This document shows positions 1 to 64,000 of a stretch of DNA of 64,000 nt, in pieces. The number at the start of each line of letters is the position of its first letter. Positions within the stretch are counted from its first letter, which is position 1. A model generated the notes under the pieces. The model searched no databases, was not told the DNA's origin, and saw nothing but the letters and a program-made list of their open reading frames with translations. The DNA is from Anaerolineaceae bacterium. Its GTDB lineage: Bacteria; Chloroflexota; Anaerolineae; Anaerolineales; Anaerolineaceae. The stretch spans positions 62,001 to 126,000 of the forward strand of contig JAJUGU010000003.1 of NCBI GenBank assembly GCA_029265815.1. Reading direction: 5' to 3'. The translations under genes were made by a program, and so were the position numbers.

Positions 1-489
1 AACGTCGCCAACAGCGTGGCTGTGCTGAGCGGCGCTCCACTGACCGTGCGCCGCTTTCTGGTTGATCTGCCGTTGAGAGCGCTTAAAGCCAGTCTTCCTG
101 ATTTTGCCGGTGATTTCGTGCAGCTCTTCACCAGCAGCGCGATCACAGACGAGATGTTTGATCAATGGATTCAAGGTTACCCTGCGATTTTTGAAGAATT
201 GAAAGCAGCGGGCACCGCACCTGTCAGCCTGCAGTTCTTCCGCCTCGGTTATTATGAAAAGGCAATCCGCGCTCTCTACCCTGACCACCCGGCAGCGGCA
301 ATCTGGATCCTGTTAGACACATTCACATGGGCTGCATCTGCTCTGCCCAAGAGCGGTTTATCCTATAAGAACTGGCAGGCTTTATGCCGTGAGCTCGAAC
401 TGGATAGCCGCCACATGCCCGCTCGCCTTGAGGCACTCGATAACCTGCTAGACACGGTTGAAGAAACCGTCGAACGCCTTCAGAAGTAA
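1..489 (+). CDS. Hypothetical protein, 3' part (open at the left edge)
   Basis: The frame is open from the first base of the window and stops with TAA at 487-489, so the gene very likely starts upstream. A GTG at 16 is in frame but has no ribosome binding site in view. The visible 162 residues look soluble and mostly helical, with a Leu/Ala-rich C-terminal segment, no cysteine cluster and no recognisable catalytic motif. I do not recognise the family. It reads toward the DnaA-box-rich intergenic region and has no neighbour in the same transcript on its right side. Confidence 0.6.
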   Translation, partial: NVANSVAVLSGAPLTVRRFLVDLPLRALKASLPDFAGDFVQLFTSSAITDEMFDQWIQGYPAIFEELKAAGTAPVSLQFFRLGYYEKAIRALYPDHPAAAIWILLDTFTWAASALPKSGLSYKNWQALCRELELDSRHMPARLEALDNLLDTVEETVERLQK

Positions 490-529
490 ACATTCCTCCC
501 TGGTCATTTTCTGCACAATTTAGTCAAAA

Positions 530-821
530 TCTGTGGATAAATCCTGGTTTTCTGTGGATAAATGGGAATAAATTTACCTTCAATTCATTGATTTTTATGG
601 AATAACTCTGTGGATAAAACCAGGTTTTATCCCAATTTATTCCCGAAATTTACAGGATTAAGGAAAATTTAAGATTTGAAATTTCCAAACCTTTTTTCCA
701 CAAACTATTCACAGTAATGAAAGACTCTGAGTGGTAATTAATACCCCCTATATACAGGGTATTATCTTAATAATACCCTCATATATATGCTAAAAATCAA
801 GTCCTTCACTTTTTCTCCACA
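530..821. other. DnaA-box cluster in AT-rich intergenic region (candidate oriC or DnaA-regulated site)
   Basis: The 487 bp gap between the first gene and spoVS carries three perfect DnaA boxes TGTGGATAA (complement of TTATCCACA) in one orientation at 532-540, 553-561 and 609-617. The first two share the longer context TCTGTGGATAAAT. Two one-mismatch boxes lie in the other orientation: TTTTCCACA at 694-702 and TTCTCCACA at 813-821. The segment from about 640 to 900 is very AT-rich, as expected of an unwinding element, and holds an imperfect inverted repeat (AATACCC/GGGTATT, about 739-763). dnaA is not in the window, so origin function is inferred. Confidence 0.6.
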
Positions 822-991
822 TATCCCCAACCCCTACGGCGACTACTATATTGATATACATAAAAATTACCAGTTAATAATATTAAACTATGATTGATTT
901 TGGTATGCGAAACATGTATATTTTAATTACATAAAAGTACCCCCATGGCTTCACAAATCCTGGCATCATTATCCAGGTGGGAGATGTGGTT

Positions 992-1255
992 GTGGACGTC
1001 ATAAAGGTAAAAGCCAATTCTCGTACTGCCGCAGTAGCGGGAGCCATTGCTGGAGTCATGCGCGAACACAAGCATGCAGATATTCAAGCAATTGGTGCTG
1101 GAGCTGTGAATCAGGCCATTAAGGCACTGGTTTTGGCTAAAGGATATCTTGCTGAAGACGGGATCGAAATCATCTGTATTCCAGAGTTTGTCGACGTAGA
1201 AATTGATGGAAAAGTACGTACGGCGATCAAACTTGTTGTCGATCCCAGGTCATGA
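992..1255 (+). CDS. spoVS: Stage V sporulation protein S (SpoVS) family, Alba-like
   Basis: This 87-residue protein matches SpoVS along its length. It has the AVAGAIAGVMREH segment, the central IQAIGAGAVNQAIKAL block, and the C-terminal IDGKVRTAIKLVVDPR. The family has an Alba-like fold and is thought to bind nucleic acid; in Bacillus it affects spore coat and septum steps, but it is widespread in non-sporulating bacteria. I chose the GTG at 992 over in-frame GTGs at 977 and 986 because AGGTGGGAG (975-983) then sits about 8 nt upstream and the length fits the family (about 86). It lies directly downstream of the DnaA-box cluster. No other sporulation gene is visible. Confidence 0.9.
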   Translation: MDVIKVKANSRTAAVAGAIAGVMREHKHADIQAIGAGAVNQAIKALVLAKGYLAEDGIEIICIPEFVDVEIDGKVRTAIKLVVDPRS

Positions 1256-1308
1256 CCACGCGGCTTTAAAAATTTAACAAGAGAAGGTTCAACATACTTC
1301 CTCTCTAG

Positions 1309-1965
1309 TTAAACGCGCTCTGCTTCTTCACGGGTAAAGATGACCTCTTCTTTACCCGTTAATTTTTCCTCGATCTTAGTAATAATCAGGTTCAGGTGAC
1401 GCGGATGAGCTACGTAATCGAGGTCATCCGCCGGAACGGTCAATACCGGGCACAACGTGAAGTGGTGAATCCAGTTCTCGTAAAGTTGATTTAGTCTCTC
1501 CAGGTATTCCGGTGCGATGCTGCGTTCGTAATCACGGTTGCGCAGCTCGATGCGTTTGAGCAGCGTGGGCACCGAGGCGCGCAGGTAGATCATCAGATCG
1601 GGAGGCGGGAGGTATTCAACAAGCGTGCGGTAGAGAGAGCGATAGGTGGCGTAATCGCGTTCGCTGAGGTTACCCTGCAAAAAAAGGTTATAGGCAAAGA
1701 CTTCGGCGTCTTCATAGATGCTGCGGTCCTGGATCACCGAACCTGGCGCACGCACGAGCTGCTGGTGGATACGCAGACGGTGGGTGAGAAAAAAGATCTG
1801 CGAATGAAAGCTCCAGGTGTGCATGTCCTTATAGAAATCCGCCAGGTATGGATTCTCAGTCACGGGCTCGTAAAAGGGCTGACAGGAAAGCCTCTCGCAG
1901 ATCATCTCCACCAGTGTGGACTTACCGACGCCGATGTTTCCTGCAACCGCTATAAACTTTTTCAT
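1309..1965 (-). CDS. Deoxynucleoside kinase (dNK/dGK/dAK family)
   Basis: The 218-residue protein phosphorylates deoxynucleosides for salvage in the cytosol. The P-loop GNIGVGKS lies at residues 9-16. The family's substrate-binding EP..NPYL segment follows (about 33-42), then the DRS motif at about 80-82. An arginine-rich lid region (RIELRNRDYERSI) lies near 138-150. Length and motif order fit the family, but substrate preference (dGuo, dAdo or dCyd) cannot be read from the sequence. It is followed on the minus strand only by the short gap to spoVS and has no operon partner. The ferredoxin gene upstream has its own terminator. Confidence 0.88.
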   Translation of the reverse strand: MKKFIAVAGNIGVGKSTLVEMICERLSCQPFYEPVTENPYLADFYKDMHTWSFHSQIFFLTHRLRIHQQLVRAPGSVIQDRSIYEDAEVFAYNLFLQGNLSERDYATYRSLYRTLVEYLPPPDLMIYLRASVPTLLKRIELRNRDYERSIAPEYLERLNQLYENWIHHFTLCPVLTVPADDLDYVAHPRHLNLIITKIEEKLTGKEEVIFTREEAERV

Positions 1966-2025
1966 GGCATCCTCGGGGGAATAGTTTATTTCAAAAAAAT
2001 TATATCATTTGTAAAAATTGATTAC

Positions 2026-2064
2026 AAAAAGACAACCAAGTGATTGGTACTTGGTTGTCTTTTT
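2026..2064 (-). terminator. Intrinsic terminator of the ferredoxin gene
   Basis: A perfect 16-bp inverted repeat (2026-2041 and 2049-2064) has a 7-nt loop. The arms begin and end in A/T runs, so it can work in both directions. On the minus strand it follows the ferredoxin stop by about 20 nt. Confidence 0.85.
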
Positions 2065-2083
2065 GTTTAAAAAAAGGAGGAGA

Positions 2084-2254
2084 TTATGCCGGAACGCAGG
2101 AACCGGTTGGACAAACTTCCGCGCAGGATCCACAATCTTGGCATTTGGCCGGATCAATTACGTACTGGCCGTCGCCTTCTGAAATTGCATTTTCGGGGCA
2201 TTCGGCTTCACAGGCGCCGCAGCTGATACAGTCAGAAGTAATTTTGTAAGGCAT
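2084..2254 (-). CDS. 2[4Fe-4S] ferredoxin
   Basis: A 56-residue clostridial-type ferredoxin with two Cys clusters, [12 protein letters not shown] near the N-terminus and [12 protein letters not shown] near the C-terminus, each supplying ligands for one of two [4Fe-4S] clusters. It is a small soluble electron carrier for low-potential redox enzymes. The start at 2254 (MPYKITSDC) is preferred over a longer in-frame start at 2296 because AAAGGA sits about 8 nt upstream and the length then equals the family norm. It is monocistronic, with a strong terminator downstream. Confidence 0.95.
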
Positions 2255-2403
2255 GAGTTTTATCCTTTCCTTTTGATTGACCAATTTTTTCCGCACAGAA
2301 GGATACTACTTTGACTCAAAAAAGTCAATGACATTTGATTGTGAAATGTCACGAAATTGGATTCGAAATGTAATATTTGAAATTCACAAAAAGCACATAT
2401 TTT

Positions 2404-2436
2404 CTTCACAACATCTTCACATCTTTCTTCTATCAT
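2404..2436 (+). promoter_or_regulatory. Tandem CTTCACA repeats with -10-like TATCAT (possible OmpR/PhoB-type box)
   Basis: Two 7-bp direct repeats CTTCACA at 2404-2410 and 2415-2421 are separated by 4 bp (11-bp period), and TATCAT follows at 2431-2436. This is the geometry of winged-helix response-regulator boxes that replace the -35 element. A further TTCACA lies just upstream (about 2383-2388). The target would be the secreted protein gene at 2490. Inferred from layout only. Confidence 0.35.
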
Positions 2437-2489
2437 GAGGTCAATCAAGCGGAGAAAAAATCCTCCGCGGAACAAATAGGAGAATAAAA

Positions 2490-2990
2490 ATGAAAAAATT
2501 ATTGGTAAGTCTTATCGTTGCAGGTGTGATCGTTGCTGCTCTTGGTACCGCTACCGTTGTGAGTGCCCAGTCTGAAACTCCTCAGCCGTATTTTGGACAG
2601 AACGGCGGCGGCAGGTATGGATACCGGGTCAACTCTGACCTTTACGAACAGGACGAAGTGCTGCATGATCTGATGATGGAAGCCTGGTCTGCCGAGTTGG
2701 GCATTTCAGTGGATGAATTGAACGCTCGCCTCGATGGCGGCGAAACCCTGTCACAGATCGCGCTTGCTGCAGGATTGTCGTTCGATGAATTCTGGGCGCT
2801 GAGCGATTCCATTCGAACTGACGCGGCTGAACAAGCCCTGGCAGACGGATCGATCACCCAGGAACAGGCTAGCCTGATCCAGCAGTCCATCCAGGTGCGT
2901 GCAGGCGGTCATGCCCGTGGGGCAGCCGGAGCTGTCAGAGGGATGGGTGGGGCGATGCGCGGAAGTGGCGCCTGCTTGAATCAGCCCTAA
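2490..2990 (+). CDS. Small secreted protein of unknown function
   Basis: The 166-residue protein begins with a clear Sec signal peptide: MKK, a hydrophobic core to about residue 22, and a VVSAQS cleavage region near 26. The mature part has a Gly-rich stretch, then a helical repeat-like region in which LGISVDELNARL...TLSQIALAAGLSFDEFWAL resembles two LysM- or HTH-like helical units. It ends in a Gly/Arg/Met-rich tail with AGAVRGMGGAMRG. No catalytic residues are apparent. The ribosome binding site AGGAG lies about 9 nt upstream of the ATG. A strong hairpin follows the stop. I do not assign a function; the Met/His-rich tail might bind metal, which is speculation. Confidence 0.75.
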   Translation: MKKLLVSLIVAGVIVAALGTATVVSAQSETPQPYFGQNGGGRYGYRVNSDLYEQDEVLHDLMMEAWSAELGISVDELNARLDGGETLSQIALAAGLSFDEFWALSDSIRTDAAEQALADGSITQEQASLIQQSIQVRAGGHARGAAGAVRGMGGAMRGSGACLNQP

Positions 2991-3013
2991 TAATTAACAA
3001 ATTATTGGAACGA

Positions 3014-3045
3014 ACAGCCGCGGAATTCTCCGCGGCTGTTTTTAA
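3014..3045 (+). terminator. Intrinsic terminator after the secreted protein gene
   Basis: An 11-bp GC-rich perfect stem (3014-3024 / 3029-3039) with loop ATTC is followed by a T-run. Confidence 0.92.
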
Positions 3046-3047
3046 AC

Positions 3048-3075
3048 TTGACAACTTTCGGGCATGAATTATAAT
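3048..3075 (+). promoter_or_regulatory. Consensus sigma-70-type promoter of tRNA-Asn
   Basis: TTGACA at 3048-3053 and TATAAT at 3070-3075 are separated by 16 bp. The expected start is about 3082, five bases before the tRNA. Confidence 0.85.
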
Positions 3076-3086
3076 AGTGAACGCGT

Positions 3087-3162
3087 TCCTCGTTAGCTCA
3101 ATCGGCAGAGCGGGCGGCTGTTAACCGCTAGGTTCGAGGTTCGAGTCCTCGACGAGGAGCCA
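3087..3162 (+). tRNA. tRNA-Asn (anticodon GTT)
   Basis: A 76-nt cloverleaf. The acceptor strands TCCTCGT (3087-3093) and ACGAGGA (3152-3158) pair fully, the discriminator is G, and CCA is encoded at 3160-3162. The anticodon GTT is at 3120-3122 in the loop CTGTTAA. The T arm carries GGTTCGAGTCC. It has its own promoter and terminator. Confidence 0.96.
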
Positions 3163-3163
3163 T

Positions 3164-3202
3164 AAACAAAAGAGCACCCATTAGGATGCTCTTTTGTTTT
3201 TT
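3164..3202 (+). terminator. Terminator of tRNA-Asn
   Basis: A 13-bp stem (3164-3176 / 3187-3199) ends in a T-rich tract immediately after the CCA end. Confidence 0.88.
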
Positions 3203-3368
3203 AAGTTTACTCTGCGGCGAGGCACCCTGGAGTGATCTTTGTGAGGAGGTAGAGCAGTATGAAAAAAAACGCCATCCTGCATACCTTCCACCCTCAGAGG
3301 TTCTATGAACCAGCCAAAATACCATATAATAAACCATGCACCACAGCTCTGAACCACGAGGATTTCAC

Positions 3369-4463
3369 ATGAGTATCGAAAATTCCACCCAAACCTCTCC
3401 CCTTCCGGCCAATACACCCGCAAAAAAGGTCAACTGGAAGCAGGTCGCGACCTTCATCGGCCTCACCTTCAGCCTCACCTGGCTGCTCGATCTGGCGCTG
3501 TATTACACCGGCGGCCTGACCAGCCCGGCGGTCACGATCGTGCTGCAGTTCCAGATGCTGCTGCCGGCCTTCTCAGCCATGCTGCTGGGGATGTTTTTCT
3601 TCAAGGACAGCCCGATTTTCATCAAAACCAACACTTCAAGGTCTCGCTGGTTCAACTGGTATTATCTATTCTTCACCCTGATCTACCTGGCTGCGGTGGT
3701 GGCGTGCTTCCTTCGCCCTGACCTGGTGATCACACTCAGTTCCTTTTTGCTCATCCCCAGCGTGGTGGGCATGATCCTGGTCATCGTGCTGCGCGTCACC
3801 GGTGGCAAAGATTCGTTTTCCGGGGTCGGCATGGGTGGCGGCAAGCCCAGACTCTGGCTGCTTTACGGTCTGGCCATTCTGCTGTTCATGGGGTTGCAGA
3901 CCGCGCTGAACTGGCTGTTCAAAATGGGTCAGCCGCCAGATTTAAGCCCGCTGCTCGCCCAGGCGGCTGCCACGGGGATGACCGAAACCATGTTCATGCT
4001 TGTGGTCACCCTGCAGACGGTCATCCTGGGGCCATTTTTTGGGCTGCTGATCACGTTTGGAGAGGAATATGGCTGGCGCGGTTACCTGCAGCCCGCGCTC
4101 TACGGTCTTGGGCGCGCCCGTGGTGTGGCGCTGGTGGGCATCATCTGGGGCATCTGGCACTGGCCGGTGATATGGATGGGATACAACTACCCTGGTCGGC
4201 CTTATCTTGGCTCTCTGCTGATGGTTTTCTTTTGCATCGCGCTGGCTTACATCCTGGGTTACGCTGTGTTGAAGGCCAAAGGCGTGTGGATTGCCGCTTT
4301 TCTGCACGCGCTGGTCAATCAAGGTGCCAGCTACTTCATGGGTATGATCTACACTCCAAATGATGTCGCTTTCTCGTTCGGCATCGGCATTCCAGGGCTG
4401 ATCCTGATGGGGATGGTGGTTTGGCTGATCCTGCGCGACCCGGTCTGGAAGCAAAACGAATAA
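3369..4463 (+). CDS. CPBP family intramembrane metalloprotease (Abi/CAAX-like)
   Basis: This 364-residue multi-pass membrane protein has about eight hydrophobic segments. The family's glutamate pair appears in TFGEEYGWRGYL (about residues 235-246), and later histidine motifs in GIWHWPVIW and FLHALVNQ. These are the metal/catalytic residues of the CPBP (CAAX protease and bacteriocin-processing) family. The start at 3369 has GAGGA about 7 nt upstream; the longer in-frame start at 3336 has none. It is a single gene between two terminators, so no partner or substrate is indicated. Hydrolase activity is inferred from the conserved motifs. Confidence 0.88.
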   Translation: MSIENSTQTSPLPANTPAKKVNWKQVATFIGLTFSLTWLLDLALYYTGGLTSPAVTIVLQFQMLLPAFSAMLLGMFFFKDSPIFIKTNTSRSRWFNWYYLFFTLIYLAAVVACFLRPDLVITLSSFLLIPSVVGMILVIVLRVTGGKDSFSGVGMGGGKPRLWLLYGLAILLFMGLQTALNWLFKMGQPPDLSPLLAQAAATGMTETMFMLVVTLQTVILGPFFGLLITFGEEYGWRGYLQPALYGLGRARGVALVGIIWGIWHWPVIWMGYNYPGRPYLGSLLMVFFCIALAYILGYAVLKAKGVWIAAFLHALVNQGASYFMGMIYTPNDVAFSFGIGIPGLILMGMVVWLILRDPVWKQNE

Positions 4464-4488
4464 GGTCGTTTGACATAAAAATCAAAAG

Positions 4489-4516
4489 ACACCCTGGTCT
4501 TTTAGGGTGTTTTTTG
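4489..4516 (+). terminator. Terminator of the CPBP protease gene
   Basis: The stem ACACCCT (4489-4495) / AGGGTGT (4504-4510) is followed by a run of T. Confidence 0.85.
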
Positions 4517-4730
4517 ATATCAGGGGGGTATAAAGGTGATGCGCTTGATGTGCTTTCGCTGATTACCACGGTAAAAAATCAAGAATTGGTTACCTCTTCG
4601 GGGTGGAATCATCCCTTCATTCTAATCTCGGGAATTGTTCGATCTGATGTCAGCATATAAACGCAACAATCAACCCCTTGTTGCTGTAAAATCTAATGAA
4701 ATAGAGTTGAGAATGATCACTTTTCAATAA

Positions 4731-5534
4731 TTAAAATCCAAATCCTGATTCCATTCTGACCACAAGGTCATCCACGAATCGGGCTGCAGCCATGCCATCG
4801 ATTACGTCATGATCGACCAAAACAGTCAGATGCAGCACCATTCTTTTTTCAATCATACCTTTGCGTACCAGTGGCTGCTCGTTGAGCGACCCCAGCGCAA
4901 GGCACAGCGAATGCATACTGGTCGGAATGATCCATCCGTGCGTGTGACCCACCATGCCTGTGGTTGTGACCATTACCGTGCCCATTGCCTTCTTGACGCG
5001 GCGGGGATCGTTAAGTACAAATGCACGAAAAAAGATCAAGCGCAGCCGTTGCGGCAGACCGGAGTAGAGTTTCATCCAAAACGCACGGGAATTTCTCCCC
5101 AGCACATATCCGCTTTCGTCTATAACTGATTGCGCTTTCGCAGTCTCGATCTCCATTTGAATCTGTTCTAAGGTCTTATAGTTTGCGTTTCGGATGGTAT
5201 ACGGGAGTGGAACACGCGAGCCGTTCACTTCTTTCTCCACTACGAGTGAAATATCCACATCATCGAAGATAATCACCCTGTTGCGCCGCTGGCAGTTAAT
5301 ACCGGCTGTCTGCGGGTGGAGCGCTACGCAGTCTGAGATGATCTTAATCAACCAGGCGGTGAACGAGACCGGCCTGCCAGAGCGCCTGCTCTGCCTGACC
5401 GCAGTCCACGCATCTGTAACATCTACCTCAAGCAGCGCTGTAACATAATGCTTGCTGCGTGCGATCTTCCCCACATCAAAAGTTAACTGCCGGCTGGATG
5501 GGTACCTGATAGTGTGAAAAGGTTCACCTGACAT
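4731..5534 (-). CDS. 2-oxoacid dehydrogenase E2-type acyltransferase, catalytic domain only
   Basis: The 267-residue protein resembles the trimeric catalytic domain of E2 acyltransferases and chloramphenicol acetyltransferase. The C-terminal HDVIDG (H-x3-D-G) motif holds the catalytic His and Asp. Lipoyl and peripheral-subunit-binding domains are absent, so it is not a normal E2. No E1 or E3 gene is nearby. The start at 5534 (MSGEPFHTIRY) has GGGAGG 8 nt upstream; a longer start at 5567 exists. Such stand-alone proteins are common in Chloroflexi and Actinobacteria, and their acyl donor and acceptor are unknown. Confidence 0.8.
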   Translation of the reverse strand: MSGEPFHTIRYPSSRQLTFDVGKIARSKHYVTALLEVDVTDAWTAVRQSRRSGRPVSFTAWLIKIISDCVALHPQTAGINCQRRNRVIIFDDVDISLVVEKEVNGSRVPLPYTIRNANYKTLEQIQMEIETAKAQSVIDESGYVLGRNSRAFWMKLYSGLPQRLRLIFFRAFVLNDPRRVKKAMGTVMVTTTGMVGHTHGWIIPTSMHSLCLALGSLNEQPLVRKGMIEKRMVLHLTVLVDHDVIDGMAAARFVDDLVVRMESGFGF

Positions 5535-5828
5535 GGTTAATGCCTCCCGGATTTCTCTCATCAGCAACGAAAAGGGACATTAAAAGCGAAGGACATTGAC
5601 AATGGATTTTCAATCAACAAAAGGATTTCTATCGAGATTCTATCATGAGAATTTATTGATTCATCTTTTATTTACAAGGTAGATTCGATAAGCAGTAAAT
5701 TTTCACCAATAAAAAACGCTCGCTCATGATTTTTTGCAGAAGTATGGAGAAATCCGAAAACTGGTCAATTAAGTAGTATATTGTTTTATTAAGGTCGGAT
5801 TCTGTTCGCAGACCACGAATTTTTAAAC

Positions 5829-7430
5829 ATGAAAAAGCGCTTTTTGTATTCATCTTTATATGCTTTTCTATACCCTGCATTTCACGTCATATACCTTTAT
5901 TCTCGCAATGTAAGTGAAATCGAAATTACTGCAATTCTTCGCCCCCTGTTAGTTTTACTTATCCTGGAGGGAGTGATTTTTGGGTTCATTCTGCTCATTC
6001 GCCGGAAGTCACATATCGCAGGGTTTCTTTCCTTTCTCGTCATGTTCAGTTTTTTCAATTATGGAATCGTTTATTCATTTTTAAGAGAGCACCCGGTACT
6101 CGGATTCAATCTCGGTCATCATATCATCCTGGGTCCATTTGTCTTGCTTCTAGTTGTGGTTTTATCCTTTCTTGTGCTTTCCGGAAAAATGAAGATTCGT
6201 AAGAATCTCAGGTTTTTCCTGAACCTGTCTATTGGGATTCTGTTTCTCTTCACGTTAGTTAACGCTGTTATCTCCGGTCTGCAATATCTCTCGACTTCAG
6301 CCTCTTCTCCATCCAACACAGCCCGTCGAGCACAGGATGCTTGGATTAAAGAGGTGCAAAGTGCAGTTGCCATCTCTGAAAACACGGTTCTGCCTGATAT
6401 TTATTACATCATCCCCGATATGTTCGCCCGCAGCGATGCAATTGAACAGGAGACAGGTTACGATAATTCCGCTTTTATCGAGGAATTAAGAGCATTGGGC
6501 TTTTATGTTGCCGATTGCAGCCGCAGTAATTATGCCTCGACCCAGCTTTCGATCACCTCATCACTGAATCTCAATTACCTGGATCAAATTCAGACAGGGA
6601 TCATCAACCGTTCTATGATCTCTGAACCGATGAACCATTCCTTATTAAGAACGACGCTCGAACAACTTGGTTATAAGACCATTGTTTTTGATAACGGCTT
6701 TGGATTATCGGAAATGACCGATGCAGACGAGACACTCACAAGGCCCTCTGGCTTTTTTCTCTTCGGAACCTTTACCCCATTCGAGAATCTGGTCGTTAAA
6801 CACTCATTTCTGAGATTGCTCTATGATGTTAATCTTGGTAAGCTTTCAAGACTGTATGACTTGTTCTTTTTCCCTTACTGGAACCATGTGAATACTCAGA
6901 AATACATCTTCGACACTCTGCCAGATGTGGCGGGAAGGGACGAACCAAAATTTGTTTTTGTGCATATAATGATGCCTCATCCGCCGTATCTCATCCGTGA
7001 AGACGGAACAATTGAGACAGATTCGAAGTATTACCGTGAGTCGTTGGGCCAGCCAGTGAGCGAAGAACTTTATCTCGAAGGTTACCTGATGCAAACCCGG
7101 TATGTAGAAAACCGACTCACCGAGGTGGTAAGTGAAATCATTGAAAAATCCCAGGACGAGCCGATCATCATCATCCAGGGCGATCATGGAATAAGGTATG
7201 AAAACAGACTGGATATTCTCAATGCTTATTATGTTCCAGAATCCATTAAAGACCAACTCTATTCCAGTATCACACCAGTCAATACCTTCAGAATCCTGCT
7301 TAATGGCTTATTTGGTACAACCTATGAGTTATTGCCCGATGAATCCTGGTACTCAGTGTATCCGAACTGGTTTAATATGGAAATTGACCCTGAACACAAT
7401 CCGTCATGTCCTGTAGAATCGACGAACTGA
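5829..7430 (+). CDS. Membrane-anchored sulfatase-like hydrolase/transferase
   Basis: The 533-residue protein has four or five transmembrane helices in its first ~160 residues and an extracytoplasmic alkaline-phosphatase-superfamily domain after them. Visible landmarks are DIYYIIPDMFAR (about 190-200), SNYASTQLSITSSLN (about 233-247, where LtaS-type enzymes place the nucleophile), VHIMMPHPPY (about 375-390) and IQGDHGIR near 452-460. These resemble lipoteichoic acid synthase and phosphoethanolamine transferase folds. A role in modifying lipids or surface glycans is inferred. The ATG at 5829 lacks an obvious Shine-Dalgarno. No surface-polysaccharide genes are adjacent. Confidence 0.78.
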   Translation: MKKRFLYSSLYAFLYPAFHVIYLYSRNVSEIEITAILRPLLVLLILEGVIFGFILLIRRKSHIAGFLSFLVMFSFFNYGIVYSFLREHPVLGFNLGHHIILGPFVLLLVVVLSFLVLSGKMKIRKNLRFFLNLSIGILFLFTLVNAVISGLQYLSTSASSPSNTARRAQDAWIKEVQSAVAISENTVLPDIYYIIPDMFARSDAIEQETGYDNSAFIEELRALGFYVADCSRSNYASTQLSITSSLNLNYLDQIQTGIINRSMISEPMNHSLLRTTLEQLGYKTIVFDNGFGLSEMTDADETLTRPSGFFLFGTFTPFENLVVKHSFLRLLYDVNLGKLSRLYDLFFFPYWNHVNTQKYIFDTLPDVAGRDEPKFVFVHIMMPHPPYLIREDGTIETDSKYYRESLGQPVSEELYLEGYLMQTRYVENRLTEVVSEIIEKSQDEPIIIIQGDHGIRYENRLDILNAYYVPESIKDQLYSSITPVNTFRILLNGLFGTTYELLPDESWYSVYPNWFNMEIDPEHNPSCPVESTN

Positions 7431-7593
7431 GACCTGTTTTCAGATTGGATTTTCGGCAGTACTGGAAGTTTATCTATTGTATTTAATTACCCTCGAAGGT
7501 AAACAATTGGAAACTATCCAGGAAATGTAGTGTTATTATTAACGCTTTGATTCACCCGGTTAGCAGATTAAAATCATTACTGGAGATAGATCC

Positions 7594-8718
7594 ATGAGCG
7601 TTGAAGTTAGCGAAGTCACCACGAAGCAAGATCTCAAAAAATTTGTTCAATTTCCCAATAAACTTTATCGTGGTAACCGTTTTAGAGTTCCCAGTTTAAT
7701 CTCTGATGAGCTGAAGACGCTCACCCCAGAAACAAACCCGGCTTTTGCCTACAGTCAGGCTCGTTACTGGCTGGCATATCGGGAAGGGAAGATCGTTGGA
7801 CGGGTAGCGGCGATTGTCAGTGAAGGCCACCGCCAGAAGTGGAACCAGGCATACATGCGTTTTGGGTGGATTGACTTCATTGACGACATCGAGGTTGTGG
7901 CTGCTCTGATGTCACAGGTAGAGCGGTGGGCGCGAGAGAAAAAACTTTCTGCAGTTCACGGCCCGCTGGGGTTCACCGACATGGATCATGCAGGGATGCT
8001 GGTGGAAGGCTTTAACGAACCCGGTACACTGGCGACGATCTACAATTACGAGTATTATCCCCGGCAGCTTGAGGCTTTGGGATACGAAAAAGATGTGGAT
8101 TGGGTCGAGTACGAAATTACGGTTCCTCCGACCCCAGATCCAAAGATTGCTAAACTGGCAGAAATTGTCTTACGCCGCGAGAATCTTAAACTCATTGAAT
8201 TCAATGATCGAAAAGAAATTCTCCCCTATGCTCCCCAGATATTCGCATTGGTTAATGAGGGATACCGAAACCTTTACGGTTATGTGCCGTTGAATGATGA
8301 GCAGGTGAAACTCTATACACAGCAATATTTTGGATTTATCAAACCAGAATTTGTTCCAGTGGTTCTCAACGCCAAAGGCGAGATGGTCGCCTTTGGCATC
8401 ACGATGCCATCGCTCACACGGGCATTGCAGAAAGCGAACGGGCGTCTGTTTCCGTTCGGGTTTATTCACGTCTTACGTGCCTTGAAAAAGAATGACCGCG
8501 CTGATCTGTACTTGATCACGGTTAAACCAGAATACCAGGGGAAAGGCATCAATGCCATTCTGATCAACCAGGTGTCAAAAGTATTTGCCCGATATGGCAT
8601 TACGAAAGCTGAATCCAATCCAGAGCTCGAGACCAACCATCTGGTTCAGGGGCAGTGGAAGCATTTCACCACCCGTCAGCACAAGCGCAGACGCTGTTAT
8701 ATCAAGCACCTGAACTGA
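7594..8718 (+). CDS. GNAT-superfamily-like protein (YghO type)
   Basis: The 374-residue protein resembles the YghO-type acetyltransferase-like family. An N-terminal half has PLGFTDMDHAGMLVEGF (about 128-144), and a C-terminal GNAT-like half has LYLITVKPEYQGKGINAILI (about 306-325), where QGKGI is the acyl-CoA pyrophosphate-binding loop. It ends in a basic KRRRCYIKHL segment. GGAG lies 9-10 nt before the ATG. It is monocistronic with its own terminator. The acceptor substrate is unknown. Confidence 0.8.
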   Translation: MSVEVSEVTTKQDLKKFVQFPNKLYRGNRFRVPSLISDELKTLTPETNPAFAYSQARYWLAYREGKIVGRVAAIVSEGHRQKWNQAYMRFGWIDFIDDIEVVAALMSQVERWAREKKLSAVHGPLGFTDMDHAGMLVEGFNEPGTLATIYNYEYYPRQLEALGYEKDVDWVEYEITVPPTPDPKIAKLAEIVLRRENLKLIEFNDRKEILPYAPQIFALVNEGYRNLYGYVPLNDEQVKLYTQQYFGFIKPEFVPVVLNAKGEMVAFGITMPSLTRALQKANGRLFPFGFIHVLRALKKNDRADLYLITVKPEYQGKGINAILINQVSKVFARYGITKAESNPELETNHLVQGQWKHFTTRQHKRRRCYIKHLN

Positions 8719-8727
8719 CATTTCGAG

Positions 8728-8749
8728 ACGCCCGCGAGGGCGTTTTTTC
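8728..8749 (+). terminator. Terminator of the YghO-type gene
   Basis: The stem ACGCCC (8728-8733) / GGGCGT (8738-8743) with loop GCGA is followed by six T. Confidence 0.88.
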
Positions 8750-8758
8750 TAGAAATAA
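8747..8758. repeat. TTCTAGAA-centred palindromic repeat, copy 1
   Basis: TTCTAGAA at 8747-8754 followed by ATAA, overlapping the T-run of the terminator. It is one of five intergenic copies in this window. Confidence 0.5.
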
Positions 8759-8776
8759 CTCTGTGGCAGATTGATC

Positions 8777-8804
8777 TTGACATATAGAAGATTATCTATA
8801 TAAT
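8777..8804 (+). promoter_or_regulatory. arsR promoter with internal operator
   Basis: TTGACA (8777-8782) and TATAAT (8799-8804) are 16 bp apart. Between them lies an inverted repeat, ATATAGA and TCTATAT, which fits an ArsR-type operator blocking polymerase. The predicted transcription start is at or next to the ATG at 8812, so the arsR message is probably leaderless. Confidence 0.8.
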
Positions 8805-8811
8805 AAAATTC

Positions 8812-9108
8812 ATGGATACAGTAGATTTTGCCAAAGCACTCGCAGATGAGACGCGCCAGAAGATCATGGCGCTTTGCTGCTGCAAATCCTTGAGCGTGAA
8901 CGAGATTGTTGAGGCTTTGGCTGGAGTAACCCAGCCCACCGTATCTCATCACCTCAAAATCCTGCGCGAAGCTGGGCTTGTTATCGTGGTGCGTAGAGGA
9001 AAAGAGATTTACTATACCTTGAATCAAGCCAAACTTGCCCAGGCTTGCTGCCATGTCGCGGGTACATTCGCGCCAAATGTAGAAGTACAGATTACGAAAA
9101 AAGAATAA
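8812..9108 (+). CDS. arsR: ArsR-family winged-helix repressor (arsenic/metalloid responsive)
   Basis: The 98-residue protein has the ArsR winged helix: an N-terminal ADETRQKIMALCC, recognition region GVTQPTVSHHLKILREAGLV (about 40-59), and wing VVRRGKEIYYTL. Three consecutive cysteines in ALCCCKSL (about 22-26) and CC near residue 82 are candidate As(III) ligands, so arsenite would release it from DNA. It is transcribed with or just before arsM and faces two copies of a TATAGAT/ATCTATA-type operator. The ATG lies only 7 nt after the -10 box. Confidence 0.92.
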   Translation: MDTVDFAKALADETRQKIMALCCCKSLSVNEIVEALAGVTQPTVSHHLKILREAGLVIVVRRGKEIYYTLNQAKLAQACCHVAGTFAPNVEVQITKKE

Positions 9109-9124
9109 TTTTTTTATACATACA

Positions 9125-9150
9125 TATAGATAAATCTAAATATATCTATA
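9125..9150 (+). promoter_or_regulatory. Second ArsR-type operator upstream of arsM
   Basis: The inverted repeat TATAGATA (9125-9132) / TATCTATA (9143-9150) matches the half-sites of the arsR operator at about 8782-8801. It lies in the 72-bp gap before arsM and suggests ArsR also controls arsM directly. Confidence 0.65.
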
Positions 9151-9180
9151 AATAATTTTGATACAATGAGGAGCCGCATA

Positions 9181-10023
9181 ATGTCAGATGTAAATATCCA
9201 AAAAGAATCAATCACGATCAAAAAGAAAGTAAGAGAGCATTACGCCTCTGCCATAGTGAAAAAAAACACGCCCTCTTCTGGAGGCTGTTGCAGCGAATCA
9301 AGTAACCATTCATGCTGCAATAAAAGCACTCAACTATACGACGACCCGACCGTATTTGAACTTCCCGCTGAAGTTACCGATATTTCCTTTGGCTGCGGTG
9401 ACCCGGTGACACTGGCGTCTCTTCAGCCCGGTCAAACCGTTTTAGATCTCGGTTCAGGCGGGGGCATCGATTGTTTCCTCGCTGCCAAAAAGGTTGGTCC
9501 TGAAGGTCATGTGATCGGCGTGGATATGACACCGGAAATGATCGAAAGGGCGCGTGAGAATAAAACCAGGTTGAAAGCCGATAATGTTGAATTCAGGCTC
9601 GGAGAGATCGAGCATTTGCCCATTGCTGACCAATCGATAGACGTGGTCATTTCGAATTGTGTCATCAACCTTAGTGTAGATAAACAACAGGTGCTCAATG
9701 AAGTCTACCGGGTGTTGAAACCTGGTGGAAAGCTTGCTGTCAGTGATATTGTCACCCAGGGATCCCTTCCAGAAATTTTGATGGAAGATTTGACTGCCTG
9801 GGCTGGCTGCATTTCAGGTGCACTGGATATTAACGAATATGTTTCCATCATCGAAAAGGCAGGCTTCATCAAGGTGGAGGTCAGGCCGGTTTATTTCGAT
9901 GATGATATGGTCAAAGAGGCTGAAAAGTCATTAGATAAGAAAAAATTCGCAGGATTATCACGAGAGACAATTAAGAAAATGATTTTCAGTGCCAAGATCA
10001 CGGCATTTAAACCTGCTTCCTGA
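9181..10023 (+). CDS. arsM: Arsenite S-adenosylmethionine methyltransferase
   Basis: The 280-residue SAM-dependent enzyme methylates As(III) to volatile or less toxic species. The class I methyltransferase motif VLDLGSGGGIDCFLAA is at about 91-106, followed by GVDMTPEMIERAR. The ArsM arsenic-binding cysteines are visible: CC at about 38-39, FGCG at about 70-73, NCVIN near 160, and WAGCISGAL near 209. The ATG at 9181 follows GAGGAG by 7 nt; an earlier ATG at 9166 overlaps that site. The 14-bp hairpin after the stop ends the operon. Confidence 0.93.
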   Translation: MSDVNIQKESITIKKKVREHYASAIVKKNTPSSGGCCSESSNHSCCNKSTQLYDDPTVFELPAEVTDISFGCGDPVTLASLQPGQTVLDLGSGGGIDCFLAAKKVGPEGHVIGVDMTPEMIERARENKTRLKADNVEFRLGEIEHLPIADQSIDVVISNCVINLSVDKQQVLNEVYRVLKPGGKLAVSDIVTQGSLPEILMEDLTAWAGCISGALDINEYVSIIEKAGFIKVEVRPVYFDDDMVKEAEKSLDKKKFAGLSRETIKKMIFSAKITAFKPAS

Positions 10024-10040
10024 TGTTTCATATCTGCCAG

Positions 10041-10090
10041 CACAATACACTCCCACAGCATTTGCCAGGGAGTGTATTGTGTTTTGTTTT
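10041..10090 (+). terminator. Terminator of arsRM
   Basis: A perfect 14-bp stem (10041-10054 / 10068-10081) is followed by TTTTGTTTTC. Confidence 0.92.
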
Positions 10091-10098
10091 CTTAACCG

Positions 10099-10752
10099 TC
10101 AATCATAAAGGTCAGATGATTCTTGTTTTTCCAGACAGTCCTGATTCATTTGCAGGGTTTCTCTTTCGACAAATTCGTTTAATAAAGATTGGTTCCCAAA
10201 TAACTGAGCATGCACCGTTGTCAAATCGCGTGGGGTAAGCATGAATATCTTTTGTGTTTCCAGTTCTTCTCTTAATTCCAGGTTCTGCCCAGATTTCAAG
10301 AAAAGGTCGTATATCATCATTGTGTCATCATCCGCTGCAATCCTGTTGATCGAGAAATTTCCACATCCGCAGCAGCGGTGAATGATCATTAACTCGCCCT
10401 GTTTCTCATTTCCATATTTCTTGATACTGCGTTTGATCGAAAGCCCAACGGGTTCCATTCTGCTCTTGCACTTGCATCTTCTATCGCCAGGTTTTAAATG
10501 GTCCACATGCCTTGACCAGAGACAGTTTGGACAGTGATTGCGGTTATTGACACCTGAACGCTCACGGTCAGCAGTAATAAAAGCCCCACAGTGAAGGCAT
10601 CTGAAGTGATTTGTATCGAACATCACACGTTTGTGATGATTCTCAGATTTTTTGTTTTTTGACCGCTGTCTTTGTTCGGATGATCGCTTTTTTTCGAAAG
10701 GCTCATCAATGTCATAATCCCAATGGCGTATCTGTTGATCGTTATTTTTCAT
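10099..10752 (-). CDS. RNHCP domain zinc-ribbon protein
   Basis: The 217-residue protein has a basic, low-complexity N-terminus (about 1-45) followed by the RNHCP domain. CLHCGAFIT (about 52) and NRNHCPNCLWSRHVD (about 71-85) supply Cys ligands; the second contains the signature RNHCP. A further CKCKSRMEPVGL and HRCCGCGNFSINRIAADD complete the domain. The family is conserved but uncharacterised. It may bind nucleic acid through zinc ribbons, which is inference. AAGGA lies about 6 nt before the ATG. The leader carries a terminator-like hairpin just upstream. Confidence 0.82.
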   Translation of the reverse strand: MKNNDQQIRHWDYDIDEPFEKKRSSEQRQRSKNKKSENHHKRVMFDTNHFRCLHCGAFITADRERSGVNNRNHCPNCLWSRHVDHLKPGDRRCKCKSRMEPVGLSIKRSIKKYGNEKQGELMIIHRCCGCGNFSINRIAADDDTMMIYDLFLKSGQNLELREELETQKIFMLTPRDLTTVHAQLFGNQSLLNEFVERETLQMNQDCLEKQESSDLYD

Positions 10753-10761
10753 TGATTCCTT

Positions 10762-10796
10762 AAAAACAAACCAGCCGCAGTTTTACCCGCGGCTGG
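10762..10796 (-). promoter_or_regulatory. Terminator-like hairpin in the RNHCP gene leader
   Basis: On the minus strand, CCAGCCGC (10796-10789) pairs with GCGGCTGG (10778-10771) and is followed by a T-rich tract, ending about 10 nt before the start codon at 10752. There is no minus-strand gene upstream for it to terminate, so it may act as an attenuator of the RNHCP gene itself. Confidence 0.5.
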
Positions 10797-11144
10797 ATGT
10801 GACAGATTAATAGAATTAATTACCAAATGGCTAGATCTACATGATGACCCTATCAATTGTCAACACAATATCATAGCCGTTGCATTCCATTAAATGCAAA
10901 CCACGGGCGAGACCGCACCCGTGGAAAATAAACTTCAAACAAAAAAGAGGTTTCTTTAATCCTGAAGGTGCGCTCGAGCTGAGAATGGAATGACAACGAC
11001 CGTGACTCTGTTAACCAAAAAACCCTCTCCAATAGTTAATATCTTTTGAATTATCACACAAGAATAAAGGATGTCAAGGAAAAGACACCAGAGGAATTGA
11101 TCCTGAAAAATCTTCTTATATCTCCTTGAAGGTATAATAATTTC
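10797..11144. other. Divergent intergenic region between RNHCP gene and radA
   Basis: No coding region is seen. It contains two further small inverted repeats: TGCATT/AATGCA (10881-10886/10893-10898) and CCACGGG/CCCGTGG (10901-10907/10918-10924). A possible minus-strand -35 TTGACA lies at 10863-10858. The radA promoter must lie in the right half, but I see no clear consensus. Confidence 0.45.
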
Positions 11145-12578
11145 ATGTCAAAAGCGATCAGCCAGTATGTTTGCCAGCAATGTGGAAAGGTTGCGCCGCG
11201 CCCGCTGGGAAAGTGTCCGCAGTGCGGCGGGTGGGATACGATGGTGGAGGAAGTGCTTGTTGAACAGACTCCGCCCTCCAGGCCGCATCTCCGAGGATTG
11301 AACACGCGTTCACAGCCTCACCGCATGGGTGATATCGAAGGAAATGTCGAGCAACGCATCCCGCTTCCGATTGGCGAGTTTGCCAGGGTACTTGGCGGAG
11401 GGGTGGTTCCAGGCTCGATCGTCCTGGTTGGTGGAGATCCGGGCATTGGCAAATCCACGCTGCTTTTGCAAATGGCGATGGAGATGGCTAGCACCGATGA
11501 ACGGGCTATCATATCCAGATTTCGTCAAAAAGTGCTCTATGTTTCAGGTGAAGAGTCTGAACGCCAGATCAAAATGCGAGCTCTGCGCCTGTCACGCCTG
11601 GCAGGAGAGACTGAAGCAAATGCGTTCAGTGATGATTTGCTGCTGCTCACTGAAACCAATCTCGATGTCATCCTTGAACATGTAAAAGATGTCAAACCCG
11701 ACCTGCTGGTGGTTGATTCCATTCAAACCGTTTATCTACCAGAAATGAACTCAACGGCCGGATCGGTGAGCCAGGTACGCGAGTGTGCCAACCGGCTGCG
11801 CGAACTGGCAAAGTCCAGCGGCATAGCAGTTTTTCTGGTAGGTCATGTAACCAAAGAAGGCGTGATTGCCGGTCCACGGGTGCTGGAGCATATCGTGGAT
11901 ACGGTGCTCTATGTTGAAGGTGACCGCTTTCAATCTTACCGCCTGCTGCGGTCGGTGAAAAATCGTTTTGGGGCCACAGCAGAAGTGGGTGTATTTGAAA
12001 TGCGCGACCGCGGTATGGTGGAAGTAAATAACCCATCAGAAGCGTTCCTGGCTGAAAGAATGGTCAACGCTCCTGGGTCAGCGATTGCGGTGACCATGGA
12101 AGGTACGCGGCCATTGCTGGTAGAAATCCAGGGGCTCGCCAGTCCGAGTAATCTGGGCAATCCACGCCGCACACCAAATGGAGTGGAATTTAACCGCCTG
12201 ATGATGATCACCGCTGTGTTAACTCGACGCCTGGGGTTGCGGTTGGCTGAACAAGACATCTTTGTGAATGTTGTTGGCGGCCTGCAGGTGGGTGAACCTG
12301 CCGCCGATCTTGCCGTCGCCGCTGCCATCGCTTCTTCGATGAAAGACATCCCGGTAAAAGCCGATACTGTTTTAATCGGTGAAGTGGGGCTTTCGGGTGA
12401 GCTGCGCTGGGTAGGGCAAATGAACGCCCGCCTGCGCGAAGCGGCTAAACTGGGATTCAAAACCGCAATTATCCCGCGCCGCATCCGCAGCGGTGAGCCG
12501 CTGCCGCAGGGTATAGAACTGCGTGAGGCTCGCTCGTTGCGCGAAGCGTTGAATTTTGCGCTGATGCCAGAGAAATAA
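11145..12578 (+). CDS. radA: DNA repair protein RadA
   Basis: The 477-residue RecA-like helicase promotes branch migration in recombinational repair. It has an N-terminal zinc ribbon CQQCG...CPQCGGWD (about 9-30), Walker A GGDPGIGKST (about 96-105), Walker B LLVVDSIQT (about 187-195), the RadA-specific KNRFG motif (about 270-274), and a C-terminal Lon-like domain (NVVGGLQVGEPAADLAVA, about 375-392). The order and length are typical, so the protein should be intact. It is followed at 43 bp by the DUF6391-like gene, probably in the same transcript. Confidence 0.97.
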   Translation: MSKAISQYVCQQCGKVAPRPLGKCPQCGGWDTMVEEVLVEQTPPSRPHLRGLNTRSQPHRMGDIEGNVEQRIPLPIGEFARVLGGGVVPGSIVLVGGDPGIGKSTLLLQMAMEMASTDERAIISRFRQKVLYVSGEESERQIKMRALRLSRLAGETEANAFSDDLLLLTETNLDVILEHVKDVKPDLLVVDSIQTVYLPEMNSTAGSVSQVRECANRLRELAKSSGIAVFLVGHVTKEGVIAGPRVLEHIVDTVLYVEGDRFQSYRLLRSVKNRFGATAEVGVFEMRDRGMVEVNNPSEAFLAERMVNAPGSAIAVTMEGTRPLLVEIQGLASPSNLGNPRRTPNGVEFNRLMMITAVLTRRLGLRLAEQDIFVNVVGGLQVGEPAADLAVAAAIASSMKDIPVKADTVLIGEVGLSGELRWVGQMNARLREAAKLGFKTAIIPRRIRSGEPLPQGIELREARSLREALNFALMPEK

Positions 12579-12588
12579 ATCTTTGGTT

Positions 12589-12620
12589 CATTCAGGAGGA
12601 TTAACATTCAGGAGGATTAA
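12589..12620 (+). repeat. Tandem duplication of a Shine-Dalgarno segment
   Basis: The 16-mer CATTCAGGAGGATTAA is present twice back to back (12589-12604 and 12605-12620). Each copy carries AGGAGG. The second copy is 6 nt from the GTG start of the next gene. Confidence 0.85.
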
Positions 12621-12621
12621 G

Positions 12622-13170
12622 GTGAGGGAATTTAATGGACTTCTCAACTGGGGACCGCTTTCCATGATCCGTCGGAATCACGGGCTTGAGCACGCAACCA
12701 TGAACCTGCTGACCGCTGAGTATCCACATGGATCTTTTGCCGGGCACTCCGACAGCAAGGGATTTTGGATCGTTGGCGATGTCTCCACCGATAAACTTCT
12801 GGAGGTTGTTCAAAACGCGTTGCGGCGTATGAAATCAGGTGAGAAATCTTTGGCCATTCATGCTAACTGCGGCACTAATTATGTCACTGCTGGATTGATC
12901 GCTGGATCTATCGCCTGGCTGGCAACATTAAAGAATACCAATAAATTATCAAAAAAATTAGACCGCTGGCCGCTGCTGGTAATGATCATCACCGGAGCAT
13001 TGATCGCAGCCCAACCATTGGGTCCGAAGGTGCAGGCGCATATCTCCACATCGGGGCAGCCTGGAAACCTTGTCGTCAAACAGATTGTTCGTTATGAACG
13101 CAAAGGTCCTGCAATTCACCGAATCTTAACGATGGACGAAATACCAACTGCTGAAGAAAAGAGAGATTGA
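12622..13170 (+). CDS. DUF6391-like membrane protein
   Basis: The 182-residue protein has the motif RRNHGLEHATMNLL (about 15-28), seen in DUF6391-type proteins of Chloroflexi and Cyanobacteria. Two hydrophobic segments (about 90-107 and 119-136) flank a basic linker, so it is likely a two-pass membrane protein with a conserved His-containing soluble face. The GTG at 12622 is chosen because AGGAGG of the second repeat copy precedes it by 6 nt; the protein would start MREFNGLL. Function unknown. Probably cotranscribed with radA. Confidence 0.65.
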   Translation: MREFNGLLNWGPLSMIRRNHGLEHATMNLLTAEYPHGSFAGHSDSKGFWIVGDVSTDKLLEVVQNALRRMKSGEKSLAIHANCGTNYVTAGLIAGSIAWLATLKNTNKLSKKLDRWPLLVMIITGALIAAQPLGPKVQAHISTSGQPGNLVVKQIVRYERKGPAIHRILTMDEIPTAEEKRD

Positions 13171-13264
13171 AAAAGGATTGACCGAAGAGTGAATCATTTT
13201 AACCGCTGCGTTCTAATCATTATTCAACAATGCTTTTCATGGTTGTGATTGGGAGAAATCTATT

Positions 13265-14269
13265 TTGACTAAGGCAAATATCCACTTGCTGCGAGGAGAC
13301 GATGCTTACTCGATCGCGCAGCACATTAAAAAGATAGCCGCGACTCTCGGCTCTGATTTTAATCCGTCGATGAACCTGGTGCGTCTCGATGCAAAAACAG
13401 CCACTCTTGAGGAAATCCAGACCGCAATATCCACTCTGCCATTTTTCGGCGGTAGTCGTCTGGTGATTATCGATTCAGCGGCGAACAAGATCGACAAAGC
13501 ACGGCAGGAAAAGTATGTTGTCACATTGACTTCTGTGCCACCCACCACTCATCTGGTACTGATTGCTGAAGATCATCAGAAATGGAAGAAAGATGGCAAT
13601 CATTGGACCCGAATTTGGGAAACACTGACTCCCACTCACTGGCTCATAAAAGGGTTGAGTGAACATCCGTCAACCGAGATCATCGACTTTGCATTGCCCG
13701 ATGAGAAGACTATGGGGGCCTGGATTACAGCTGAGGCCAAAATGCAAGGCGGAGAAATCGACGCGGATGCAGCACAAGAACTGAGCCGTCACATTGGCAA
13801 TGATACCAGCATTGCCAGTCAAGAGATCGCAAAGCTACTGATGTACGTAAACTTCAAGCGGCCGGTGACCCGTGAGGATGTGCTAGAGCTGGTTTCAGAT
13901 GAGGGATCTACCGATGTGTTTAAAATGCTCGACCACCTGATGCTGGGAGATACACGTACCGCTCAATCTATGATGCACGGTTTACTGGGTGATTCTCAGC
14001 CTGAGGTGATCCTGGGAGCAGTGATTCACCGCTTCAGACAGTTAATTCAGGTGCGAGAGGCACTGGATGATGGTGACGACCTTAAAGAACTGGTAAGTAA
14101 GCGCGTCATCTTCTTCAACCAGGTGAACGATTATTCTAAAGCTGCGCGACGTTTTAGCATGCAGCGTCTGGAGGAGATCTACAAGCGCCTACTGCAGATG
14201 GATGTTCAAGCCAAAACCTCACAGGTAGATCTGGCCACAAATTTGGAAATGCTGATAATGGAAGTTTAA
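13265..14269 (+). CDS. holA: DNA polymerase III delta subunit
   Basis: The 334-residue AAA+-fold clamp-loader subunit opens the beta clamp. The N-terminal LLRGDDAYSIAQHIKK is the usual degenerate nucleotide-binding start, followed by LPFFGGSRLVIID (about 59-71). The DGNDTSIASQEIAKLLMYV-like helical region is at about 178-198 and the HRFRQL collar segment near 257. The TTG at 13265 is accepted as start because GGGAG lies upstream and the family's N-terminus begins right there. It is a separate unit from the upstream gene (94-bp gap). Confidence 0.9.
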   Translation: MTKANIHLLRGDDAYSIAQHIKKIAATLGSDFNPSMNLVRLDAKTATLEEIQTAISTLPFFGGSRLVIIDSAANKIDKARQEKYVVTLTSVPPTTHLVLIAEDHQKWKKDGNHWTRIWETLTPTHWLIKGLSEHPSTEIIDFALPDEKTMGAWITAEAKMQGGEIDADAAQELSRHIGNDTSIASQEIAKLLMYVNFKRPVTREDVLELVSDEGSTDVFKMLDHLMLGDTRTAQSMMHGLLGDSQPEVILGAVIHRFRQLIQVREALDDGDDLKELVSKRVIFFNQVNDYSKAARRFSMQRLEEIYKRLLQMDVQAKTSQVDLATNLEMLIMEV

Positions 14270-14299
14270 ATCCTTATTTAGAACGGTTGAGGTGAAATC

Positions 14300-15364
14300 A
14301 TGACCAGTCTATTCGATCCGCTGAAGATCAAGGATATTACTCTGCGCAACCGCATTGGTGTTTCACCAATGTGCCAGTATTCCTATACCAATGGTTTTTC
14401 CAATGACTGGCAGCTGGTACACCTGGGCTCGCGGGCTGTCGGCGGTGCAGGATTGATCATCACAGAAGCAACTGCGGTTGAATCGCGTGGACGTATCACC
14501 CCCTTTGACGTTGGTATTTGGGATGATGATCATATCGAACCGCTTTCGCTTGTGGCGAGTGTTATCAAAACTAACGGTGCAGTACCCGGAATTCAGATCG
14601 CGCACGCCGGTCGCAAAGCCTGCACCGGCAAACCCTGGGAAGGGGGAAAACCCTTGCCGTCAGACGACCCTCTCTGGTGGCCGGTTGTAGGTGCCAGTCC
14701 AATTCCTTACAGTGATACACATCAGGTACCCACTCCTTTGAAGGTAAACGAGATCCAAAAAATTCAAGGGTTGTTTGAAAAAGCGGCGATTCGGGCACTT
14801 GCCTCAGGATTTGAGTGGTTGGAAGTTCATGCTGCTCATGGCTATCTGCTGCAATCTTTTCTCTCACCTCTTTCCAATCAACGCACTGACGCCTACGGCG
14901 GATCGTTTGAAAACCGCACACGTTTTCTCATTGAGACTGTCCAATCCGTGCGGCGGGTCTGGCCTGAACGCCTGCCTTTGACTGTAAGGATCTCTGGAAC
15001 GGAATGGGTGGATGGCGGCTGGGATGTAGAAGATTCTGTCGAGTTGGCCAGACTGCTGAAGGGGGAAGGCGTTGATTTGATCGACTGTTCCTCTGGAGGT
15101 AACGCTGTCAATGCCAGGGTTCCAACCGATGAAGGCTATCAGGTGCACATTGCCGAAGCAGTGCGTTCCAAGGCAGAAATCCGAACTGCGGCTGTTGGAT
15201 TAATTACCCGCGCGCAACATGCCGAAGAAATTATTGCCAGTGAAAAAGCCGATCTTGTCCTTCTGGGCCGTGAAATGCTGCGAAATCCTTACTGGGCAAT
15301 TCAGGCAGCCAGGGAATTGGGGCGGCCGCTGCCTGTTGCACCACAATACCTGCGGGCGTTTTAA
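14300..15364 (+). CDS. namA: NADPH dehydrogenase, old yellow enzyme family (YqjM/NamA class)
   Basis: The 354-residue FMN TIM-barrel enzyme reduces activated C=C bonds. It has SPMCQYS (about 22-28, with the YqjM-class Cys that tunes FMN), GLIITEATAVESRGR (about 51-65), IQLAH-like IQIAHAGRKA (about 98-107), EVHAAHGYLLQSFLSP (about 175-190), and the phosphate-binding DLVLLGREMLRNPYW near the end. Length and motifs match the thermophilic-like YqjM class. The gene lies 30 bp after holA, so they may share a transcript, with a bidirectional terminator behind. Confidence 0.92.
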   Translation: MTSLFDPLKIKDITLRNRIGVSPMCQYSYTNGFSNDWQLVHLGSRAVGGAGLIITEATAVESRGRITPFDVGIWDDDHIEPLSLVASVIKTNGAVPGIQIAHAGRKACTGKPWEGGKPLPSDDPLWWPVVGASPIPYSDTHQVPTPLKVNEIQKIQGLFEKAAIRALASGFEWLEVHAAHGYLLQSFLSPLSNQRTDAYGGSFENRTRFLIETVQSVRRVWPERLPLTVRISGTEWVDGGWDVEDSVELARLLKGEGVDLIDCSSGGNAVNARVPTDEGYQVHIAEAVRSKAEIRTAAVGLITRAQHAEEIIASEKADLVLLGREMLRNPYWAIQAARELGRPLPVAPQYLRAF

Positions 15365-15367
15365 GAA

Positions 15368-15383
15368 TTATTTCTAGAAATAA
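15368..15383. repeat. TTCTAGAA-centred palindromic repeat, copy 2
   Basis: A perfect 16-bp palindrome TTATTTCTAGAAATAA starts four bases after the namA stop. Confidence 0.6.
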
Positions 15384-15386
15384 ACG

Positions 15387-15420
15387 AAAAGGCTGGAGTT
15401 TTTCGCTCCAGCCTTTTGAT
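15387..15420. terminator. Bidirectional terminator between namA and the PLDc_N gene
   Basis: A 12-bp perfect stem (15387-15398 / 15405-15416) has A and T runs on the outer ends, serving the converging genes on both sides. Confidence 0.9.
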
Positions 15421-15645
15421 CTACTCTATTTCTTCAGGTTTGACAATGAGAAACGCAATCGCTCCAAGCCAGGGAACGGCTGCGATGACCAGCGTCCAGA
15501 TCGCTTTGGGAATGGCCGAAAGTTTTCGATCACGTAACCGGCACATACAGACGATGGATAATACGATCCAGCCAAGAACAACCAGGATGCTGAAAATCGA
15601 TGTGGCGATATAGCCGAACATGTTGAAGCCACTGTTCATGATCAT
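15421..15645 (-). CDS. PLDc_N (phospholipase D N-terminal-like) small membrane protein
   Basis: The 74-residue protein has two transmembrane helices separated by a basic loop (CRLRDRKLSAIPKAIW). The second helix is followed by the family's end motif WLGAIAFLIVKPEE, matching the PLDc_N domain found alone in many small bacterial proteins. GGAG lies about 7 nt before the ATG. It sits 15 bp downstream of galE and is probably cotranscribed with it. Function unknown; often linked to membrane stress or bacteriocin immunity-like contexts in other genomes. Confidence 0.8.
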   Translation of the reverse strand: MIMNSGFNMFGYIATSIFSILVVLGWIVLSIVCMCRLRDRKLSAIPKAIWTLVIAAVPWLGAIAFLIVKPEEIE

Positions 15646-15660
15646 TTCATTTCTCCAGTT

Positions 15661-16674
15661 CTAATCAAATTTAAGAATCTTTTCGCGCATTTCTCCCCAT
15701 TTCAGAGCGTCGGAGATGCCCTGTTCAATGGAGAGTTCTGCTTTCCAATGCAGCAAACGCAGCGCTTTATCTGCATTGGTGTAGGAACCGGCAACATCAC
15801 CCGGACGAGGTCCTGTTTCACGCTTATTGATCTTTTGCCCGTAGACCTTTTCAAATGCAGTAACCAGTTCGCGCACTGTCACACCACGGCCAGTGCCGAG
15901 GTTGATGACCAGGTAATTGTCTTTCGGGTTTCCAGCACGCTCAAAAACCTTGTCAAAATCGGTGACCGCATTAATGTGCGCCTGTGCCAGATCCCACACA
16001 TGGATGTAATCACGAATACCCGTACCATCGCGGGTAGAGTAATTGGTGCCAGTAATGAGGAATTCCGGCTGGCGGCCCTGCGCGGTGTCTACCAGCTTAC
16101 CGAGCACATGCGTGGGAGCTTTCACATGAATCCCGCTGCGCATTTTAGGATCAGCGCCGATGGGATTAAAGTAACGCAGAGCAATTCCCTTCATGCCGTA
16201 AGCGGCACAAAAATCTTTCAGTACCATTTCCATCATCAATTTGGTACGTGCGTATGGGCTGCTGGCGTTGATCGGGGCTTCCTCGGTGACCATAAAACCT
16301 GGGACGACATCATAAAGCGAAGCGGATGAGCTGAAAACCACACGGCCATATCCAAGCTTGTTCAACAGGTAAAAGAATTCGATCGACTTGGATACGTTAT
16401 CCTTGTAATACTCGTACGGCGATGATACGGATTCTGGAACAACGATCAGCGCAGCACAATGTACAGTGGCTTGAATATCCGGATGGTCCTTGAAAAGACG
16501 CGTAACAGCTTCTTCATCGCAGATATCAGCATGATAAAAAATGCGCCCGCGGGTGAATTCTTCGCGCCCGGTAATGAGCGAATCCAGAATGATAGGGGTA
16601 TGTCCGGCGTCTTCAAGCGCTGAACAAATGGTACTGCCTATATAACCGGCTCCACCGGTGATCAGGTATTTCAT
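15661..16674 (-). CDS. galE: UDP-glucose 4-epimerase
   Basis: The 337-residue extended short-chain dehydrogenase interconverts UDP-glucose and UDP-galactose. GGAGYIGS (7-14) binds NAD, FSSSASLYD holds the catalytic Ser (about 121), and SPYARTK (about 139-145) gives the YxxxK pair. RYFNPIGADP and the C-terminal RPGDVAGSY match GalE. The length is standard. It is the first gene of a short minus-strand unit with the PLDc_N gene. No other Leloir or exopolysaccharide gene is adjacent. Confidence 0.95.
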   Translation of the reverse strand: MKYLITGGAGYIGSTICSALEDAGHTPIILDSLITGREEFTRGRIFYHADICDEEAVTRLFKDHPDIQATVHCAALIVVPESVSSPYEYYKDNVSKSIEFFYLLNKLGYGRVVFSSSASLYDVVPGFMVTEEAPINASSPYARTKLMMEMVLKDFCAAYGMKGIALRYFNPIGADPKMRSGIHVKAPTHVLGKLVDTAQGRQPEFLITGTNYSTRDGTGIRDYIHVWDLAQAHINAVTDFDKVFERAGNPKDNYLVINLGTGRGVTVRELVTAFEKVYGQKINKRETGPRPGDVAGSYTNADKALRLLHWKAELSIEQGISDALKWGEMREKILKFD

Positions 16675-16763
16675 AACCCTCCTTGATACTTAGTCAGGAT
16701 GATTGATATGTTTTCTATCACTCCTATAAGTATACCCAAGTCAGGAGGATTGTGGCGAATAAA

Positions 16764-16775
16764 TTCTAGAAATAA
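16764..16775. repeat. TTCTAGAA-centred palindromic repeat, copy 3
   Basis: TTCTAGAA at 16764-16771 lies in an A/T context between galE and the DUF3592 genes. Confidence 0.5.
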
Positions 16776-16800
16776 ATATTTGGATATGCTGATTTTTGAT

Positions 16801-17259
16801 TTACCCTACCGGAGTAAAAACAGCGACGACCAGTCCGATCACGGCCCCGATAATACCAACGATGATAAATGTTGTACCGCCACGTGCGACGACTTCCAGC
16901 GTGGCATCCGAAACCTTATCTGGGTTGTAATGGACGATGACCTGTGAACCGGCAGGATATTTTGAAGCAATCTCATACGCTTTTTTCCTACCAAAGCGGT
17001 TAGCCCCAAAAGCAATGCGCGTGGCGGTGTAATTTTGCCCCATAATGGAATATTGGTAAGTAACCACCGGCTCATAAGTGGTGCTTGATCCATGGTCGCT
17101 GTCATAATCCACATGGACCTGTACATCGGAATTAAGCACAGTACCGCTGGCTGTCGGCCATGATTGAGCTGTTTTTGAGCGCCTCGTGGCAACAAACCCT
17201 ATGATGAAAAGAATTGCTCCAATTAAAACAAGAAATCCGCCAAGCAACAAACTGCTCAT
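16801..17259 (-). CDS. DUF3592 membrane protein (copy A)
   Basis: The 152-residue protein has one N-terminal and one C-terminal transmembrane helix around an extracytoplasmic beta domain. Features typical of DUF3592 are visible: WPTASGTVLNSDV after the first helix, YEPVVTYQYSIMGQNYTATRIAFG in the middle, and VHYNPDKVSDATLE before the last helix. Function is unknown. A paralogue with the same layout lies directly upstream (17291-17755), probably by tandem duplication. Confidence 0.85.
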   Translation of the reverse strand: MSSLLLGGFLVLIGAILFIIGFVATRRSKTAQSWPTASGTVLNSDVQVHVDYDSDHGSSTTYEPVVTYQYSIMGQNYTATRIAFGANRFGRKKAYEIASKYPAGSQVIVHYNPDKVSDATLEVVARGGTTFIIVGIIGAVIGLVVAVFTPVG

Positions 17260-17290
17260 CTATTACCTCCTTGTTGTGAACGTTCAACTC

Positions 17291-17755
17291 TTATCTGAAA
17301 ACCAGCATGAATACCAGAGAGACAATCCCGGTGGCAAGAAAGAATATTCCTGGAACTAAAGATCGCATGGCATGTTTGGAATAAGGTACCAGCACCGATT
17401 CAGCAGGATTCTTTTGATCATAGTAAACATCGATCGCTTTTCCTGCATCGAAACGCTCTTTAATTAGCGAGGCAGTCTGGTAATCGTAGTGAGGTGAGCC
17501 AAAAGTAATTCGATTTCCTGTAAATGAAATCCCGTTTACCCGATAATCATAAGAGATTTCTACATAATACACATTCACAATACTGCCAGTGGAACTGCGC
17601 AAAATATCTTCTTTAACCTCACAAGAAGTGATATTTCCCTTAGTAGTCGGCCACTGTTTCGCTTTTTTAGACATGGCACGAAACTTGAGCGCTTTATACA
17701 TGAATATTGCACCTATAAGGAGCAGCACTGCGATGATCAAAATCTTGATAGGCAT
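17291..17755 (-). CDS. DUF3592 membrane protein (copy B)
   Basis: The 154-residue paralogue of the neighbouring gene has the same architecture: N-terminal helix, WPTTKGNITSCEV, YYVEISYDYRVNGISFTGNRITFG, VYYDQKNPAESVL, C-terminal helix. The two share the domain frame but are clearly diverged, so the duplication is old. It is the upstream member of a four-gene minus-strand row (flavodoxin, DUF1232, DUF3592 B, DUF3592 A) with short gaps. Confidence 0.85.
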   Translation of the reverse strand: MPIKILIIAVLLLIGAIFMYKALKFRAMSKKAKQWPTTKGNITSCEVKEDILRSSTGSIVNVYYVEISYDYRVNGISFTGNRITFGSPHYDYQTASLIKERFDAGKAIDVYYDQKNPAESVLVPYSKHAMRSLVPGIFFLATGIVSLVFMLVFR

Positions 17756-17783
17756 ATCTATCTCCTTAAAATAATCAATTATG

Positions 17784-18185
17784 CTAATTATATTCGATAA
17801 CCATTCGCACTATCCCACGGATGACAAAAAAAAGGATCACTGCCCAAACAAGGATGATCAATAGTCCACCCCACCAGTTAACTGGCCTCTTTTCCTGTTC
17901 AGCGGCCTTGACGCGTGCATCACTCATAACCTCTGCCGGAATGAGTTTGAGCATCAGCGCAATTCCTGCTGGGATGAGGATAAAGTCATCAAGATAACCC
18001 AGGATGGGGATAAAATCAGGAACCAGGTCGATGGGGCTGAATGCATAAGCGGTTACCAGACCAGCTATCGCCTTTGCATACCAGGGGGTACGTGAATCAA
18101 TGGCTGCATACCAGACAGCATGTATATCGCGCTTTAACAGCTCTGCACGCCGTTTATACGATTCAAGAAATGAATTATGTTTCAT
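17784..18185 (-). CDS. YkvA-family (DUF1232) membrane protein
   Basis: The 133-residue protein carries the DUF1232 signature AYAFSPIDLVPDFIPILGYLDD (about 47-68, quoted in part: SPIDLVPDFIP) followed by a hydrophobic helix. A second transmembrane helix lies near the C-terminus. The function of the family is not established. It lies 9 bp after the flavodoxin gene and is probably cotranscribed with it. Confidence 0.88.
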   Translation of the reverse strand: MKHNSFLESYKRRAELLKRDIHAVWYAAIDSRTPWYAKAIAGLVTAYAFSPIDLVPDFIPILGYLDDFILIPAGIALMLKLIPAEVMSDARVKAAEQEKRPVNWWGGLLIILVWAVILFFVIRGIVRMVIEYN

Positions 18186-18194
18186 TGACTTGAT

Positions 18195-18665
18195 TTATAC
18201 GGATAAAATTCCTCTAGCCCATTCGCCTGCACGCTCCAGTTCACCTTTCTGAAGAGGGCCTTCGGAGGCGACCACGAAAAATCCACCGGTAGGGATGACC
18301 AGTTCTCCGCCCTTGCGAACCAGGATCTCGGCTATGGGTTTATCTGCATAACCGCCGCGTTTAACGATGGCGCGAAAGAACCTTGATTTGATGCTTTCGA
18401 GTGGAATGCGGGTATCAAAAGCGGATACTTTGACCCCTTTGAGAGAATCTGCTGGCAGGGCTTCCAGGAACCCGGTGATCGCTGGGGTGGGCTTGAACCC
18501 GCGTGTTGGAGAACCTACGAGCAGAACATCTAGACCTGCGAGATCGGAAGGAGTGACCTTACCAACCAGAATGACAGGGACTTCGGGGCCAAGCGCCTTA
18601 CCGATTTCACGGGCAATCCTTTCGGTGTTACCGAACACAGAATCATAAATGACCAGTGCTTTCAT
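18195..18665 (-). CDS. Flavodoxin-family protein
   Basis: The 156-residue protein has the flavodoxin FMN phosphate loop in VIYDSVFGNTERIAREIG (about 5-22) and VGSPTRGFKPTP (about 53-64), which contacts the isoalloxazine ring. It probably carries electrons or acts as a small quinone or flavin reductase. I start it at 18665 (MKALVIYDS) because GGAGG precedes it by about 8 nt and the beta-strand begins there; a start at 18683 would add six residues. It leads the DUF1232-DUF3592 row, suggesting a membrane-linked redox or stress unit of unknown role. Confidence 0.85.
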   Translation of the reverse strand: MKALVIYDSVFGNTERIAREIGKALGPEVPVILVGKVTPSDLAGLDVLLVGSPTRGFKPTPAITGFLEALPADSLKGVKVSAFDTRIPLESIKSRFFRAIVKRGGYADKPIAEILVRKGGELVIPTGGFFVVASEGPLQKGELERAGEWARGILSV

Positions 18666-18741
18666 GTGTACATCCTCCAGCAAATTAACAGGTGTGTCAA
18701 AATTATATACATAAACCGTTTACCATTATTACTAATGTGAA

Positions 18742-21063
18742 CTATTGGCTGATAAGCACTTTTCCATCGGATAAGACCGAAATTCGTTCTCCTGAAGCGA
18801 TCCGCTGCCAATCGTTTTCAGGGGGCATGGTGCGACTGTACCAGAGGATGGTCTGCGGTTCGAGGTTTTGCCAGACGCGCGGAGGAATGTAATGGACATC
18901 CTCTTCTTGCAAAATTAAAATGGTTGGGTTTTCTAAGATTTCTGGTGCAGCGTCTCTGATCCTTGCGAAATCAACACCATTTGGAATCAGGATACGTATT
19001 TCTCCATAAGTCAGATGCAGGGCTGTGTCATCGATTGATGATGTTGCAGCAAAAATTTTCAGACCCGAAGGATAACGAATGATTCCACCAGGCTGCATAC
19101 TTACACTGGTGATCTCATCTGGGATTTGCACAGGTTGCTGATCTGCCCCTGAAAGGTAAACATTGGACGTAATTAAAGCACTGGAAATGGGAATTCTCTC
19201 AGCCAGCATCTTGAGACGTGAAGCCGAGTATCTATGGGTGATCCAAACCTGGTCGATTCCGTAATCCCACGGTGAAAGGTTCCGTCCAATCTCAGCACAC
19301 AGCTCATTTACATTTTCACCCGGGTTCAATACGAACACTTTACCATCTGGGTCGCGCACCATCAGAACAGATTCGCTGCCTGCAGGGACAATATCCAGGT
19401 GCAGGTTGCCATCTGGTAGATGTTGAATGACTGACCAGACCGCCGCGGCGCACACTGCCAGTAGAAATACGATCCAGACAAACCATTTGCCAAATATTTT
19501 CTTGAAATAATTACGGTTCAAGAACAGTAGCAAAAATAGTAAGAGAACAACAATAATCCATATTGACATTTGTGGGTGAATGGAGATGTTTGCGATTTTC
19601 ATCCTTGAGAACCCTTCAACAACCCAATTTGTGTAGCGCATCAACATCCAGGGTATTAGCGCAATAACCCTTCCGATCTCAGATACGTAAGCTCCGATAA
19701 TTACCGAAATTCCGCCAAGAACCAGAATCGGAGGTTGAACTGGTAGGATGAGCAGATTGGCAAGTAATGAATTGATTGAGATTCGTCCAAAGTGATAAGC
19801 AATCACTGGCAAGGTGGTCACCTGAGCGGCCAATGTCAGCAGTAAGTAGTCGAGAATGGGTTTTGATACAGGCTCAACTTTTTCTTCTGGCAGACGTTTT
19901 TCCAACCATTGCTTCACCCATTCTGACATCGGGTTGCCAAAGACCACCAGTCCAAGGGTGGCTGCAAAAGAAAGCTGAAAACTCACATCCTCGATCAACA
20001 TTGGATTGATCAGGCACATCAAACCTGCTGTAAATCCCAGGGCGTTCAACCCAGCCTGATGGCGGCCAATGAGGTGTGCACCTAGTGCCATCACCGACAT
20101 GATTGCTGCCCTGACAACTGCTGGCGAACCGCCAACAAACAGCGTGTAAACGGATACAGCGCACAAAGTCAAAGTTGCTGCCCAATATCGATTTGAAATA
20201 CGCGTGAACACGCCTGTAAAAATTCCGGCGAGAATGGCCATATTAAAACCGGATATGGCAATGATGTGTGCTGCTCCGGTTTTTTGGTAAGCGGTTTTAA
20301 GATTTTCAGGAAGGTCGTTATCCAACCCTAACAGGATGCCTGCCAGCAGGCCAGATTCCGGCTGGGGCATTTGCCTGAAAATGGTAAGCCAGGCTTTGCG
20401 GCGGATGTCTTCAAGTTTTAGTCTGAAGGAACTCATTTCTCCCTGCCCAATAAGTTCAACATCCTGCGGGTAATAGAGCACAGTATGAATTCTTTGTCGG
20501 GCAAGGTATTCTTTGTATGAAAAATTTTGGTCTTCTGAAGGGGTCTGAGGTTTGCCGGTGAATTGCAATATGTCGCCGTAACTCCAGCCGGTTGAAGCGG
20601 GGAACGCTACACGTGCCGAACCAGAAACCCGCTTCACACGCTGTTGTGGATCGGCTTCATCAACATCCTCAATCTCTAGCATCTTGATTTCGAGATACAT
20701 CGCATTCTCACGGCGGTCAGGAGGAGCAGAGATCACTCCGGTCATCGTATAGGTCCCGCTGTCGTTATAAAATGCCAGGTCTGATGCCGAAAAATGTGGG
20801 GTCTCAATAGAAAACCTTAAACCACCCAGAAAAAAGAACAACACAAGAACCGCAACAGGCAGTGGAACCAGTGACCTCACACGTTTCCACCCAGTCGTCT
20901 TATTAAGATATTTTTGCTCAAGATAGAGAAAGAAAATTGTCCCTCCAGACAAAACCGTCCAGGTTTGCCATGACAAAGACCATTGATTTGATGAAATAAT
21001 TCCCAAAAGGAAGGCACTCGAGAGCCAGAGCAGTGGCATGATGAAATACCTTGCGATCGACAA
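18742..21063 (-). CDS. ComEC/Rec2-family DNA-uptake channel-like protein with degenerate C-terminal beta-lactamase domain
   Basis: The 773-residue protein has an N-terminal DUF4131-type region with two or three helices and an OB-like part. The Competence transmembrane domain follows (AGILLGLDNDLPENLKTAYQKTGAAHIIAISGFN split over about 243-275, then ~8 helices). The C-terminal part (about 545-773) has the beta-lactamase-like fold position, but its key residues are gone: LDIVPAGSESV stands where LDVGQGDS is usual, and VWITHRYSASRL where TH.D.DH is usual. Metal binding is therefore unlikely. No comEA or comF gene is near. DNA transport is inferred only from family. Confidence 0.85.
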   Translation of the reverse strand: MSIARYFIMPLLWLSSAFLLGIISSNQWSLSWQTWTVLSGGTIFFLYLEQKYLNKTTGWKRVRSLVPLPVAVLVLFFFLGGLRFSIETPHFSASDLAFYNDSGTYTMTGVISAPPDRRENAMYLEIKMLEIEDVDEADPQQRVKRVSGSARVAFPASTGWSYGDILQFTGKPQTPSEDQNFSYKEYLARQRIHTVLYYPQDVELIGQGEMSSFRLKLEDIRRKAWLTIFRQMPQPESGLLAGILLGLDNDLPENLKTAYQKTGAAHIIAISGFNMAILAGIFTGVFTRISNRYWAATLTLCAVSVYTLFVGGSPAVVRAAIMSVMALGAHLIGRHQAGLNALGFTAGLMCLINPMLIEDVSFQLSFAATLGLVVFGNPMSEWVKQWLEKRLPEEKVEPVSKPILDYLLLTLAAQVTTLPVIAYHFGRISINSLLANLLILPVQPPILVLGGISVIIGAYVSEIGRVIALIPWMLMRYTNWVVEGFSRMKIANISIHPQMSIWIIVVLLLFLLLFLNRNYFKKIFGKWFVWIVFLLAVCAAAVWSVIQHLPDGNLHLDIVPAGSESVLMVRDPDGKVFVLNPGENVNELCAEIGRNLSPWDYGIDQVWITHRYSASRLKMLAERIPISSALITSNVYLSGADQQPVQIPDEITSVSMQPGGIIRYPSGLKIFAATSSIDDTALHLTYGEIRILIPNGVDFARIRDAAPEILENPTILILQEEDVHYIPPRVWQNLEPQTILWYSRTMPPENDWQRIASGERISVLSDGKVLISQ

Positions 21064-21112
21064 GGATGAATATCAAACGATCCCTGAATATCAGTATAGC
21101 AAAGGAATCAAA

Positions 21113-22597
21113 TCAGAAGGCCTGGTAAACGAAGGGAGCGGTTGTATCAGAGAAAAACGCCAGAAGTGAAGCCCCAAGCAGCACGATCACCAGCAGGACC
21201 TGTACCCAACGCGGTGACCCTAGCAAAAAATCCTCTCTGCCAGCGCGGTGCTGGAAGTGATCGAAGATCATCGCGGCTGCCAGCATGACCAGCAAGATAG
21301 GGTTGGGTATGTTGAAGCCAGTCCAATCTGATAACAGACGTGACCCCGTAATGGTCTGAGCCAGGGCGATCAGTTGAGGTGATTTCCAGACAAACATGCT
21401 TTTCCAGTATGTCAATGCAGCAGGAAGCTCCATCCTGAATGGCACCCATGCCAGGGCGGCGAAGATAAATGTCGTAATCTTGCCTGTGTTCTGTTTCCAG
21501 CGCGGCAGCTCGTCAAGAGGAACCGATGGACGCCACAGGCTGGGGACGCGTTCAAGCACAAGATACAACCCGTGCAGACCGCCCCAAACGAGCATGTTCC
21601 ACGATAGCCCATGCCACAACCCGCTCACAAACAAGGTCACCACAGGTGGCAGAACAAAGTTCAGAATGTGATTGCGCCCCGGAAAGTGTTTCATGGTTGA
21701 ACGCGAAAGCGGAAAGAAAATATAGTCCCGCAGCCAGTTAGAAAGGCTGATATGCCAGCGCGTCCAAAACTCGGTGAAGTTGCGCGAGTAATATGGCAGG
21801 TTAAAGTTGGGTGACAGTTCAATGCCAAACCACAGACTGACCCCGCGTATGATGGCGGTGTAGCCAGCAAAGTCGTTATAAAGCGCAAATGCGTACGCCA
21901 GCAGCCAGAATACAAGTTGCTGACCGGCGTAATCCTGTGGGGAGGTGAAGGCAGCTGCGGGGATCATATTAAACAGCGGATTGGCGAAAACGATCTTGCG
22001 TAACAGGCCAGTGAGCACCAAAGCGGCACTGCGTTCTGCCAGCGAGCGATCAAAAACAATGGGACTATCGAGGCGCGGAAGGAAAACACGCGCGCGTTCC
22101 ACAGGGCCTGAAAGGAGCTTGGGAAAATAGAGGATGTAGACTAAAAATCGAATAAAATCCGTTTCGGGTTTGAGTCGCTTGTTAGAAATATCCAGCAGGT
22201 AAGAGATATTTTGCACGACGAGAAAGGATAAACCTACTGGCAGCAGTATCTGTATAACACTGCCAGGCTCGAGAATTCCAATGGATTGAAGAAAAACAGA
22301 AAATTCAGGCAGGAAGAAGCCATTGTATTTAAAAACAAAAAGAAATAGCACGTTGAAAACAATTCCGGCTCTCTCCCACCCTTTGAAAGAGGCCAGCGTT
22401 GGAGATGACTTTTTCCCAATGATAAAGTTAATCCAGGCGAAAATTAGCAGCACGATTACGAATTTCCATGACCAGGTCATAACGAACGCAGTAGAAACCG
22501 CAACGAGCCAGAGATTACGCCATCTGGTAGGCAGTCGCCTGTAAATCACTGCTGAAGCCGCAGAACAAAGAAAGAAGAGTAATGAGGTTACCGTCAC
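21113..22597 (-). CDS. MBOAT-family membrane O-acyltransferase
   Basis: The 494-residue protein has about ten transmembrane helices and resembles AlgI/DltB-type acyltransferases. LPVGLSFLVVQNISYLLD lies near 125-145, FTEFWTRWHISLSNWLRDYIF (about 275-295, key part WTRWHISLSNWLRD) is a family hallmark, and FVSGLWHGLSWNMLVWGGLHG near 328-348 contains the invariant His. The GTG start at 22597 overlaps the stop of the upstream SGNH gene (GTGA), indicating translational coupling. With that partner it probably acylates a surface polymer or lipid. Confidence 0.9.
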   Translation of the reverse strand: MTVTSLLFFLCSAASAVIYRRLPTRWRNLWLVAVSTAFVMTWSWKFVIVLLIFAWINFIIGKKSSPTLASFKGWERAGIVFNVLFLFVFKYNGFFLPEFSVFLQSIGILEPGSVIQILLPVGLSFLVVQNISYLLDISNKRLKPETDFIRFLVYILYFPKLLSGPVERARVFLPRLDSPIVFDRSLAERSAALVLTGLLRKIVFANPLFNMIPAAAFTSPQDYAGQQLVFWLLAYAFALYNDFAGYTAIIRGVSLWFGIELSPNFNLPYYSRNFTEFWTRWHISLSNWLRDYIFFPLSRSTMKHFPGRNHILNFVLPPVVTLFVSGLWHGLSWNMLVWGGLHGLYLVLERVPSLWRPSVPLDELPRWKQNTGKITTFIFAALAWVPFRMELPAALTYWKSMFVWKSPQLIALAQTITGSRLLSDWTGFNIPNPILLVMLAAAMIFDHFQHRAGREDFLLGSPRWVQVLLVIVLLGASLLAFFSDTTAPFVYQAF

Positions 22598-23718
22598 TGT
22601 TCCACCCCGGCAACGAGCGATGATCGCATGCACAATCCTTCAGTGTTGCATAATGATGCAAGTTGTTCAGCCAGCAGGGATGAAAAAAGTGGAGCACCTT
22701 TTATATTTAGATGATGGTTGTCAACACGATATTCCAGCGGGATTAATTCCCATCCTAGAGAAGGAAGATATACTCCGCCATTTTGTTCAACAAATGCTTT
22801 GAGAGTGTCGAGGTACTGCTCATGCACCTCTTCACCTCCAAAATAGTCAAAATAGGTAGGGTACAAGGGCATTTCGGTGACGATTACCATCTGCACGCTG
22901 CCACCGGAATTGAGAATGACATTAAGGTCATCTAACCTGCCCGAATCGATCGAAAAGTTTTGGAACAAAGCGAAATTTTCTGCTTCTTCAGGATCGTTTG
23001 GATCGGGATGTTTATCGATGTCTTTGCCAATATTGAGATCGCCCTCGTAACCAGATGCCGAGGTATCTCCCCAGCGGCGCAGGTACATCAGAAAAGTATC
23101 AGGAAAGTCAGCTCTACTCCAGTTGCGAAAGGGAAGCAGGTATTTCACCGCTGATGAATTTATTTTCAACCAGCCCCTTAATGTGAAAGGTGCGGTTTTC
23201 TGTGCCAGGAACCACTCATCAGAGAGCAACTGATTCTCGACGGTCAGCCCATTTTCTGCCACATAATCGCGCATCTCGGTGACAAAGAGAACGGCTGATG
23301 GTTGATATTTTTCTACAAGAATTTTGGCAATAACCGATGTTGGCGAAACGGTTAACCCTTCAACGCCAAAGTTGAAAATGCGCAGATGTTCGCCGGTCAA
23401 TTTTTCATATTCGGCTGACAGCACATTAGGGTCGATGCCGGTATTCACCATCGAATTGCCAAGAAGGAGGACATCCACCCCTCCATTTTCTTTTACATAA
23501 TCTTCAAGCTTAAACCACTTGATTTCAAACTGGCTGTGATAGATACCGAAAGATCGAGTTGACACTTTGCGGGCAAACCAGTCCGTGCGAGAAATCGTTT
23601 CCAGTGCTAATAAAAGAAAAGCAAACAGAGCCACTCCGATGATGATCGAAACAAGCAGAGAATGAGTTTTGGTTGATTTCGTCAAATTTTCTTCTTGAGG
23701 CTGCATTTTAGTCGCCAC
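22594..23718 (-). CDS. SGNH/GDSL-like (AlgJ/AlgX-type) membrane-anchored hydrolase or acyl-transfer partner
   Basis: The 374-residue protein has a short cytoplasmic N-terminus, one transmembrane helix (about 22-42) and an extracytoplasmic domain. LLLGNSMVNTGIDP (about 85-98) is a GDS-like block with the candidate Ser nucleophile, and VDNHHLNIKGA near 340-350 supplies the Asp-His pair. Its stop overlaps the start of the MBOAT gene. In alginate, cellulose and peptidoglycan systems such pairs carry an acyl group across the membrane and attach it to a glycan. The acceptor here is unknown and no polysaccharide synthase is adjacent. Confidence 0.82.
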   Translation of the reverse strand: MATKMQPQEENLTKSTKTHSLLVSIIIGVALFAFLLLALETISRTDWFARKVSTRSFGIYHSQFEIKWFKLEDYVKENGGVDVLLLGNSMVNTGIDPNVLSAEYEKLTGEHLRIFNFGVEGLTVSPTSVIAKILVEKYQPSAVLFVTEMRDYVAENGLTVENQLLSDEWFLAQKTAPFTLRGWLKINSSAVKYLLPFRNWSRADFPDTFLMYLRRWGDTSASGYEGDLNIGKDIDKHPDPNDPEEAENFALFQNFSIDSGRLDDLNVILNSGGSVQMVIVTEMPLYPTYFDYFGGEEVHEQYLDTLKAFVEQNGGVYLPSLGWELIPLEYRVDNHHLNIKGAPLFSSLLAEQLASLCNTEGLCMRSSLVAGVEQ

Positions 23719-23777
23719 TGAATGCTCAGGAATCTGGCTTATTTAGTGAATCAATCTTGAAAAAATATTGTAAAACC

Positions 23778-24440
23778 TTATTTTTCAGCGAGTAGCTGTT
23801 TCAACCGTGGATGACCGGCATAAACTCCGTGATATTTTTCTGGCATCATGGCAGCAATCTGGCACATGATTTCATCTGTGAGGTGTTGAAGCTGTCCTTC
23901 GCGATTTTTCCGATCTAAAACGGGAGGATAAATCGGTTTGCCATATTGAGTGAGTAGATGCGGGCGTTTAAAATGCAGCATTTCCTCAACAGCAATTTCA
24001 GTTCCGGTAATGGCTGTAGGTATGATGGGTACCCCGGTTCGCAGGGCGAGTAAAGCCGTTCCAGGCTTTCCTTCAATCAAAGCTCTGGTGTTGCTGCGTG
24101 TACCTTCAGGAGCAATTCCAACCGCCCTGCCCATTTTCAACGCTTCAACGGCCTTGCGAAAAGCAGAAAAATCTGCAGTTTCCCTGTCCAGCCAGATACC
24201 TTCGGCTGTGACGATGAACCAGCGGATGAGGGGATACTTGAGATACTTTGTGGTTACCAGAGCAGTCATATCCGGACGGTTGGGGGTTAAAAAGAGCACC
24301 GGAATATCCATTCGGCTCATGTGATTACAGGCGATTAACACACCACCCTCGGGTGGAATATTTTCCGTTCCAATAAATTCTGTTCGCGTTAACCGCTTCA
24401 TAAGCCAACCGATGATACTGCGTAGTTTGTGTTTATTCAT
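23778..24440 (-). CDS. plsC: 1-acyl-sn-glycerol-3-phosphate acyltransferase (PlsC family)
   Basis: The 220-residue enzyme has the acyltransferase motif NHMSRMD (H-x4-D, about 39-45), followed by motif III EGTRSN (about 115-120) and VPIIPTAITG (about 136-145). It acylates lysophosphatidate to phosphatidate at the membrane. Only one weak hydrophobic segment is present. The gene is 60 bp after the SGNH gene and 78 bp before the DUF368 gene, all on the same strand, forming an envelope-lipid neighbourhood. Confidence 0.9.
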   Translation of the reverse strand: MNKHKLRSIIGWLMKRLTRTEFIGTENIPPEGGVLIACNHMSRMDIPVLFLTPNRPDMTALVTTKYLKYPLIRWFIVTAEGIWLDRETADFSAFRKAVEALKMGRAVGIAPEGTRSNTRALIEGKPGTALLALRTGVPIIPTAITGTEIAVEEMLHFKRPHLLTQYGKPIYPPVLDRKNREGQLQHLTDEIMCQIAAMMPEKYHGVYAGHPRLKQLLAEK

Positions 24441-24518
24441 ACTAATATTTCCTTAATCAATCACATTAACCAACAAAACAAATAACGAAATGATTCTAAG
24501 CATAAAGCAATTGATAAT

Positions 24519-25436
24519 CTATTCAAATAATGATTGGTGTGGATGTTTTTCATCCACAATTGCCAGACCATACGATGCGGCTGCGCCAGCGAAAAACAAT
24601 AAAGCGCAGACAGCAATGGTCCATCCACTTACCCCGCTGGGGATTATTGCAGCGGTAGATCCCACCACAATCCCCAGGATTAAGTGGTACATGAATGTAT
24701 AGTGTTTTTTGAAAAGCCAGTTGACCAGTTTGGCGAACAACAGCACCACCAGAATGACACCGAGGATTAGAGGTATGATCACACCAAAATCAAGTTGTTT
24801 AATACCGCTTGCCATTGGCTGGTAAAGGCCCAGGTAGATCAAAAAGTTTGAAGGGCTCATTCCAGGAACAACCAACCCCAGCCCGGTGAGCGCACCACTT
24901 AAGATCCATGTCCAAAAATTTTGGGCCATCGTGACGCTGCGAATGGTTTCCAGCCAGTTCATCAACAGGAATGTACCCACCGACACGAAGAGCAGAAGCA
25001 CCCAGTGCCACGGCTTACGGCCTTCCTTACCAGAGGTCTTTACCAATGAAGGGAAGGTTCCGCAGATAAAACCGATGAAAAGCCATGTAAATTGTGCAGC
25101 GTAATGCGTGAATGCAAAATCAACGACAGCAGAGAACCCAAGGATACCCAGCGCACCGCCAATACCCACCGGTAGAAAAAACGCGATATTTTTTATGAAC
25201 TTATGATGAAGGTTTGCCAGAAAGCGTAACAGTGGTTCATAAATACCAAAAACGACCATCAGCACTCCACCCGACAACCCTGGCACAATCGCGCCAATAC
25301 CAATCAGTGCGCCTTTTACCAGACGGACAATCCAATCAAATACAGCATTGACGGAACTTGTTTTATTATTGGCAATCACTTTTTTTGCTTCAGCTTCTCT
25401 TGAGATTAGGCTGGGCTGTTCAGTAAATGGGTTCAT
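24519..25436 (-). CDS. DUF368 (PopT-type) polyprenyl-phosphate transporter
   Basis: The 305-residue integral membrane protein has about eight helices. Two inverted-repeat signature segments are clear: GIGAIVPGLSGGVLMVVFGIYEPLL (key part VPGLSGG) and, in the second half, GLGLVVPGMSPSNFLIYLGLY (key part VPGMSPS). The family was recently shown to return undecaprenyl phosphate across the membrane, so recycling of the lipid carrier is the likely role. The start at 25436 has AAGGA about 8 nt upstream; a longer start at 25475 exists. It neighbours plsC. Confidence 0.85.
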   Translation of the reverse strand: MNPFTEQPSLISREAEAKKVIANNKTSSVNAVFDWIVRLVKGALIGIGAIVPGLSGGVLMVVFGIYEPLLRFLANLHHKFIKNIAFFLPVGIGGALGILGFSAVVDFAFTHYAAQFTWLFIGFICGTFPSLVKTSGKEGRKPWHWVLLLFVSVGTFLLMNWLETIRSVTMAQNFWTWILSGALTGLGLVVPGMSPSNFLIYLGLYQPMASGIKQLDFGVIIPLILGVILVVLLFAKLVNWLFKKHYTFMYHLILGIVVGSTAAIIPSGVSGWTIAVCALLFFAGAAASYGLAIVDEKHPHQSLFE

Positions 25437-25527
25437 ACTTGCGATCCTTACTACATACGATTTTTTCTTCATCACAATAAGTAATTTTCAAGAAGGGATC
25501 CGACGATCGAATCATTATAACGGATTC

Positions 25528-26811
25528 CTATCTTTCTGATTTTCCATCGAGTGAAGGTGGCACGCCAGGATCATCCACAACAGGAATAGGCGGAGGTACT
25601 ATAAATTGAGGACTTGCCTTATTCCGTAACATCAGATTCATGAGGATCAGCGTGACAATCAACAGAAGACTTATGCCGGCCAGCCCCCAGATGGAAAAAT
25701 CCACAAGGCCTGGATTAATCGGCAAAGAAAACTGAGTTCCTACATGAGAAAGCCCCATAAGAATAGCGAAGAAATTCCACAGACCATGGACGAGGACAGT
25801 CAAAACGTAGGTCAGAGCGATACGCAGCCATTTGCTGTCTTTCCATGTGGTGACCAGTGCCCACCCGTTTACTCCCGCGGTGACAATATGTAAAAGCCCA
25901 GTTCCTGCACGTGAAGCGATAGAGAGCCCCCATATTTCTGAAGGTACGGATCCGATCGAAAAGGCACTTTCAATCAAGGCAAAAGTAGCACCACACACCA
26001 TCCCGGCAACAAAACCTTCTGCAGGCGTGAGGGTCCTTTTTGACAATACCCAGAGAGCCAGCGGCTTGAGCGCTTCTTCGGTGAGCGGGATGATCACAGA
26101 TACACCGACGATGAGAGCAATGATCAGTTCAGGACTTTGGAGAATCGGTAAAGACTCGATTGAAATATCGGGAATGTCGAGGGGATTGACCTGTAATTGA
26201 TGTTGGAACTGCTGAATAACCGAAAGAAAGTCTGGCTGCTGGATCAGCCACATCGAAACGGCCAGCAGACCAATGCCTAACAGGATGATCTCCACCACGA
26301 TGACCAGCGAAAGCGTCAGGTACATGCTGAAATTGGACAATCCCCACAGACGCTGTGTGCTGCCGCCATTCAATCTCAACCTTCCCAGTTCAAAGAACCA
26401 CCAGATGGGAATCAATACCAGCAATATATTTAAGGGTGCTGTCCACCAGGTAGAACCTGACAGTTCATTTGCCTGATTTACCACCAGAAGGATTAGAGGA
26501 ATCAGCAATAATGCCGCACTTGCTATTAAGAATGTTTTACGCAACGGACGGCGGGGTGGTAAGCCTCTCAAGTGTCTGATTGAAAGCACCAGTGATGGGA
26601 TCGTTAGAACAATCAATAACCCAACAATCCAGCCCAGAAAGATTAGCTGGTTTGTTTGAGAGGAGTCAAAACTGGGGATCATCGGGCCGGCAACAATCAA
26701 TAAAGTCAGCACAAATAACCCCATCATTGAAAAGGTGATACCCAGAATGCCAAGGATTAGTTGCGCGGTAGTGAGACCACGCGAGCGATCGGGAAGGGGT
26801 GGTGGAATCAA
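25528..26811 (-). CDS. PrsW-family intramembrane metalloprotease
   Basis: The 427-residue protein has about ten transmembrane helices. The PrsW motifs are visible: LTEEALKPLAL (EExxK, about 236-246), GATFALIESAF (about 265-275), a His in LLHIVTAGVNG, and VHGLWNFFAI (about 325-334). It probably cleaves membrane-bound regulators such as anti-sigma factors. The TTG start immediately follows the TAA of the upstream lipoprotein gene, with GAGGA 7 nt before it. It is the last gene of the R3H-tmk-lipoprotein operon. The C-terminus is Pro-rich, as is the N-terminus. Confidence 0.85.
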   Translation of the reverse strand: MIPPPLPDRSRGLTTAQLILGILGITFSMMGLFVLTLLIVAGPMIPSFDSSQTNQLIFLGWIVGLLIVLTIPSLVLSIRHLRGLPPRRPLRKTFLIASAALLLIPLILLVVNQANELSGSTWWTAPLNILLVLIPIWWFFELGRLRLNGGSTQRLWGLSNFSMYLTLSLVIVVEIILLGIGLLAVSMWLIQQPDFLSVIQQFQHQLQVNPLDIPDISIESLPILQSPELIIALIVGVSVIIPLTEEALKPLALWVLSKRTLTPAEGFVAGMVCGATFALIESAFSIGSVPSEIWGLSIASRAGTGLLHIVTAGVNGWALVTTWKDSKWLRIALTYVLTVLVHGLWNFFAILMGLSHVGTQFSLPINPGLVDFSIWGLAGISLLLIVTLILMNLMLRNKASPQFIVPPPIPVVDDPGVPPSLDGKSER

Positions 26812-28128
26812 TTAGAGTTCCTCGATAGTCACAGTGATTAGTTTATCAGCCGGGAGAAGAATTTCATCCGTTTCAGGGTTGCGCGGACGCAGCGAGTTAA
26901 GTACTTCCATGCCTTCGATAACCTGCCCGAAGATCGTATACTGCCCGTCCAATTCAGGTAATGCAGTATAGGTTATGAAGAATTGAGAACCGTTTTGATT
27001 AGGAGTCGGGTTTGTCATCGCCAGTACGCCGGCTTTATCAAAGCGCAGAGAAGGGTCAACTTCATCAGAGAAGATATATCCAGGTCCCCCAAGACCTGAA
27101 CTGGAAGGATCGCCACCCTGGACGACCAACCCCGGTATGACCCTGAAGAAATCTGTGTTGTCGTACCATCCTTCTCTGGCCAGGAAAACAAAACTGTTTA
27201 CCGCCCAGGGCGCTTGATCAGGAAAGAGTTCAAAAACGATCTCTCCTTTTTCGGTTTTAAAGACGGCGTGATAGGTCTTATCAGGGTCGATGGTCATTTC
27301 AGGGCAGCTATCATAAGCTTGATCTGACAAGAGAAAGTACCTGATGAGAACTTCAAGCGATTCCAGATTAATTCCAGTTTTTACCAGAATACCGTTATAA
27401 AACAAAACCGGTGTATCGATGATTTGCAGTGGAGCAGCATCCTCAATCATTTGATTAATTCGAGCGTTGACCAACTCGCCTGCCATGTCAGCTTCGAATT
27501 GCGACCTCGATAAGCCAAGTTCCACTGCCTGATCAGTTACCCAGGTTCGAAACTCATCAACAGTCAGCAGCGACCACGTAGATTGCTGGGTATACAATAC
27601 CGAGTTCATCTGCCAAAACCGATTCTGAATCCCTGCTGCTTCAGCAGCCTGGGCAGCCAGAAGAGATTTATCATCTACATCAGGCTGAGGAAAATGCCTG
27701 AGCGCCACGCGTAGGATATCTTTATATTTGTCTTGAAGTTGAGCCAGGGCGAGGACCAAAGTCTTACATGCTGAACGCTGATAGCTACAGTAAGCCAGAA
27801 TGGTAATTCTGGCATTGTCTGTACCGTATGACCAATCGCTATCTGAAACATCAGGGATATTGTTTTCTTTAAGCGTGCTTCCTTCAGGTACCACCGACTT
27901 TACAGTACATTCTGCCGGCGCACTGGCAGTGAACTCAATGGTTGGGATGATGGTTCCAGATGGAGTGGCTGTTCCAGACGCAGCGTCTACGGCTTCAGTC
28001 TCAATTGTGACGGGTAAGAGGACGGTAGGCGTATTTTTTAGTTCAGCCTGAGTGGGAACTACACCCGCAGGGGCGCACGAAACCAGAAGGAATAACAAAA
28101 TTAAGCCAAGCGCAATGTATCTTTTCAT
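26812..28128 (-). CDS. Lipoprotein fusing a DsbA-like thioredoxin domain to a cyclophilin peptidyl-prolyl isomerase
   Basis: The 438-residue protein starts with a lipoprotein signal peptide and lipobox LLVSC (Cys 18), then a Thr-rich linker. Residues about 95-275 form a DsbA/Thioredoxin_4-like domain (ARITILAYCSYQRSACKTL... RHFPQP... IIDTPVLFYNG with cis-Pro). At the CPxC position it reads RSAC, so the first redox Cys is missing. Residues about 280-438 are a cyclophilin domain with FHRVIP-like FFRVIPGLVVQGGDP and [23 protein letters not shown]. It should act outside the membrane in protein folding. The cyclophilin part begins with MTIDPDKTY, as in the separate isomerase at 51486-52004. Confidence 0.88.
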   Translation of the reverse strand: MKRYIALGLILLFLLVSCAPAGVVPTQAELKNTPTVLLPVTIETEAVDAASGTATPSGTIIPTIEFTASAPAECTVKSVVPEGSTLKENNIPDVSDSDWSYGTDNARITILAYCSYQRSACKTLVLALAQLQDKYKDILRVALRHFPQPDVDDKSLLAAQAAEAAGIQNRFWQMNSVLYTQQSTWSLLTVDEFRTWVTDQAVELGLSRSQFEADMAGELVNARINQMIEDAAPLQIIDTPVLFYNGILVKTGINLESLEVLIRYFLLSDQAYDSCPEMTIDPDKTYHAVFKTEKGEIVFELFPDQAPWAVNSFVFLAREGWYDNTDFFRVIPGLVVQGGDPSSSGLGGPGYIFSDEVDPSLRFDKAGVLAMTNPTPNQNGSQFFITYTALPELDGQYTIFGQVIEGMEVLNSLRPRNPETDEILLPADKLITVTIEEL

Positions 28129-28132
28129 TTAT

Positions 28133-28762
28133 TTACCCTCTGGGTTTTGGTTTTAAGATTGTGCGTACAGCCTCTTGCAGCGCTAACTGGACTTGCTGAG
28201 GAGAATTTCCAGCATCGATCACTTTCCAGCGTTTTGGGTCAGCTGCAGCAAGTTCAAGGTACCCATTGCGCACTCTTTGATGAAAAGCCAGTTCATAATC
28301 ATCCAGGCGATTCCACTCGCCGCCACTGGAATGACGACGGGAAAGTCCTTTCTCCACATCCACATCCAATAACAGCGTCAGATCCGGGGTCAATCCATCG
28401 GTAACAAAAGCCAGGATGCGGCGCAGGATGTCGAGATCAATTCTGTGTCCATACCCTTGATATGCGAGCGTTGAATCAGCGTATCGATCGCTGAGAACAA
28501 CAACCCCTTTTTCCAGGTTGGGCTTTATGACCTCAGACACAATTTGAGCCCGGGCTGCACAGAATAACAGAATCTCGGTGCGTGGATGCATCGCCTTGTT
28601 ATCCATGCGCATGATCACTTCGCGGATTTGATCGCCAATAGCCGTTCCCCCTGGTTCACGGGTAGTAATAACCTCATACCCCTGGCTTCGGATGAACTCT
28701 GCCAACCCACCTATTTGCATGGATTTTCCGCTGCCGTCTGGCCCTTCGAGAGTGATGAACAT
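28133..28762 (-). CDS. tmk: Thymidylate kinase
   Basis: The 209-residue enzyme phosphorylates dTMP to dTDP. P-loop EGPDGSGKS (6-14), TREPGGTAIGDQIR (about 34-47) with the DRX-type catalytic Arg, SDRYADSTLAYQGYG (about 92-106) and the lid region near 140-150 (RRHSSGGEWNRLDD) match bacterial TMPK. It is 14 bp after the R3H-AAA gene and 4 bp before the lipoprotein gene, so it is in an operon with both. Confidence 0.96.
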   Translation of the reverse strand: MFITLEGPDGSGKSMQIGGLAEFIRSQGYEVITTREPGGTAIGDQIREVIMRMDNKAMHPRTEILLFCAARAQIVSEVIKPNLEKGVVVLSDRYADSTLAYQGYGHRIDLDILRRILAFVTDGLTPDLTLLLDVDVEKGLSRRHSSGGEWNRLDDYELAFHQRVRNGYLELAAADPKRWKVIDAGNSPQQVQLALQEAVRTILKPKPRG

Positions 28763-28776
28763 GAACGGATCCTTTG

Positions 28777-30414
28777 TTATTCCCGGAAGATCCTAACCCG
28801 GCGGTTGGGATCTTTGCCGTATGAATGTGACACAAGCTGCGCCTGCCGGGCCATCTCGTGCTGAATACGCCGGATGGATGAAGAGGCAGGTGGAAGATCT
28901 ACCCAGCGCTGTCCGTTGAGCACGGCCTGGATTGCAGATTCAGTCTGGCTGGTGATTTCTTCATAATTGCCGCCCGATGGATCTTCTGGTAGATTGAACA
29001 TTTCAGCCAGCGATTGCTCCATCTGGTTCACTGTATTAGCGCGCAACACAAAAATGGGTATTCCACGGGCTTCTGCCTCGGTAATAGGCTGCTGGTGAGA
29101 ACGGTAATATGCCCGCAGGGTCATCACGATATCCGCGTCATTAAGATCCTTGGCTACAATAGCTGGAACTCCAAGACGGTGAGCTGCCTGCTGTAAGCGG
29201 TTGCGAGCCACACCGTAGGGATAGATGCGAATCTTTTTCAACGGCTTTCGTTCGCCCGCTTCTTCAGACGCAACAGCTGGATACGCCTCCTGTTCAAAAG
29301 TACGCTGGTATTTACTACCAGATGGTGGAACACTCGATTCAGTGAGCCTGGATTCACCGTTCGCGGAATACGTACGCCGGGTACCCTGAGCGAGACCATG
29401 GGTGGGCCGCGGAGCGGGGGCTTTCTCGATATGTACCTCGTTTTCAGCATCGCGCCAGCGAATCTCGGGTTGAAGTGGATAGCCGCGCACCAGGGTATCC
29501 ACAGCCTGAGCAACATCTGGATGAACAGCAAGACGGTCACGCTCCTGCAGCTCTACCAGTACATCAAAAGTGGGCGGAGAACGGCGTTCAAGCACGGTCT
29601 TTTGCGTTCCTCTGCGGCGCGCCTCTTCATCCGAAAGCGTTACCGATTCGATACCTCCCACCAGGTCAGAAAGAGTAGGGTTGAGCAAGAGGTTTTCAAG
29701 CGTGCGCCCATGCGCAGTGGCTACAAGCTGAACCCCACGCTCAGCAATGGTGCGGGCTGCCATGGCTTCCAATTCACGGCCAATTTCGTCAATAATGACC
29801 ACTTCAGGATTGTGATTTTCTACCGCTTCGATCATTACCTCATGTTGCAAAGAAGGGGTTGCGACCTGCATGCGCCTTGCTTTTCCTACCGCCGGATGGG
29901 GCACATCCCCATCTCCACCGATTTCGTTTGATGTATCAACGATGATCACGCGTTTTGATTCGGCTAAAATTCGGGCTGATTCGCGCAGCATGGTTGTCTT
30001 GCCAATACCGGGTTTTCCAAGCAGTAAAATGCTCTTGCCCGATTCGACCAGATCCTGGATGATTTCGATCGTACCATAAACAGCCCTGCCTACGCGGCAT
30101 GTCAGGCCGACTATCACACCATGTCGGTTACGGATGGCTGAGATGCGGTGCAGCGTCCTTTCAAGACCAGCACGGTTGTCGGCATCAAATTCACCAATTC
30201 GCGATACGACGTGATCAATATCCGCGTGCCCGACTTCTTCCTGACTGAGGATTAACTCGCTGTCTACATAACGTGCCATCGGAAGACGTCCAAGATCGAG
30301 GACAATTTCCAGGAGATTGTCGCTATTGTTGGCTTTCTCCACTGCTGAAATGATGCGCTGCGGGAGCACCGACATCAAGATTTGAAGGTCATCAGTAATA
30401 CGAATCTGTCTCAT
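28777..30414 (-). CDS. R3H-domain AAA ATPase (SpoIIIAA/Ycf45-like)
   Basis: The 545-residue protein has an N-terminal ATPase core like SpoIIIAA: Walker A LLLGKPGIGKTT (about 131-142), DTSNEIGGDGDVPHPAVGKARRM (key part EIGGDGD), Walker B VVIIDEIGRELEA (about 206-218) and ATAHGRTLENL. After a charged linker, a C-terminal R3H region binds single-stranded nucleic acid in known members (LPPASSSIRRIQHEMARQ near 510-528). The family is conserved in Cyanobacteria and Chloroflexi; its cellular role is not established. First gene of the tmk operon. Confidence 0.87.
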   Translation of the reverse strand: MRQIRITDDLQILMSVLPQRIISAVEKANNSDNLLEIVLDLGRLPMARYVDSELILSQEEVGHADIDHVVSRIGEFDADNRAGLERTLHRISAIRNRHGVIVGLTCRVGRAVYGTIEIIQDLVESGKSILLLGKPGIGKTTMLRESARILAESKRVIIVDTSNEIGGDGDVPHPAVGKARRMQVATPSLQHEVMIEAVENHNPEVVIIDEIGRELEAMAARTIAERGVQLVATAHGRTLENLLLNPTLSDLVGGIESVTLSDEEARRRGTQKTVLERRSPPTFDVLVELQERDRLAVHPDVAQAVDTLVRGYPLQPEIRWRDAENEVHIEKAPAPRPTHGLAQGTRRTYSANGESRLTESSVPPSGSKYQRTFEQEAYPAVASEEAGERKPLKKIRIYPYGVARNRLQQAAHRLGVPAIVAKDLNDADIVMTLRAYYRSHQQPITEAEARGIPIFVLRANTVNQMEQSLAEMFNLPEDPSGGNYEEITSQTESAIQAVLNGQRWVDLPPASSSIRRIQHEMARQAQLVSHSYGKDPNRRVRIFRE

Positions 30415-30448
30415 AAAATAAAAGTGTATCCTATTTGATCATTCCCGG

Positions 30449-31351
30449 TCATTTTGAGGTTTCAGTGGAGGGATTATTGTCAGAGTAGTGCTGCAAGATT
30501 GGTGCTGTTGGTTCAGTCTGCCGCGAACCGTTGTGGACGTGCTGCATGTTCAACACTTTGCTTGTTTGTGAGGAGGTCAGGTGTTTTACCAGCAGCGCAA
30601 AGCGCGGTGAAGGTTCTGCCTGGATGGTCAGAAGCGATTCAGCAAGCCATGCCTGATAAGAGCGTACCTGCAGAAAAACCGGTTTTCCTAAACCAGAAAA
30701 TTGATCGATCAGGTCGGCCAGAAGCTGGCCAATATCTTCAACAGAGGGATGAATTACCGGGATCAGGTAAATGCCTTCGACACCGGTGATAATTTCTACG
30801 TAAGCTAGCACTTCATTGTTCTTTTTATACACTAGCCTTATTGAATCGCCATTTGTGAAGGGTTCGGCATTCTGCACCAGAGGCGGAACGAGAGTCTGAA
30901 AGAGAGTTCGGATCGTGTTCTCATCCACTGGCGTTGGTACCAGCCAATCAGAAATCTGTTGGACTTTATTTTTATGATTGGGTAATCTCCAGATAGATTC
31001 CCAGCTAAAAACGCAAAAACCTGACTGCCGCAACATTTCGAATAATTCGTGTGATTCCTCAATCTCTGCCAGGATATTTAATGCACCCATTTCTCCTGCC
31101 TGAAAGCATAAAAAATCGATCAGAGATGAGACATCCTTGTCTTCGAATTGAATATTTGGGGTGAAGAAACTGAAATGAGCCGAACGGCTGCCAGGTTGAT
31201 GAAGTATCTGACTGTAATACGATTTTCCACTCGCAGGGGGTTCTAGAACGGCTGTATAACTCGAAGTCGAGGGATTAAGGCGTGGAAGTAGAGAGGTGAT
31301 GCCAACAGGATTCCCCCGGGTCAGGAAAAGAGCTTTGTTCAGGCAGATCAC
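30449..31351 (-). CDS. Hypothetical protein, possibly a divergent GNAT-like fold
   Basis: The 300-residue protein has no signal peptide or transmembrane segment. The middle part (GDSIRLVYKKNNEVLAYVEIITGVEGIYLIPVIHP, about 165-200) has the beta-hairpin pattern of the GNAT core, and LFEMLRQSGFCVFSWESIWRL at about 106-126 resembles the end of a preceding GNAT repeat. No clear acetyl-CoA loop is seen. The tail is Ser/Thr-rich and likely disordered. It lies 34 bp before the R3H-AAA gene on the same strand, so it may belong to that operon. I do not assign a function. Confidence 0.6.
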   Translation of the reverse strand: MICLNKALFLTRGNPVGITSLLPRLNPSTSSYTAVLEPPASGKSYYSQILHQPGSRSAHFSFFTPNIQFEDKDVSSLIDFLCFQAGEMGALNILAEIEESHELFEMLRQSGFCVFSWESIWRLPNHKNKVQQISDWLVPTPVDENTIRTLFQTLVPPLVQNAEPFTNGDSIRLVYKKNNEVLAYVEIITGVEGIYLIPVIHPSVEDIGQLLADLIDQFSGLGKPVFLQVRSYQAWLAESLLTIQAEPSPRFALLVKHLTSSQTSKVLNMQHVHNGSRQTEPTAPILQHYSDNNPSTETSK

Positions 31352-31407
31352 CTGTTTACGGTGACGGAGTATGGTAGGTAGATCGTACCACGCAAACGGT
31401 CGGACGT

Positions 31408-31986
31408 TTATTTTGCCATCTCCATAAAATACCGATGAAAACGATCATCACCGGTCAACTCCGGATGAAAGGAGGTTGCCAGGAGGTGCCCCTGCTGGGC
31501 GGCGACAATACGACCATCATCCAGACTGGCTAGAACCTCAACGCCCTTTCCAACGGATTCGATCAGTGGGGCGCGGATAAAAACCGCATGGAAGGGCTTA
31601 TCCTCCGGATCGATATTCAACAGGCATGGGACAGATAGATCGACCTCAAAACTGTCCACCTGCCGGCCAAAAGCATTGCGTTCAATCGTAATATCCATTA
31701 ATCCAAGTAGGGGTTGAGCGCGCCCAACGTTCTGCGAAAGGTAAATTGCCCCAGCGCAGGTTCCCCAAATGGCATGTTCGCGCCCAAACAGGCGCAGCGG
31801 CTGGGTGAGATCAAAGGCGTCTGCTAACTTGCCGATGGTAGTTGACTCACCGCCGGGAATGATCAAACCATTCAACCCCGCGAGATGTTGAGGAAGGCGA
31901 ACCTGTACAACCTCAACACCGAGAGATTCAAGTACTGTTTGATGCTCTGCAAACGCACCCTGTAATGCTAAGACGCCAATCTTCAT
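31408..31986 (-). CDS. pdxT: Pyridoxal 5'-phosphate synthase glutaminase subunit
   Basis: The 192-residue class I glutaminase supplies ammonia to PdxS for PLP synthesis. Motifs: IPGGESTTIGK (about 44-54), GTCAGAIYLS with the nucleophile Cys (about 77), and ATSFHPELT with the catalytic His-Glu (about 167-175). The start at 31986 (MKIGVLALQG) is the family start; upstream in-frame codons overlap pdxS. It follows pdxS by 7 bp in the usual order. Confidence 0.95.
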   Translation of the reverse strand: MKIGVLALQGAFAEHQTVLESLGVEVVQVRLPQHLAGLNGLIIPGGESTTIGKLADAFDLTQPLRLFGREHAIWGTCAGAIYLSQNVGRAQPLLGLMDITIERNAFGRQVDSFEVDLSVPCLLNIDPEDKPFHAVFIRAPLIESVGKGVEVLASLDDGRIVAAQQGHLLATSFHPELTGDDRFHRYFMEMAK

Positions 31987-31993
31987 AAATTTA

Positions 31994-32881
31994 TTACCAG
32001 CCGCGTGTTGCAATCTTTTCAGTTTCAGGCATGACCGAAATCTGCCGGCCAACCATGGCTTCGCCAAGGTTACGGCTGACTTCTGCCAGAATCTTGGGAT
32101 CGTTGTAGTGGGTGGTGGCTTTCACGATTGCGGCAGCACGCTTGGCAGGATCACCAGATTTAAAAATACCGGAACCAACGAAGACCCCGTCGACACCTAG
32201 TTGCATCATTAAAGCGGCATCAGCTGGCGTGGCGATACCACCTGCGGCAAAATTCACCACTGGCAGACGACCAAGTTTGCGCACTTCCATCACTAATTCA
32301 AAAGGTGCGCCAATTTCCTTGGAAAATGCCATCACTTCTTCTTCGGGGAGATTTTGCAGTTTACGGATCTCTCCAAGCACGGTGCGTGCATGGCGAACAG
32401 CTTCTACAACATCACCCGTACCCGCTTCACCTTTGGTGCGGATCATAGCAGCGCCTTCACCAATTCGGCGCAGGGCTTCACCAAGATTGCGGCAGCCGCA
32501 GACAAACGGCACCTTGAAATTATGTTTGTAAATATGGTTAGATTCGTCGGCGGGGGTGAGAACCTCGGATTCATCAATGAAATCGACGCCGATAGATTCA
32601 AGAATTTGCGCTTCAACAAAATGACCAATACGGCATTTCGCCATCACCGGGATGGTGACTGCTTCCATGATTTTTTGGATCATATCGGGGTCGCTCATGC
32701 GCGCTACGCCGCCGTCAGCTCGAATATCAGCAGGAACGCGTTCAAGCGCCATCACTGCGCATGCGCCAGCATCTTCTGCGATCTTGGCGTGTTCAACATT
32801 CACCACATCCATGATCACACCCCCTTTGAGCATTTGTGCCAGCCCTTTTTTGACCTCGAAGGAACCTACCTTCTGTTCCAT
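31994..32881 (-). CDS. pdxS: Pyridoxal 5'-phosphate synthase lyase subunit
   Basis: The 295-residue TIM-barrel enzyme makes PLP from ribose 5-phosphate, glyceraldehyde 3-phosphate and ammonia delivered by Pdx[10 protein letters not shown] (about 20-28), [15 protein letters not shown] (about 44-58), the catalytic Lys in MAKCRIGHF (about 79-87), and [20 protein letters not shown] (about 210-229) are intact. The start at 32881 has AGGAGG about 9 nt upstream. Forms a two-gene operon with pdxT, giving the organism DXP-independent vitamin B6 synthesis. Confidence 0.96.
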
Positions 32882-33019
32882 AGAAAAACACCTCCTTGAC
32901 ATTGACTCGCTGACTCGCATTGCGAGATTTCTTTGCGGTCTAAGGTGATTTTACCACTTACAGCATATCGCGACAACGCGAAATAAACCGGCACGGGCTC
33001 AATAACCGAAACAGAAGAA

Positions 33020-33033
33020 TGAACGAGCGTTCA
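33020..33033. promoter_or_regulatory. TetR-type palindrome upstream of pdxS
   Basis: TGAACG and CGTTCA flank a 2-bp centre (TGAACGAGCGTTCA), the usual shape of a TetR-family operator. It lies about 140 bp upstream of pdxS. No TetR gene is in the window, so the link to pdxST is only positional. Confidence 0.4.
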
Positions 33034-33086
33034 CTCCCCTATAAGTTCAATACTTTAACAACTACCAGTTTTTTTGATCGCGTTAA

Positions 33087-33590
33087 CTAGCTGACCTTTT
33101 CAAACCTGCTGCCCGGAACGCCACAAACAGGGCATTTCTCGGGTGCAGACCGTTTGTGTGTGTAACCGCAGACAGGGCAGATATAGTAGTCATAGGTTTC
33201 GCCAGGTTGATCAAGGGTCTCGAGAGCTTCCTTGTAGAGCATCTCGTGTACCTTTTCGGCTTCATTCGCCCAGTAAAAACTCTTAAAAGCCTGAGTATCT
33301 CCTTCAGCTTCTGCATCTTTCATAAAGGTGGGATACATTTCCGTGTTTTCGTAATGCTCACCGGCCATCGCAGCTTTGATATTTTCCTCTGTTGTACGCA
33401 CTTCTCCCGCGCGGCGAAAATGATTAAGAGCATGGATCGTCTCAGCATGGGCAACAGCACGGAACAGGCGTGCCACTTGTGCATAACCTTCTTCGTCAGC
33501 CTTTTTAGCATAAGCTAAATACTTACGGTTAGCCTGGCTTTCACCCGCAAAAGCTGCCATCAGATCGTCATAAGATTTACTCATGTTCAT
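33087..33590 (-). CDS. Rubrerythrin
   Basis: The 167-residue non-haem iron protein reduces hydrogen peroxide in anaerobes. The N-terminal ferritin-like domain has the diiron ligands in AGESQANRKY (about 15-24), AVAHAETIHALNH (about 46-57) and NEAEKVHEML (about 109-118). The C-terminal rubredoxin domain has CPVCGY and CPVCGVPGSRFE. GAGGAG lies just before the ATG at 33590, and the next ATG at 33584 is equally possible. It is monocistronic. Together with Mn-type superoxide dismutase (58801) it points to an anaerobe with oxygen defence. Confidence 0.95.
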   Translation of the reverse strand: MNMSKSYDDLMAAFAGESQANRKYLAYAKKADEEGYAQVARLFRAVAHAETIHALNHFRRAGEVRTTEENIKAAMAGEHYENTEMYPTFMKDAEAEGDTQAFKSFYWANEAEKVHEMLYKEALETLDQPGETYDYYICPVCGYTHKRSAPEKCPVCGVPGSRFEKVS

Positions 33591-33697
33591 TATTCTCCTC
33601 TCAATTTATTCAAACTGGAACCATACCACCTCTATTGTAGATAGTTTAACCGATTCATCAATAAATTCAAAAAAAGTTTTGACAGATGATAAAAGGA

Positions 33698-33750
33698 TTG
33701 ACAAAATATATTGAAGTGATACAATAATACAATAATACAATGATACAATT
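33698..33750 (+). promoter_or_regulatory. Promoter with four tandem ATACAAT repeats upstream of the GntR gene
   Basis: TTGACA (33698-33703) and TACAAT (33720-33725) are 16 bp apart. The -10 box is the first of four 8-bp direct repeats ATACAATN covering 33719-33750, each supplying another -10-like TACAAT. The repeats end just before the AGAAGGAGG site of the GntR gene. They may be autoregulatory sites or a slippage-prone promoter. Confidence 0.65.
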
Positions 33751-33767
33751 AAGAAGGAGGTAAAAAT

Positions 33768-34184
33768 GTGAATACACAATCCTTCAGCATCGATTTTCGA
33801 TCAGGAATACCGGTGTATATACAAATTGTGGAACAGGTACAGGCGTTGATTGCGCGAGGCGAGCTGCTTCCGGGTGACCAGCTGCCAACGGTGAGACAGC
33901 TGGCTTCGGAACTGCGAGTTAACTTTAACACGATTGCCCGGGCTTATCGAATGCTCGACGAGGCGGGGCTTATTTCCACCCAGCAAGGTCGGGGCACTTA
34001 CATCATGGAATCACTCAACGGAGAACGTTCAAAATTCCTGAAAACCCGATCGCTTGAAGATCAAATCGTTGGTTTCATCGAGTCGCTCAGGCAGCAGGGT
34101 TATCAGCCCGATGAGGCAGCTTCTGCGATCAACAAAGTCATCGAGTCCTGGAAGCTGGGACAAGTGAGCAGACAATTTGAATAA
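33768..34184 (+). CDS. GntR-family (YtrA subfamily) transcriptional regulator
   Basis: The 138-residue protein has an N-terminal winged helix (IPVYIQIVEQVQALIARGEL, then LPTVRQLASELRVNFNTIARAYRMLDEAGLISTQQGRGTYI in parts) and only a short C-terminal helical tail, which is the YtrA type. YtrA regulators usually control an adjacent ABC transporter operon. Here slipin and ABC exporter genes follow on the same strand. The GTG start at 33768 has AGAAGGAGG 7 nt upstream; the overlapping ATG at 33766 is followed at once by a stop. Confidence 0.92.
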   Translation: MNTQSFSIDFRSGIPVYIQIVEQVQALIARGELLPGDQLPTVRQLASELRVNFNTIARAYRMLDEAGLISTQQGRGTYIMESLNGERSKFLKTRSLEDQIVGFIESLRQQGYQPDEAASAINKVIESWKLGQVSRQFE

Positions 34185-34199
34185 CAATAAAGGAGAAAA

Positions 34200-35189
34200 A
34201 TGACTACACAAAAGAAATCAGAAAATACAGGAAGCGATTCGGCACAGGGATTTTCACCGTTTCGCCTGCAGATGGGATTTGACAAGCGTGGTCAAGATGC
34301 ACACATGAATGGCATCGCTTTAACCCTCTTTTTCATCCTGATGGCAGTCGCAGTGGCAGCCGCCATTATCATGGATACCAAAGGGTACTCCGATGGGGTG
34401 ATTTTTGCTGTGGTGATCCCGATCATGGTGCTGGCGTTTTACTTGTTGTTCGCCATCCAGGTGGCCAAGCAGTGGGAAAAAGCTGTGGTGCTGCGCTTTG
34501 GCAAGTTCAGAGGCCTGAAGGGGCCCGGATTATTCTGGATCATTCCCATTATCGATTCTGTGACCACCTGGATCGACCACCGTGTGATGGTGACCCCTTT
34601 TTCAGCTGAAAAGACGCTGACGCGCGACACGGTTCCAGTCAATGTGGATGCAGTGCTCTTCTGGGTGGTGTGGGATGCTGAAAAGGCAGCGCTGGAAGTT
34701 GAAAATTACCGCAATGCCATCGCCTGGGCATCGCAGACCGCACTGCGCGAAGTGATCGGTCAAATGACCCTTGCAGATATCCTGGTCGGACGAGCAAAGA
34801 TGGACGCAGACCTGCAACGCATTATTGATGAGCGCACCACCCCCTGGGGCATTACCGTTCAATCAGTTGAAATTCGCGACGTGGTTATTCCGCCAGATCT
34901 TGAGGATACCATGTCTCGCCAGGCGCAGGCAGAACGTGAACGCCAGGCGCGTGTAATTCTGGGTGAATCTGAAAAACAGATCGCTGCTAGCTTCTCTGAA
35001 GCTTCGCTGGCTTATCAGAATAACCCGACTGCTCTTCATCTACGCGCCATGAACATGCTCTTTGAAGGGTTGAAAGAAAAAGGCGCATTGGTCATCGTCC
35101 CTTCAAGCGCTGTCGATACTATGAACCTTGGCGGCATTGCAGGAATCACTTCAATGGCACAGCAGCAATTGGAGAATGAAAAGAAATAA
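34200..35189 (+). CDS. Slipin/stomatin (SPFH/Band 7) membrane protein
   Basis: The 329-residue protein has two hydrophobic segments (about 38-58 and 65-88) followed by an SPFH domain: WEKAVVLRFGKFRGLKGPGLFWIIPIID (key part RGLKGPGLFWIIP), RDTVPVNVDAVLFW, QTALREVIGQMTLADIL, WGITVQSVEIRDVVIP. The C-terminus has the QAQAERERQARVI coiled-coil start and a short tail. Such proteins form membrane microdomain scaffolds. The gene is 15 bp after the GntR gene. No NfeD-type partner is adjacent. Confidence 0.92.
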   Translation: MTTQKKSENTGSDSAQGFSPFRLQMGFDKRGQDAHMNGIALTLFFILMAVAVAAAIIMDTKGYSDGVIFAVVIPIMVLAFYLLFAIQVAKQWEKAVVLRFGKFRGLKGPGLFWIIPIIDSVTTWIDHRVMVTPFSAEKTLTRDTVPVNVDAVLFWVVWDAEKAALEVENYRNAIAWASQTALREVIGQMTLADILVGRAKMDADLQRIIDERTTPWGITVQSVEIRDVVIPPDLEDTMSRQAQAERERQARVILGESEKQIAASFSEASLAYQNNPTALHLRAMNMLFEGLKEKGALVIVPSSAVDTMNLGGIAGITSMAQQQLENEKK

Positions 35190-35231
35190 ATATTCACACA
35201 TTAAAAAATTATCTGAAACATCGCAAAAAAA

Positions 35232-35247
35232 TGTTTCATGTGAAACA
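35232..35247. promoter_or_regulatory. parS-like site 1
   Basis: TGTTTCATGTGAAACA differs by one central base from the ParB/Spo0J site TGTTNCACGTGAAACA. It extends to an 18-bp inverted repeat (35231-35248). It lies between the slipin and ABC ATPase genes. An identical 16-mer is at 37034. Confidence 0.75.
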
Positions 35248-35260
35248 TTACAAGGAAAAT

Positions 35261-36202
35261 ATGGAAAACACAATTATCATCGATCATCTCTCTCATCGTT
35301 TCGATGGGCGGTACGCCCTGCAGGATCTCTCCTATGAGGTCAGGAAGGGGGAGGTGTTTGCCTTACTGGGCCCGAACGGAGCCGGAAAGACAACCACCAT
35401 TCGCCTGTTGAATGGGCTTTATAAACCTTCTGGCGGAACGATCCGCGTATTTGGCAATGATCCTGTAATACATGGCAGCGAAATCCGCAGGCAGACCGGA
35501 GTGCTGACTGAAACAAGCGCCCTTTATGAACGGCTCACGGCACGAGAAAACCTGATGTTTTTTGGCCGCATGTACGGAATCGTAGAATCGGTTCTGTTAA
35601 AAAGAACCGAAGAAATTCTACAATTTTTTACACTTGAAAAACGTGCGGACGATCGTGTAAGCACGTTCAGCAAAGGGATGAAACAGCGCCTGGCACTGGC
35701 CAGAGCGTTCCTGAACGATCCGCGCATCCTTTACCTGGATGAACCTACTGCAAGCCTTGATCCTGAATCAACGCAGCAGGTGCACGAATTAATCGAATCC
35801 ATCAGTAAGCAGGATGACCGTACCGTATTTCTCTGTACCCATAGACTCGAAGAAGCCGAACGGCTGGCAGACCGCGTGGCAATATTAAACAGCGGAAAAT
35901 TGCTGGCTTTGGGCAGCCTCGCAGAGTTGCGGGGCCAATTTAACCCCGGTTTGTGGGTGGATATTGATCTGCTTCATCCCCTGACCAAGGTGGTTGATTT
36001 CCGCATGGTGCGGGGCGTTGTAGAGGGCACTGTGGAAGGACAAAAGGCACGCTTTCAGGTAGTTGAGGAGGGAGCAATCCCTGCACTGATCAGCGAGCTG
36101 GTCAGAAACGATGCTCAGATCACCAGCGTACATCAGGAGAAGGTCTCACTTGAAGATATCTATTTCAGGCTGCAAACAGAAGTAAAGGAAGGTCAAAAAT
36201 GA
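35261..36202 (+). CDS. ABC transporter ATP-binding protein (NatA/DrrA type)
   Basis: The 313-residue ATPase has Walker A LLGPNGAGKTTTIRLL (about 36-51), Q-loop region RRQTGVLTE, signature STFSKGMKQRLALARAF (about 136-152, LSGGQ replaced by FSKGM), Walker B ILYLDEPTASLDP (about 158-170), and H-loop CTHRLEEAE. The C-terminal ~90 residues form the regulatory extension of exporters of this class. I start it at 35261 (MENTIIIDHL); the ATG at 35231 lies inside the parS-like site and would add MFHVKH. It overlaps the permease gene by ATGA. Confidence 0.9.
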   Translation: MENTIIIDHLSHRFDGRYALQDLSYEVRKGEVFALLGPNGAGKTTTIRLLNGLYKPSGGTIRVFGNDPVIHGSEIRRQTGVLTETSALYERLTARENLMFFGRMYGIVESVLLKRTEEILQFFTLEKRADDRVSTFSKGMKQRLALARAFLNDPRILYLDEPTASLDPESTQQVHELIESISKQDDRTVFLCTHRLEEAERLADRVAILNSGKLLALGSLAELRGQFNPGLWVDIDLLHPLTKVVDFRMVRGVVEGTVEGQKARFQVVEEGAIPALISELVRNDAQITSVHQEKVSLEDIYFRLQTEVKEGQK

Positions 36203-37029
36203 ACTGGAAAGCGGTGTTTACCATTGCAAAAAAGGATATCAAGGAAGCACGACAGAATAAATCCGTCTGGCTGCCGGTTCTGATCGTACCGCTGATCTTT
36301 GTGGTGATTATGCCCGTGGGGTTGATCCTTGGCGTCTCCAGCGCCACAGGGGCTGCGGGAAACCCGATGAATGATCCAGATTTCGCGGTCTTCCTTGAAA
36401 AAATGCCAGAATTTATGTCGAAAATGATCAATGGCATGGATTCGGTGCAGTCGAGCATCGTATTGCTCCTTGGCTATCTCTTTGCCCCATTCTTTCTGAT
36501 CCTGCCGCTGATGTTCTCCACTGTGATCGCGTCTGAGTCATTTGCCGGAGAACGCGAACGAAAAACCATTGAAGCCCTGCTCTATACCCCGGCAACGGAT
36601 ACCGAATTACTCCTGGGCAAGATAATGGCGGGATTTATCCCTGCTGTATTGATCACCCTGGGCAGCTTCGTCGCATACATTCTGGTCGTGAATGGCGCGG
36701 CTTATCCCGTCATGGGACGTATCTGGTTTCCACTACCCAGCTGGTACGCGCTCATCCTGTGGGTTTCACCGGCGATCTCCCTCTTGGGAATAGCTGTGAC
36801 AGTTCTGATTTCCGCCCGGGTGCAAACCTTCATGGGTGCCTATCAATCAAGCGCGTCTCTCGTTCTGCTGGTGCTGGTATTGCTGGCAGGGCAGGCGACA
36901 GGTGTGGTTTACCTGAGCGTGGCGGTCAGCCTCCTTATCGGAGCAGGAATCTTTGTCGTTGATGCCATATTAATGTATTACGCGGTTCGTACTTTCAATC
37001 GTGACAAATTACTGGCTTCAGCTGCTTAA
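36199..37029 (+). CDS. ABC-2 type transporter permease
   Basis: The 276-residue protein has about six transmembrane helices with the ABC-2 layout: an N-terminal helix after KKDIKEARQNKSVWLP, a large outside loop (about 50-90), and the cytoplasmic coupling segment ESFAGERERKTIEALLYTPATDTELLLGK (key part GERERKTIEALL, about 110-140). The four following helices form the second half. With the ATPase it makes an exporter, possibly as a homodimer since there is no second permease gene. Substrate unknown. Its ATG overlaps the ATPase stop (translational coupling). Confidence 0.9.
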   Translation: MNWKAVFTIAKKDIKEARQNKSVWLPVLIVPLIFVVIMPVGLILGVSSATGAAGNPMNDPDFAVFLEKMPEFMSKMINGMDSVQSSIVLLLGYLFAPFFLILPLMFSTVIASESFAGERERKTIEALLYTPATDTELLLGKIMAGFIPAVLITLGSFVAYILVVNGAAYPVMGRIWFPLPSWYALILWVSPAISLLGIAVTVLISARVQTFMGAYQSSASLVLLVLVLLAGQATGVVYLSVAVSLLIGAGIFVVDAILMYYAVRTFNRDKLLASAA

Positions 37030-37033
37030 AAAT

Positions 37034-37049
37034 TGTTTCATGTGAAACA
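37034..37049. promoter_or_regulatory. parS-like site 2
   Basis: An identical TGTTTCATGTGAAACA, four bases after the permease stop. The two sites bracket the ABC operon, 1.8 kb apart. Confidence 0.75.
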
Positions 37050-37186
37050 TTTTTATTCAGGTCAATATTTTTGCGAACGCGCTGGGGGATGAGAATCCTC
37101 TGGCGCGTTTCTGATAATCCGAATATACTTAAAAATCTCTCTCGCGCGGCCTGTTCTCCGCGTAATCACGAGAGCAGGTGCTGTCA

Positions 37187-38146
37187 ATGACAAGTAATAT
37201 TCCACTGTTTTTAGCCTACATTCTGTCTGTGCTTGTGATGATCGGTTTGCCGGTCTTTTTGGCAGTGTTTTTTACCCGCCGTTTCAAGATTTCCTGGTGG
37301 GTGGTCCTCACAGGCGTATTAACTTTTATCGTGTCGCAGGCGCTGCACATCCCTGCACTTATCGGGGTCAACTCCCTGTTTACCAAGGGGATTCTCACGG
37401 TTACCTCCGATTCATGGTTCCCCATCGTTTACTCCATTATGGTCGGTTTGCTCGCTGGCGTATTTGAAGAAATCGCCCGCTGGGTGGGCTTCAAGATGCT
37501 GCGCGAAAAAGCCGAACGGTTTGGGTCTGCGCTCGCCGCAGGGATTGGTCATGGTGGTATTGAGAGCATCTATGTATGCGTTATGGGGCTTGGTGCCACG
37601 CTGGTGACCGTTCTTTTCTACAATCCTGGTTCGCAGATCGCCGCAGGGGTTTCCACCAGCCAGGTCCAGTACATGCTGGCGCAAATTGAAGCCTTCTGGA
37701 GCACTCCCTGGTATTTCGGGCTCCTTTCAGGTGTTGAAAGGGTGATCACGCTTACCACTCATCTCTTCCTGTCGGCCCTGGTCTGGAAGGCTGTCGTTGA
37801 CCGTAATGTTCTCTGGTTGTTGCTGGCCATTCTCTATCACATGGTTGTAGACGCTGTGGCAGTGTTTCTGCAGCAGATTGGGTGGAGTTATTGGCCGATT
37901 GAAGGTGTTCTGGCGGTCTTCATGCTGCTTAACCTGATTATGCTCTACACCTTTTACAGGGAGGAGTCGCAGATTGAGAAGGAAATGGATGAGATCAGCG
38001 ATGAAGAACTCGCAGTTCTTGAAGAAGCCGAAGAAGAAATTCTCGACGATGAAGACGAAGAAGAATCCCAGGAAGTAACCGGCGATGATCTGGAGATCGA
38101 TCATCCTGAGCATGACCGCGTGAATGGTGAAAGTCCGCTGGACTGA
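37187..38146 (+). CDS. YhfC-family intramembrane metalloprotease-like protein
   Basis: The 319-residue protein has about seven transmembrane helices. FEEIARWVGFKML (about 96-108), GIGHGGIESIYV (about 120-131) and LYHMVVDA (about 219-226) carry the conserved Glu and His residues of the YhfC family, a CPBP-related group. The last ~75 residues are extremely acidic (EEAEEEILDDEDEEES) and cytoplasmic. The start at 37187 has AGGTG upstream; a GTG three codons earlier is possible. It ends at a strong terminator. Proteolytic activity is inferred. Confidence 0.78.
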   Translation: MTSNIPLFLAYILSVLVMIGLPVFLAVFFTRRFKISWWVVLTGVLTFIVSQALHIPALIGVNSLFTKGILTVTSDSWFPIVYSIMVGLLAGVFEEIARWVGFKMLREKAERFGSALAAGIGHGGIESIYVCVMGLGATLVTVLFYNPGSQIAAGVSTSQVQYMLAQIEAFWSTPWYFGLLSGVERVITLTTHLFLSALVWKAVVDRNVLWLLLAILYHMVVDAVAVFLQQIGWSYWPIEGVLAVFMLLNLIMLYTFYREESQIEKEMDEISDEELAVLEEAEEEILDDEDEEESQEVTGDDLEIDHPEHDRVNGESPLD

Positions 38147-38163
38147 TTTGATCTAATGATTAT

Positions 38164-38199
38164 GATCCCGGTACCTAAACGGTGCCGGGATCTTTTTTT
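38164..38199 (+). terminator. Terminator of the YhfC-type gene
   Basis: A 12-bp stem (38164-38175 / 38181-38192; one mismatch) is followed by a T-run. It overlaps the end of the converging PEP/pyruvate-binding gene. Confidence 0.88.
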
Positions 38200-40514
38200 A
38201 TCAGGAAAGCCACCGCCTTACCGGCTTCTTCGTTCATCAATACTCGCATAGTGTGGCCAGGTTTGGCATCCTCGATGCGGATCAGACGCAATACTTTTTC
38301 GAACTTCCTGGCTTCAGGCAGCCGTTCAGTCAAATGATTGGGTAAATTCTCAAAGAAGTCGCTGTTAAAATCTGTGCCGGGGTTATCCAGGTGTAGTGCC
38401 AGTGGAAAGATTTGTGCTTCGAGCAGGTCCTGGAAGAAATGCGTTCCCAGCGAAGGTTCTGGCGGCAGGCTGCAGTTTTCGCCGGCCAGTTCTACCAGAG
38501 CTTTGGCATAATAGATGTCGCCGTATCCGATTGGTACCCCCAGATCTGAATTCGAACTGCCCCAGCGCCCGGGGCCAACGCAGATGAAGGCTTCGTCATG
38601 CAGCACTTCGTTCAATCTGCCTACGGCTCGCGCCAGGGCTGCTCTTTCAGTTGTTGAAGATAGGGCAAAATACGCCTGAGGCTGGACGTAAATGATCCAT
38701 TCCACAGAGCCGATCCTGCCCTGCGGCACCATGAAATCTGTGGAGAAGATCACTGCATCTGGGCTGAGGTTGACAGGCGGTTTTTCCACCTCGGTTTGAG
38801 CCAGGTGTCCCTGCGGGCGGCACTGCAGGATAGTAATGCACAATTGTGGTTTACCGTGAGCATCCTCTTCGATGCGCAGGGTAAATTCCACATCTACCGG
38901 GGAATGGTAAGCCTGTTCAAGCGATTTCAAGATGGTCTTCATGCGTTCGGCGAATGGTGTGCGCTGTAATAACACGTCAAAAGTAAGCACCAGTTTTTGT
39001 GGATCACTGATGATACTTGAGCGCATGGTTTCAAAATATCCATCTTCGTCAAGCTGGGCAATATAACGCAGCGGTGGATAATCTGCCTGCAGCACGTCGT
39101 GGATCGGCAGACTGGTAAACGTATTGTGTCGCAAATCGAGCAAGTCTACGTATTGCTGCGAGTAGCGCCTTACGGAACGCGGGTCATTGGAGGGGCGAAG
39201 CAGGGGATGGCTGAGGGCGATCAGGCGCGGGTAGTCGTTTCCAACGCGGTCTACGGCACGAGTACCCAGCCCCCACACCAGGCGTACGAAGCCATCTTCG
39301 CTGCGGATCTGCGGTGCCCAGCGGAAAATATTGCGGCTGAACGCCACCCCGGCAGCATGGGGCATCATATAATCTTTATATCGTTCTCCTTCCACCAGCT
39401 GAATCAGCAGCGCCATGCGCTCATCGTAATCCAGCAGGCCTTTGCTGCGGCGGTAGAGCAGTGCGTTAGGGTTGAGAACAGAAGCGTAGATCTGGGCAAT
39501 GGCCTGGGTGAGCTGCTTCAGGTTCTCTTCAAGCGTGCCCTGGTTGGGGCAGAAGATACTTTCATATTTACCGGCGAACGCGGTCCCGAAATTATCTTCC
39601 AGCAGGCTAGAGGAGCGCACGATGAGTGGCTGCTTTCCGATCTTGATCAGCATCGTCTGCAGTTGATCGAGGATGTCGGGTGGAAATGACCCGTTGCGAA
39701 AGTCTTCTTCAATTTTTGGGTACTCTGCGCGCATCTCGGCTTCGGTTTTGTATTTCTGGTCGTTCCAGCCAAACAGATTATTGATGGACATGAAGGTGTA
39801 GAACTCATCCGAGCCGATATAGAAAGATTCGGGCATCGAGAGGCAGGGAAGGTCACTTAACTCGCGGTTGCTCTCAAGGATGTGCTGGGCCAGGATCATA
39901 CCGGCGGATTTGCCGCCAATGCGGCCAGCGCCGATCTTGCGCCGCCGGACTTCTGATAACTCTTTGATGGTTAACCATTCTTTTGCAATGTTAATGTAAC
40001 GAAGCTGATCACTAATCAGGGCGCGGATGAGCACCACCTTGGATTCTTCAAGCCGTGCCATGTATTTTGCACGTTCCTTTTCTGGCATCTTTTCGATGGT
40101 CATTGCCTGTTCGAACACCAGGTCAATGGGTGCCAGCTCAGGGTTGATCGCCAGAAGCATATCGAGTGATGAAACGCCGCGTTCTGCGAGGGTGTCTTTG
40201 ATCATCTTTTCAAGCAGATCAAAAGGCAGGTGGCGGCTGAAAAGCAGGTCAGTGAGATGGTCTCGCAGGATAGATTTGCGCGTTTCCCAGAGATCAGAAG
40301 TCTCCTGACCATAGGGGTTGTTGATACCTTCCAGTTTTTGTGATTGAATGGCGTTATCGCGTACCCGGCTCTCGAAGGACTTGGGATCGATGATGCCACG
40401 CTTGAAGAGTTCTTCACGCATGTGCGCGCGGATTCTGGATGCGAGCACCGGGTACTGCATGAGGGTCAGGGTGGTTCTGAGCAATTTTTCTGTGGTATCA
40501 GGAAGAAAGTCCAT
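38175..40514 (-). CDS. PEP/pyruvate-binding domain protein (PpsA/PPDK N-terminal domain) lacking the phosphohistidine domain
   Basis: The 779-residue protein has a helical N-terminus of about 190 residues, then an ATP-grasp-like PPDK_N domain: GRIGGKSAGMILA (about 196-208), LIVRSSSLLEDNFGTAFAGKYESI (key part VRSSSLLED, about 299-307). LQCRPQ (about 578) is the usual end of that domain. The PEP synthase swivelling His domain and PEP-binding barrel are absent. Instead a C-terminal domain of about 200 residues carries CVGPGRWGSSNSDLGVPI (about 647-664) and SLGTHFFQDLLE. Phosphotransfer to an unknown substrate is possible. Not PEP synthase. Confidence 0.8.
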   Translation of the reverse strand: MDFLPDTTEKLLRTTLTLMQYPVLASRIRAHMREELFKRGIIDPKSFESRVRDNAIQSQKLEGINNPYGQETSDLWETRKSILRDHLTDLLFSRHLPFDLLEKMIKDTLAERGVSSLDMLLAINPELAPIDLVFEQAMTIEKMPEKERAKYMARLEESKVVLIRALISDQLRYINIAKEWLTIKELSEVRRRKIGAGRIGGKSAGMILAQHILESNRELSDLPCLSMPESFYIGSDEFYTFMSINNLFGWNDQKYKTEAEMRAEYPKIEEDFRNGSFPPDILDQLQTMLIKIGKQPLIVRSSSLLEDNFGTAFAGKYESIFCPNQGTLEENLKQLTQAIAQIYASVLNPNALLYRRSKGLLDYDERMALLIQLVEGERYKDYMMPHAAGVAFSRNIFRWAPQIRSEDGFVRLVWGLGTRAVDRVGNDYPRLIALSHPLLRPSNDPRSVRRYSQQYVDLLDLRHNTFTSLPIHDVLQADYPPLRYIAQLDEDGYFETMRSSIISDPQKLVLTFDVLLQRTPFAERMKTILKSLEQAYHSPVDVEFTLRIEEDAHGKPQLCITILQCRPQGHLAQTEVEKPPVNLSPDAVIFSTDFMVPQGRIGSVEWIIYVQPQAYFALSSTTERAALARAVGRLNEVLHDEAFICVGPGRWGSSNSDLGVPIGYGDIYYAKALVELAGENCSLPPEPSLGTHFFQDLLEAQIFPLALHLDNPGTDFNSDFFENLPNHLTERLPEARKFEKVLRLIRIEDAKPGHTMRVLMNEEAGKAVAFLIKKDPGTV

Positions 40515-40532
40515 CTTGTCCCGGTTAATTAT

Positions 40533-40540
40533 TTCTAGAA
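40533..40540. repeat. TTCTAGAA-centred palindromic repeat, copy 4
   Basis: TTAATTATTTCTAGAA is followed by an A-run instead of the right arm. It lies 19 bp upstream of the PEP/pyruvate-binding gene start. Confidence 0.5.
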
Positions 40541-40563
40541 AAAATTATTCCTGCGGATACGAT

Positions 40564-40587
40564 TTCCCCTCTCGGGCGAGAGGGGAA
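40564..40587 (-). terminator. GC-rich hairpin downstream of dnaN
   Basis: An 11-bp perfect stem TTCCCCTCTCG / CGAGAGGGGAA with a 2-base loop lies 23 bp after the dnaN stop. The T-run is poor, so termination is uncertain; it may be a repetitive extragenic hairpin. Confidence 0.4.
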
Positions 40588-40609
40588 TGTAAGTTTCGCG
40601 TGCCAGATT

Positions 40610-41737
40610 TTAGCCGAGGTGCATGGGCATGATCACATGCACGAAGTTTTCGTCGCCCACCGGACGGATCACGCCGGGGCTGTTATTGGCGTTGGTCTCA
40701 AGAGATACATTTGGCGAGTGGATCACATCCAGCACTTCGCGCAGGAATTTTACATTGAAGGCGATCAGCAGTGGGCTGCCCTCGATGTTGGCTTCGACGG
40801 AAATGTCGCTCTTGCCGGTTTCTTCGGTTTGTGCGCTGATCTCCACCTTACCCGGGCCGCCTTCCTCTGGAAGGATATCAAGGCGGATGACATTGTTCCC
40901 CTCGCGGGCGATGATCTCGGCCTGTTTGCAGGCTTTGAGGAAAGCCGGTGTGGAAATGATGGTCTTGGTTTTGGCGCTCTTGGGGATGATCGCCTGGTAA
41001 TCGGGGAAGTTACCATCAATCAACTGAGAGACCAGTTCGGCATCCTTAAGGCGGAAGATGACCTGTCCGCGACCCTGAGGAACGATCATCGTCACCGCCT
41101 TATCGTCTTCGCTGAAAATGCGTGCCAGTTCGTTCATAGCACGGGCAGGGATGATTATGGATACATTCTGCCTGATCGGGCTGGAGAAGGATTCTCTGCG
41201 CACCGAAATGCGAAAACCATCCGTTGCGGCCAGTGTGATGACGTTTTCAACCACGTCCATTTTCACCCCTTGCAGCACGGGGCGGGCTTCATCGGTTGAC
41301 GCGGCGAAGGCCACCTGTTGGATCATATCTTTGAAATCCGCCAGGTTAAGTTCGATACCGTCCGCTGGATCCGTAACAGGCATAGGCGGGAAATCCTGCG
41401 CGTCGATGCCCTTGATATCATGTACCGAGCTGTTACATACCAGGTTGAGGGTTTGAGTGCGCTCATCAAGGGTCATATTCACATGATCCGGCGAGAAGGT
41501 ACTCACCAGGTCAACGATGGTGCGTGCCGGGATGGTAATGGAACCTTCCTCGCTGATCTGAGCAGGGATCCAGCAGGTGATCCCCAGCTCCAGGTTGGTG
41601 GCTGACAGGCGCAGACGCCCCTCATCGGTTGCCATCAGCACGTTTGCCAGAACTGGCAGGGTGCTGCGCGGAGATACCGCACGGCTGACGATGCTCAGAC
41701 CGTGCGCCAGATGTTGTTGGGTGACAGTGACTTTCAT
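40610..41737 (-). CDS. dnaN: DNA polymerase III beta subunit (sliding clamp)
   Basis: The 375-residue ring-forming clamp has the three-domain organisation: MKVTVTQQHLAHGLSIVSRAV at the N-terminus (key part LAHGLSIVSRAV), LPVLANVLM (about 29-37), EFPPMP-like DFPPMPV (about 118-124), and the C-terminal MPMHLG, the usual MPMRL-type end. The start at 41737 agrees with the family; upstream in-frame codons would add 44 unrelated residues. dnaA and recF are not adjacent, unlike the common dnaA-dnaN order. Confidence 0.96.
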   Translation of the reverse strand: MKVTVTQQHLAHGLSIVSRAVSPRSTLPVLANVLMATDEGRLRLSATNLELGITCWIPAQISEEGSITIPARTIVDLVSTFSPDHVNMTLDERTQTLNLVCNSSVHDIKGIDAQDFPPMPVTDPADGIELNLADFKDMIQQVAFAASTDEARPVLQGVKMDVVENVITLAATDGFRISVRRESFSSPIRQNVSIIIPARAMNELARIFSEDDKAVTMIVPQGRGQVIFRLKDAELVSQLIDGNFPDYQAIIPKSAKTKTIISTPAFLKACKQAEIIAREGNNVIRLDILPEEGGPGKVEISAQTEETGKSDISVEANIEGSPLLIAFNVKFLREVLDVIHSPNVSLETNANNSPGVIRPVGDENFVHVIMPMHLG

Positions 41738-41862
41738 GGGCGCCCTCTCACATAAAATTTTGTATGATTGAGTATACAACGAGACGTTTAAAAATTCCAG
41801 TACACCAGATGTACCAGCAGAGTGGAGTGTTGTACAATCAAATTGTTCGGCAAGAGGCCGAG

Positions 41863-42809
41863 ATGACACAGGATCATGGTCAGGATTTAATCGACAGGGC
41901 GTTTTTTCTTTATAGAGCCGGCGAGTTCCAGCAGGCGTATGATCTGTTAACTGAGGCGGCTCCGCGCTACCCTGAACGTGAACAGCGCCTGTATGCCTGG
42001 CGTTTCAACCTGGCCGCCAGGCTGGGAACCTTGACCTGGCGGAGGAGATCATCGAAGATGCCCTCGACAGCGGTTATTTTTACCGCAATTTTGCCGTGAT
42101 CGATGCCAAAGATATCGCAGCTTTGCAAGGCAGACCGTTCTTTATGGCTCTGGCAGCACGCAATGACCGCATGCTCGCCGAGGCGCAGGTTTACGCCTGT
42201 CCTCAATTGGAAATCATCAACGCGGGCATCGAACAGAACGGATTCACCCCGCTGCTGATCAGCCTGCACGGCGCCAATATGAACCTCCGGCAGTACCGCT
42301 CGAACTGGCAGTTCCTGGTTGGCTCTGAATGGCTGGTAGCACTGCCGCAGTCTTCGCAGTTAGGTGGCAGGGACGTCTTTGTGTGGAATGACCTGAATAC
42401 AGCGGAACGGGAGCTGTTGGAACATTATCAGACACTCGGTAAACGTGGTAAGTTCAGGCCAGAGCAGACCGTCATGAGCGGATTTTCACAGGGCGGGCAG
42501 GTTGCCATCCAGGCGGCGCTCAAACAGATCATTCCGGTTAATCATTTCATTGTTAACTGTCCCTACGTGCCGGATCTGGAACAGATGACAGCACTGCTGG
42601 ATGCCTGCCAGAACCATGATTTGCGCGGTTATTTGCTGCTGGGTGAGGAAGACCCATCCTGCACGCCGGGCGCCCTTCAGCTGCAGCAGGAATTTGAGAA
42701 GCGCGGTTTTAAGTGCGCGGTAGATGTGATTCCTGGGTTACACCACGGGTTTCCAGATAATTTTCCTGAAGTCTTTCAGCGTGCACTGGATTTTGTATTA
42801 CATCGTTGA
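41863..42809 (+). pseudogene. Alpha/beta-hydrolase esterase interrupted by a frameshift
   Basis: Two frames together encode one protein. The first (from ATG 41863, with AGAGG just upstream) gives a TPR-like N-terminus ending ...RFNLAARLG. The second continues as NLDLAEEIIEDALDSGYFYR and runs to 42809. The switch is at about 42024-42027, in CTGGGAACC, where one missing base would restore the frame. The second part has the nucleophile elbow GFSQGG (about residue 210 of the joined protein) and HHGFP near the end with the catalytic His. It resembles dienelactone-hydrolase-type esterases. Either a recent mutation or a sequencing error in the G run. Confidence 0.8.
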
Positions 42810-42818
42810 GGAGGATGA

Positions 42819-43397
42819 ATGGCGCGTAAACCAATCGAAGTGAAAGATTACGAGTTCCATCCGCTTACTCCCGAGCGTTGGGATGATTTTGAACAGCTCT
42901 TTGGCCCAAACGGAGCCTGCGCGGGTTGCTGGTGTATGTGGTTCCGGTTTTCGCACAGAGAATTTTCGAAAACGCGCAAGGAAGAGCACAAAGAAGCCTT
43001 GCGAACGATCGTTCAGTCGGGTTTTGAGCCTGGCGTTCTGGCTTACGCCGATGGAATACCGGCAGGTTGGGTGGCTCTGGCACCGCGCGAGTGGTACGAA
43101 CGCCTGAAAACCTCCAAACAGCTGGCAGCGGTCGATGATCAACCGGTCTGGTCGATCACCTGTTTCTTCATCCACCGTAATTATCGCCGGTCAGGGATGA
43201 TGGAAAAACTGGTGCACGCTGCCGTCGAGCACGCACGCAGCAAGGGGGCGAAAATTGTTGAAGCCTACCCGCTGGAAGTGGAGGGGAAGATGAACTCGAC
43301 GCAAATGTATACCGGCAAGTCTTCGGTGTTCTACAAACTGGGGTTCAAACAGGCTGCGTTGCGCGTTGGCCGTCCGATTGTGAGGAAGTATTTGTAA
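42819..43397 (+). CDS. GNAT-family N-acetyltransferase
   Basis: The 192-residue protein has the GNAT core: PAGWVALAPREWY (about 68-80), the core strand WSITCFFIHRNYRRSGMMEKLVHAA (about 110-134, acyl-CoA loop RNYRRSG), and a C-terminal SSVFYKLGFKQ. An unusual Cys/Trp-rich segment CAGCWCMWFRF (about 35-45) near the N-terminus is typical of one GNAT subgroup. AGGAGG-like GAGGAGG lies a few nt before the ATG. It follows the frameshifted esterase by 9 bp and is probably cotranscribed. Confidence 0.88.
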   Translation: MARKPIEVKDYEFHPLTPERWDDFEQLFGPNGACAGCWCMWFRFSHREFSKTRKEEHKEALRTIVQSGFEPGVLAYADGIPAGWVALAPREWYERLKTSKQLAAVDDQPVWSITCFFIHRNYRRSGMMEKLVHAAVEHARSKGAKIVEAYPLEVEGKMNSTQMYTGKSSVFYKLGFKQAALRVGRPIVRKYL

Positions 43398-43415
43398 TTA
43401 TTTCTAGAAATAATT
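43396..43415. repeat. TTCTAGAA-centred palindromic repeat, copy 5 (perfect 20-bp)
   Basis: AATTATTTCTAGAAATAATT is a perfect 20-bp palindrome that overlaps the stop codon of the GNAT gene. Confidence 0.65.
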
Positions 43416-43602
43416 ATCTTGAACAAGCGCAAATAAATTGAAGAAAACCAGCCCTTTAAAATGGCGTTCTGTTTTCATGCCACGCTCGAGTGAATCAATC
43501 CCCTGTTTGTTATGATAGGTTTTTCACGCTCGATGATAGGTTTTGACAGGCCCTGCGGGGTATCTTTACCGCTATCTTAATATGGATAGAGAGGGTTTGA
43601 AT

Positions 43603-44202
43603 ATGAGCAGGATCGAACGCTGGACTATTACCATCATCCTGGGAAGCATTTTGCCGCTTATGGGTTTGCTGGCAGGCTGGTGGGGGAGTTACGCGTTTCT
43701 TTCAACAACCTGGGTGATCATCACTGCCGCGGCTGGCATGGCCGCGGGGCTCGCGGTGGATGCTTTCTGTCTCAAGAAATGGACAGCGAAGGCCTACGAG
43801 ATCGACCTGAAGATTTTGGCCGCGATCTACCTCTTTTATTCCGTGTGCATTTTCGGGTTCTTCATGGGCGTGCCGGTCTTCAACCTGGCGCTGGCCGTAC
43901 CTGCCGGACTGTTCATCGGAAGGAAAGCCGCCGTGCAGCGCATGGATGCCGCCAGCGGGCAGAGGGTAATCTCGCGCACCCGGTGGTTCACCACAGGTGT
44001 TCTGGTCTTGATCTGCGCGGCTTCGGCGTGGTTCGCGCTCAATTCACCCTCCACCGCGGCTGACCTGGAGGGGATGCTCAGGCTGCCCTTTGAGGTGACC
44101 CTTCCAATGATCTGGGGGCTGATCGCGGTGGGCGGCGTTCTACTGCTGGCCGCGCACTGGCTGCTGTTTACGAAGTGCGCGCAGGTCGCCCGTGTGCATT
44201 AG
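43603..44202 (+). CDS. Four- to six-helix membrane protein of unknown function
   Basis: The 199-residue protein has about six hydrophobic helices and short basic loops (FCLKKWTAK, GRKAAVQR). No known motif is seen. The start at 43603 (MSRIERWT) has GAGAGGG about 9 nt upstream; in-frame ATGs at 43582 and 43543 are less well placed. The last ~55 codons are duplicated at 47525-47722, where the copy is diverged and has a different ending (GWVGGKKM versus VH here). So either copy could be the altered one. Confidence 0.65.
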   Translation: MSRIERWTITIILGSILPLMGLLAGWWGSYAFLSTTWVIITAAAGMAAGLAVDAFCLKKWTAKAYEIDLKILAAIYLFYSVCIFGFFMGVPVFNLALAVPAGLFIGRKAAVQRMDAASGQRVISRTRWFTTGVLVLICAASAWFALNSPSTAADLEGMLRLPFEVTLPMIWGLIAVGGVLLLAAHWLLFTKCAQVARVH

Positions 44203-44582
44203 AAAAAGGGTATGTCTGATTAGCTTTCTCCGTTGGTTGGCACCTCCCACTCCATTATTAACCTTCGTGAAAGTCGAACGGAAAGAATGATGCATTTCCT
44301 TTGCGGGGTGTGTTCCTATCCTCTTCACCTTGTCGATTCTTCGATATTCTATGATTTGTCAACAATTAACGATTCACTAACCATTTGAGTCTTGGGGGCA
44401 TTCATGATATTCCCGGGTCATCGCAACATGAGACCATGGTGATGAAAGGCGCTTCTAATCCCTTGCGACTGAGCCTTGATTCATGGTCAAGATCTATCCG
44501 CTAATCACAAGAATGCCCAGTCATCATTCTCAATTATTGGAAAAGTAGCCGTGGCTACTGATAAAAAACCACTTCTGGTGCA
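44203..44582. other. Intergenic region without a supported gene
   Basis: No ORF with a believable start or codon pattern is present, and no tRNA or clear repeat is seen. It separates two units: the membrane protein gene (plus strand) and the convergent Tat lipoprotein gene (minus strand). Confidence 0.4.
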
Positions 44583-44627
44583 AAAAAAAGAACCGCCAGG
44601 TTCCAAAAATGGATTAACCTGGCGGTT
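44581..44627 (-). terminator. Terminator of the Tat lipoprotein reductase gene
   Basis: A perfect 12-bp stem (44591-44602 / 44616-44627) is followed on the minus strand by TTCTTTTTTTT. Confidence 0.9.
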
Positions 44628-44719
44628 TTGGGTTCTCAGACTTTCCAATTATCCTGGTTGTCCATTCTTAGATCAACAAGAACTAACCAGGTGAGGCAGG
44701 GTTCAATGTTGGCTCAAAA

Positions 44720-46966
44720 TTAAATCTGACGGCCAACATCGTTACCGGCGCGGATGGCCAGTGCAATATTGAAAGGCTCATTGCAGTCACCAATTGCGTA
44801 GGTTTCTTTAACCGTGACACCGTCAAGCAAAGACTTGTTGGGTAACAAATCGGCTGCATTGATGATCGAATCTGCGGGAATAACGGTATCCCAACCACCT
44901 TCGGTTGTAATGGTCACCTGGCCGTCTCCAATTTCACGAATCCTTGAGCTTGGATAAGCTTTTACACCAAGAGAATACAGGGCAGTCGTCATGAAGCGAT
45001 GGGCATGCTGTGATTGTTGCTTGTCAAGTTCTTCATTAGGATTCGGTGTCACAATGGTGACCTTCTTCTTGTGAACCGTCAACCAAAGCGCACAATCAAA
45101 GGCCTGAGCATTTGAGCCATAAACGATGACATTTTTGCCAGTTCCTTCACCCATGAAGTTGATAAAGTCAATGATCGGCACAGTGCCACCGCTTGCTTCC
45201 ACCTCGCCCGGCAGAGCGCCCGTGGCAAGGATTACCGCATCTGGAGCTTCGCTGTTGACAAACGCAGCGTCGACTTCTTTATTCAATACAACAGTCACTC
45301 CATTCAATTCCAGCTGCCTGGCCAGGTATGCCTTAAGGTCGTCAAGATTTTCGTGAGGTCCCTTGACCATGCTTGCAAAGGTGAGCTTACCGCCAAGTGA
45401 GCCACTTTTTTCATAGAGGGTTACTTTGTGACCACGCGCGGCAGCGATGCGGGCAGCTTCCATACCAGCAGGACCACCTCCAATGACCATGACTTTCTTC
45501 GATACTGCCGCCGGTTCGAGTTCGTAGGTCTTGGGGCCTTTGTCAGTCATGACACGCTGTGTCAGAGCATTCACACGGCAGTAACCAAAATCGCGGTTTT
45601 GCTGGTTTCCGCCGATGTGGCAATGAAAACAGCGCGTGCAAGGAGCGATTTCATCAAAGCGTCTCGCTTTCAGCTTGTTCACATATTCGGTGTCAACAGT
45701 TAGCGGGCGGTTCATGAGGTAGAAATCGACTTTACCATCGGCAAGGGCTTTCTCGAAGAAGTCTGGCGCGTGAGCTGGATCCATATAAGTAACGGTGCCG
45801 CATGGAATGTGGAGTGCTTGTTTGTAGCGTGCAACAATGTCGATCAACATACCAGCGCCGCTGTGATTTCCGATCAACTGGCCTTGCCAGTGCTTTGAGA
45901 AATCCCACTGCGTGCCGTAACCGGTTGCACCTTCAACCCCATTTAAGATAAAGTAAAGATCGCTACCAAATTGACATGGATGGTAACCCAGCGGGCCCAG
46001 GCGAAGATGCATTGAATCACATCCTGCAGCTTCGAATAACTTGGCAAATTCAATTCCCTCTTCAATCGTTGTTACTCTGTTGTGTGGAATAGTAACAGCA
46101 TTATCCGGCGTTGCCAATGAGGCATCATTTGCGAGGTTATCGTTTTCTTCAATGCAGTCGATCAAGACTTGAACAACAAAGTCGCTACCGCAGGCCTCTT
46201 TGATTTGCCCGATCAGTTCGGTCACGAAGCGCGCGCGGTTTTCAAGGCTCCCTATGCCATATTCATCTGTGCGGGTGTTGTGGAACCGTGAAAGGAAATG
46301 CTCCCCGAGATTAAAACCAGCCGCATTGATTTCAATTCCAACAAACCCCATTTCCTTTAATGACTGGGCGATAGCTACCCAACGGGCCTGTTCAGCAATA
46401 ATATCTTCTTTTGTAAAGTCGTTGGATGACTTCATGGAGAAGCCATAATGCTGATACCCTAACTTTGCGCCATATTTTCCACACTCTTCAACGAGTTTTC
46501 GTCCAAATGCAAGGGTTTCAGCAGGCATTGGGCTGCCATCTATGGGCGGTTCCAGCGCGCCTACCATTTCTACCCAGATAAGCTCAACACCGCCTTTAGC
46601 GAAGTTGACATAATACTGGAGTAGCTCATCGGTTAGTCCGGCAAGGTAAGTAGCCGAACCTGCAGCGGATTTAACCATACGGTGATTGAGCGTGAGCGGG
46701 CCAATTTTCAGAGGCGAAAACAGCGTCTTTAAATCGGTTGTGTTTTGCCGGTAGTCGTAATCCTGCGGATTGAGATAGGCCTGAGGAATGAGCTCCAAAT
46801 CTTCCAAAACCGGCTTACTTGTCCCAGTAGATGGCACAACAGTTTCTTCTGGGAGAACGGTTTTAGGTTTACAGGCGGTAAGAACTCCACCCGCGGCAAT
46901 GGTAATTGCCGAACCTTTCAAAAAAGACCTTCGACTGATTTTTTTCCGATCGTTCAGCGAATCCAT
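44720..46966 (-). CDS. Tat-exported lipoprotein FMN/[4Fe-4S]/FAD oxidoreductase (2,4-dienoyl-CoA reductase-like)
   Basis: The 748-residue protein begins with a twin-arginine motif SRRSFLKG (about 11-18) and a lipobox LTAC (Cys 32). It should therefore be folded with cofactors and anchored outside the membrane. Residues about 80-450 are an old-yellow-enzyme TIM barrel (FSPLKIGPLTLNHRMVKSA). A cluster CTRCFHCHIGG...YC (about 450-470) binds [4Fe-4S]. An FAD domain follows (VMVIGGGPAGMEAARIAAARGH, about 493-514) with a second dinucleotide fold and a final YAIGDCNEPFNIALAIRAG. The cytoplasmic relatives reduce enoyl-CoA; an extracytoplasmic member probably reduces an external electron acceptor. AAAGGAGAG precedes the ATG. 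Confidence 0.88.
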   Translation of the reverse strand: MDSLNDRKKISRRSFLKGSAITIAAGGVLTACKPKTVLPEETVVPSTGTSKPVLEDLELIPQAYLNPQDYDYRQNTTDLKTLFSPLKIGPLTLNHRMVKSAAGSATYLAGLTDELLQYYVNFAKGGVELIWVEMVGALEPPIDGSPMPAETLAFGRKLVEECGKYGAKLGYQHYGFSMKSSNDFTKEDIIAEQARWVAIAQSLKEMGFVGIEINAAGFNLGEHFLSRFHNTRTDEYGIGSLENRARFVTELIGQIKEACGSDFVVQVLIDCIEENDNLANDASLATPDNAVTIPHNRVTTIEEGIEFAKLFEAAGCDSMHLRLGPLGYHPCQFGSDLYFILNGVEGATGYGTQWDFSKHWQGQLIGNHSGAGMLIDIVARYKQALHIPCGTVTYMDPAHAPDFFEKALADGKVDFYLMNRPLTVDTEYVNKLKARRFDEIAPCTRCFHCHIGGNQQNRDFGYCRVNALTQRVMTDKGPKTYELEPAAVSKKVMVIGGGPAGMEAARIAAARGHKVTLYEKSGSLGGKLTFASMVKGPHENLDDLKAYLARQLELNGVTVVLNKEVDAAFVNSEAPDAVILATGALPGEVEASGGTVPIIDFINFMGEGTGKNVIVYGSNAQAFDCALWLTVHKKKVTIVTPNPNEELDKQQSQHAHRFMTTALYSLGVKAYPSSRIREIGDGQVTITTEGGWDTVIPADSIINAADLLPNKSLLDGVTVKETYAIGDCNEPFNIALAIRAGNDVGRQI

Positions 46967-47524
46967 AGCAACTCTCCTTTTTCTGATAAAGTCTTAATAA
47001 CAATACAGTCAGAAATTTCATTTCTGCCATATTTTTTATGAGTGTAGAAGGAAGGATCCAGGCTAAGAATTAATGGCCGAAGCCATGGTATTAACAGATG
47101 AACTAAAATTTTATTCCTGATTTATCTACCAATATTTTTGCCCCACAAGGATGGTGGTTAAAATTGACTCTAAAAGTATTTGTGTGATTTTTAACATTAT
47201 ATAATAAATTATGGATTAATCTGATCTTTTTGCATCAGCAATGATCCTTTCGAGTCCAATCAAATTGAAATTACAGATTGTGACTAGAAAAAGAGTTATT
47301 TCAAGAAAAAGTTTTTTTGATGTCTCGTTTTGGATGATTTCGTTAAAGTTTAAACCCTCAAACTCTTACCGTTCTGACGATCTTTCCGGCCATAACATGT
47401 ACCTTATGCAGAATTTCGAAATCTACTATCGATATTCTACCCACACGCAAAGACTGTCTTGAATTGAAGAAAAAGATCGTAAACCAGCCTTAATTTACAT
47501 AAAAAGGACTTCAATGGACAACGG
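46967..47524. other. Intergenic AT-rich region
   Basis: No supported gene. A 73-codon ORF on the plus strand (47241-47462) has poor codon pattern and no binding site. The promoter of the Tat lipoprotein gene must lie near the left side, but no consensus is clear. The right end leads into the gene fragment at 47525. Confidence 0.4.
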
Positions 47525-47722
47525 GCAGCGTATTTCGCTCTGAAAAATCCCTCCACCGCGGCTGACCTGGAGGGGATGCTCAGGCTGTCCTTTGAGGTGA
47601 CTCTGCCGATGATCTGGGGGTTAATCGCGGTGGGAGGTTCCGCCTTGCTGGCCGCGCACTGGCTGCTGTTCGCGAAGTGCGCGCAGGTTGCCCGCGGTTG
47701 GGTGGGCGGCAAAAAAATGTAG
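47525..47722 (+). pseudogene. 3' fragment duplicating the membrane protein gene at 43603-44202
   Basis: The frame reads AAYFALKNPSTAADLEGMLR and continues WGLIAVGGSALLAAHWLLFAKCAQVAR, nearly identical to the last ~55 codons of the gene at 43603-44202. DNA identity is high from about 47548 to 47695. No start codon or 5' part is present. It ends GWVGGKKM with a TAG that lies inside the left arm of the adjacent MITE-like element. A partial duplication remnant. Confidence 0.85.
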
Positions 47723-47794
47723 GGTGCGTCCCTGGACGCACCGACTAGGACTTACGCTCACGGTTTAGTGATGGTGCGTTATCACGCACCCTAC
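47719..47794. mobile_element. MITE-like 76-bp element with 11-bp terminal inverted repeats
   Basis: Perfect ends GTAGGGTGCGT (47719-47729) and ACGCACCCTAC (47784-47794). Each end also forms a local hairpin: GGTGCGTCC/GGACGCACC (47723-47731/47734-47742) and GGTGCGT/ACGCACC (47773-47779/47784-47790). The centre contains GACTAGGACTTACGC. No transposase is in the window and no clear target duplication is seen. Confidence 0.65.
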
Positions 47795-47801
47795 GCGCCA
47801 C

Positions 47802-47984
47802 TTATCTTGATCTTCTTCTTCGGGGCAAGGCAAAGATGATGAGTATCAAAATTGCCAGCGGACCAAAAAGTGAACCATAAAGCTCAAAAACCTGACCCAT
47901 AATATCCGGAGATATCAGGTAAATCACGATGAGTATGCCTATGAGTATTGCCAGATTTCGGAGTAAATCCTTGAGAAATCTCAT
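47802..47984 (-). CDS. Small single- or two-helix membrane protein
   Basis: The 60-residue protein has two hydrophobic segments (about 10-25 and 36-52) and ends in a basic PRRRRSR. GGGAGG lies 6-7 nt before the ATG, which supports a real gene. It is monocistronic. I do not recognise a family; the positive C-terminus suggests it faces the cytoplasm. Confidence 0.6.
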   Translation of the reverse strand: MRFLKDLLRNLAILIGILIVIYLISPDIMGQVFELYGSLFGPLAILILIIFALPRRRRSR

Positions 47985-48145
47985 CTCTCACCTCCCTGTA
48001 GTTTAATAATTATAGCGAAATCTGTTTAAGAAAATGGCATGTGGAATACTTTTCTGGACGAACCTATACTGGTTTCTAGTCGATATTCCTTTGCGCTTTT
48101 GCACGAGATTTATTTCTTGAAATAACCCCCCAACCCCTGATTACC

Positions 48146-48180
48146 GGAAGAAAAAACTCTCCAGGCAGCTGCCTGGAGAG
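48146..48180 (-). terminator. Terminator of tRNA-Leu
   Basis: A perfect 24-bp palindrome at 48157-48180 is followed on the minus strand by TTTTTTCTTCC. Confidence 0.9.
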
Positions 48181-48197
48181 AAATGTTATAATGAAGG

Positions 48198-48279
48198 TGC
48201 CGAAGGTGGGAATCGAACCCACATTCCCGAGGGAACACGATTTTGAGTCGTGCGCGTCTGCCAATTCCGCCACTCCGGC
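48198..48279 (-). tRNA. tRNA-Leu (anticodon CAA)
   Basis: An 82-nt class II tRNA. The acceptor GCCGGAG (48279-48273) pairs with CTTCGGC (48205-48199). The anticodon loop CTCAAAA gives CAA, and there is a long variable arm with TTCCCTCGGGAA-type pairing. The T arm is GTGGGTTCGATTCCCAC. The discriminator is A. CCA is not encoded. Confidence 0.95.
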
Positions 48280-48331
48280 AACAACAATTAGATTTTATCT
48301 GACAAATTCACAAGGGTCAAGGGAACTGCTC

Positions 48332-49399
48332 ATGCGTCTAGGAATTATTGGCTTACCACAATCTGGAAAAACCACTCTTTTCAATGCGCTCACCCGCGCC
48401 ACACAGCCCACCGGTACCACCGGCAAGATCGAGATCCACACCGCCGTGGTCGATGTTCCAGATAAGCGCGTCGACCGCCTCGCTGAGATGTTCAAGCCGA
48501 AGAAGACCATTTACGCCAAGGTCACCTACGTCGATATCGCCGGGCTGGATGGCAGTGCTGGCAAGAACGGCATCTCGGGAGCTCTGCTCAACCAGCTGGC
48601 TCAGATGGACGGATTCATCCACGTTGTGCGGGTCTTCGAAGACGAGAATGTGCCCCACGTGCGCGAAACGATCGATCCGCTGCGCGATATTCAGGCAATG
48701 GATAGCGAACTGGTGCTTAACGACCTGATCGCGGTCGAGCGCAAGCTGGAGCACCTGGCCGAGGAAAAGAAAAAAGGCGCCGGTAGAGATAAAACGCTGA
48801 TCGAGCGTGAACATGTGCTCTTCGAGCGCCTGCATGAAGCATTGATCATGGAAATCCCCCTGCGAGACGTTGAGATCTCTACCGAAGAAGAAAAGCTTTT
48901 CTCCGGGTTCGGCTTCCTCAGCCGTAAGCCAATGCTGATCGTGCTCAATCTCTCCGAAGGGCAGACCGCGCCTGACATTGACTATCCACACCAGCGCAGC
49001 AAGGTGGTTGCGCTGCAGGGCAAACTGGAGATGGATATTGCCCAGCTTTCTCCTGAAGAAGCGCAACTCTTCCTTGAAGAGTACGGCATCGAGGAACCCA
49101 GCCTGAACCGCATGATCCGTCTTTCCTACGATCTGCTTGGCTTAATGTCCTTTTTCACCGCCGGTCAGGATGAATGCCGCGCGTGGACGGTGCGGCGCGG
49201 AGCCACAGCCCCCGAAGCCGCGGGCGAGATCCACACTGATCTGCAGAAGGGTTTCATCCGCGCCGAGGTGGTGGCCTATGACGACCTGATGGAACTGGGG
49301 GGCATGAACGAGGCCAAGGCCAAAGGCAAACTGCGCCTCGAAGGCAAGGAATACGTTGTCCAGGATGGCGACATCCTCAACATCCGTTTCAACATCTAA
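48332..49399 (+). CDS. ychF: YchF/OLA1-type ATPase
   Basis: The 355-residue TRAFAC P-loop protein has G1 GLPQSGKTT (7-15, where YchF usually has GLPNVGKST), G3 VDIAGL (about 69-74), and the family's NxxE in place of NKxD (LIVLNLSE, about 205-212). This substitution explains ATP preference in the family. The C-terminal TGS-like (DUF933) domain includes SFFTAGQDECRAWTVRRGATAPEAAGEIH (key part TAGQDECRAWTVRRG). The start at 48332 is chosen; earlier in-frame codons run through tRNA-Leu. AAGGGA lies about 8 nt upstream. Role: ribosome-associated, stress-related ATPase. Confidence 0.9.
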   Translation: MRLGIIGLPQSGKTTLFNALTRATQPTGTTGKIEIHTAVVDVPDKRVDRLAEMFKPKKTIYAKVTYVDIAGLDGSAGKNGISGALLNQLAQMDGFIHVVRVFEDENVPHVRETIDPLRDIQAMDSELVLNDLIAVERKLEHLAEEKKKGAGRDKTLIEREHVLFERLHEALIMEIPLRDVEISTEEEKLFSGFGFLSRKPMLIVLNLSEGQTAPDIDYPHQRSKVVALQGKLEMDIAQLSPEEAQLFLEEYGIEEPSLNRMIRLSYDLLGLMSFFTAGQDECRAWTVRRGATAPEAAGEIHTDLQKGFIRAEVVAYDDLMELGGMNEAKAKGKLRLEGKEYVVQDGDILNIRFNI

Positions 49400-49405
49400 A
49401 ACACC

Positions 49406-49438
49406 AGTTCCTGCCGAGACCCGGCAGGAACTTTTTAC
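49406..49438 (+). terminator. Terminator of ychF
   Basis: An 11-bp stem (49406-49416 / 49422-49432) is followed by TTTTT. Confidence 0.9.
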
Positions 49439-49492
49439 CAGCAGCGGACGTTTTGATTGCAGCAGCCAATCGATTTTTTACAGGAGTATTTT

Positions 49493-49807
49493 ATGAAGGA
49501 CTTCTTTTCATTCCGCAAATTCATCGCGCCGGTATTGATCCAGATCATTTACTGGGCGATCACGGCGGCGGCGGTCATTGGCGGTCTGGTGATGATTATC
49601 AACGGGGTCAGCTATCGATATTCTTTTTGGTCCGAGGGCATCTCAGGCATTCTGATTCTGATACTGGCACCGTTGGCAGCGCGCCTGTGGGCGGAATACA
49701 TGATGGGATTTTTTGAGATGCGGCGCAACCTGCGTGACGTGCGCGATATCCTGTTACGTGAAGCCTACGAACGTGAGGAGTTGAAGCACAATCATCCGCA
49801 GCCGTAA
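49493..49807 (+). CDS. DUF4282-family membrane protein
   Basis: The 104-residue protein has two transmembrane helices (about 12-35 and 45-62). FFSFRKFIAPVLIQIIYW at the start and the end motif RLWAEYMMGFFEMRRNLRDVRDIL fit DUF4282. The C-terminus is charged and cytoplasmic. AGGAG lies about 8 nt before the ATG at 49493; an earlier in-frame start at 49457 is unsupported. Function unknown. It is flanked by terminators. Confidence 0.82.
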   Translation: MKDFFSFRKFIAPVLIQIIYWAITAAAVIGGLVMIINGVSYRYSFWSEGISGILILILAPLAARLWAEYMMGFFEMRRNLRDVRDILLREAYEREELKHNHPQP

Positions 49808-49826
49808 AATAGACTGCGGAAATGAA

Positions 49827-49852
49827 AACAACCTCTTATTAGAGGTTGTTTT
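49827..49852. terminator. Terminator between the DUF4282 gene and surE
   Basis: A 10-bp stem (49827-49836 / 49841-49850) with loop TATT lies between convergent genes. Confidence 0.85.
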
Positions 49853-49856
49853 GTGG

Positions 49857-50675
49857 TTAATCCAGGGTACCGAACGAACGCTGCAGGTCAGATAGGTCGA
49901 CCCGAGAAGTCAGGTCCAGGCTGAGGGGTGTGACGGAGACCATGCGTTGTTTTAAGAATGTGCCAATATCCGATGTCGGGTCGTTGAGATCATCGGGGTG
50001 CGGGGCGCGTGCGGCATCGATGCGCGGTGCGTCGCCTGGTTGATCACTCTTCTTGGCATAAGGTATAAAATATCCGTGCCTGCCGAGGTGCGTGACACGC
50101 CAGGGCGTTTCAGGCGTGGCGTCATGCGGAACATTTACGTTGAGTACGTTAACATCTGCCGGAAGTTGTTTTTCGAGCAAGATGCGGGCGAAGCGCCGGC
50201 CAAAGATTGCAGCGGTTGAGAAATCTGTTTTGCGTGAATACCCAAGGTAATCGTCATTATCAAGTTCCAGTGATACACACAGAGCAGGAATTCCGTAAGA
50301 AGCGGCTTCAATCGCTGCGCCCACCGTGCCCGACATGGTGACGTCTGTACCGGGATTTTCACCGTAATTGATTCCAGAAACCACCAGGTCTGGTTTTTGC
50401 TGCATGATGGCAAAGACGCCATACTGTACAGCCTGAGCAGGAGACCCGCCGACGGCGTAGCAGGTCCATTCCTGGTCACCAATCTGCAGGATGGTGGGCT
50501 TGATTTCGCCGTCAGCCCAGGGGGGCACACTGCGGCCGGCGCCGGAATGCTGTTCGCGTGGCGCTGCTACGGTAACGAAACCCAGGCGTGAAAGCTCGGC
50601 TGCCATCGCCCAAAGGCCGGGGGAGAGGATGCCGTCGTCGTTAGATAAAAGGATTTGTTTTTTATTAGGGTTCAT
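49857..50675 (-). CDS. surE: 5'/3'-nucleotidase SurE
   Basis: The 272-residue metal-dependent phosphatase removes phosphate from nucleoside monophosphates. LLSNDDGILSPGL (about 9-21) carries the two metal-binding Asp residues, VAAPREQHSGAGRSV (about 37-51) the Ser and Asn/Gln positions, VSGINYGENPGTDVTMSGTVGAA (key parts VSGINYG and SGTVGAA, about 100-122) the rest of the active site. Length is normal. It is monocistronic, downstream of tRNA-Arg on the same strand with a terminator between. Confidence 0.95.
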   Translation of the reverse strand: MNPNKKQILLSNDDGILSPGLWAMAAELSRLGFVTVAAPREQHSGAGRSVPPWADGEIKPTILQIGDQEWTCYAVGGSPAQAVQYGVFAIMQQKPDLVVSGINYGENPGTDVTMSGTVGAAIEAASYGIPALCVSLELDNDDYLGYSRKTDFSTAAIFGRRFARILLEKQLPADVNVLNVNVPHDATPETPWRVTHLGRHGYFIPYAKKSDQPGDAPRIDAARAPHPDDLNDPTSDIGTFLKQRMVSVTPLSLDLTSRVDLSDLQRSFGTLD

Positions 50676-50702
50676 TGTATTTCAATTCATAAACTGGACA
50701 TA

Positions 50703-50730
50703 ATCAAAAAGAGCGGTTAACCGCTCTTTT
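50703..50730 (-). terminator. Terminator of tRNA-Arg
   Basis: The palindrome AAAAGAGCGG / CCGCTCTTTT (50707-50730, loop TTAA) is followed by T on the minus strand. Confidence 0.88.
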
Positions 50731-50733
50731 GTG

Positions 50734-50807
50734 TGCCCCCGGAGTAATTCGAATACTCAACCTTTTGCTCCGCAAGCAAACGCTCTATCCAATTGCGCTA
50801 CGGGGGC
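50734..50807 (-). tRNA. tRNA-Arg (anticodon GCG)
   Basis: A 74-nt tRNA. The acceptor GCCCCCG (50807-50801) pairs with CGGGGGC (50741-50735). The anticodon stem TTTGC/GCAAA encloses TTGCGGA, so the anticodon reads GCG, not the usual ACG. The T arm is GAGTATTCGAATTACTC. CCA is not encoded. Confidence 0.92.
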
Positions 50808-50890
50808 GTGCTCCATTGAGCAAATAAAATATACTCCATCCCTTGTGAAACGTCAAGGAAAAAATTTTCTGCAAAATTGGTATTGACAGC

Positions 50891-51214
50891 CTATTTCTGG
50901 TTTTCTTGCTGCCTGCGGAGTGCGCGGGTGTTCTCTTCGATCGCGAGCAGCAGCTTGAAAAGTTCGCCCGCGGCGTAGGTGAGCAACCCTGCCGCAACCC
51001 CCAAAATGAAAACAACGATTCCCAGTACAGTTCCGGTTACCATCCCGCTGCCCGGAACGGCGATCTGCGGAAAGATCTCATGAAGCATGGCATCGCTGCC
51101 CGACATTACCAGTGGAATCAGGATCAGACTGAGCGCTGCGATGACCATTTCCGCTGCTCCGATGATGCGCAGCAGGCGGCCGATCACATGCAATGAGTTA
51201 AAGCGTTTTTCCAA
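50891..51214 (-). CDS. Two-helix membrane protein of unknown function
   Basis: The 107-residue protein has two long hydrophobic segments (about 11-37 and 56-82) with a Gly-rich loop between them. The C-terminus (FKLLLAIEENTRALRRQQENQK, about 86-107) looks like a short coiled coil. The TTG at 51214 is preferred because GGGAG lies about 8 nt upstream. Family not recognised; the helix-loop-helix plus coiled-coil shape is common in small Chloroflexi proteins. Confidence 0.6.
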   Translation of the reverse strand: MEKRFNSLHVIGRLLRIIGAAEMVIAALSLILIPLVMSGSDAMLHEIFPQIAVPGSGMVTGTVLGIVVFILGVAAGLLTYAAGELFKLLLAIEENTRALRRQQENQK

Positions 51215-51276
51215 ACAGGCGTTCTCCCAAAAAAGATAAAAAAAGTATACCCGCAAGATAGAATTTTGTGTAATTA

Positions 51277-51321
51277 AAAGTCAAATGCCTGGGTGAGGGG
51301 GGCACCCAAGCATCTGACTTT
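51277..51321 (-). terminator. Long hairpin, likely terminator of the cyclophilin gene
   Basis: A 19-nt arm (51277-51295) pairs with 51303-51321 with two or three mismatches. On the minus strand it is followed by TTTTAATTAC. It lies about 165 bp after the cyclophilin stop. Confidence 0.6.
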
Positions 51322-51485
51322 GTTATTTTAGCACAATCTATTAAAAAGTGGTTAAGAATTTTGTTAGTATTTCTACGAATTTTTCACATTCACTATATAT
51401 TACAAATCATGTCTTATTTAGTGAATTAAATCTTCAGTAAAAATACCCCATGGTATCCAATCCATGCGGTAAACCTTTACAAATT

Positions 51486-52004
51486 TCAAGCTTCCTCGAT
51501 CTCCACGGTGATCAGTTTTACCGCTGGGCTGTCTCGGCGAGACGGGTCGCGGGCGGGAATGGATAGCAATACATCCAGGCCTTTGATCACCTGTCCAAAC
51601 ACGGAATGTTTATTATCGAGCCATGGGGTGGGAACGTGGGTGATGAAGAATTGCGAACCGTTGGTGTTAGGGCCGGCGTTGGCCATCGAGAGCACACCGG
51701 GGGCATTGTGGCGCAGCTTGGGGTGGAATTCGTCGTGGAACTTATATCCCGGGCCGCCCATGCCGGTGCCGGTTGGATCGCCACCCTGTGCCATAAAATC
51801 GGTGATCACCCGATGGAAGATGGTGTTGTCATAGAATCCTTCACGGGCGAGGAAAACGAAGTTGTTCACCGTGCGCGGGGTTTTATCGGCGTGCAGACTG
51901 CACACAATATCGCCTTTGTCTGTTTTAAACGTGGCGGTATAGGTTTTTGAGGGATCGATGGTCATCTGCGGAGCGGTAGACCACTGTTTGATTTTTTCTG
52001 TCAT
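51486..52004 (-). CDS. Cyclophilin-type peptidyl-prolyl cis-trans isomerase
   Basis: The 172-residue cytoplasmic isomerase has [20 protein letters not shown] (about 71-90), the catalytic Arg in FHRV, and [23 protein letters not shown] (key part [13 protein letters not shown]). No signal peptide is present. The N-terminus [19 protein letters not shown] strongly resembles the start of the cyclophilin part of the fusion lipoprotein at 26812-28128. The start at 52004 has AAGGAAA about 6 nt upstream; a start at 52034 would add ten residues. Speeds prolyl isomerisation in folding. Confidence 0.93.
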
Positions 52005-52046
52005 AAGTTTCCTTTCCATATCGATAAGATACAAAATTGTAACATA

Positions 52047-52901
52047 CTACCGGGGATTAGCTTTGAGTTTTCGAGCGCCCGAAAAAGTGTGAACGATCCA
52101 CACAACAGCAAAAACCGCTGTGCAGGTTAGCACGATGGCAGCACCGCTGGCGATATTGAGATAATACGAGAGGTACAACCCTACAATTCCAGAAAAAACT
52201 GCAATCAATGCAGCAATGACCATCATGCGTGAAAGACGTCGAGTAATCAGAGATGCCGCTGCCGCCGGGGTCACCAGCATGGCTACCATCATTGTCACAC
52301 CCACCGTCTGCAGCGAAACGACGATGCTCATGGCGATCAGGGTGATGAGCATGTAATCCAGCCAGCGGATGGGCAAGCGCAGGGTTGCAGCCAGGATCGG
52401 ATCGAAAGAGATCAATAGAAATTCTTTATAGAAGGCAACGATGACCAGCAGAATCAAGACACCGAAGACCGCGGTGAGCATCAAGCCACTGCGGCTAACT
52501 CCCAATACATCGCCGAAGAGAAAATGGCTCAGGTCGGCGGTATAGTTGCGAACCATTGAAATCAGAGCAACCCCCAGCGCAAACATTCCCGCAAAAATAA
52601 TGCCAATGGCGGTGTCTTCCTTGATCTTACCTGAACGGCTTACGGTGCCGATACCCAGCGCGCTGAGCAGCGCGGCGGCCATTGCCCACCAAAACACCGG
52701 TTCGCGTGCCCCTCCGCCCACCAAATACCCAACCGCCACACCTGGAAGCACAGCATGCGCCAGCGCGTCTCCAAAGAATGCCATTCCGCGTAAGACGACA
52801 TAAGTACCCAGAATGGCACAAACGATGCCAACAATGATCGCCGCGATCATTCCGCGCACCATAAAGCCGTATTGCAGTGGTTCGGTCAGCCAGTTAAGCA
52901 T
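52047..52901 (-). CDS. Metal (Mn/Zn/Fe) ABC transporter permease
   Basis: The 284-residue ABC-3 family protein has about eight helices. GFMVRGMIAAIIVGIVCAILG (about 14-34), GMAFFGDALAHAVLPGVAVGYL (key part DALAHAVLPG, about 44-53) and SLQTVGVTMMVAMLVTPAAAA (key part VGVTMMVAMLVTPAA) are the family's signatures. The start at 52901 overlaps the ATPase stop (ATGCTTAA); an ATG four codons earlier is possible. Third gene of the fur-binding protein-ATPase-permease operon. The metal is not certain. Confidence 0.92.
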   Translation of the reverse strand: MLNWLTEPLQYGFMVRGMIAAIIVGIVCAILGTYVVLRGMAFFGDALAHAVLPGVAVGYLVGGGAREPVFWWAMAAALLSALGIGTVSRSGKIKEDTAIGIIFAGMFALGVALISMVRNYTADLSHFLFGDVLGVSRSGLMLTAVFGVLILLVIVAFYKEFLLISFDPILAATLRLPIRWLDYMLITLIAMSIVVSLQTVGVTMMVAMLVTPAAAASLITRRLSRMMVIAALIAVFSGIVGLYLSYYLNIASGAAIVLTCTAVFAVVWIVHTFSGARKLKANPR

Positions 52902-53748
52902 GAGAATGGCCATCCTCTCCGCAGCAGGTATCGTCGATGACCGATACCTGTTGTTCATGCACCAGTACCTGAATGTGGTCACCGTAAGCCTGATTTAAAG
53001 TCTCCTCGCGGAAAACATCGGCAGGGGTGCCCAGTCCAACAAGGCGATGATTCAGCAGCATCACTCGGTCGAAGCGTTCTGCAGCGAGTTTCAAATCGTG
53101 TAGAGCAACCATTACGGTCACCTTGCGGGATCTCAGCGTATCCAACACAGAGAATAACTCGTCCTGTGAAGGTGTGTCTAACCCGGTAAAGGGTTCATCC
53201 ATGAGCATCAGTTCTGCCTCTTGAGCCAGCGCTCGCGCAATGAACATGCGTTGCTGCTGACCACCTGAAAGCTGGTTGATCTGCCGCGCGGCAAGGTCCT
53301 GCATGCCCACCGTTTCCAGGGCGTTCTTCACAATCTCGCGGTCAGCGTTTGAAGGCCAGCGCAGATATCCCACACGCCGGGTGCGTCCCATCATTACTAC
53401 ATCGCTTACAGATGCCGGGAAGTTCCAATCCACCTGGCTGCGCTGCGGCAGGTAAGCAATGCAGATATGGCCGCGGGGTTCCGCCCCGAACACCTTTACG
53501 GAACTGCCTTCAGATTTCATGACCCCGGCAATGATCTTGAACAGGGTGCTCTTGCCGGCGCCGTTTGGGCCGACCACGGCCATGCGTTCACCGGTGTTTA
53601 ATTCAAACGAAATCTGCTCCAGAGCGGTACCGCTTTCATACCTGACTGTCAAATTTGTGACTTTGAGAATGGCGGTACCGGGGATGTGTCCATGGTCAGC
53701 TTTTAAGGGTGGTTGCGTGTGATTGATTTGAGGGTGGGGTGCTGTCAT
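52894..53748 (-). CDS. Metal ABC transporter ATP-binding protein
   Basis: The 284-residue ATPase has Walker A VVGPNGAGKSTLFKII (about 57-72), Q-loop AYLPQRSQVDWNFPASV (about 98-114), signature NQLSGGQQQRMFIARALAQE (about 162-181), Walker B LMLMDEPFTGLDTP (about 182-195), and H-loop VALHDLKLA. The Q-loop sequence PQRSQVDWNFP is typical of Mn/Zn importers. The C-terminus DDTCCGEDGHSHA is Cys/His-rich and may sense metal. It overlaps the permease by 8 nt and sits 3 bp after the binding-protein gene. Confidence 0.93.
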   Translation of the reverse strand: MTAPHPQINHTQPPLKADHGHIPGTAILKVTNLTVRYESGTALEQISFELNTGERMAVVGPNGAGKSTLFKIIAGVMKSEGSSVKVFGAEPRGHICIAYLPQRSQVDWNFPASVSDVVMMGRTRRVGYLRWPSNADREIVKNALETVGMQDLAARQINQLSGGQQQRMFIARALAQEAELMLMDEPFTGLDTPSQDELFSVLDTLRSRKVTVMVALHDLKLAAERFDRVMLLNHRLVGLGTPADVFREETLNQAYGDHIQVLVHEQQVSVIDDTCCGEDGHSHA

Positions 53749-53751
53749 ACT

Positions 53752-54696
53752 TCACTCTTTCAGGGCATTCATGATGGTCATAACGTTGTACTTCATGTAA
53801 TCAATATAGGTACCCGCTGGACCGTCGGACTCGGAAAGTGAACCCGTGTAGAAGGAAATGAGTTTTATGCCGGTATCCTGAGCAATACGGCTGGCAAGCG
53901 CTGGGTTCACATTATTACCGACCAGAATGACTTTCACGCCGTAGCTACGGATGGCATCTTCGAGAACTGCCATTTCCTGAGCGGATGGTTGGGCAGATGA
54001 ACTATAGGAGGGGATTACCGCACCGATTACCTCGAAACCATACTTTTCGGCAAAATAACCAAAAAGCAGATGGTCGGTGACAATCTTGCGTTCAGAAACC
54101 GGAATAGCTGAAACCTGATTGGTTATCCAGGTGTCAAGCTGCGTGAGCGCGGCGATATAAGCCTCGGCGTTGGTCTGGTACTGTGAAGCGTGAGCAGGAT
54201 CAGCCTCGCTGAGCGCTGTCTGAATGTTCTGCACCCATATGACCACATTTGTGGGGTCAAGCCAGACGTGCGGATCACCGGTGGCGTGTTCGTCTGCGTG
54301 AGTGTCTCCACTGACAGCGTGGAACTCGCGCGGGGAAATGCCGTCAGATACCGTGACGATCTTTGTGCCTTCACTGGCGTTTTCGATAATCGTCGACATG
54401 AATTCTTCCAATCCCAACCCAACCTCGAATACCAGGTCAGCGTCAGAAACGGCTGCTATATCGCGCGGTGCCGGTTGATACTCATGTTCATTTGACCCAA
54501 CAGGAACGATAGAGGAGACCGCGGCATATTCACCGGCTACTTGTTTGACAACATCTGCCAGGATGGATGTGGTTGCAACAACCTTGAGTTTTCCATGGCT
54601 GGCGGTTTCAATACCAGAACAGGCCGTGAGGGCTAATGAAAATAAAATGAACACGATCGTGAGAGAAAGAATACGCTTTCGCATTGCTTTAGCCAT
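53752..54696 (-). CDS. Metal ABC transporter substrate-binding lipoprotein (ZnuA/MntC/SitA family)
   Basis: The 314-residue protein starts with a lipoprotein signal (ALTAC, Cys about 26). VVATTSILADVVKQVAG (about 39-55), SNEHEYQPAPRDIAAVSDADLVFEVG (key part NEHEYQPAP, first His ligand), DPHVWLDPTNV (about 147-157, second His), the third ligand in DHLLFGYFAEKYG and the Asp in SFYTGSLSESDG match cluster A-I metal-binding proteins. The loop THADEHATGD is short, as in Mn- rather than Zn-type members. The ATG at 54696 overlaps the fur stop (ATGGCTAA). Confidence 0.93.
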   Translation of the reverse strand: MAKAMRKRILSLTIVFILFSLALTACSGIETASHGKLKVVATTSILADVVKQVAGEYAAVSSIVPVGSNEHEYQPAPRDIAAVSDADLVFEVGLGLEEFMSTIIENASEGTKIVTVSDGISPREFHAVSGDTHADEHATGDPHVWLDPTNVVIWVQNIQTALSEADPAHASQYQTNAEAYIAALTQLDTWITNQVSAIPVSERKIVTDHLLFGYFAEKYGFEVIGAVIPSYSSSAQPSAQEMAVLEDAIRSYGVKVILVGNNVNPALASRIAQDTGIKLISFYTGSLSESDGPAGTYIDYMKYNVMTIMNALKE

Positions 54697-55126
54697 TCTT
54701 ATGATCATTTTTACAATCCGGGCAGGTACCAAAAAGTTGCAGCCAATGGTCGTTGACCTGGTAACCTGTGTTGGTTTCCACTCTTGAGAACAACGCGCCA
54801 AGATCATCACCTCTAAATACGGTGGTCTTTCCACAGGCGGTGCAAACCAGGTAATGCTGGTGGCCTTCCACGGCAGGCATGACCATGTGGCAGCCGTCCT
54901 CCTGATGAATACGCTGGATTAAGCCCAGTTCCTCAAGTTTTTCCAGGGTGCGATACACCGTTACCAATCCAATACCGGGGTTCATCTCTCTTCCGAGGTC
55001 GTAAATTTCAGTTGGCTCAAGCGCGCGGGGACTGTTCAGAAGAATTTCGATGATCACGCGCCGCGGGGAGGTGATGCGGCAGCCGTTTTCTTCGAGTATT
55101 TCAATCCAATGTTGCAATTGTTCCAT
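54689..55126 (-). CDS. Fur-family metal-dependent repressor
   Basis: The 145-residue regulator has a winged helix (GCRITSPRRVIIEILLNSP, then PTEIYDLGREMNPGIGLVTVYRTLEKLEELGLI in parts) and a metal-binding C-terminal half. HQHYLVCTACGKTTVF (about 88-103) and FGTCPDCKN near the end give the structural zinc site with two CxxC pairs. HQEDGCH (about 72-78) and VEGHQH supply sensing ligands. It precedes and overlaps the metal ABC transporter genes and has a Fur box upstream, so it probably represses its own operon. Metal (Fe, Mn or Zn) not resolved. Confidence 0.93.
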   Translation of the reverse strand: MEQLQHWIEILEENGCRITSPRRVIIEILLNSPRALEPTEIYDLGREMNPGIGLVTVYRTLEKLEELGLIQRIHQEDGCHMVMPAVEGHQHYLVCTACGKTTVFRGDDLGALFSRVETNTGYQVNDHWLQLFGTCPDCKNDHKNG

Positions 55127-55142
55127 TTTTACCCTTCTAAAT

Positions 55143-55168
55143 GAAAATGATTATCATTATCATTTTAT
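55143..55168. promoter_or_regulatory. Fur box upstream of the fur-metal ABC operon
   Basis: The hexamer array GAAAAT-GATTAT-CATTAT-CATTTT, with the palindrome-like core ATGATTATCATTATCATT, is close to the classic 19-bp Fur site GATAATGATAATCATTATC. It ends 17 bp before the fur start codon, where it would cover the promoter. Confidence 0.85.
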
Positions 55169-55170
55169 CA

Positions 55171-55200
55171 TAAAAAACATCCCCTGCCTGGCAGGGGATG
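55171..55200 (-). terminator. Terminator of the toastrack protein gene
   Basis: An 11-bp stem (55178-55188 / 55190-55200) is followed on the minus strand by TTTTTTA. Confidence 0.85.
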
Positions 55201-55220
55201 AACCGATAAGGGATTGGCCT

Positions 55221-56213
55221 CTATTGAATGTTGATGCTTCCAGATCCGCGATTGAAAATCTTAATCGTAATCTTATTGGCGGCGGTATCAAACCCCGCAG
55301 TCTGCCATGCACCGGTTTCCATATCTGCGCCGCCCCCGATTTGTTCCATTCCACCGGGGATGTTCAGGCTGCCAGAACCACTGTCCATTACCTCGATGCG
55401 CAGTCCGGATGTAGAGGGAACGGAGATATTGACCGAACCACTGCCGCTGTCGAGGGTCAACTCAAGATCGGTTTCTGCGGGTAGTGTTACCTCGACCGAT
55501 CCTGAACCGCTTTCGATGATTGCACTGTAGGGCGTATCAGATACCGGCAGATCGAAATTCGATGACCCGGAGCCCATTGCTGCCTGCAGAGAGGTCAGTT
55601 TCATCCCGCTCAGATCCAAATTGACCGTTCCTGAACCGCCATCCACAATCAATTCACTTGGAACATTGGGGTTAAGCGCGATATCCCACTTTTGTTCGGT
55701 GAACACGAAATTCCATTGCAGCCAGTCATTCGAAGTTGTGGTCTGGCTGAGGTGAACGACCTTGTCGGTGGTTCCGTTGACATCAAAATTTAATGTTCCG
55801 CTGTGGGTGATTGTTCCACTGATCAGATGGTAATTATCGGCCAGTGTATTCACCTCCACCGGGTCGGAAGAAAATTCAAAGTAATATTTGGCGGAATTCG
55901 CCGCGCCGATTGGTTCAGATATGGTATCCGTTTTTGTTCCACCCGTTTCTTTGATCCCCAGCGAAGGGCTCAGCATTAAGAAAGCGATAATGCCGCCGAT
56001 TGCCACAAGGCCAATCACTCCACCCACCCAGGATGCCCGATGTCCGAAAAGGATATCAAGACCGATCACCACGAGGATCAACGGCCAGAGACGCAGCAGC
56101 ATACTCAGATTAAATGCGGGGATGATTTCCAGATTTCGCAGCAGTAAGATAACGCCAACGCCGATCAAAACAATCGGCCAAAAGAAACTTGCACTTTTTC
56201 GTTTATATTCCAT
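55221..56213 (-). CDS. Membrane protein with DUF5668-like helices and a toastrack (DUF4097/LiaF-like) beta domain
   Basis: The 330-residue protein has an N-terminal hydrophobic region of three or four helices (FFWPIVLIGVGVILLLRNLEIIP, about 10-32; LRLWPLILVVIGLDILFG, about 40-57; a third to about 82). A long extracytoplasmic beta domain follows, with six degenerate repeats of about 20-25 residues centred on GSG (DGGSGTVNLDL, GSGSSNFDLP, ESGSGSVEVTLP, DSGSGSVNISVP, DSGSGSLNIP, NRGSGSINIQ). This is the right-handed beta stack of toastrack proteins, which scaffold envelope-stress signalling in LiaF-like systems. No two-component genes are adjacent. GAGGTG precedes the ATG. Confidence 0.82.
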   Translation of the reverse strand: MEYKRKSASFFWPIVLIGVGVILLLRNLEIIPAFNLSMLLRLWPLILVVIGLDILFGHRASWVGGVIGLVAIGGIIAFLMLSPSLGIKETGGTKTDTISEPIGAANSAKYYFEFSSDPVEVNTLADNYHLISGTITHSGTLNFDVNGTTDKVVHLSQTTTSNDWLQWNFVFTEQKWDIALNPNVPSELIVDGGSGTVNLDLSGMKLTSLQAAMGSGSSNFDLPVSDTPYSAIIESGSGSVEVTLPAETDLELTLDSGSGSVNISVPSTSGLRIEVMDSGSGSLNIPGGMEQIGGGADMETGAWQTAGFDTAANKITIKIFNRGSGSINIQ

Positions 56214-56243
56214 AAAACACCTCGCCTTTGTGGTTCATTCCGT

Positions 56244-56990
56244 CTATTTAAAAGATATACGTTTCATTCGTTCGATGGTTGCACCGGTGTTGTCGGTAAC
56301 AATCGCATCACACTTCAAAAATTTGTAATACCAAAGGCGGTTATCGGGGGTTGGATCGAGAGGGCAGACCAGTTGTCCACGGCGATGCGCCCGCGCAACA
56401 AAGAATGGATTGACAAATACGGTTGGCCAAAAAGGCCCCAGAACTTCAGGCATCGGATCTGGCATAAATTTCGCCATGGTGATCCAGCCGATAGGCAGAC
56501 CGGGTTCAACTGACTTCACCGTTTCGAGGCGGGAGATGGAAAACGAAAGGACGATACAACGTTCGAGGATGTCAAAATTTCGTAATTCATCTACCAGTTT
56601 CTGGCACACAGCGGGTTCTAAAAAGCGGTCTGTTTTCAACTCGAGGGCCAGGCCAACATCTTTGGGCAGGATGGCGGCCGTTTCTGCCAGGGTTGGGATG
56701 CGTTCCCTTTTGAACTCGTTGAATCCATTGAATGCGCTCAATTGCTTGAGTTCTGCGAGTGTCTTATTGCGCACCGCGCCTTTTCCGTCTGTTGTGCGGT
56801 CAACGGTCGCGTCGTGAATGCACATGAAAACGTCATCCGCGCTAAGGTGCAGGTCCGTTTCGAGGATATCGGCACCTTCATCGAACGCTTTCTGGAAGGC
56901 CGACAGGGTGTTTTCAGGGCATAATACACGGTTCCCGCGATGTGCCATGATGTAAGGTTTGGTGCGTCCTGGCAGAGCAAGGGTATTCAT
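56244..56990 (-). CDS. Glycerophosphodiester phosphodiesterase
   Basis: The 248-residue TIM-barrel enzyme hydrolyses glycerophosphodiesters to glycerol 3-phosphate. The catalytic motif is IMAHRGNRVLCPENTLSAF (about 14-32, HRG and PEN), followed by ILETDLHLSADDVFMCIHDATVDRTTDG (key parts ETDLHLS and IHDATVDRTT), giving the metal ligands and second His. ALELKTD (about 113-119) and the end KCDAIVTDNTG complete the barrel. No signal peptide. AGGAGG lies 8 nt before the ATG. Neighbour of an MFS carrier, but 125 bp apart. Confidence 0.92.
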   Translation of the reverse strand: MNTLALPGRTKPYIMAHRGNRVLCPENTLSAFQKAFDEGADILETDLHLSADDVFMCIHDATVDRTTDGKGAVRNKTLAELKQLSAFNGFNEFKRERIPTLAETAAILPKDVGLALELKTDRFLEPAVCQKLVDELRNFDILERCIVLSFSISRLETVKSVEPGLPIGWITMAKFMPDPMPEVLGPFWPTVFVNPFFVARAHRRGQLVCPLDPTPDNRLWYYKFLKCDAIVTDNTGATIERMKRISFK

Positions 56991-57115
56991 TCCACAATCC
57001 TCCTAAATCGTTTGGTAAACAACCAGAAAGATATTCATCTTTGATCTGATCTAGAAATTTGGATTTCCAAAGGTTCGTTAACTTAAAATTTGTCCATATT
57101 AAGATTCCCTTTGTC

Positions 57116-58603
57116 TTATGTTTCATCAGAAACGAGGGGTGAAGTTTTAATTTGAGGCAGCAGCAGCACTGAAAGCAGGAACAACCCGCTGTAAAGGGCA
57201 AAAATGACGGAATAACCCAGCCCGGTTTGGATGGTATTGAAATAGTCTGCCAACGGACCACCGATACTGGAGCCGATGATTCCAGCTCCTGCCCCCGCCA
57301 GGTTAGAGATTCCCAGATAGCGCCCCGCATCCAATTTTGGGACAAGGTCGGTACCCAGCGCCCAGTTGGTGGCCATGAAAATACCGGTACCGAGCCCTAA
57401 AAAGCAACCGGAGATGAGCAACGTCGGTATGTTGCGGGAAAACACCAGCAGGATGGTGCCGATCAGCGCGAGAATACCGGCAATGGCCAGCAAATTCTTT
57501 CGTCCGAAGCGGTCTGAAAGGATCCCCCCCGCAAGTGAAGATACCAGCATAAAAATAAAAACAACTGCAATGAGATATGTAGTTATTTGGGCAGGATTGG
57601 GCACATGCAGGATGTCACTGATGAAAAACATGGCGAAGTTGCGCACCGAATTTGCTGCCGCCATGAAAAGCAGACGGGTGACCACCCACCAGATAAAAGA
57701 TTTCTGCTTTCCGGATTCTTTTCCGATTCCAACGCGAGCACCAAAATAAACGCCGAAGAAGATCGATCCTGTCATCCCGATTAATCCTGCGAGTCCAACA
57801 AGGGTGACACGCAGTATCAGGCTGGTTGTCTCCTCGGGCAGCCATCTGCTAATCCCTTTAACAAGCAGGAGCGAAAGCTGAGTGATACCTACAAAGATCA
57901 CAGTCAGCAACAGCATGCGCAGGATGGGCTTGCCGGATGGATAGGGGACTTTTTTTATTTTAGCCTCTTCTCGGGTAAAAAGGACGGTTACCAGCATCGT
58001 TGTTACATAGAAAGCCATCAAAATCGCGATCACAAACCAGAATTGTCTCTGATCTACCAGCGGAGCAATCAACAACACCAGTACAGCAGGAAGCATTTCC
58101 ATGAATGATTTGATTCCCGAAGCAAGACCGTGTTGATTTTCAGCAACCAGGTCGGGGATTAATCCCTGTTGACCGGCTTGAGAAATATTTGAAGAGAATT
58201 GTTGAAGAACAAAGCCTGCCAGCAGGATCACCAGCGATGTGCTGACTCCAAACGATGATTGAAAGAAACCATTGAGCGGCGAATGAATAAACCAGATTGA
58301 CGTCCCCATTATCCCTATGAAGAGAACATTTAGCAGCGCGCCGGTTATGATGAAAGGCCTGCGGCGACCAAGCTTTGAAGTGCAGCGGTCGCTGAGCATT
58401 CCCATCACAGGTTGAATAAACATCGCCATGGTCAGACCAGCGGTGTATACCAGGGCTGTGTAAGTATTTTTCTTTTCAGGGGGCATAAAAGCAAATACCA
58501 TGGCAGGCAATAGCAGCGGGCTTAAAACGTTGGATGCCATGCTTAAACCAAGCTGGTACCCGTTAAGAGTGACCAACTCAACCCAGCGAAAGGCACGCTT
58601 CAT
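57116..58603 (-). CDS. MFS transporter (SLC45/sugar transporter-like)
   Basis: The 495-residue protein has twelve transmembrane helices. The MFS loop 2-3 motif appears as GMLSDRCTSKLGRRRPFI (about 67-84), with the matching second-half loop AGGILSDRFGRKNLL (about 358-372). The double RRRP and the long GIGKESGKQK loop resemble SLC45-type sucrose or polyol carriers and lipid-type MFS exporters. Substrate unknown. GGAG precedes the ATG. Together with the phosphodiesterase next to it, uptake of a glycerol-linked compound is a weak possibility. Confidence 0.85.
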   Translation of the reverse strand: MKRAFRWVELVTLNGYQLGLSMASNVLSPLLLPAMVFAFMPPEKKNTYTALVYTAGLTMAMFIQPVMGMLSDRCTSKLGRRRPFIITGALLNVLFIGIMGTSIWFIHSPLNGFFQSSFGVSTSLVILLAGFVLQQFSSNISQAGQQGLIPDLVAENQHGLASGIKSFMEMLPAVLVLLIAPLVDQRQFWFVIAILMAFYVTTMLVTVLFTREEAKIKKVPYPSGKPILRMLLLTVIFVGITQLSLLLVKGISRWLPEETTSLILRVTLVGLAGLIGMTGSIFFGVYFGARVGIGKESGKQKSFIWWVVTRLLFMAAANSVRNFAMFFISDILHVPNPAQITTYLIAVVFIFMLVSSLAGGILSDRFGRKNLLAIAGILALIGTILLVFSRNIPTLLISGCFLGLGTGIFMATNWALGTDLVPKLDAGRYLGISNLAGAGAGIIGSSIGGPLADYFNTIQTGLGYSVIFALYSGLFLLSVLLLPQIKTSPLVSDET

Positions 58604-58735
58604 GAAAATATCTCCAGGGTGATGCTAAAACGGTTTAACAATAAAAAAATGAGATGGTAAACAACTTTATAGTATTCAGACACACCGGGCTTGTCAAGTT
58701 TGTCGACTTTCTAATACGTTTCTAATAATAAAGGC

Positions 58736-58785
58736 TTGAAAAAAGATTATAATTGGAGTAATATTATCTTAATTATACAATTAAG
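58736..58785 (+). promoter_or_regulatory. sodA promoter with inverted repeat at the start site
   Basis: TTGAAA (58736-58741) and TAATAT (58759-58764) are 17 bp apart. The inverted repeat CTTAATT / AATTAAG (58768-58774 / 58779-58785) covers the expected start point and could be a repressor site. Confidence 0.6.
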
Positions 58786-58800
58786 ACAGAAAAGGAACCT

Positions 58801-59418
58801 ATGAACAAAATTTTTGAACTCCCACCGCTAAAATTTGCTTTCGATGCCCTCGAACCGATTATCGATGCGCGCACGATGGAAATCCATCATGACAAACATC
58901 ATGCCACTTATGTCAATAATCTAAACAAAGCCCTCGAATCAGCACCTGATTTTTTTGAGCAATCGATCGAAGCCATTTTACGCGATATCAACGCTGTTCC
59001 TGAGCCGATCCGTGTTGCAGTGCGCAACAACGGCGGCGGGCATGCCAATCATACTCTTTTCTGGGAAGTGCTGGCTCCTGGCGGTTTGAAAGCTCCAACC
59101 GGAGCGCTGCTGACCGACATTGAAAATAGTTTTGGCTCTTTGGATGCCTTCATGGAGAAATTTAGCACGGCGGCCGCCGCCCGTTTTGGTTCCGGTTGGG
59201 CATGGCTGGTCTTGGATCAAAACAAAAAACTTCAGGTTTATTCCACCGCCAATCAAGACAGCCCTTTGATGGATAACCACACCCCTATCCTTGGTCTGGA
59301 CGTATGGGAGCATGCTTACTACCTAAATTACCAGAACCGCCGACCAGATTACATCAAAGCTTTCTGGTCTCTTGTAAATTGGAGCTTCGTCCAAAAGGAA
59401 TATGAAAAAGCCCGGTAA
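58801..59418 (+). CDS. sodA: Superoxide dismutase (Mn-type by motif)
   Basis: The 205-residue Fe/Mn enzyme has metal ligands in [18 protein letters not shown] (about 25-42), [13 protein letters not shown] (about 76-88), and [16 protein letters not shown] (about 162-177). NGGGH with Gln in TANQDSPL (about 145-152) follows the pattern of Mn-dependent members, while Fe-types have Gln in the first motif; cambialistic activity cannot be excluded. AAAGGAA precedes the ATG by about 6 nt. A long structured 3' region and terminator follow before the nuo operon. Confidence 0.93.
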
Positions 59419-59446
59419 TACCTTGAGAACCTTTAAGTCTGGTCAA

Positions 59447-59553
59447 TGAGGTATTGGTTTTCTTGAAAGGTCGGCAGCACCCCAAAAGGGGGAAGCAGGT
59501 GAGCCAGGGCAGGTACTCAAGAACATGCTTCTTGGCAGACGAAGGGAAACCTC
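59447..59553 (+). ncRNA. Candidate structured RNA in the sodA-nuoA gap
   Basis: The 140 nt between the sodA stop and its terminator can fold into a long rod. TGAGGT (59447-59452) pairs with ACCTCA, near 59549-59554. TTCTTGA (59460-59466) pairs with TCAAGAA (59517-59523). An apical hairpin GGC..CACCCC-AAAA-GGGG..GGTGAGCC covers about 59472-59505. CAAGAA can alternatively pair with TTCTTG (59529-59534), so two folds compete. The 3' apical side has GGAAGCAG, as in SRP RNA, but the expected GGAA tetraloop is absent. Could be an SRP-like RNA, another small RNA or just the sodA 3' UTR. Confidence 0.35.
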
Positions 59554-59560
59554 AATTCAA

Positions 59561-59597
59561 AAAAATCCCCACCTTTTCGAGTGGGGATTTTTTTTGC
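59561..59597 (+). terminator. Terminator after sodA/structured RNA
   Basis: A 12-bp stem (59561-59572 / 59581-59592) is followed by a run of T. Confidence 0.92.
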
Positions 59598-59687
59598 ATC
59601 TATTTGAAATTCGTGTACAATTAACCCGCGCGGGGGGATACATAAATCCCACGCGATATATTATTTTCCGGACGGAGAAGGCCCCCT

Positions 59688-60044
59688 ATGATCCTTGAGT
59701 ATCTTCCTCTGTTTATTCTCCTCGGTCTTTCCCTTATTGTTGGTGTTTTTGTTCTCTTCTTGGGTCGTTACTTTGGTCCGCATCGGCCCACCCCGAAAAA
59801 AGGTAAACCATACGAATCAGGAATGATTCCATACGGCGAGGGAACGCGCCAAATGCCCGTTCACTTCTATCTGGTGGCTGTCTTGTTCATCCTTTTCGAT
59901 GTTGAAGTGATCTTCTTCCTGCCATGGGCTGTAACCTTTAAACAGCTGGGGTTATTTGCTTTTATTGAAATGCTTGTTTTTGTGGTGATCATAATGGTAG
60001 GGTTCATTTACCTGTGGAAGAAAGGAGCATTTGAATGGGCATAG
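59688..60044 (+). CDS. nuoA: NADH-quinone oxidoreductase subunit A
   Basis: The 118-residue membrane subunit has three helices (about 5-28, 60-83, 90-112). [44 protein letters not shown] carries the conserved loop with ESGM and the [12 protein letters not shown] helix (about 70-84) of NuoA/ND3. GGAG lies about 13 nt before the ATG. First gene of the complex I operon nuoABCDEF; its end overlaps nuoB by 10 nt. Confidence 0.95.
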
Positions 60045-60517
60045 AACAAAAAGCCGGCAATTCGGGGTTCATCACCACTTCGCTTGAGAGTGCTATCAAT
60101 TGGTCACGAACCAAATCGATGTGGCCGTTGTTATTCGGGCTTTCCTGCTGTGCGATCGAGATGATGGCAATGCAGGCGTCCAGTTATGATATGAGCCGTT
60201 TTGGAATGGAGTTGATGCGCGCCAGCCCAAGACAATCGGATTTGATGATTGTTGCGGGGCGCGTTTCTCAGAAAATGGGACCCGTTTTGCGGAATCTGTA
60301 TGACCAGATGCCAGATCCAAAATGGGTGATTGCTCTTGGAGATTGTGCCTCGTGTGGTGGTATTTACAATAACTATGCGGTTTATCAGGGAGTGGATGAA
60401 ATTGTTCCGGTGGATGTATATATTTCTGGCTGTCCTCCACGTCCTGAAGGTTTAATCCATGGAATTCTCACCCTTTATGAAAAAGTTCGTGGCGAAAAAC
60501 TCGCTCACTGGAAATAG
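60035..60517 (+). CDS. nuoB: NADH-quinone oxidoreductase subunit B
   Basis: The 160-residue subunit carries the terminal [4Fe-4S] cluster N2. [12 protein letters not shown] (about 34-45) has two adjacent Cys ligands, [13 protein letters not shown] (about 102-114) and the last in [11 protein letters not shown] (about 128-138). It sits in the peripheral arm at the quinone pocket. AAGGAG precedes the ATG by 8 nt inside nuoA. Length is normal. Confidence 0.96.
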
Positions 60518-60525
60518 AGGCTGGC

Positions 60526-61038
60526 ATGAACGAACTTCTAAAACCGGCAGTAGAGAAAATTTCCAAAAAGTTTAATGCCAAAGTTAGTGAATTTCGCGAT
60601 GAAGTTACCCTGCTGATTCCCCCAGAAGAAAATACAGCGGTTGCTGCCATCCTGCGCGACGAATTTGACTTTGACATGCTCTCGGCACTAACTGCGGTGG
60701 ATTATTATCCGCAGACAACCCCGCGTTTTCACATGGTGTATATTTTTTATTCCACAAAGAATAAGGTTTACCTGAACGTCAGAGCCCCGCTTAATGGAAA
60801 TGAGCCCTCAATAAAAACGATGGAGACCGTCTATCCCAGCGCTAACTGGCGCGAGCGCGAGGTTTGGGACCTTTTCGGTATCAAGTTCGAGAGTCATTCA
60901 GATCTGCGGCGCATTATGATGCCGCCAGATTGGGTGGGGCATCCCTTGCGAAAGGATTATCCGTTGGGTTGGGAAGAAGTGCAATTTACCTTCAACTTTG
61001 ATGAGATCGATGCTCGAAAACCCAAGGGAGAAATTTAA
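60526..61038 (+). CDS. nuoC: NADH-quinone oxidoreductase subunit C
   Basis: The 170-residue 30-kDa-type subunit has FDMLSALTAVDYYP (about 46-59), then SANWREREVWDLFGIKFESHSDLRRIMMPPDWVGHPLRKDYP (key parts WREREVWDLFGI and GHPLRKDYP, about 107-148). It is the separate NuoC form, not fused to NuoD. Starts 8 bp after nuoB with GAGG upstream. Confidence 0.95.
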   Translation: MNELLKPAVEKISKKFNAKVSEFRDEVTLLIPPEENTAVAAILRDEFDFDMLSALTAVDYYPQTTPRFHMVYIFYSTKNKVYLNVRAPLNGNEPSIKTMETVYPSANWREREVWDLFGIKFESHSDLRRIMMPPDWVGHPLRKDYPLGWEEVQFTFNFDEIDARKPKGEI

Positions 61039-61040
61039 CC

Positions 61041-62270
61041 ATGCGAGAAATCCAGGAATTTACACTTGAAGATCTTCGTACGCATTTAAGCCCGCGGGCA
61101 TTTACTGGCGAGACGGTCGTATTGAACATGGGTCCTCAGCACCCCAGCACCCACGGCGTGCTGCGAGTTATTCTCGAACTCGATGGAGAAGTGATCGTAA
61201 ATTGCATACCTGATGTGGGCTTCTTGCATACGGGCATTGAGAAAAACATGGAAGCCAAGACCTACCAGAAAGCCGAAGTGCTTACCGACCGTATGGATTA
61301 TATGTATGCCATGGGCAACATTCTGGTATATTGCCTGGCAGTGGAAAAGTTGACCGGTTTAAAGCCGCCTCCACGGGCAGATGCCATCCGCGTCATTCTC
61401 ACAGAGTTGTCGCGTATCCAATCGCATCTTCTTTGGCTGGGCACTTCCCCAATGGATCTCGGCGCGGTGTCTACCTTCCTCTACACGATGCGCGAACGCG
61501 AGATGATCCTGGACGTGTTTGAACTCGTCTCGGGTGCCCGCATGATGACCACTTACATTCGCCCTGGTGGATTATGGCGTGATGTACCCGCCGAATTTGA
61601 AGGATTGGTTCGAGAAATCCTCAAAGTCCTCCCAAGACGAATGCTAGAATACGAAGCACTGCTCACGAAAAACCCGTTGTATCTGGATCGAACGAAGGGC
61701 ATCGGCAAAATCGATACCAAGACCTGCCTCGCCTGGAATGTAACCGGACCGACGCTGCGTGCCACCGGTATGGCTCATGATGTTCGAAAAGCGAATCCGT
61801 ATTGTGGCATCGAACAATATGATTTCGATATCCCTACCCATACGGATGGTGATATTTATGCTCGTTACCTGGTGCGGTTGGAAGAAATGCGTCAGTCCAT
61901 GCGGATCATTGAGCAGGCGCTTAACAAACTTCCTTACGGACCCATCCGCGACAACAATTATAAAATTGTGCCCCCGCCGCGCTCTGAAATTGGAGTAAGC
62001 ATGGAAGCGTTGATCCATCACTTCAAACTATGGACGGAAGGCTTCACCCCGCCCGTTGGATCAGTGTATGCCACCATCGAGAGCCCGAGGGGTGAAATGG
62101 GGGTGTTCCTCGAATCAAATGGAACCCCCAAGCCGTACCGCATTCATTACCGCACCCCCTCTTTGCCGTTGCTGCAGGCATTACCTCTGATGGCCAAAGG
62201 GCATCTTGTCGCGGATCTAATCGGTATCATTGGCAGCATAGATATTGTTCTAGGAGACTGTGACCGGTGA
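61041..62270 (+). CDS. nuoD: NADH-quinone oxidoreductase subunit D
   Basis: The 409-residue 49-kDa-type subunit has NMGPQHPSTHGVLRV (about 30-44), GFLHTGIEKNMEAKTYQK (about 64-81), and YVAHAY-like DRMDYMYAMGN, and ends in GSIDIVLGDCDR, the usual VFGEVDR position. It lies at the quinone site next to NuoB. Two bases separate it from nuoC, and its stop overlaps the nuoE start (GTGA). Confidence 0.96.
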   Translation: MREIQEFTLEDLRTHLSPRAFTGETVVLNMGPQHPSTHGVLRVILELDGEVIVNCIPDVGFLHTGIEKNMEAKTYQKAEVLTDRMDYMYAMGNILVYCLAVEKLTGLKPPPRADAIRVILTELSRIQSHLLWLGTSPMDLGAVSTFLYTMREREMILDVFELVSGARMMTTYIRPGGLWRDVPAEFEGLVREILKVLPRRMLEYEALLTKNPLYLDRTKGIGKIDTKTCLAWNVTGPTLRATGMAHDVRKANPYCGIEQYDFDIPTHTDGDIYARYLVRLEEMRQSMRIIEQALNKLPYGPIRDNNYKIVPPPRSEIGVSMEALIHHFKLWTEGFTPPVGSVYATIESPRGEMGVFLESNGTPKPYRIHYRTPSLPLLQALPLMAKGHLVADLIGIIGSIDIVLGDCDR

Positions 62271-62821
62271 ACCAACTCCTTCGTAAACACTCACTAGAGG
62301 TCGAAAAGATTCTGGCGAAATACCCGCCAGATCAAAAACGCGCAGTTGTCATGCCATTGTTACACCTGGTACAGCAGGAAGATGGATTCATTTCGCGCGA
62401 GCGTATGCAGGAAATTGCTGAAATCGCTGGAATCACCACCACCGAGGTGGCATCGGTTGTCGGTTTTTATACTCTGTTTCACGATGCACCCGGCGCCCGG
62501 ATCAAAATTCAGGTGTGTACCGATGTCGCCTGCGATCTGCGTGGCGCCCGAGAGTACCTCAATGGATTATGCTCTCAATTGGGCATCAACCCCGGCGAAA
62601 CAACTGAGGATGGTCTGGTTTCCATCGAAGAGGTGAAATGTCTGGCGGCTTGTGACCATGCGCCTATGTTTCAGGCACACATTGGTGATGCGCTCGAATA
62701 TCACGAAAATCAAACGGTCGAACGTACATTGGACTGGCTTAAATCCATGATTGCATCAATGAAATCACCTGCATCGGCAGTTGAAAAGAAAACGACTGAT
62801 GATGGAGGCAGCCATGAGTGA
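62267..62821 (+). CDS. nuoE: NADH-quinone oxidoreductase subunit E
   Basis: The 184-residue 24-kDa-type subunit carries the [2Fe-2S] cluster N1a. QVCTDVACDLRGA (about 83-95, Cys-x4-Cys) and KCLAACDHAPMFQ (about 125-137, Cys-x3-Cys) give the ligands. The C-terminal ~25 residues after WLKSMI are Lys/Ser/Asp-rich and probably disordered. The GTG start overlaps the nuoD stop with TAGGAG upstream. Confidence 0.95.
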   Translation: MNQLLRKHSLEVEKILAKYPPDQKRAVVMPLLHLVQQEDGFISRERMQEIAEIAGITTTEVASVVGFYTLFHDAPGARIKIQVCTDVACDLRGAREYLNGLCSQLGINPGETTEDGLVSIEEVKCLAACDHAPMFQAHIGDALEYHENQTVERTLDWLKSMIASMKSPASAVEKKTTDDGGSHE

Positions 62822-64000
62822 TCTGTTCCTGTTGCGTCACCGAACTATTGCGGGACTGAACCAACTTTCCATTTACCTTGAAAATGGTGGATTTAAAACC
62901 TGGAAAAAAGCAGTCACAGCGCAGAAGCCCGAAGACCTGATCAACGAAGTCAAGGCTTCAGGATTGCGCGGGCGTGGCGGTGCAGGGTTTCCGACCGGAG
63001 TGAAATGGTCTTTCCTGCCCAATAATATCTGGCCGCATTATGTGGTGGCCAATTCTGATGAATCTGAGCCCGGCACTTTTAAAGACCGCGAGATCCTTGA
63101 ATACAACCCGTATCAATTCCTTGAAGGATTGATGCTTGCCTCTTACGCGGTGCAGGCAAAGGATGCTTATATTTACTTCCGTGGAGAATTCTGGCAGATC
63201 GCGCGCAGGTTCGATGAACGGATCGCCGAACTGACAGCTTCAGGTTACCTGGGTGATCACCTGTTCGGAACAGATTACTCGCTGCGCATCCATACTCATC
63301 TTGGAGCAGGCGCTTATATCTGCGGCGAAGAAACTGCTCTGTTGGAATCGATCGAGGGCAGGCTTGGTCAGCCGCGCCTGCGCCCGCCTTTCCCTGCCGT
63401 TGAAGGTCTGTTTGGACTGCCGACTGTGATCAATAACGTAGAAACGCTTACTAACCTTCCCGTGATCATAGGCGAAGGAGCGGCTCGTTTCCGCAGTGTG
63501 GGCACTGAAAAAAGTCCCGGTACCAAAATCTTCAGCCTCTCGGGCAGGGTGAAAAAACCGGGTAACTATGAACTTCCACTTGGAACGACATTCCGTGAGC
63601 TGATTTTTACCCATGGCGAAGGCATCATCAATGACGCAAAGATCAAGGCGATCATGCCCGCTGGTGCTTCATCGGCATTGATCCCTGCCACCGATGTTGC
63701 GCTGGATACTCCCATGGATTACGAATCTGTACCTGCCCTGGGTGGGCAGCTCGGTTCAGCTTCTGTGATCATTTTGGATGAAACGGTCAACATCAGTGAC
63801 CTGGTGAAAGATACGGTGCATTTCTTTAAGCATGAGTCTTGCGGCAAATGCACACCGTGCCGTGAGGGCACATATTGGATGAGCTGCATCATTGACCGCA
63901 TCGTATCGGGCAAGAGCAAGAAAGAGGATATCGATCTCTTGTTGACCGTTGCCAGGAACATGCAGAACAAATGCTTCTGTGCTCTTGGTGAGTTTTCCAC
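62814..64000 (+). CDS. nuoF: NADH-quinone oxidoreductase subunit F (5' part, runs off the right edge)
   Basis: 395 residues are visible; the family has about 420. It binds NADH, FMN and a [4Fe-4S] cluster. SGLRGRGGAGFPTGVKW (about 49-65) is the NADH/FMN glycine-rich loop, ANSDESEPGTFKDRE (about 79-93) follows, and GAGAYICGEETALLESIEG (about 165-183) is present. ESCGKCTPCREGT (about 341-353) holds the N3 cluster Cys residues, with the fourth in KCFCALGEF at the edge. Its ATG overlaps the nuoE stop by 8 nt. Confidence 0.96.
   Translation, partial: MSDLFLLRHRTIAGLNQLSIYLENGGFKTWKKAVTAQKPEDLINEVKASGLRGRGGAGFPTGVKWSFLPNNIWPHYVVANSDESEPGTFKDREILEYNPYQFLEGLMLASYAVQAKDAYIYFRGEFWQIARRFDERIAELTASGYLGDHLFGTDYSLRIHTHLGAGAYICGEETALLESIEGRLGQPRLRPPFPAVEGLFGLPTVINNVETLTNLPVIIGEGAARFRSVGTEKSPGTKIFSLSGRVKKPGNYELPLGTTFRELIFTHGEGIINDAKIKAIMPAGASSALIPATDVALDTPMDYESVPALGGQLGSASVIILDETVNISDLVKDTVHFFKHESCGKCTPCREGTYWMSCIIDRIVSGKSKKEDIDLLLTVARNMQNKCFCALGEFS

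Follow-up and report, generated by a model that had tools for sequence, protein, structure and literature searches.

A predicted replication origin apart from dnaA, with a putative NrdR-type operator, in an Anaerolineaceae bacterium

The AT-rich gap between a nucleotidyltransferase-like gene (NTase) and spoVS in the genome considered here is, judging from its sequence, almost certainly the chromosomal replication origin (oriC, 490-976), and it contains a second conserved element, overlooked in the original prediction of the origin, which is a predicted NrdR-type operator. Taken as a whole, the observations are best explained by an oriC that is separate from dnaA and contains an NrdR operator of its own, by which the dATP/ATP ratio may gate initiation, a reading that we consider probable.

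Architecture and uniqueness of the DnaA-box cluster

The window, that is, the whole 64-kb stretch analysed (G000:C17:62001-126000), belongs to a genome of 2.58 Mb in 26 contigs with a completeness of 99.4%. Its features, numbered from the first position of the window, are as follows.

1 to 489, plus strand: NTase gene, 3' part (full length C17:61497-62489)
490 to 976, no strand: proposed oriC, AT-rich intergenic gap, with the cumulative G-C minimum of the contig at 974
532 to 540, plus strand: DnaA box 1, exact (TGTGGATAA), aligned with relatives
553 to 561, plus strand: DnaA box 2, exact, 21 bp after box 1 with a 12-bp spacer
609 to 617, plus strand: DnaA box 3, exact match
694 to 702, minus strand: one-mismatch DnaA box (TGTGGAAAA), opposite orientation
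744 to 761, no strand: NrdR-type box (CCCCCTATATACAGGGTA), 12.8 bits, stronger member of a tandem
775 to 792, no strand: partner NrdR-type box (ACCCTCATATATATGCTA), 6.3 bits, exactly 31 bp on
813 to 821, minus strand: one-mismatch DnaA box (TGTGGAGAA), opposite orientation
840 to 939, no strand: most AT-rich 100 bp of the gap, 79% A+T, candidate unwinding element
977 to 1255, plus strand: spoVS (PF04232, 1.4e-34)
1309 to 1965, minus strand: deoxynucleoside kinase (PF01712 match)
35232 to 35247, no strand: parS-like site (TGTTTCATGTGAAACA), consensus match
37034 to 37049, no strand: second parS-like site (TGTTTCATGTGAAACA), consensus match

As originally predicted, three exact DnaA boxes occur on one strand within 86 bp (532, 553 and 609), two one-mismatch boxes follow on the opposite strand (694 and 813), and all of them lie in an AT-rich gap of 487 bp, which extends from the upstream stop codon to the spoVS start (68% A+T); the claim that the window holds no further exact box was also borne out across the 64 kb. 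Since the window contains only slightly more boxes with at most one mismatch than expected (23 versus 14), the signal resides in the cluster. Throughout the 2.58-Mb genome, exact TTATCCACA occurs 36 times, compared to 13 times for the reversed control, and the trio is the sole exact-box cluster, with 1.2 kb separating the boxes of the next closest pair; the chance expectation of three boxes within 86 bp anywhere at that density is about 3e-5. The box counting proposed as a check of the origin thus returned no second exact-box cluster anywhere in the genome. Furthermore, the most AT-rich 400-bp segment of the 64 kb is found at 537-936, and among the 100-bp segments taken at 1-base steps over the same 64 kb, six exceed the best of the gap (79% at 840-939).

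The NTase-like protein encoded beside the gap has no Pfam or NCBIfam match, and its gene, which is uncharacterised, owes the name "nucleotidyltransferase-like" to our reading of the sequence; it is the usual upstream neighbour of the origin across related loci. A second deoxynucleoside kinase gene (C17:60849-61484) lies ahead of it, so that the origin is flanked by both kinases (PF01712 E-values of 1.6e-52 and 6.4e-37) in the order kinase, NTase, oriC, spoVS, kinase. Of 80 related loci, 78 likewise have the first kinase ahead of the NTase, the remaining two being truncated there by a contig edge. In the search for RNA families in the window, only tRNAs passed the gathering thresholds. Elsewhere in the window, two identical parS-like sites, called with the parS consensus, are located 1.8 kb apart, one of them, by eye, where an ABC-transporter-like gene has its start codon.

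Nucleotide skew and the distance from dnaA

The GC skew, which had been put forward as a check, was computed for C17:1-286000 (of 320 kb) and for 295 of the 297 kb of contig C2, that is, for two of the 26 contigs, and its cumulative minimum on C17 falls at C17:62974, corresponding to position 974, inside the same gap. The best change point of the skew on C17 is at 63 kb, with mean values of -0.062 to the left and +0.037 to the right, and the points within 50 counts of the minimum span 62,012 to 71,504, which gives a resolution of several kb. The keto skew (GT-AC) of this contig has its minimum 35 kb away, at C17:97899, which speaks against the origin reading. The prediction that the origin would not lie beside dnaA agrees with the location of dnaA on C2, at 269-270 kb (TIGR00362), where scattered one-mismatch boxes occur with no exact cluster; no skew switch is present near dnaA, the skew of C2 being negative in all 20 bins (295 kb). 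Adjacency to dnaA, a common but not a defining property of oriC, is therefore not a property of the proposed oriC.

A corresponding picture was obtained from the complete chromosome of Pelolinea submarina, sampled at 20 places (396.6 kb of 3.52 Mb): the skew is negative in the six samples up to 326.6 kb, positive in the nine between 326.6 kb and 1.92 Mb, and negative again in the last five, which start at 2.10 Mb, with three half-samples of opposite sign. The skew thus reverts between 1.92 and 2.10 Mb, about opposite the box cluster, and its local minimum (327,025) lies by the exact boxes at 326,618-326,694, in the corresponding locus. The signs are mixed along the contig of the complete genome G466 (family f12).

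Since DnaA can also be titrated by boxes that lie away from its gene, the gap might be a titration or regulatory site of the datA type rather than an origin. We regard this as highly improbable, considering that the skew changes sign at this locus in two genomes and that the contig carrying dnaA itself has no skew switch. The reading of the gap as oriC is strongly supported because the uniqueness of the cluster, the position of the GC-skew minimum and the conservation among relatives all point to this location.

Conservation of the origin among Anaerolineales

A close same-strand pair of DnaA boxes was found in 99 of the 151 genomes of the order and in none with the reversed control, and the 12-bp spacer, present in 87 of 104 distinct pairs, is the commonest in relatives. 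Scanning named genomes with an NTase profile yielded 80 loci, the best of 91 encoding a relative, among which Bellilinea, Anaerolinea, Levilinea, Ornatilinea, Longilinea, Thermanaerothrix and Pelolinea are represented. Where at least 400 bp follow the NTase match (74 assessable loci), at least two exact boxes occur within 600 bp after it in 61 loci and at least one in 64; in terms of boxes, 207 exact copies lie after the NTase versus 0 in the 115,653 bp before and inside it. In Longilinea, one of the 13 loci below two boxes, the cluster is found 4 kb further along, close to spoVS.

Within the family of the genome considered here, the pair is present in 14 of 17 drawn genomes, at the NTase/kinase locus in 10 of these 14 and elsewhere in G105, G120, G134 and G141. 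Across the order, the pair lies within 1 kb of dnaA in 17 of the 99 genomes (families f2, f3, f4, f10, f11 and f15; by eye), and in the four f4 genomes with the pair, dnaA, the boxes and an NTase homologue (24-27% identical) are found together within 5 kb. The simplest inference from these arrangements would be that dnaA and oriC formerly shared one locus and were separated in the family of our genome, the NTase staying with oriC.

Two further arrangements were noticed. In locus L161 (G003 C117), two DnaA-box arrays about 2 kb apart flank dnaA, with an NTase homologue nearby, which makes a bipartite origin possible there. In G027 (C9:182758/211952) and G053 (C15:82984/112357), a second box pair occurs about 29 kb from the NTase-side array.

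The predicted NrdR-type tandem of the gap

When the origins were aligned, a palindrome became apparent whose distance to the boxes is constant and whose sequence is often CCCCCATATATGGGGG. Single matches to it prove little, since CCCCCNNATNNGGGGG occurs in 56 of 151 genomes and the reversed control is also frequent, being present in 22 genomes, in several of them many times, among the matches listed. At least five copies among the listed matches lie about 320-375 bp upstream of dnaA (G013, G053, G113, G078 and G108). As for 40 further listed places that we examined, 18 lie 23-112 bp upstream of nrdR and 22 do not; in two of the latter, L182 and L195, a single exact DnaA box is found at a distance of 84-86 bp. 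In five of the 22 places without nrdR, namely L174, L178, L186, L200 and L204, the palindrome follows the 3' end of a tRNA gene, with integrase-like genes nearby in L178 and L186, and in L199 no tRNA gene precedes it; after tRNA genes it is possibly a terminator or an attachment element. The reading of the palindrome as a covarying hairpin or terminator was dropped as the main one, since the palindrome fronts the nrdR-ribonucleotide reductase (RNR) genes.

A scoring matrix was derived from 30 nrdR promoters, chosen by the NrdR protein alone as the 30 best of 139 matching genomes, and its consensus is ACCCCCATATATGGGGGT. In 22 of these 30 promoters, two sites sum to at least 15 bits at a spacing of 31 bp, compared to at most 5 at each other spacing from 26 to 36 bp. 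The first matrix had been seeded with a consensus typed after both origins and promoters had been seen; when the seeds were random, the learned consensus was identical and the results differed little, and thus the typed seed did not make them.

The palindromes at 744-761 and 775-792 match the operator in front of the nrdR-RNR operon of the same genome, where a copy lies between ftsZ and nrdR (TIGR00244, 1.8e-49), followed by the RNR gene (PF02867, 1.7e-138); hence, the motif does front the RNR genes of this genome. Within the gap, the tandem follows the box array and precedes the segment richest in A+T. With a sum of 19.1 bits, it is the best 31-bp tandem of C17 (286 kb; next 9.8), and the best on C2 (295 kb) reaches 8.8, at the site upstream of the genome's own dnaA, the ranking covering the 581 kb scanned on these two contigs. 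On C17, it still ranks first when the genome's own nrdR promoter is left out of the matrix (19.0, next 10.3) and with the unseeded matrix (18.2, next 7.2); as a single site, 744 ranks second on C17. The genome's own nrdR promoter, on C3, scores above the tandem of the window (25.7 plus 6.0 bits), and an 18.6-bit site (C2:270667-270684) lies 265 bp before the matched start of dnaA. A 26.7-bit NrdR-type site was also noticed at C2:62917-62934 (L151 2917-2934), where the nearby open reading frames appear phage-like by eye.

NrdR operators are reported to consist of two 16-bp palindromes separated by 15-16 bp (PMC12176259). The tandem of the window has this two-palindrome layout, with a weak second box and an imperfect first one. 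The same source reports that mutation of box 1 of Escherichia coli nrdAB abolished binding and that its pair with box 2 binds at 113 nM, and the box 1 probe that it gives contains ATACCCCCTATATA, identical to positions 741-754 of the window (PMC12176259).

As to the protein, the reference DNA-contact residues of NrdR are D15, R17, R26, R28 and R37 in Streptomyces coelicolor; the NrdR of our genome has D15, R26 and R28, with T at 17 and R at 36, not 37, in unaligned numbering. The T in place of R17, together with the presence of the palindrome at places without nrdR, could suggest that a protein other than NrdR recognises a palindrome common to nrdR-RNR, dnaA and oriC. This appears improbable to us, given that 31-bp tandem palindromes directly before nrdR-RNR reproduce the NrdR operator layout and that box 1 of E. 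coli nrdAB shares ATACCCCCTATATA (PMC12176259). Binding of NrdR itself at the origin is, on the strength of the motif, a likely prediction.

Predicted NrdR sites at the origins of relatives

Sites of at least 15 bits occur in 28 of 55 NTase-locus origins versus 2 of 1793 control windows. Lowering the threshold to 12 bits, we found them in 53 of 93 distinct Anaerolineales arrays (box spacer of 10-13 bp) versus 9 of 992 control windows (50 versus 9 with the unseeded matrix), the other 40 arrays having no site at that threshold. Relative to box 1, the centres upstream lie at -46 to -48 (12 sites), -56 to -58 (4) and -68 (1), and those downstream lie at 82-83 (4), 92-94 (19), 103-105 (22) and 133 (1). 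No centre falls between -45 and 81 (one, at -39, with the unseeded matrix), a range that is partly occupied by the boxes. A looser third group at 211-285 includes the tandem of our genome, at +221 rather than at the common +93 or +104, and the site of Pelolinea (+217); the boxes of G466 carry sites at about -46, +93 and +263. The offsets are therefore mostly fixed and step by one helical turn, with the qualification that the relatives are not independent and that the best offset period changes when the two sides are pooled, which is why the Rayleigh p-values of the offsets were not read as probabilities. Since the sequences are related, we place the weight on the quantised offsets and on the recurrence in several families.

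Tandem sums of at least 15 bits occur at a spacing of 30 bp in 31 of 97 arrays, at 28 and at 31-34 bp in 10-17, at 35-36 bp in 7, at 29 bp in 3 and at 24-27 or 37-40 bp in 1-3, so that the peak is at 30 bp at the relatives' origins versus 31 bp at promoters.

The neighbouring genes offer another explanation, namely that the locus is an ordinary oriC apart from dnaA and that the palindrome is a transcriptional NrdR operator or a terminator of genes such as spoVS or a deoxynucleoside kinase, with no role in initiation. In agreement with it, spoVS follows 216 bp downstream in the window, the locus has deoxynucleoside kinase genes on both sides, 21 of 27 loci without a site also lack spoVS there, and the palindrome elsewhere follows tRNA genes. 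We nevertheless hold this explanation to be unlikely: no SpoVS was found downstream at 10 of the 28 loci with a strong site, of which L083 is incomplete; families f9, f14, f10 and f12 keep the site-to-box distance despite different neighbour genes, and in G049 the origin and its site lie at the 3' end of dnaA; in Longilinea, the boxes and SpoVS are 4 kb from the NTase and the site is still at +104 from box 1; and, measured from the DnaA boxes, the offsets group at intervals of one helical turn. The loci without spoVS and the other families also weakened the narrower idea of a spoVS promoter site.

The element is not universal. Among the arrays of other families, L224 and L225 have no site and L228 has a weak one only, and the Brevefilum-like and g6 origins (our own grouping) mostly have no NrdR element. 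A composite pattern of box and palindrome, searched in 400 genomes of the phylum, matched 8 of 36 of the same order, 0 of 19 of other orders of the same class and 5 of 345 others, with 2 of 400 for the reversed control, and our own genome does not match it. Because the composite form is at chance outside the order and the element is absent from some origins, we consider it a lineage feature; the exact composite form looks specific to the order in these sequences, and the element was perhaps lost within the family of our genome.

Proposed mechanism and significance

It is possible to hypothesize that DnaA-ATP would load on the same-strand array (532-617) and open AT-rich DNA of the gap, from which two forks would leave. 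At high dATP, NrdR would bend and occupy the origin, holding back DnaA assembly or unwinding, and it would leave the origin when dATP falls relative to ATP. The supply of dNTPs, the supply of initiator and the firing of the origin might in this way be set together, because such sites also front nrdR-RNR and dnaA. That NrdR would exert direct negative control on initiation has, in our estimation, an even chance. Slightly favoured is the wider proposal that the NrdR of Anaerolineales is a direct origin-binding regulator, with an operator that is common to the RNR operon and the dnaA promoter and would be built into oriC at fixed helical steps from the DnaA boxes, so that the dNTP pool would gate initiation at the origin itself.

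In Caulobacter, raised dNTPs delay initiation by a mechanism that the report leaves undefined, and deletion of nrdR gives hyper-spreading, read there as a longer swarmer phase (PMC12186491). Since the deletion gives the same phenotype, the delay seems not to need NrdR. The sign of the brake proposed here would agree with the delay.

The main mechanistic rival of the brake is a helper role, in which bending by NrdR between the array and the AT-rich DNA would favour unwinding. The sharp DNA bend at each NrdR box, reported in PMC12176259, and the sites on both sides of the box array in several loci are consistent with such a role. It is nonetheless rather unlikely in our view, as the role described there for NrdR is repression (PMC12176259) and as raised dNTPs delay initiation in Caulobacter (PMC12186491), though apparently with no need of NrdR. 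An origin with predicted sites for a dATP sensor, placed in several families at fixed distances from the DnaA boxes, is a concrete and directly testable candidate, in one bacterial group, for a link from nucleotide supply to initiation.

Moreover, the locus supplies an origin to a group that is large and for the most part uncultured; it is also a case of oriC apart from dnaA while another neighbour stays with oriC, and it offers a reference point for reading the growth rates of Anaerolineae from metagenomes. In the open-licence literature, searched through titles and the openings of abstracts, we found no description of NrdR sites in an origin or of this Anaerolineae origin.

Comparison with known systems

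The oriC of bacteria such as Bacillus subtilis and E. coli contains a clustered array of DnaA boxes. The locus proposed here resembles these origins in its clustered same-strand boxes, in the AT-rich neighbouring DNA and in its position at a skew switch point, and it differs from them in lying away from dnaA, in having the NTase, spoVS and deoxynucleoside kinases as neighbours and in the predicted NrdR-type operator.

In Bacillus, Spo0A is an origin-binding brake. The corresponding brake in Caulobacter is CtrA (PMC12186491). The candidate regulator is like CtrA and Spo0A in having predicted sites inside oriC and at other genes; different from both, it would sense dATP/ATP, and its action at the origin is a proposed one.

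The tandem of the window shares with the NrdR boxes of E. coli nrdAB, nrdHIEF and nrdDG the 31 bp from centre to centre of the palindromes and, with box 1 of nrdAB, the ATACCCCCTATATA core (PMC12176259). Unlike those boxes, which belong to RNR operons, it lies in a predicted origin with no adjoining RNR gene, and the sites of the relatives stand at fixed offsets to DnaA boxes. The nrdAB promoter of E. coli is itself bound by both DnaA and NrdR, according to the same source (PMC12176259), and the gap likewise combines DnaA and predicted NrdR sites within one regulatory region. However, whereas those of the nrdAB promoter serve the control of RNR transcription, the sites of the window lie at the skew switch of the chromosome.
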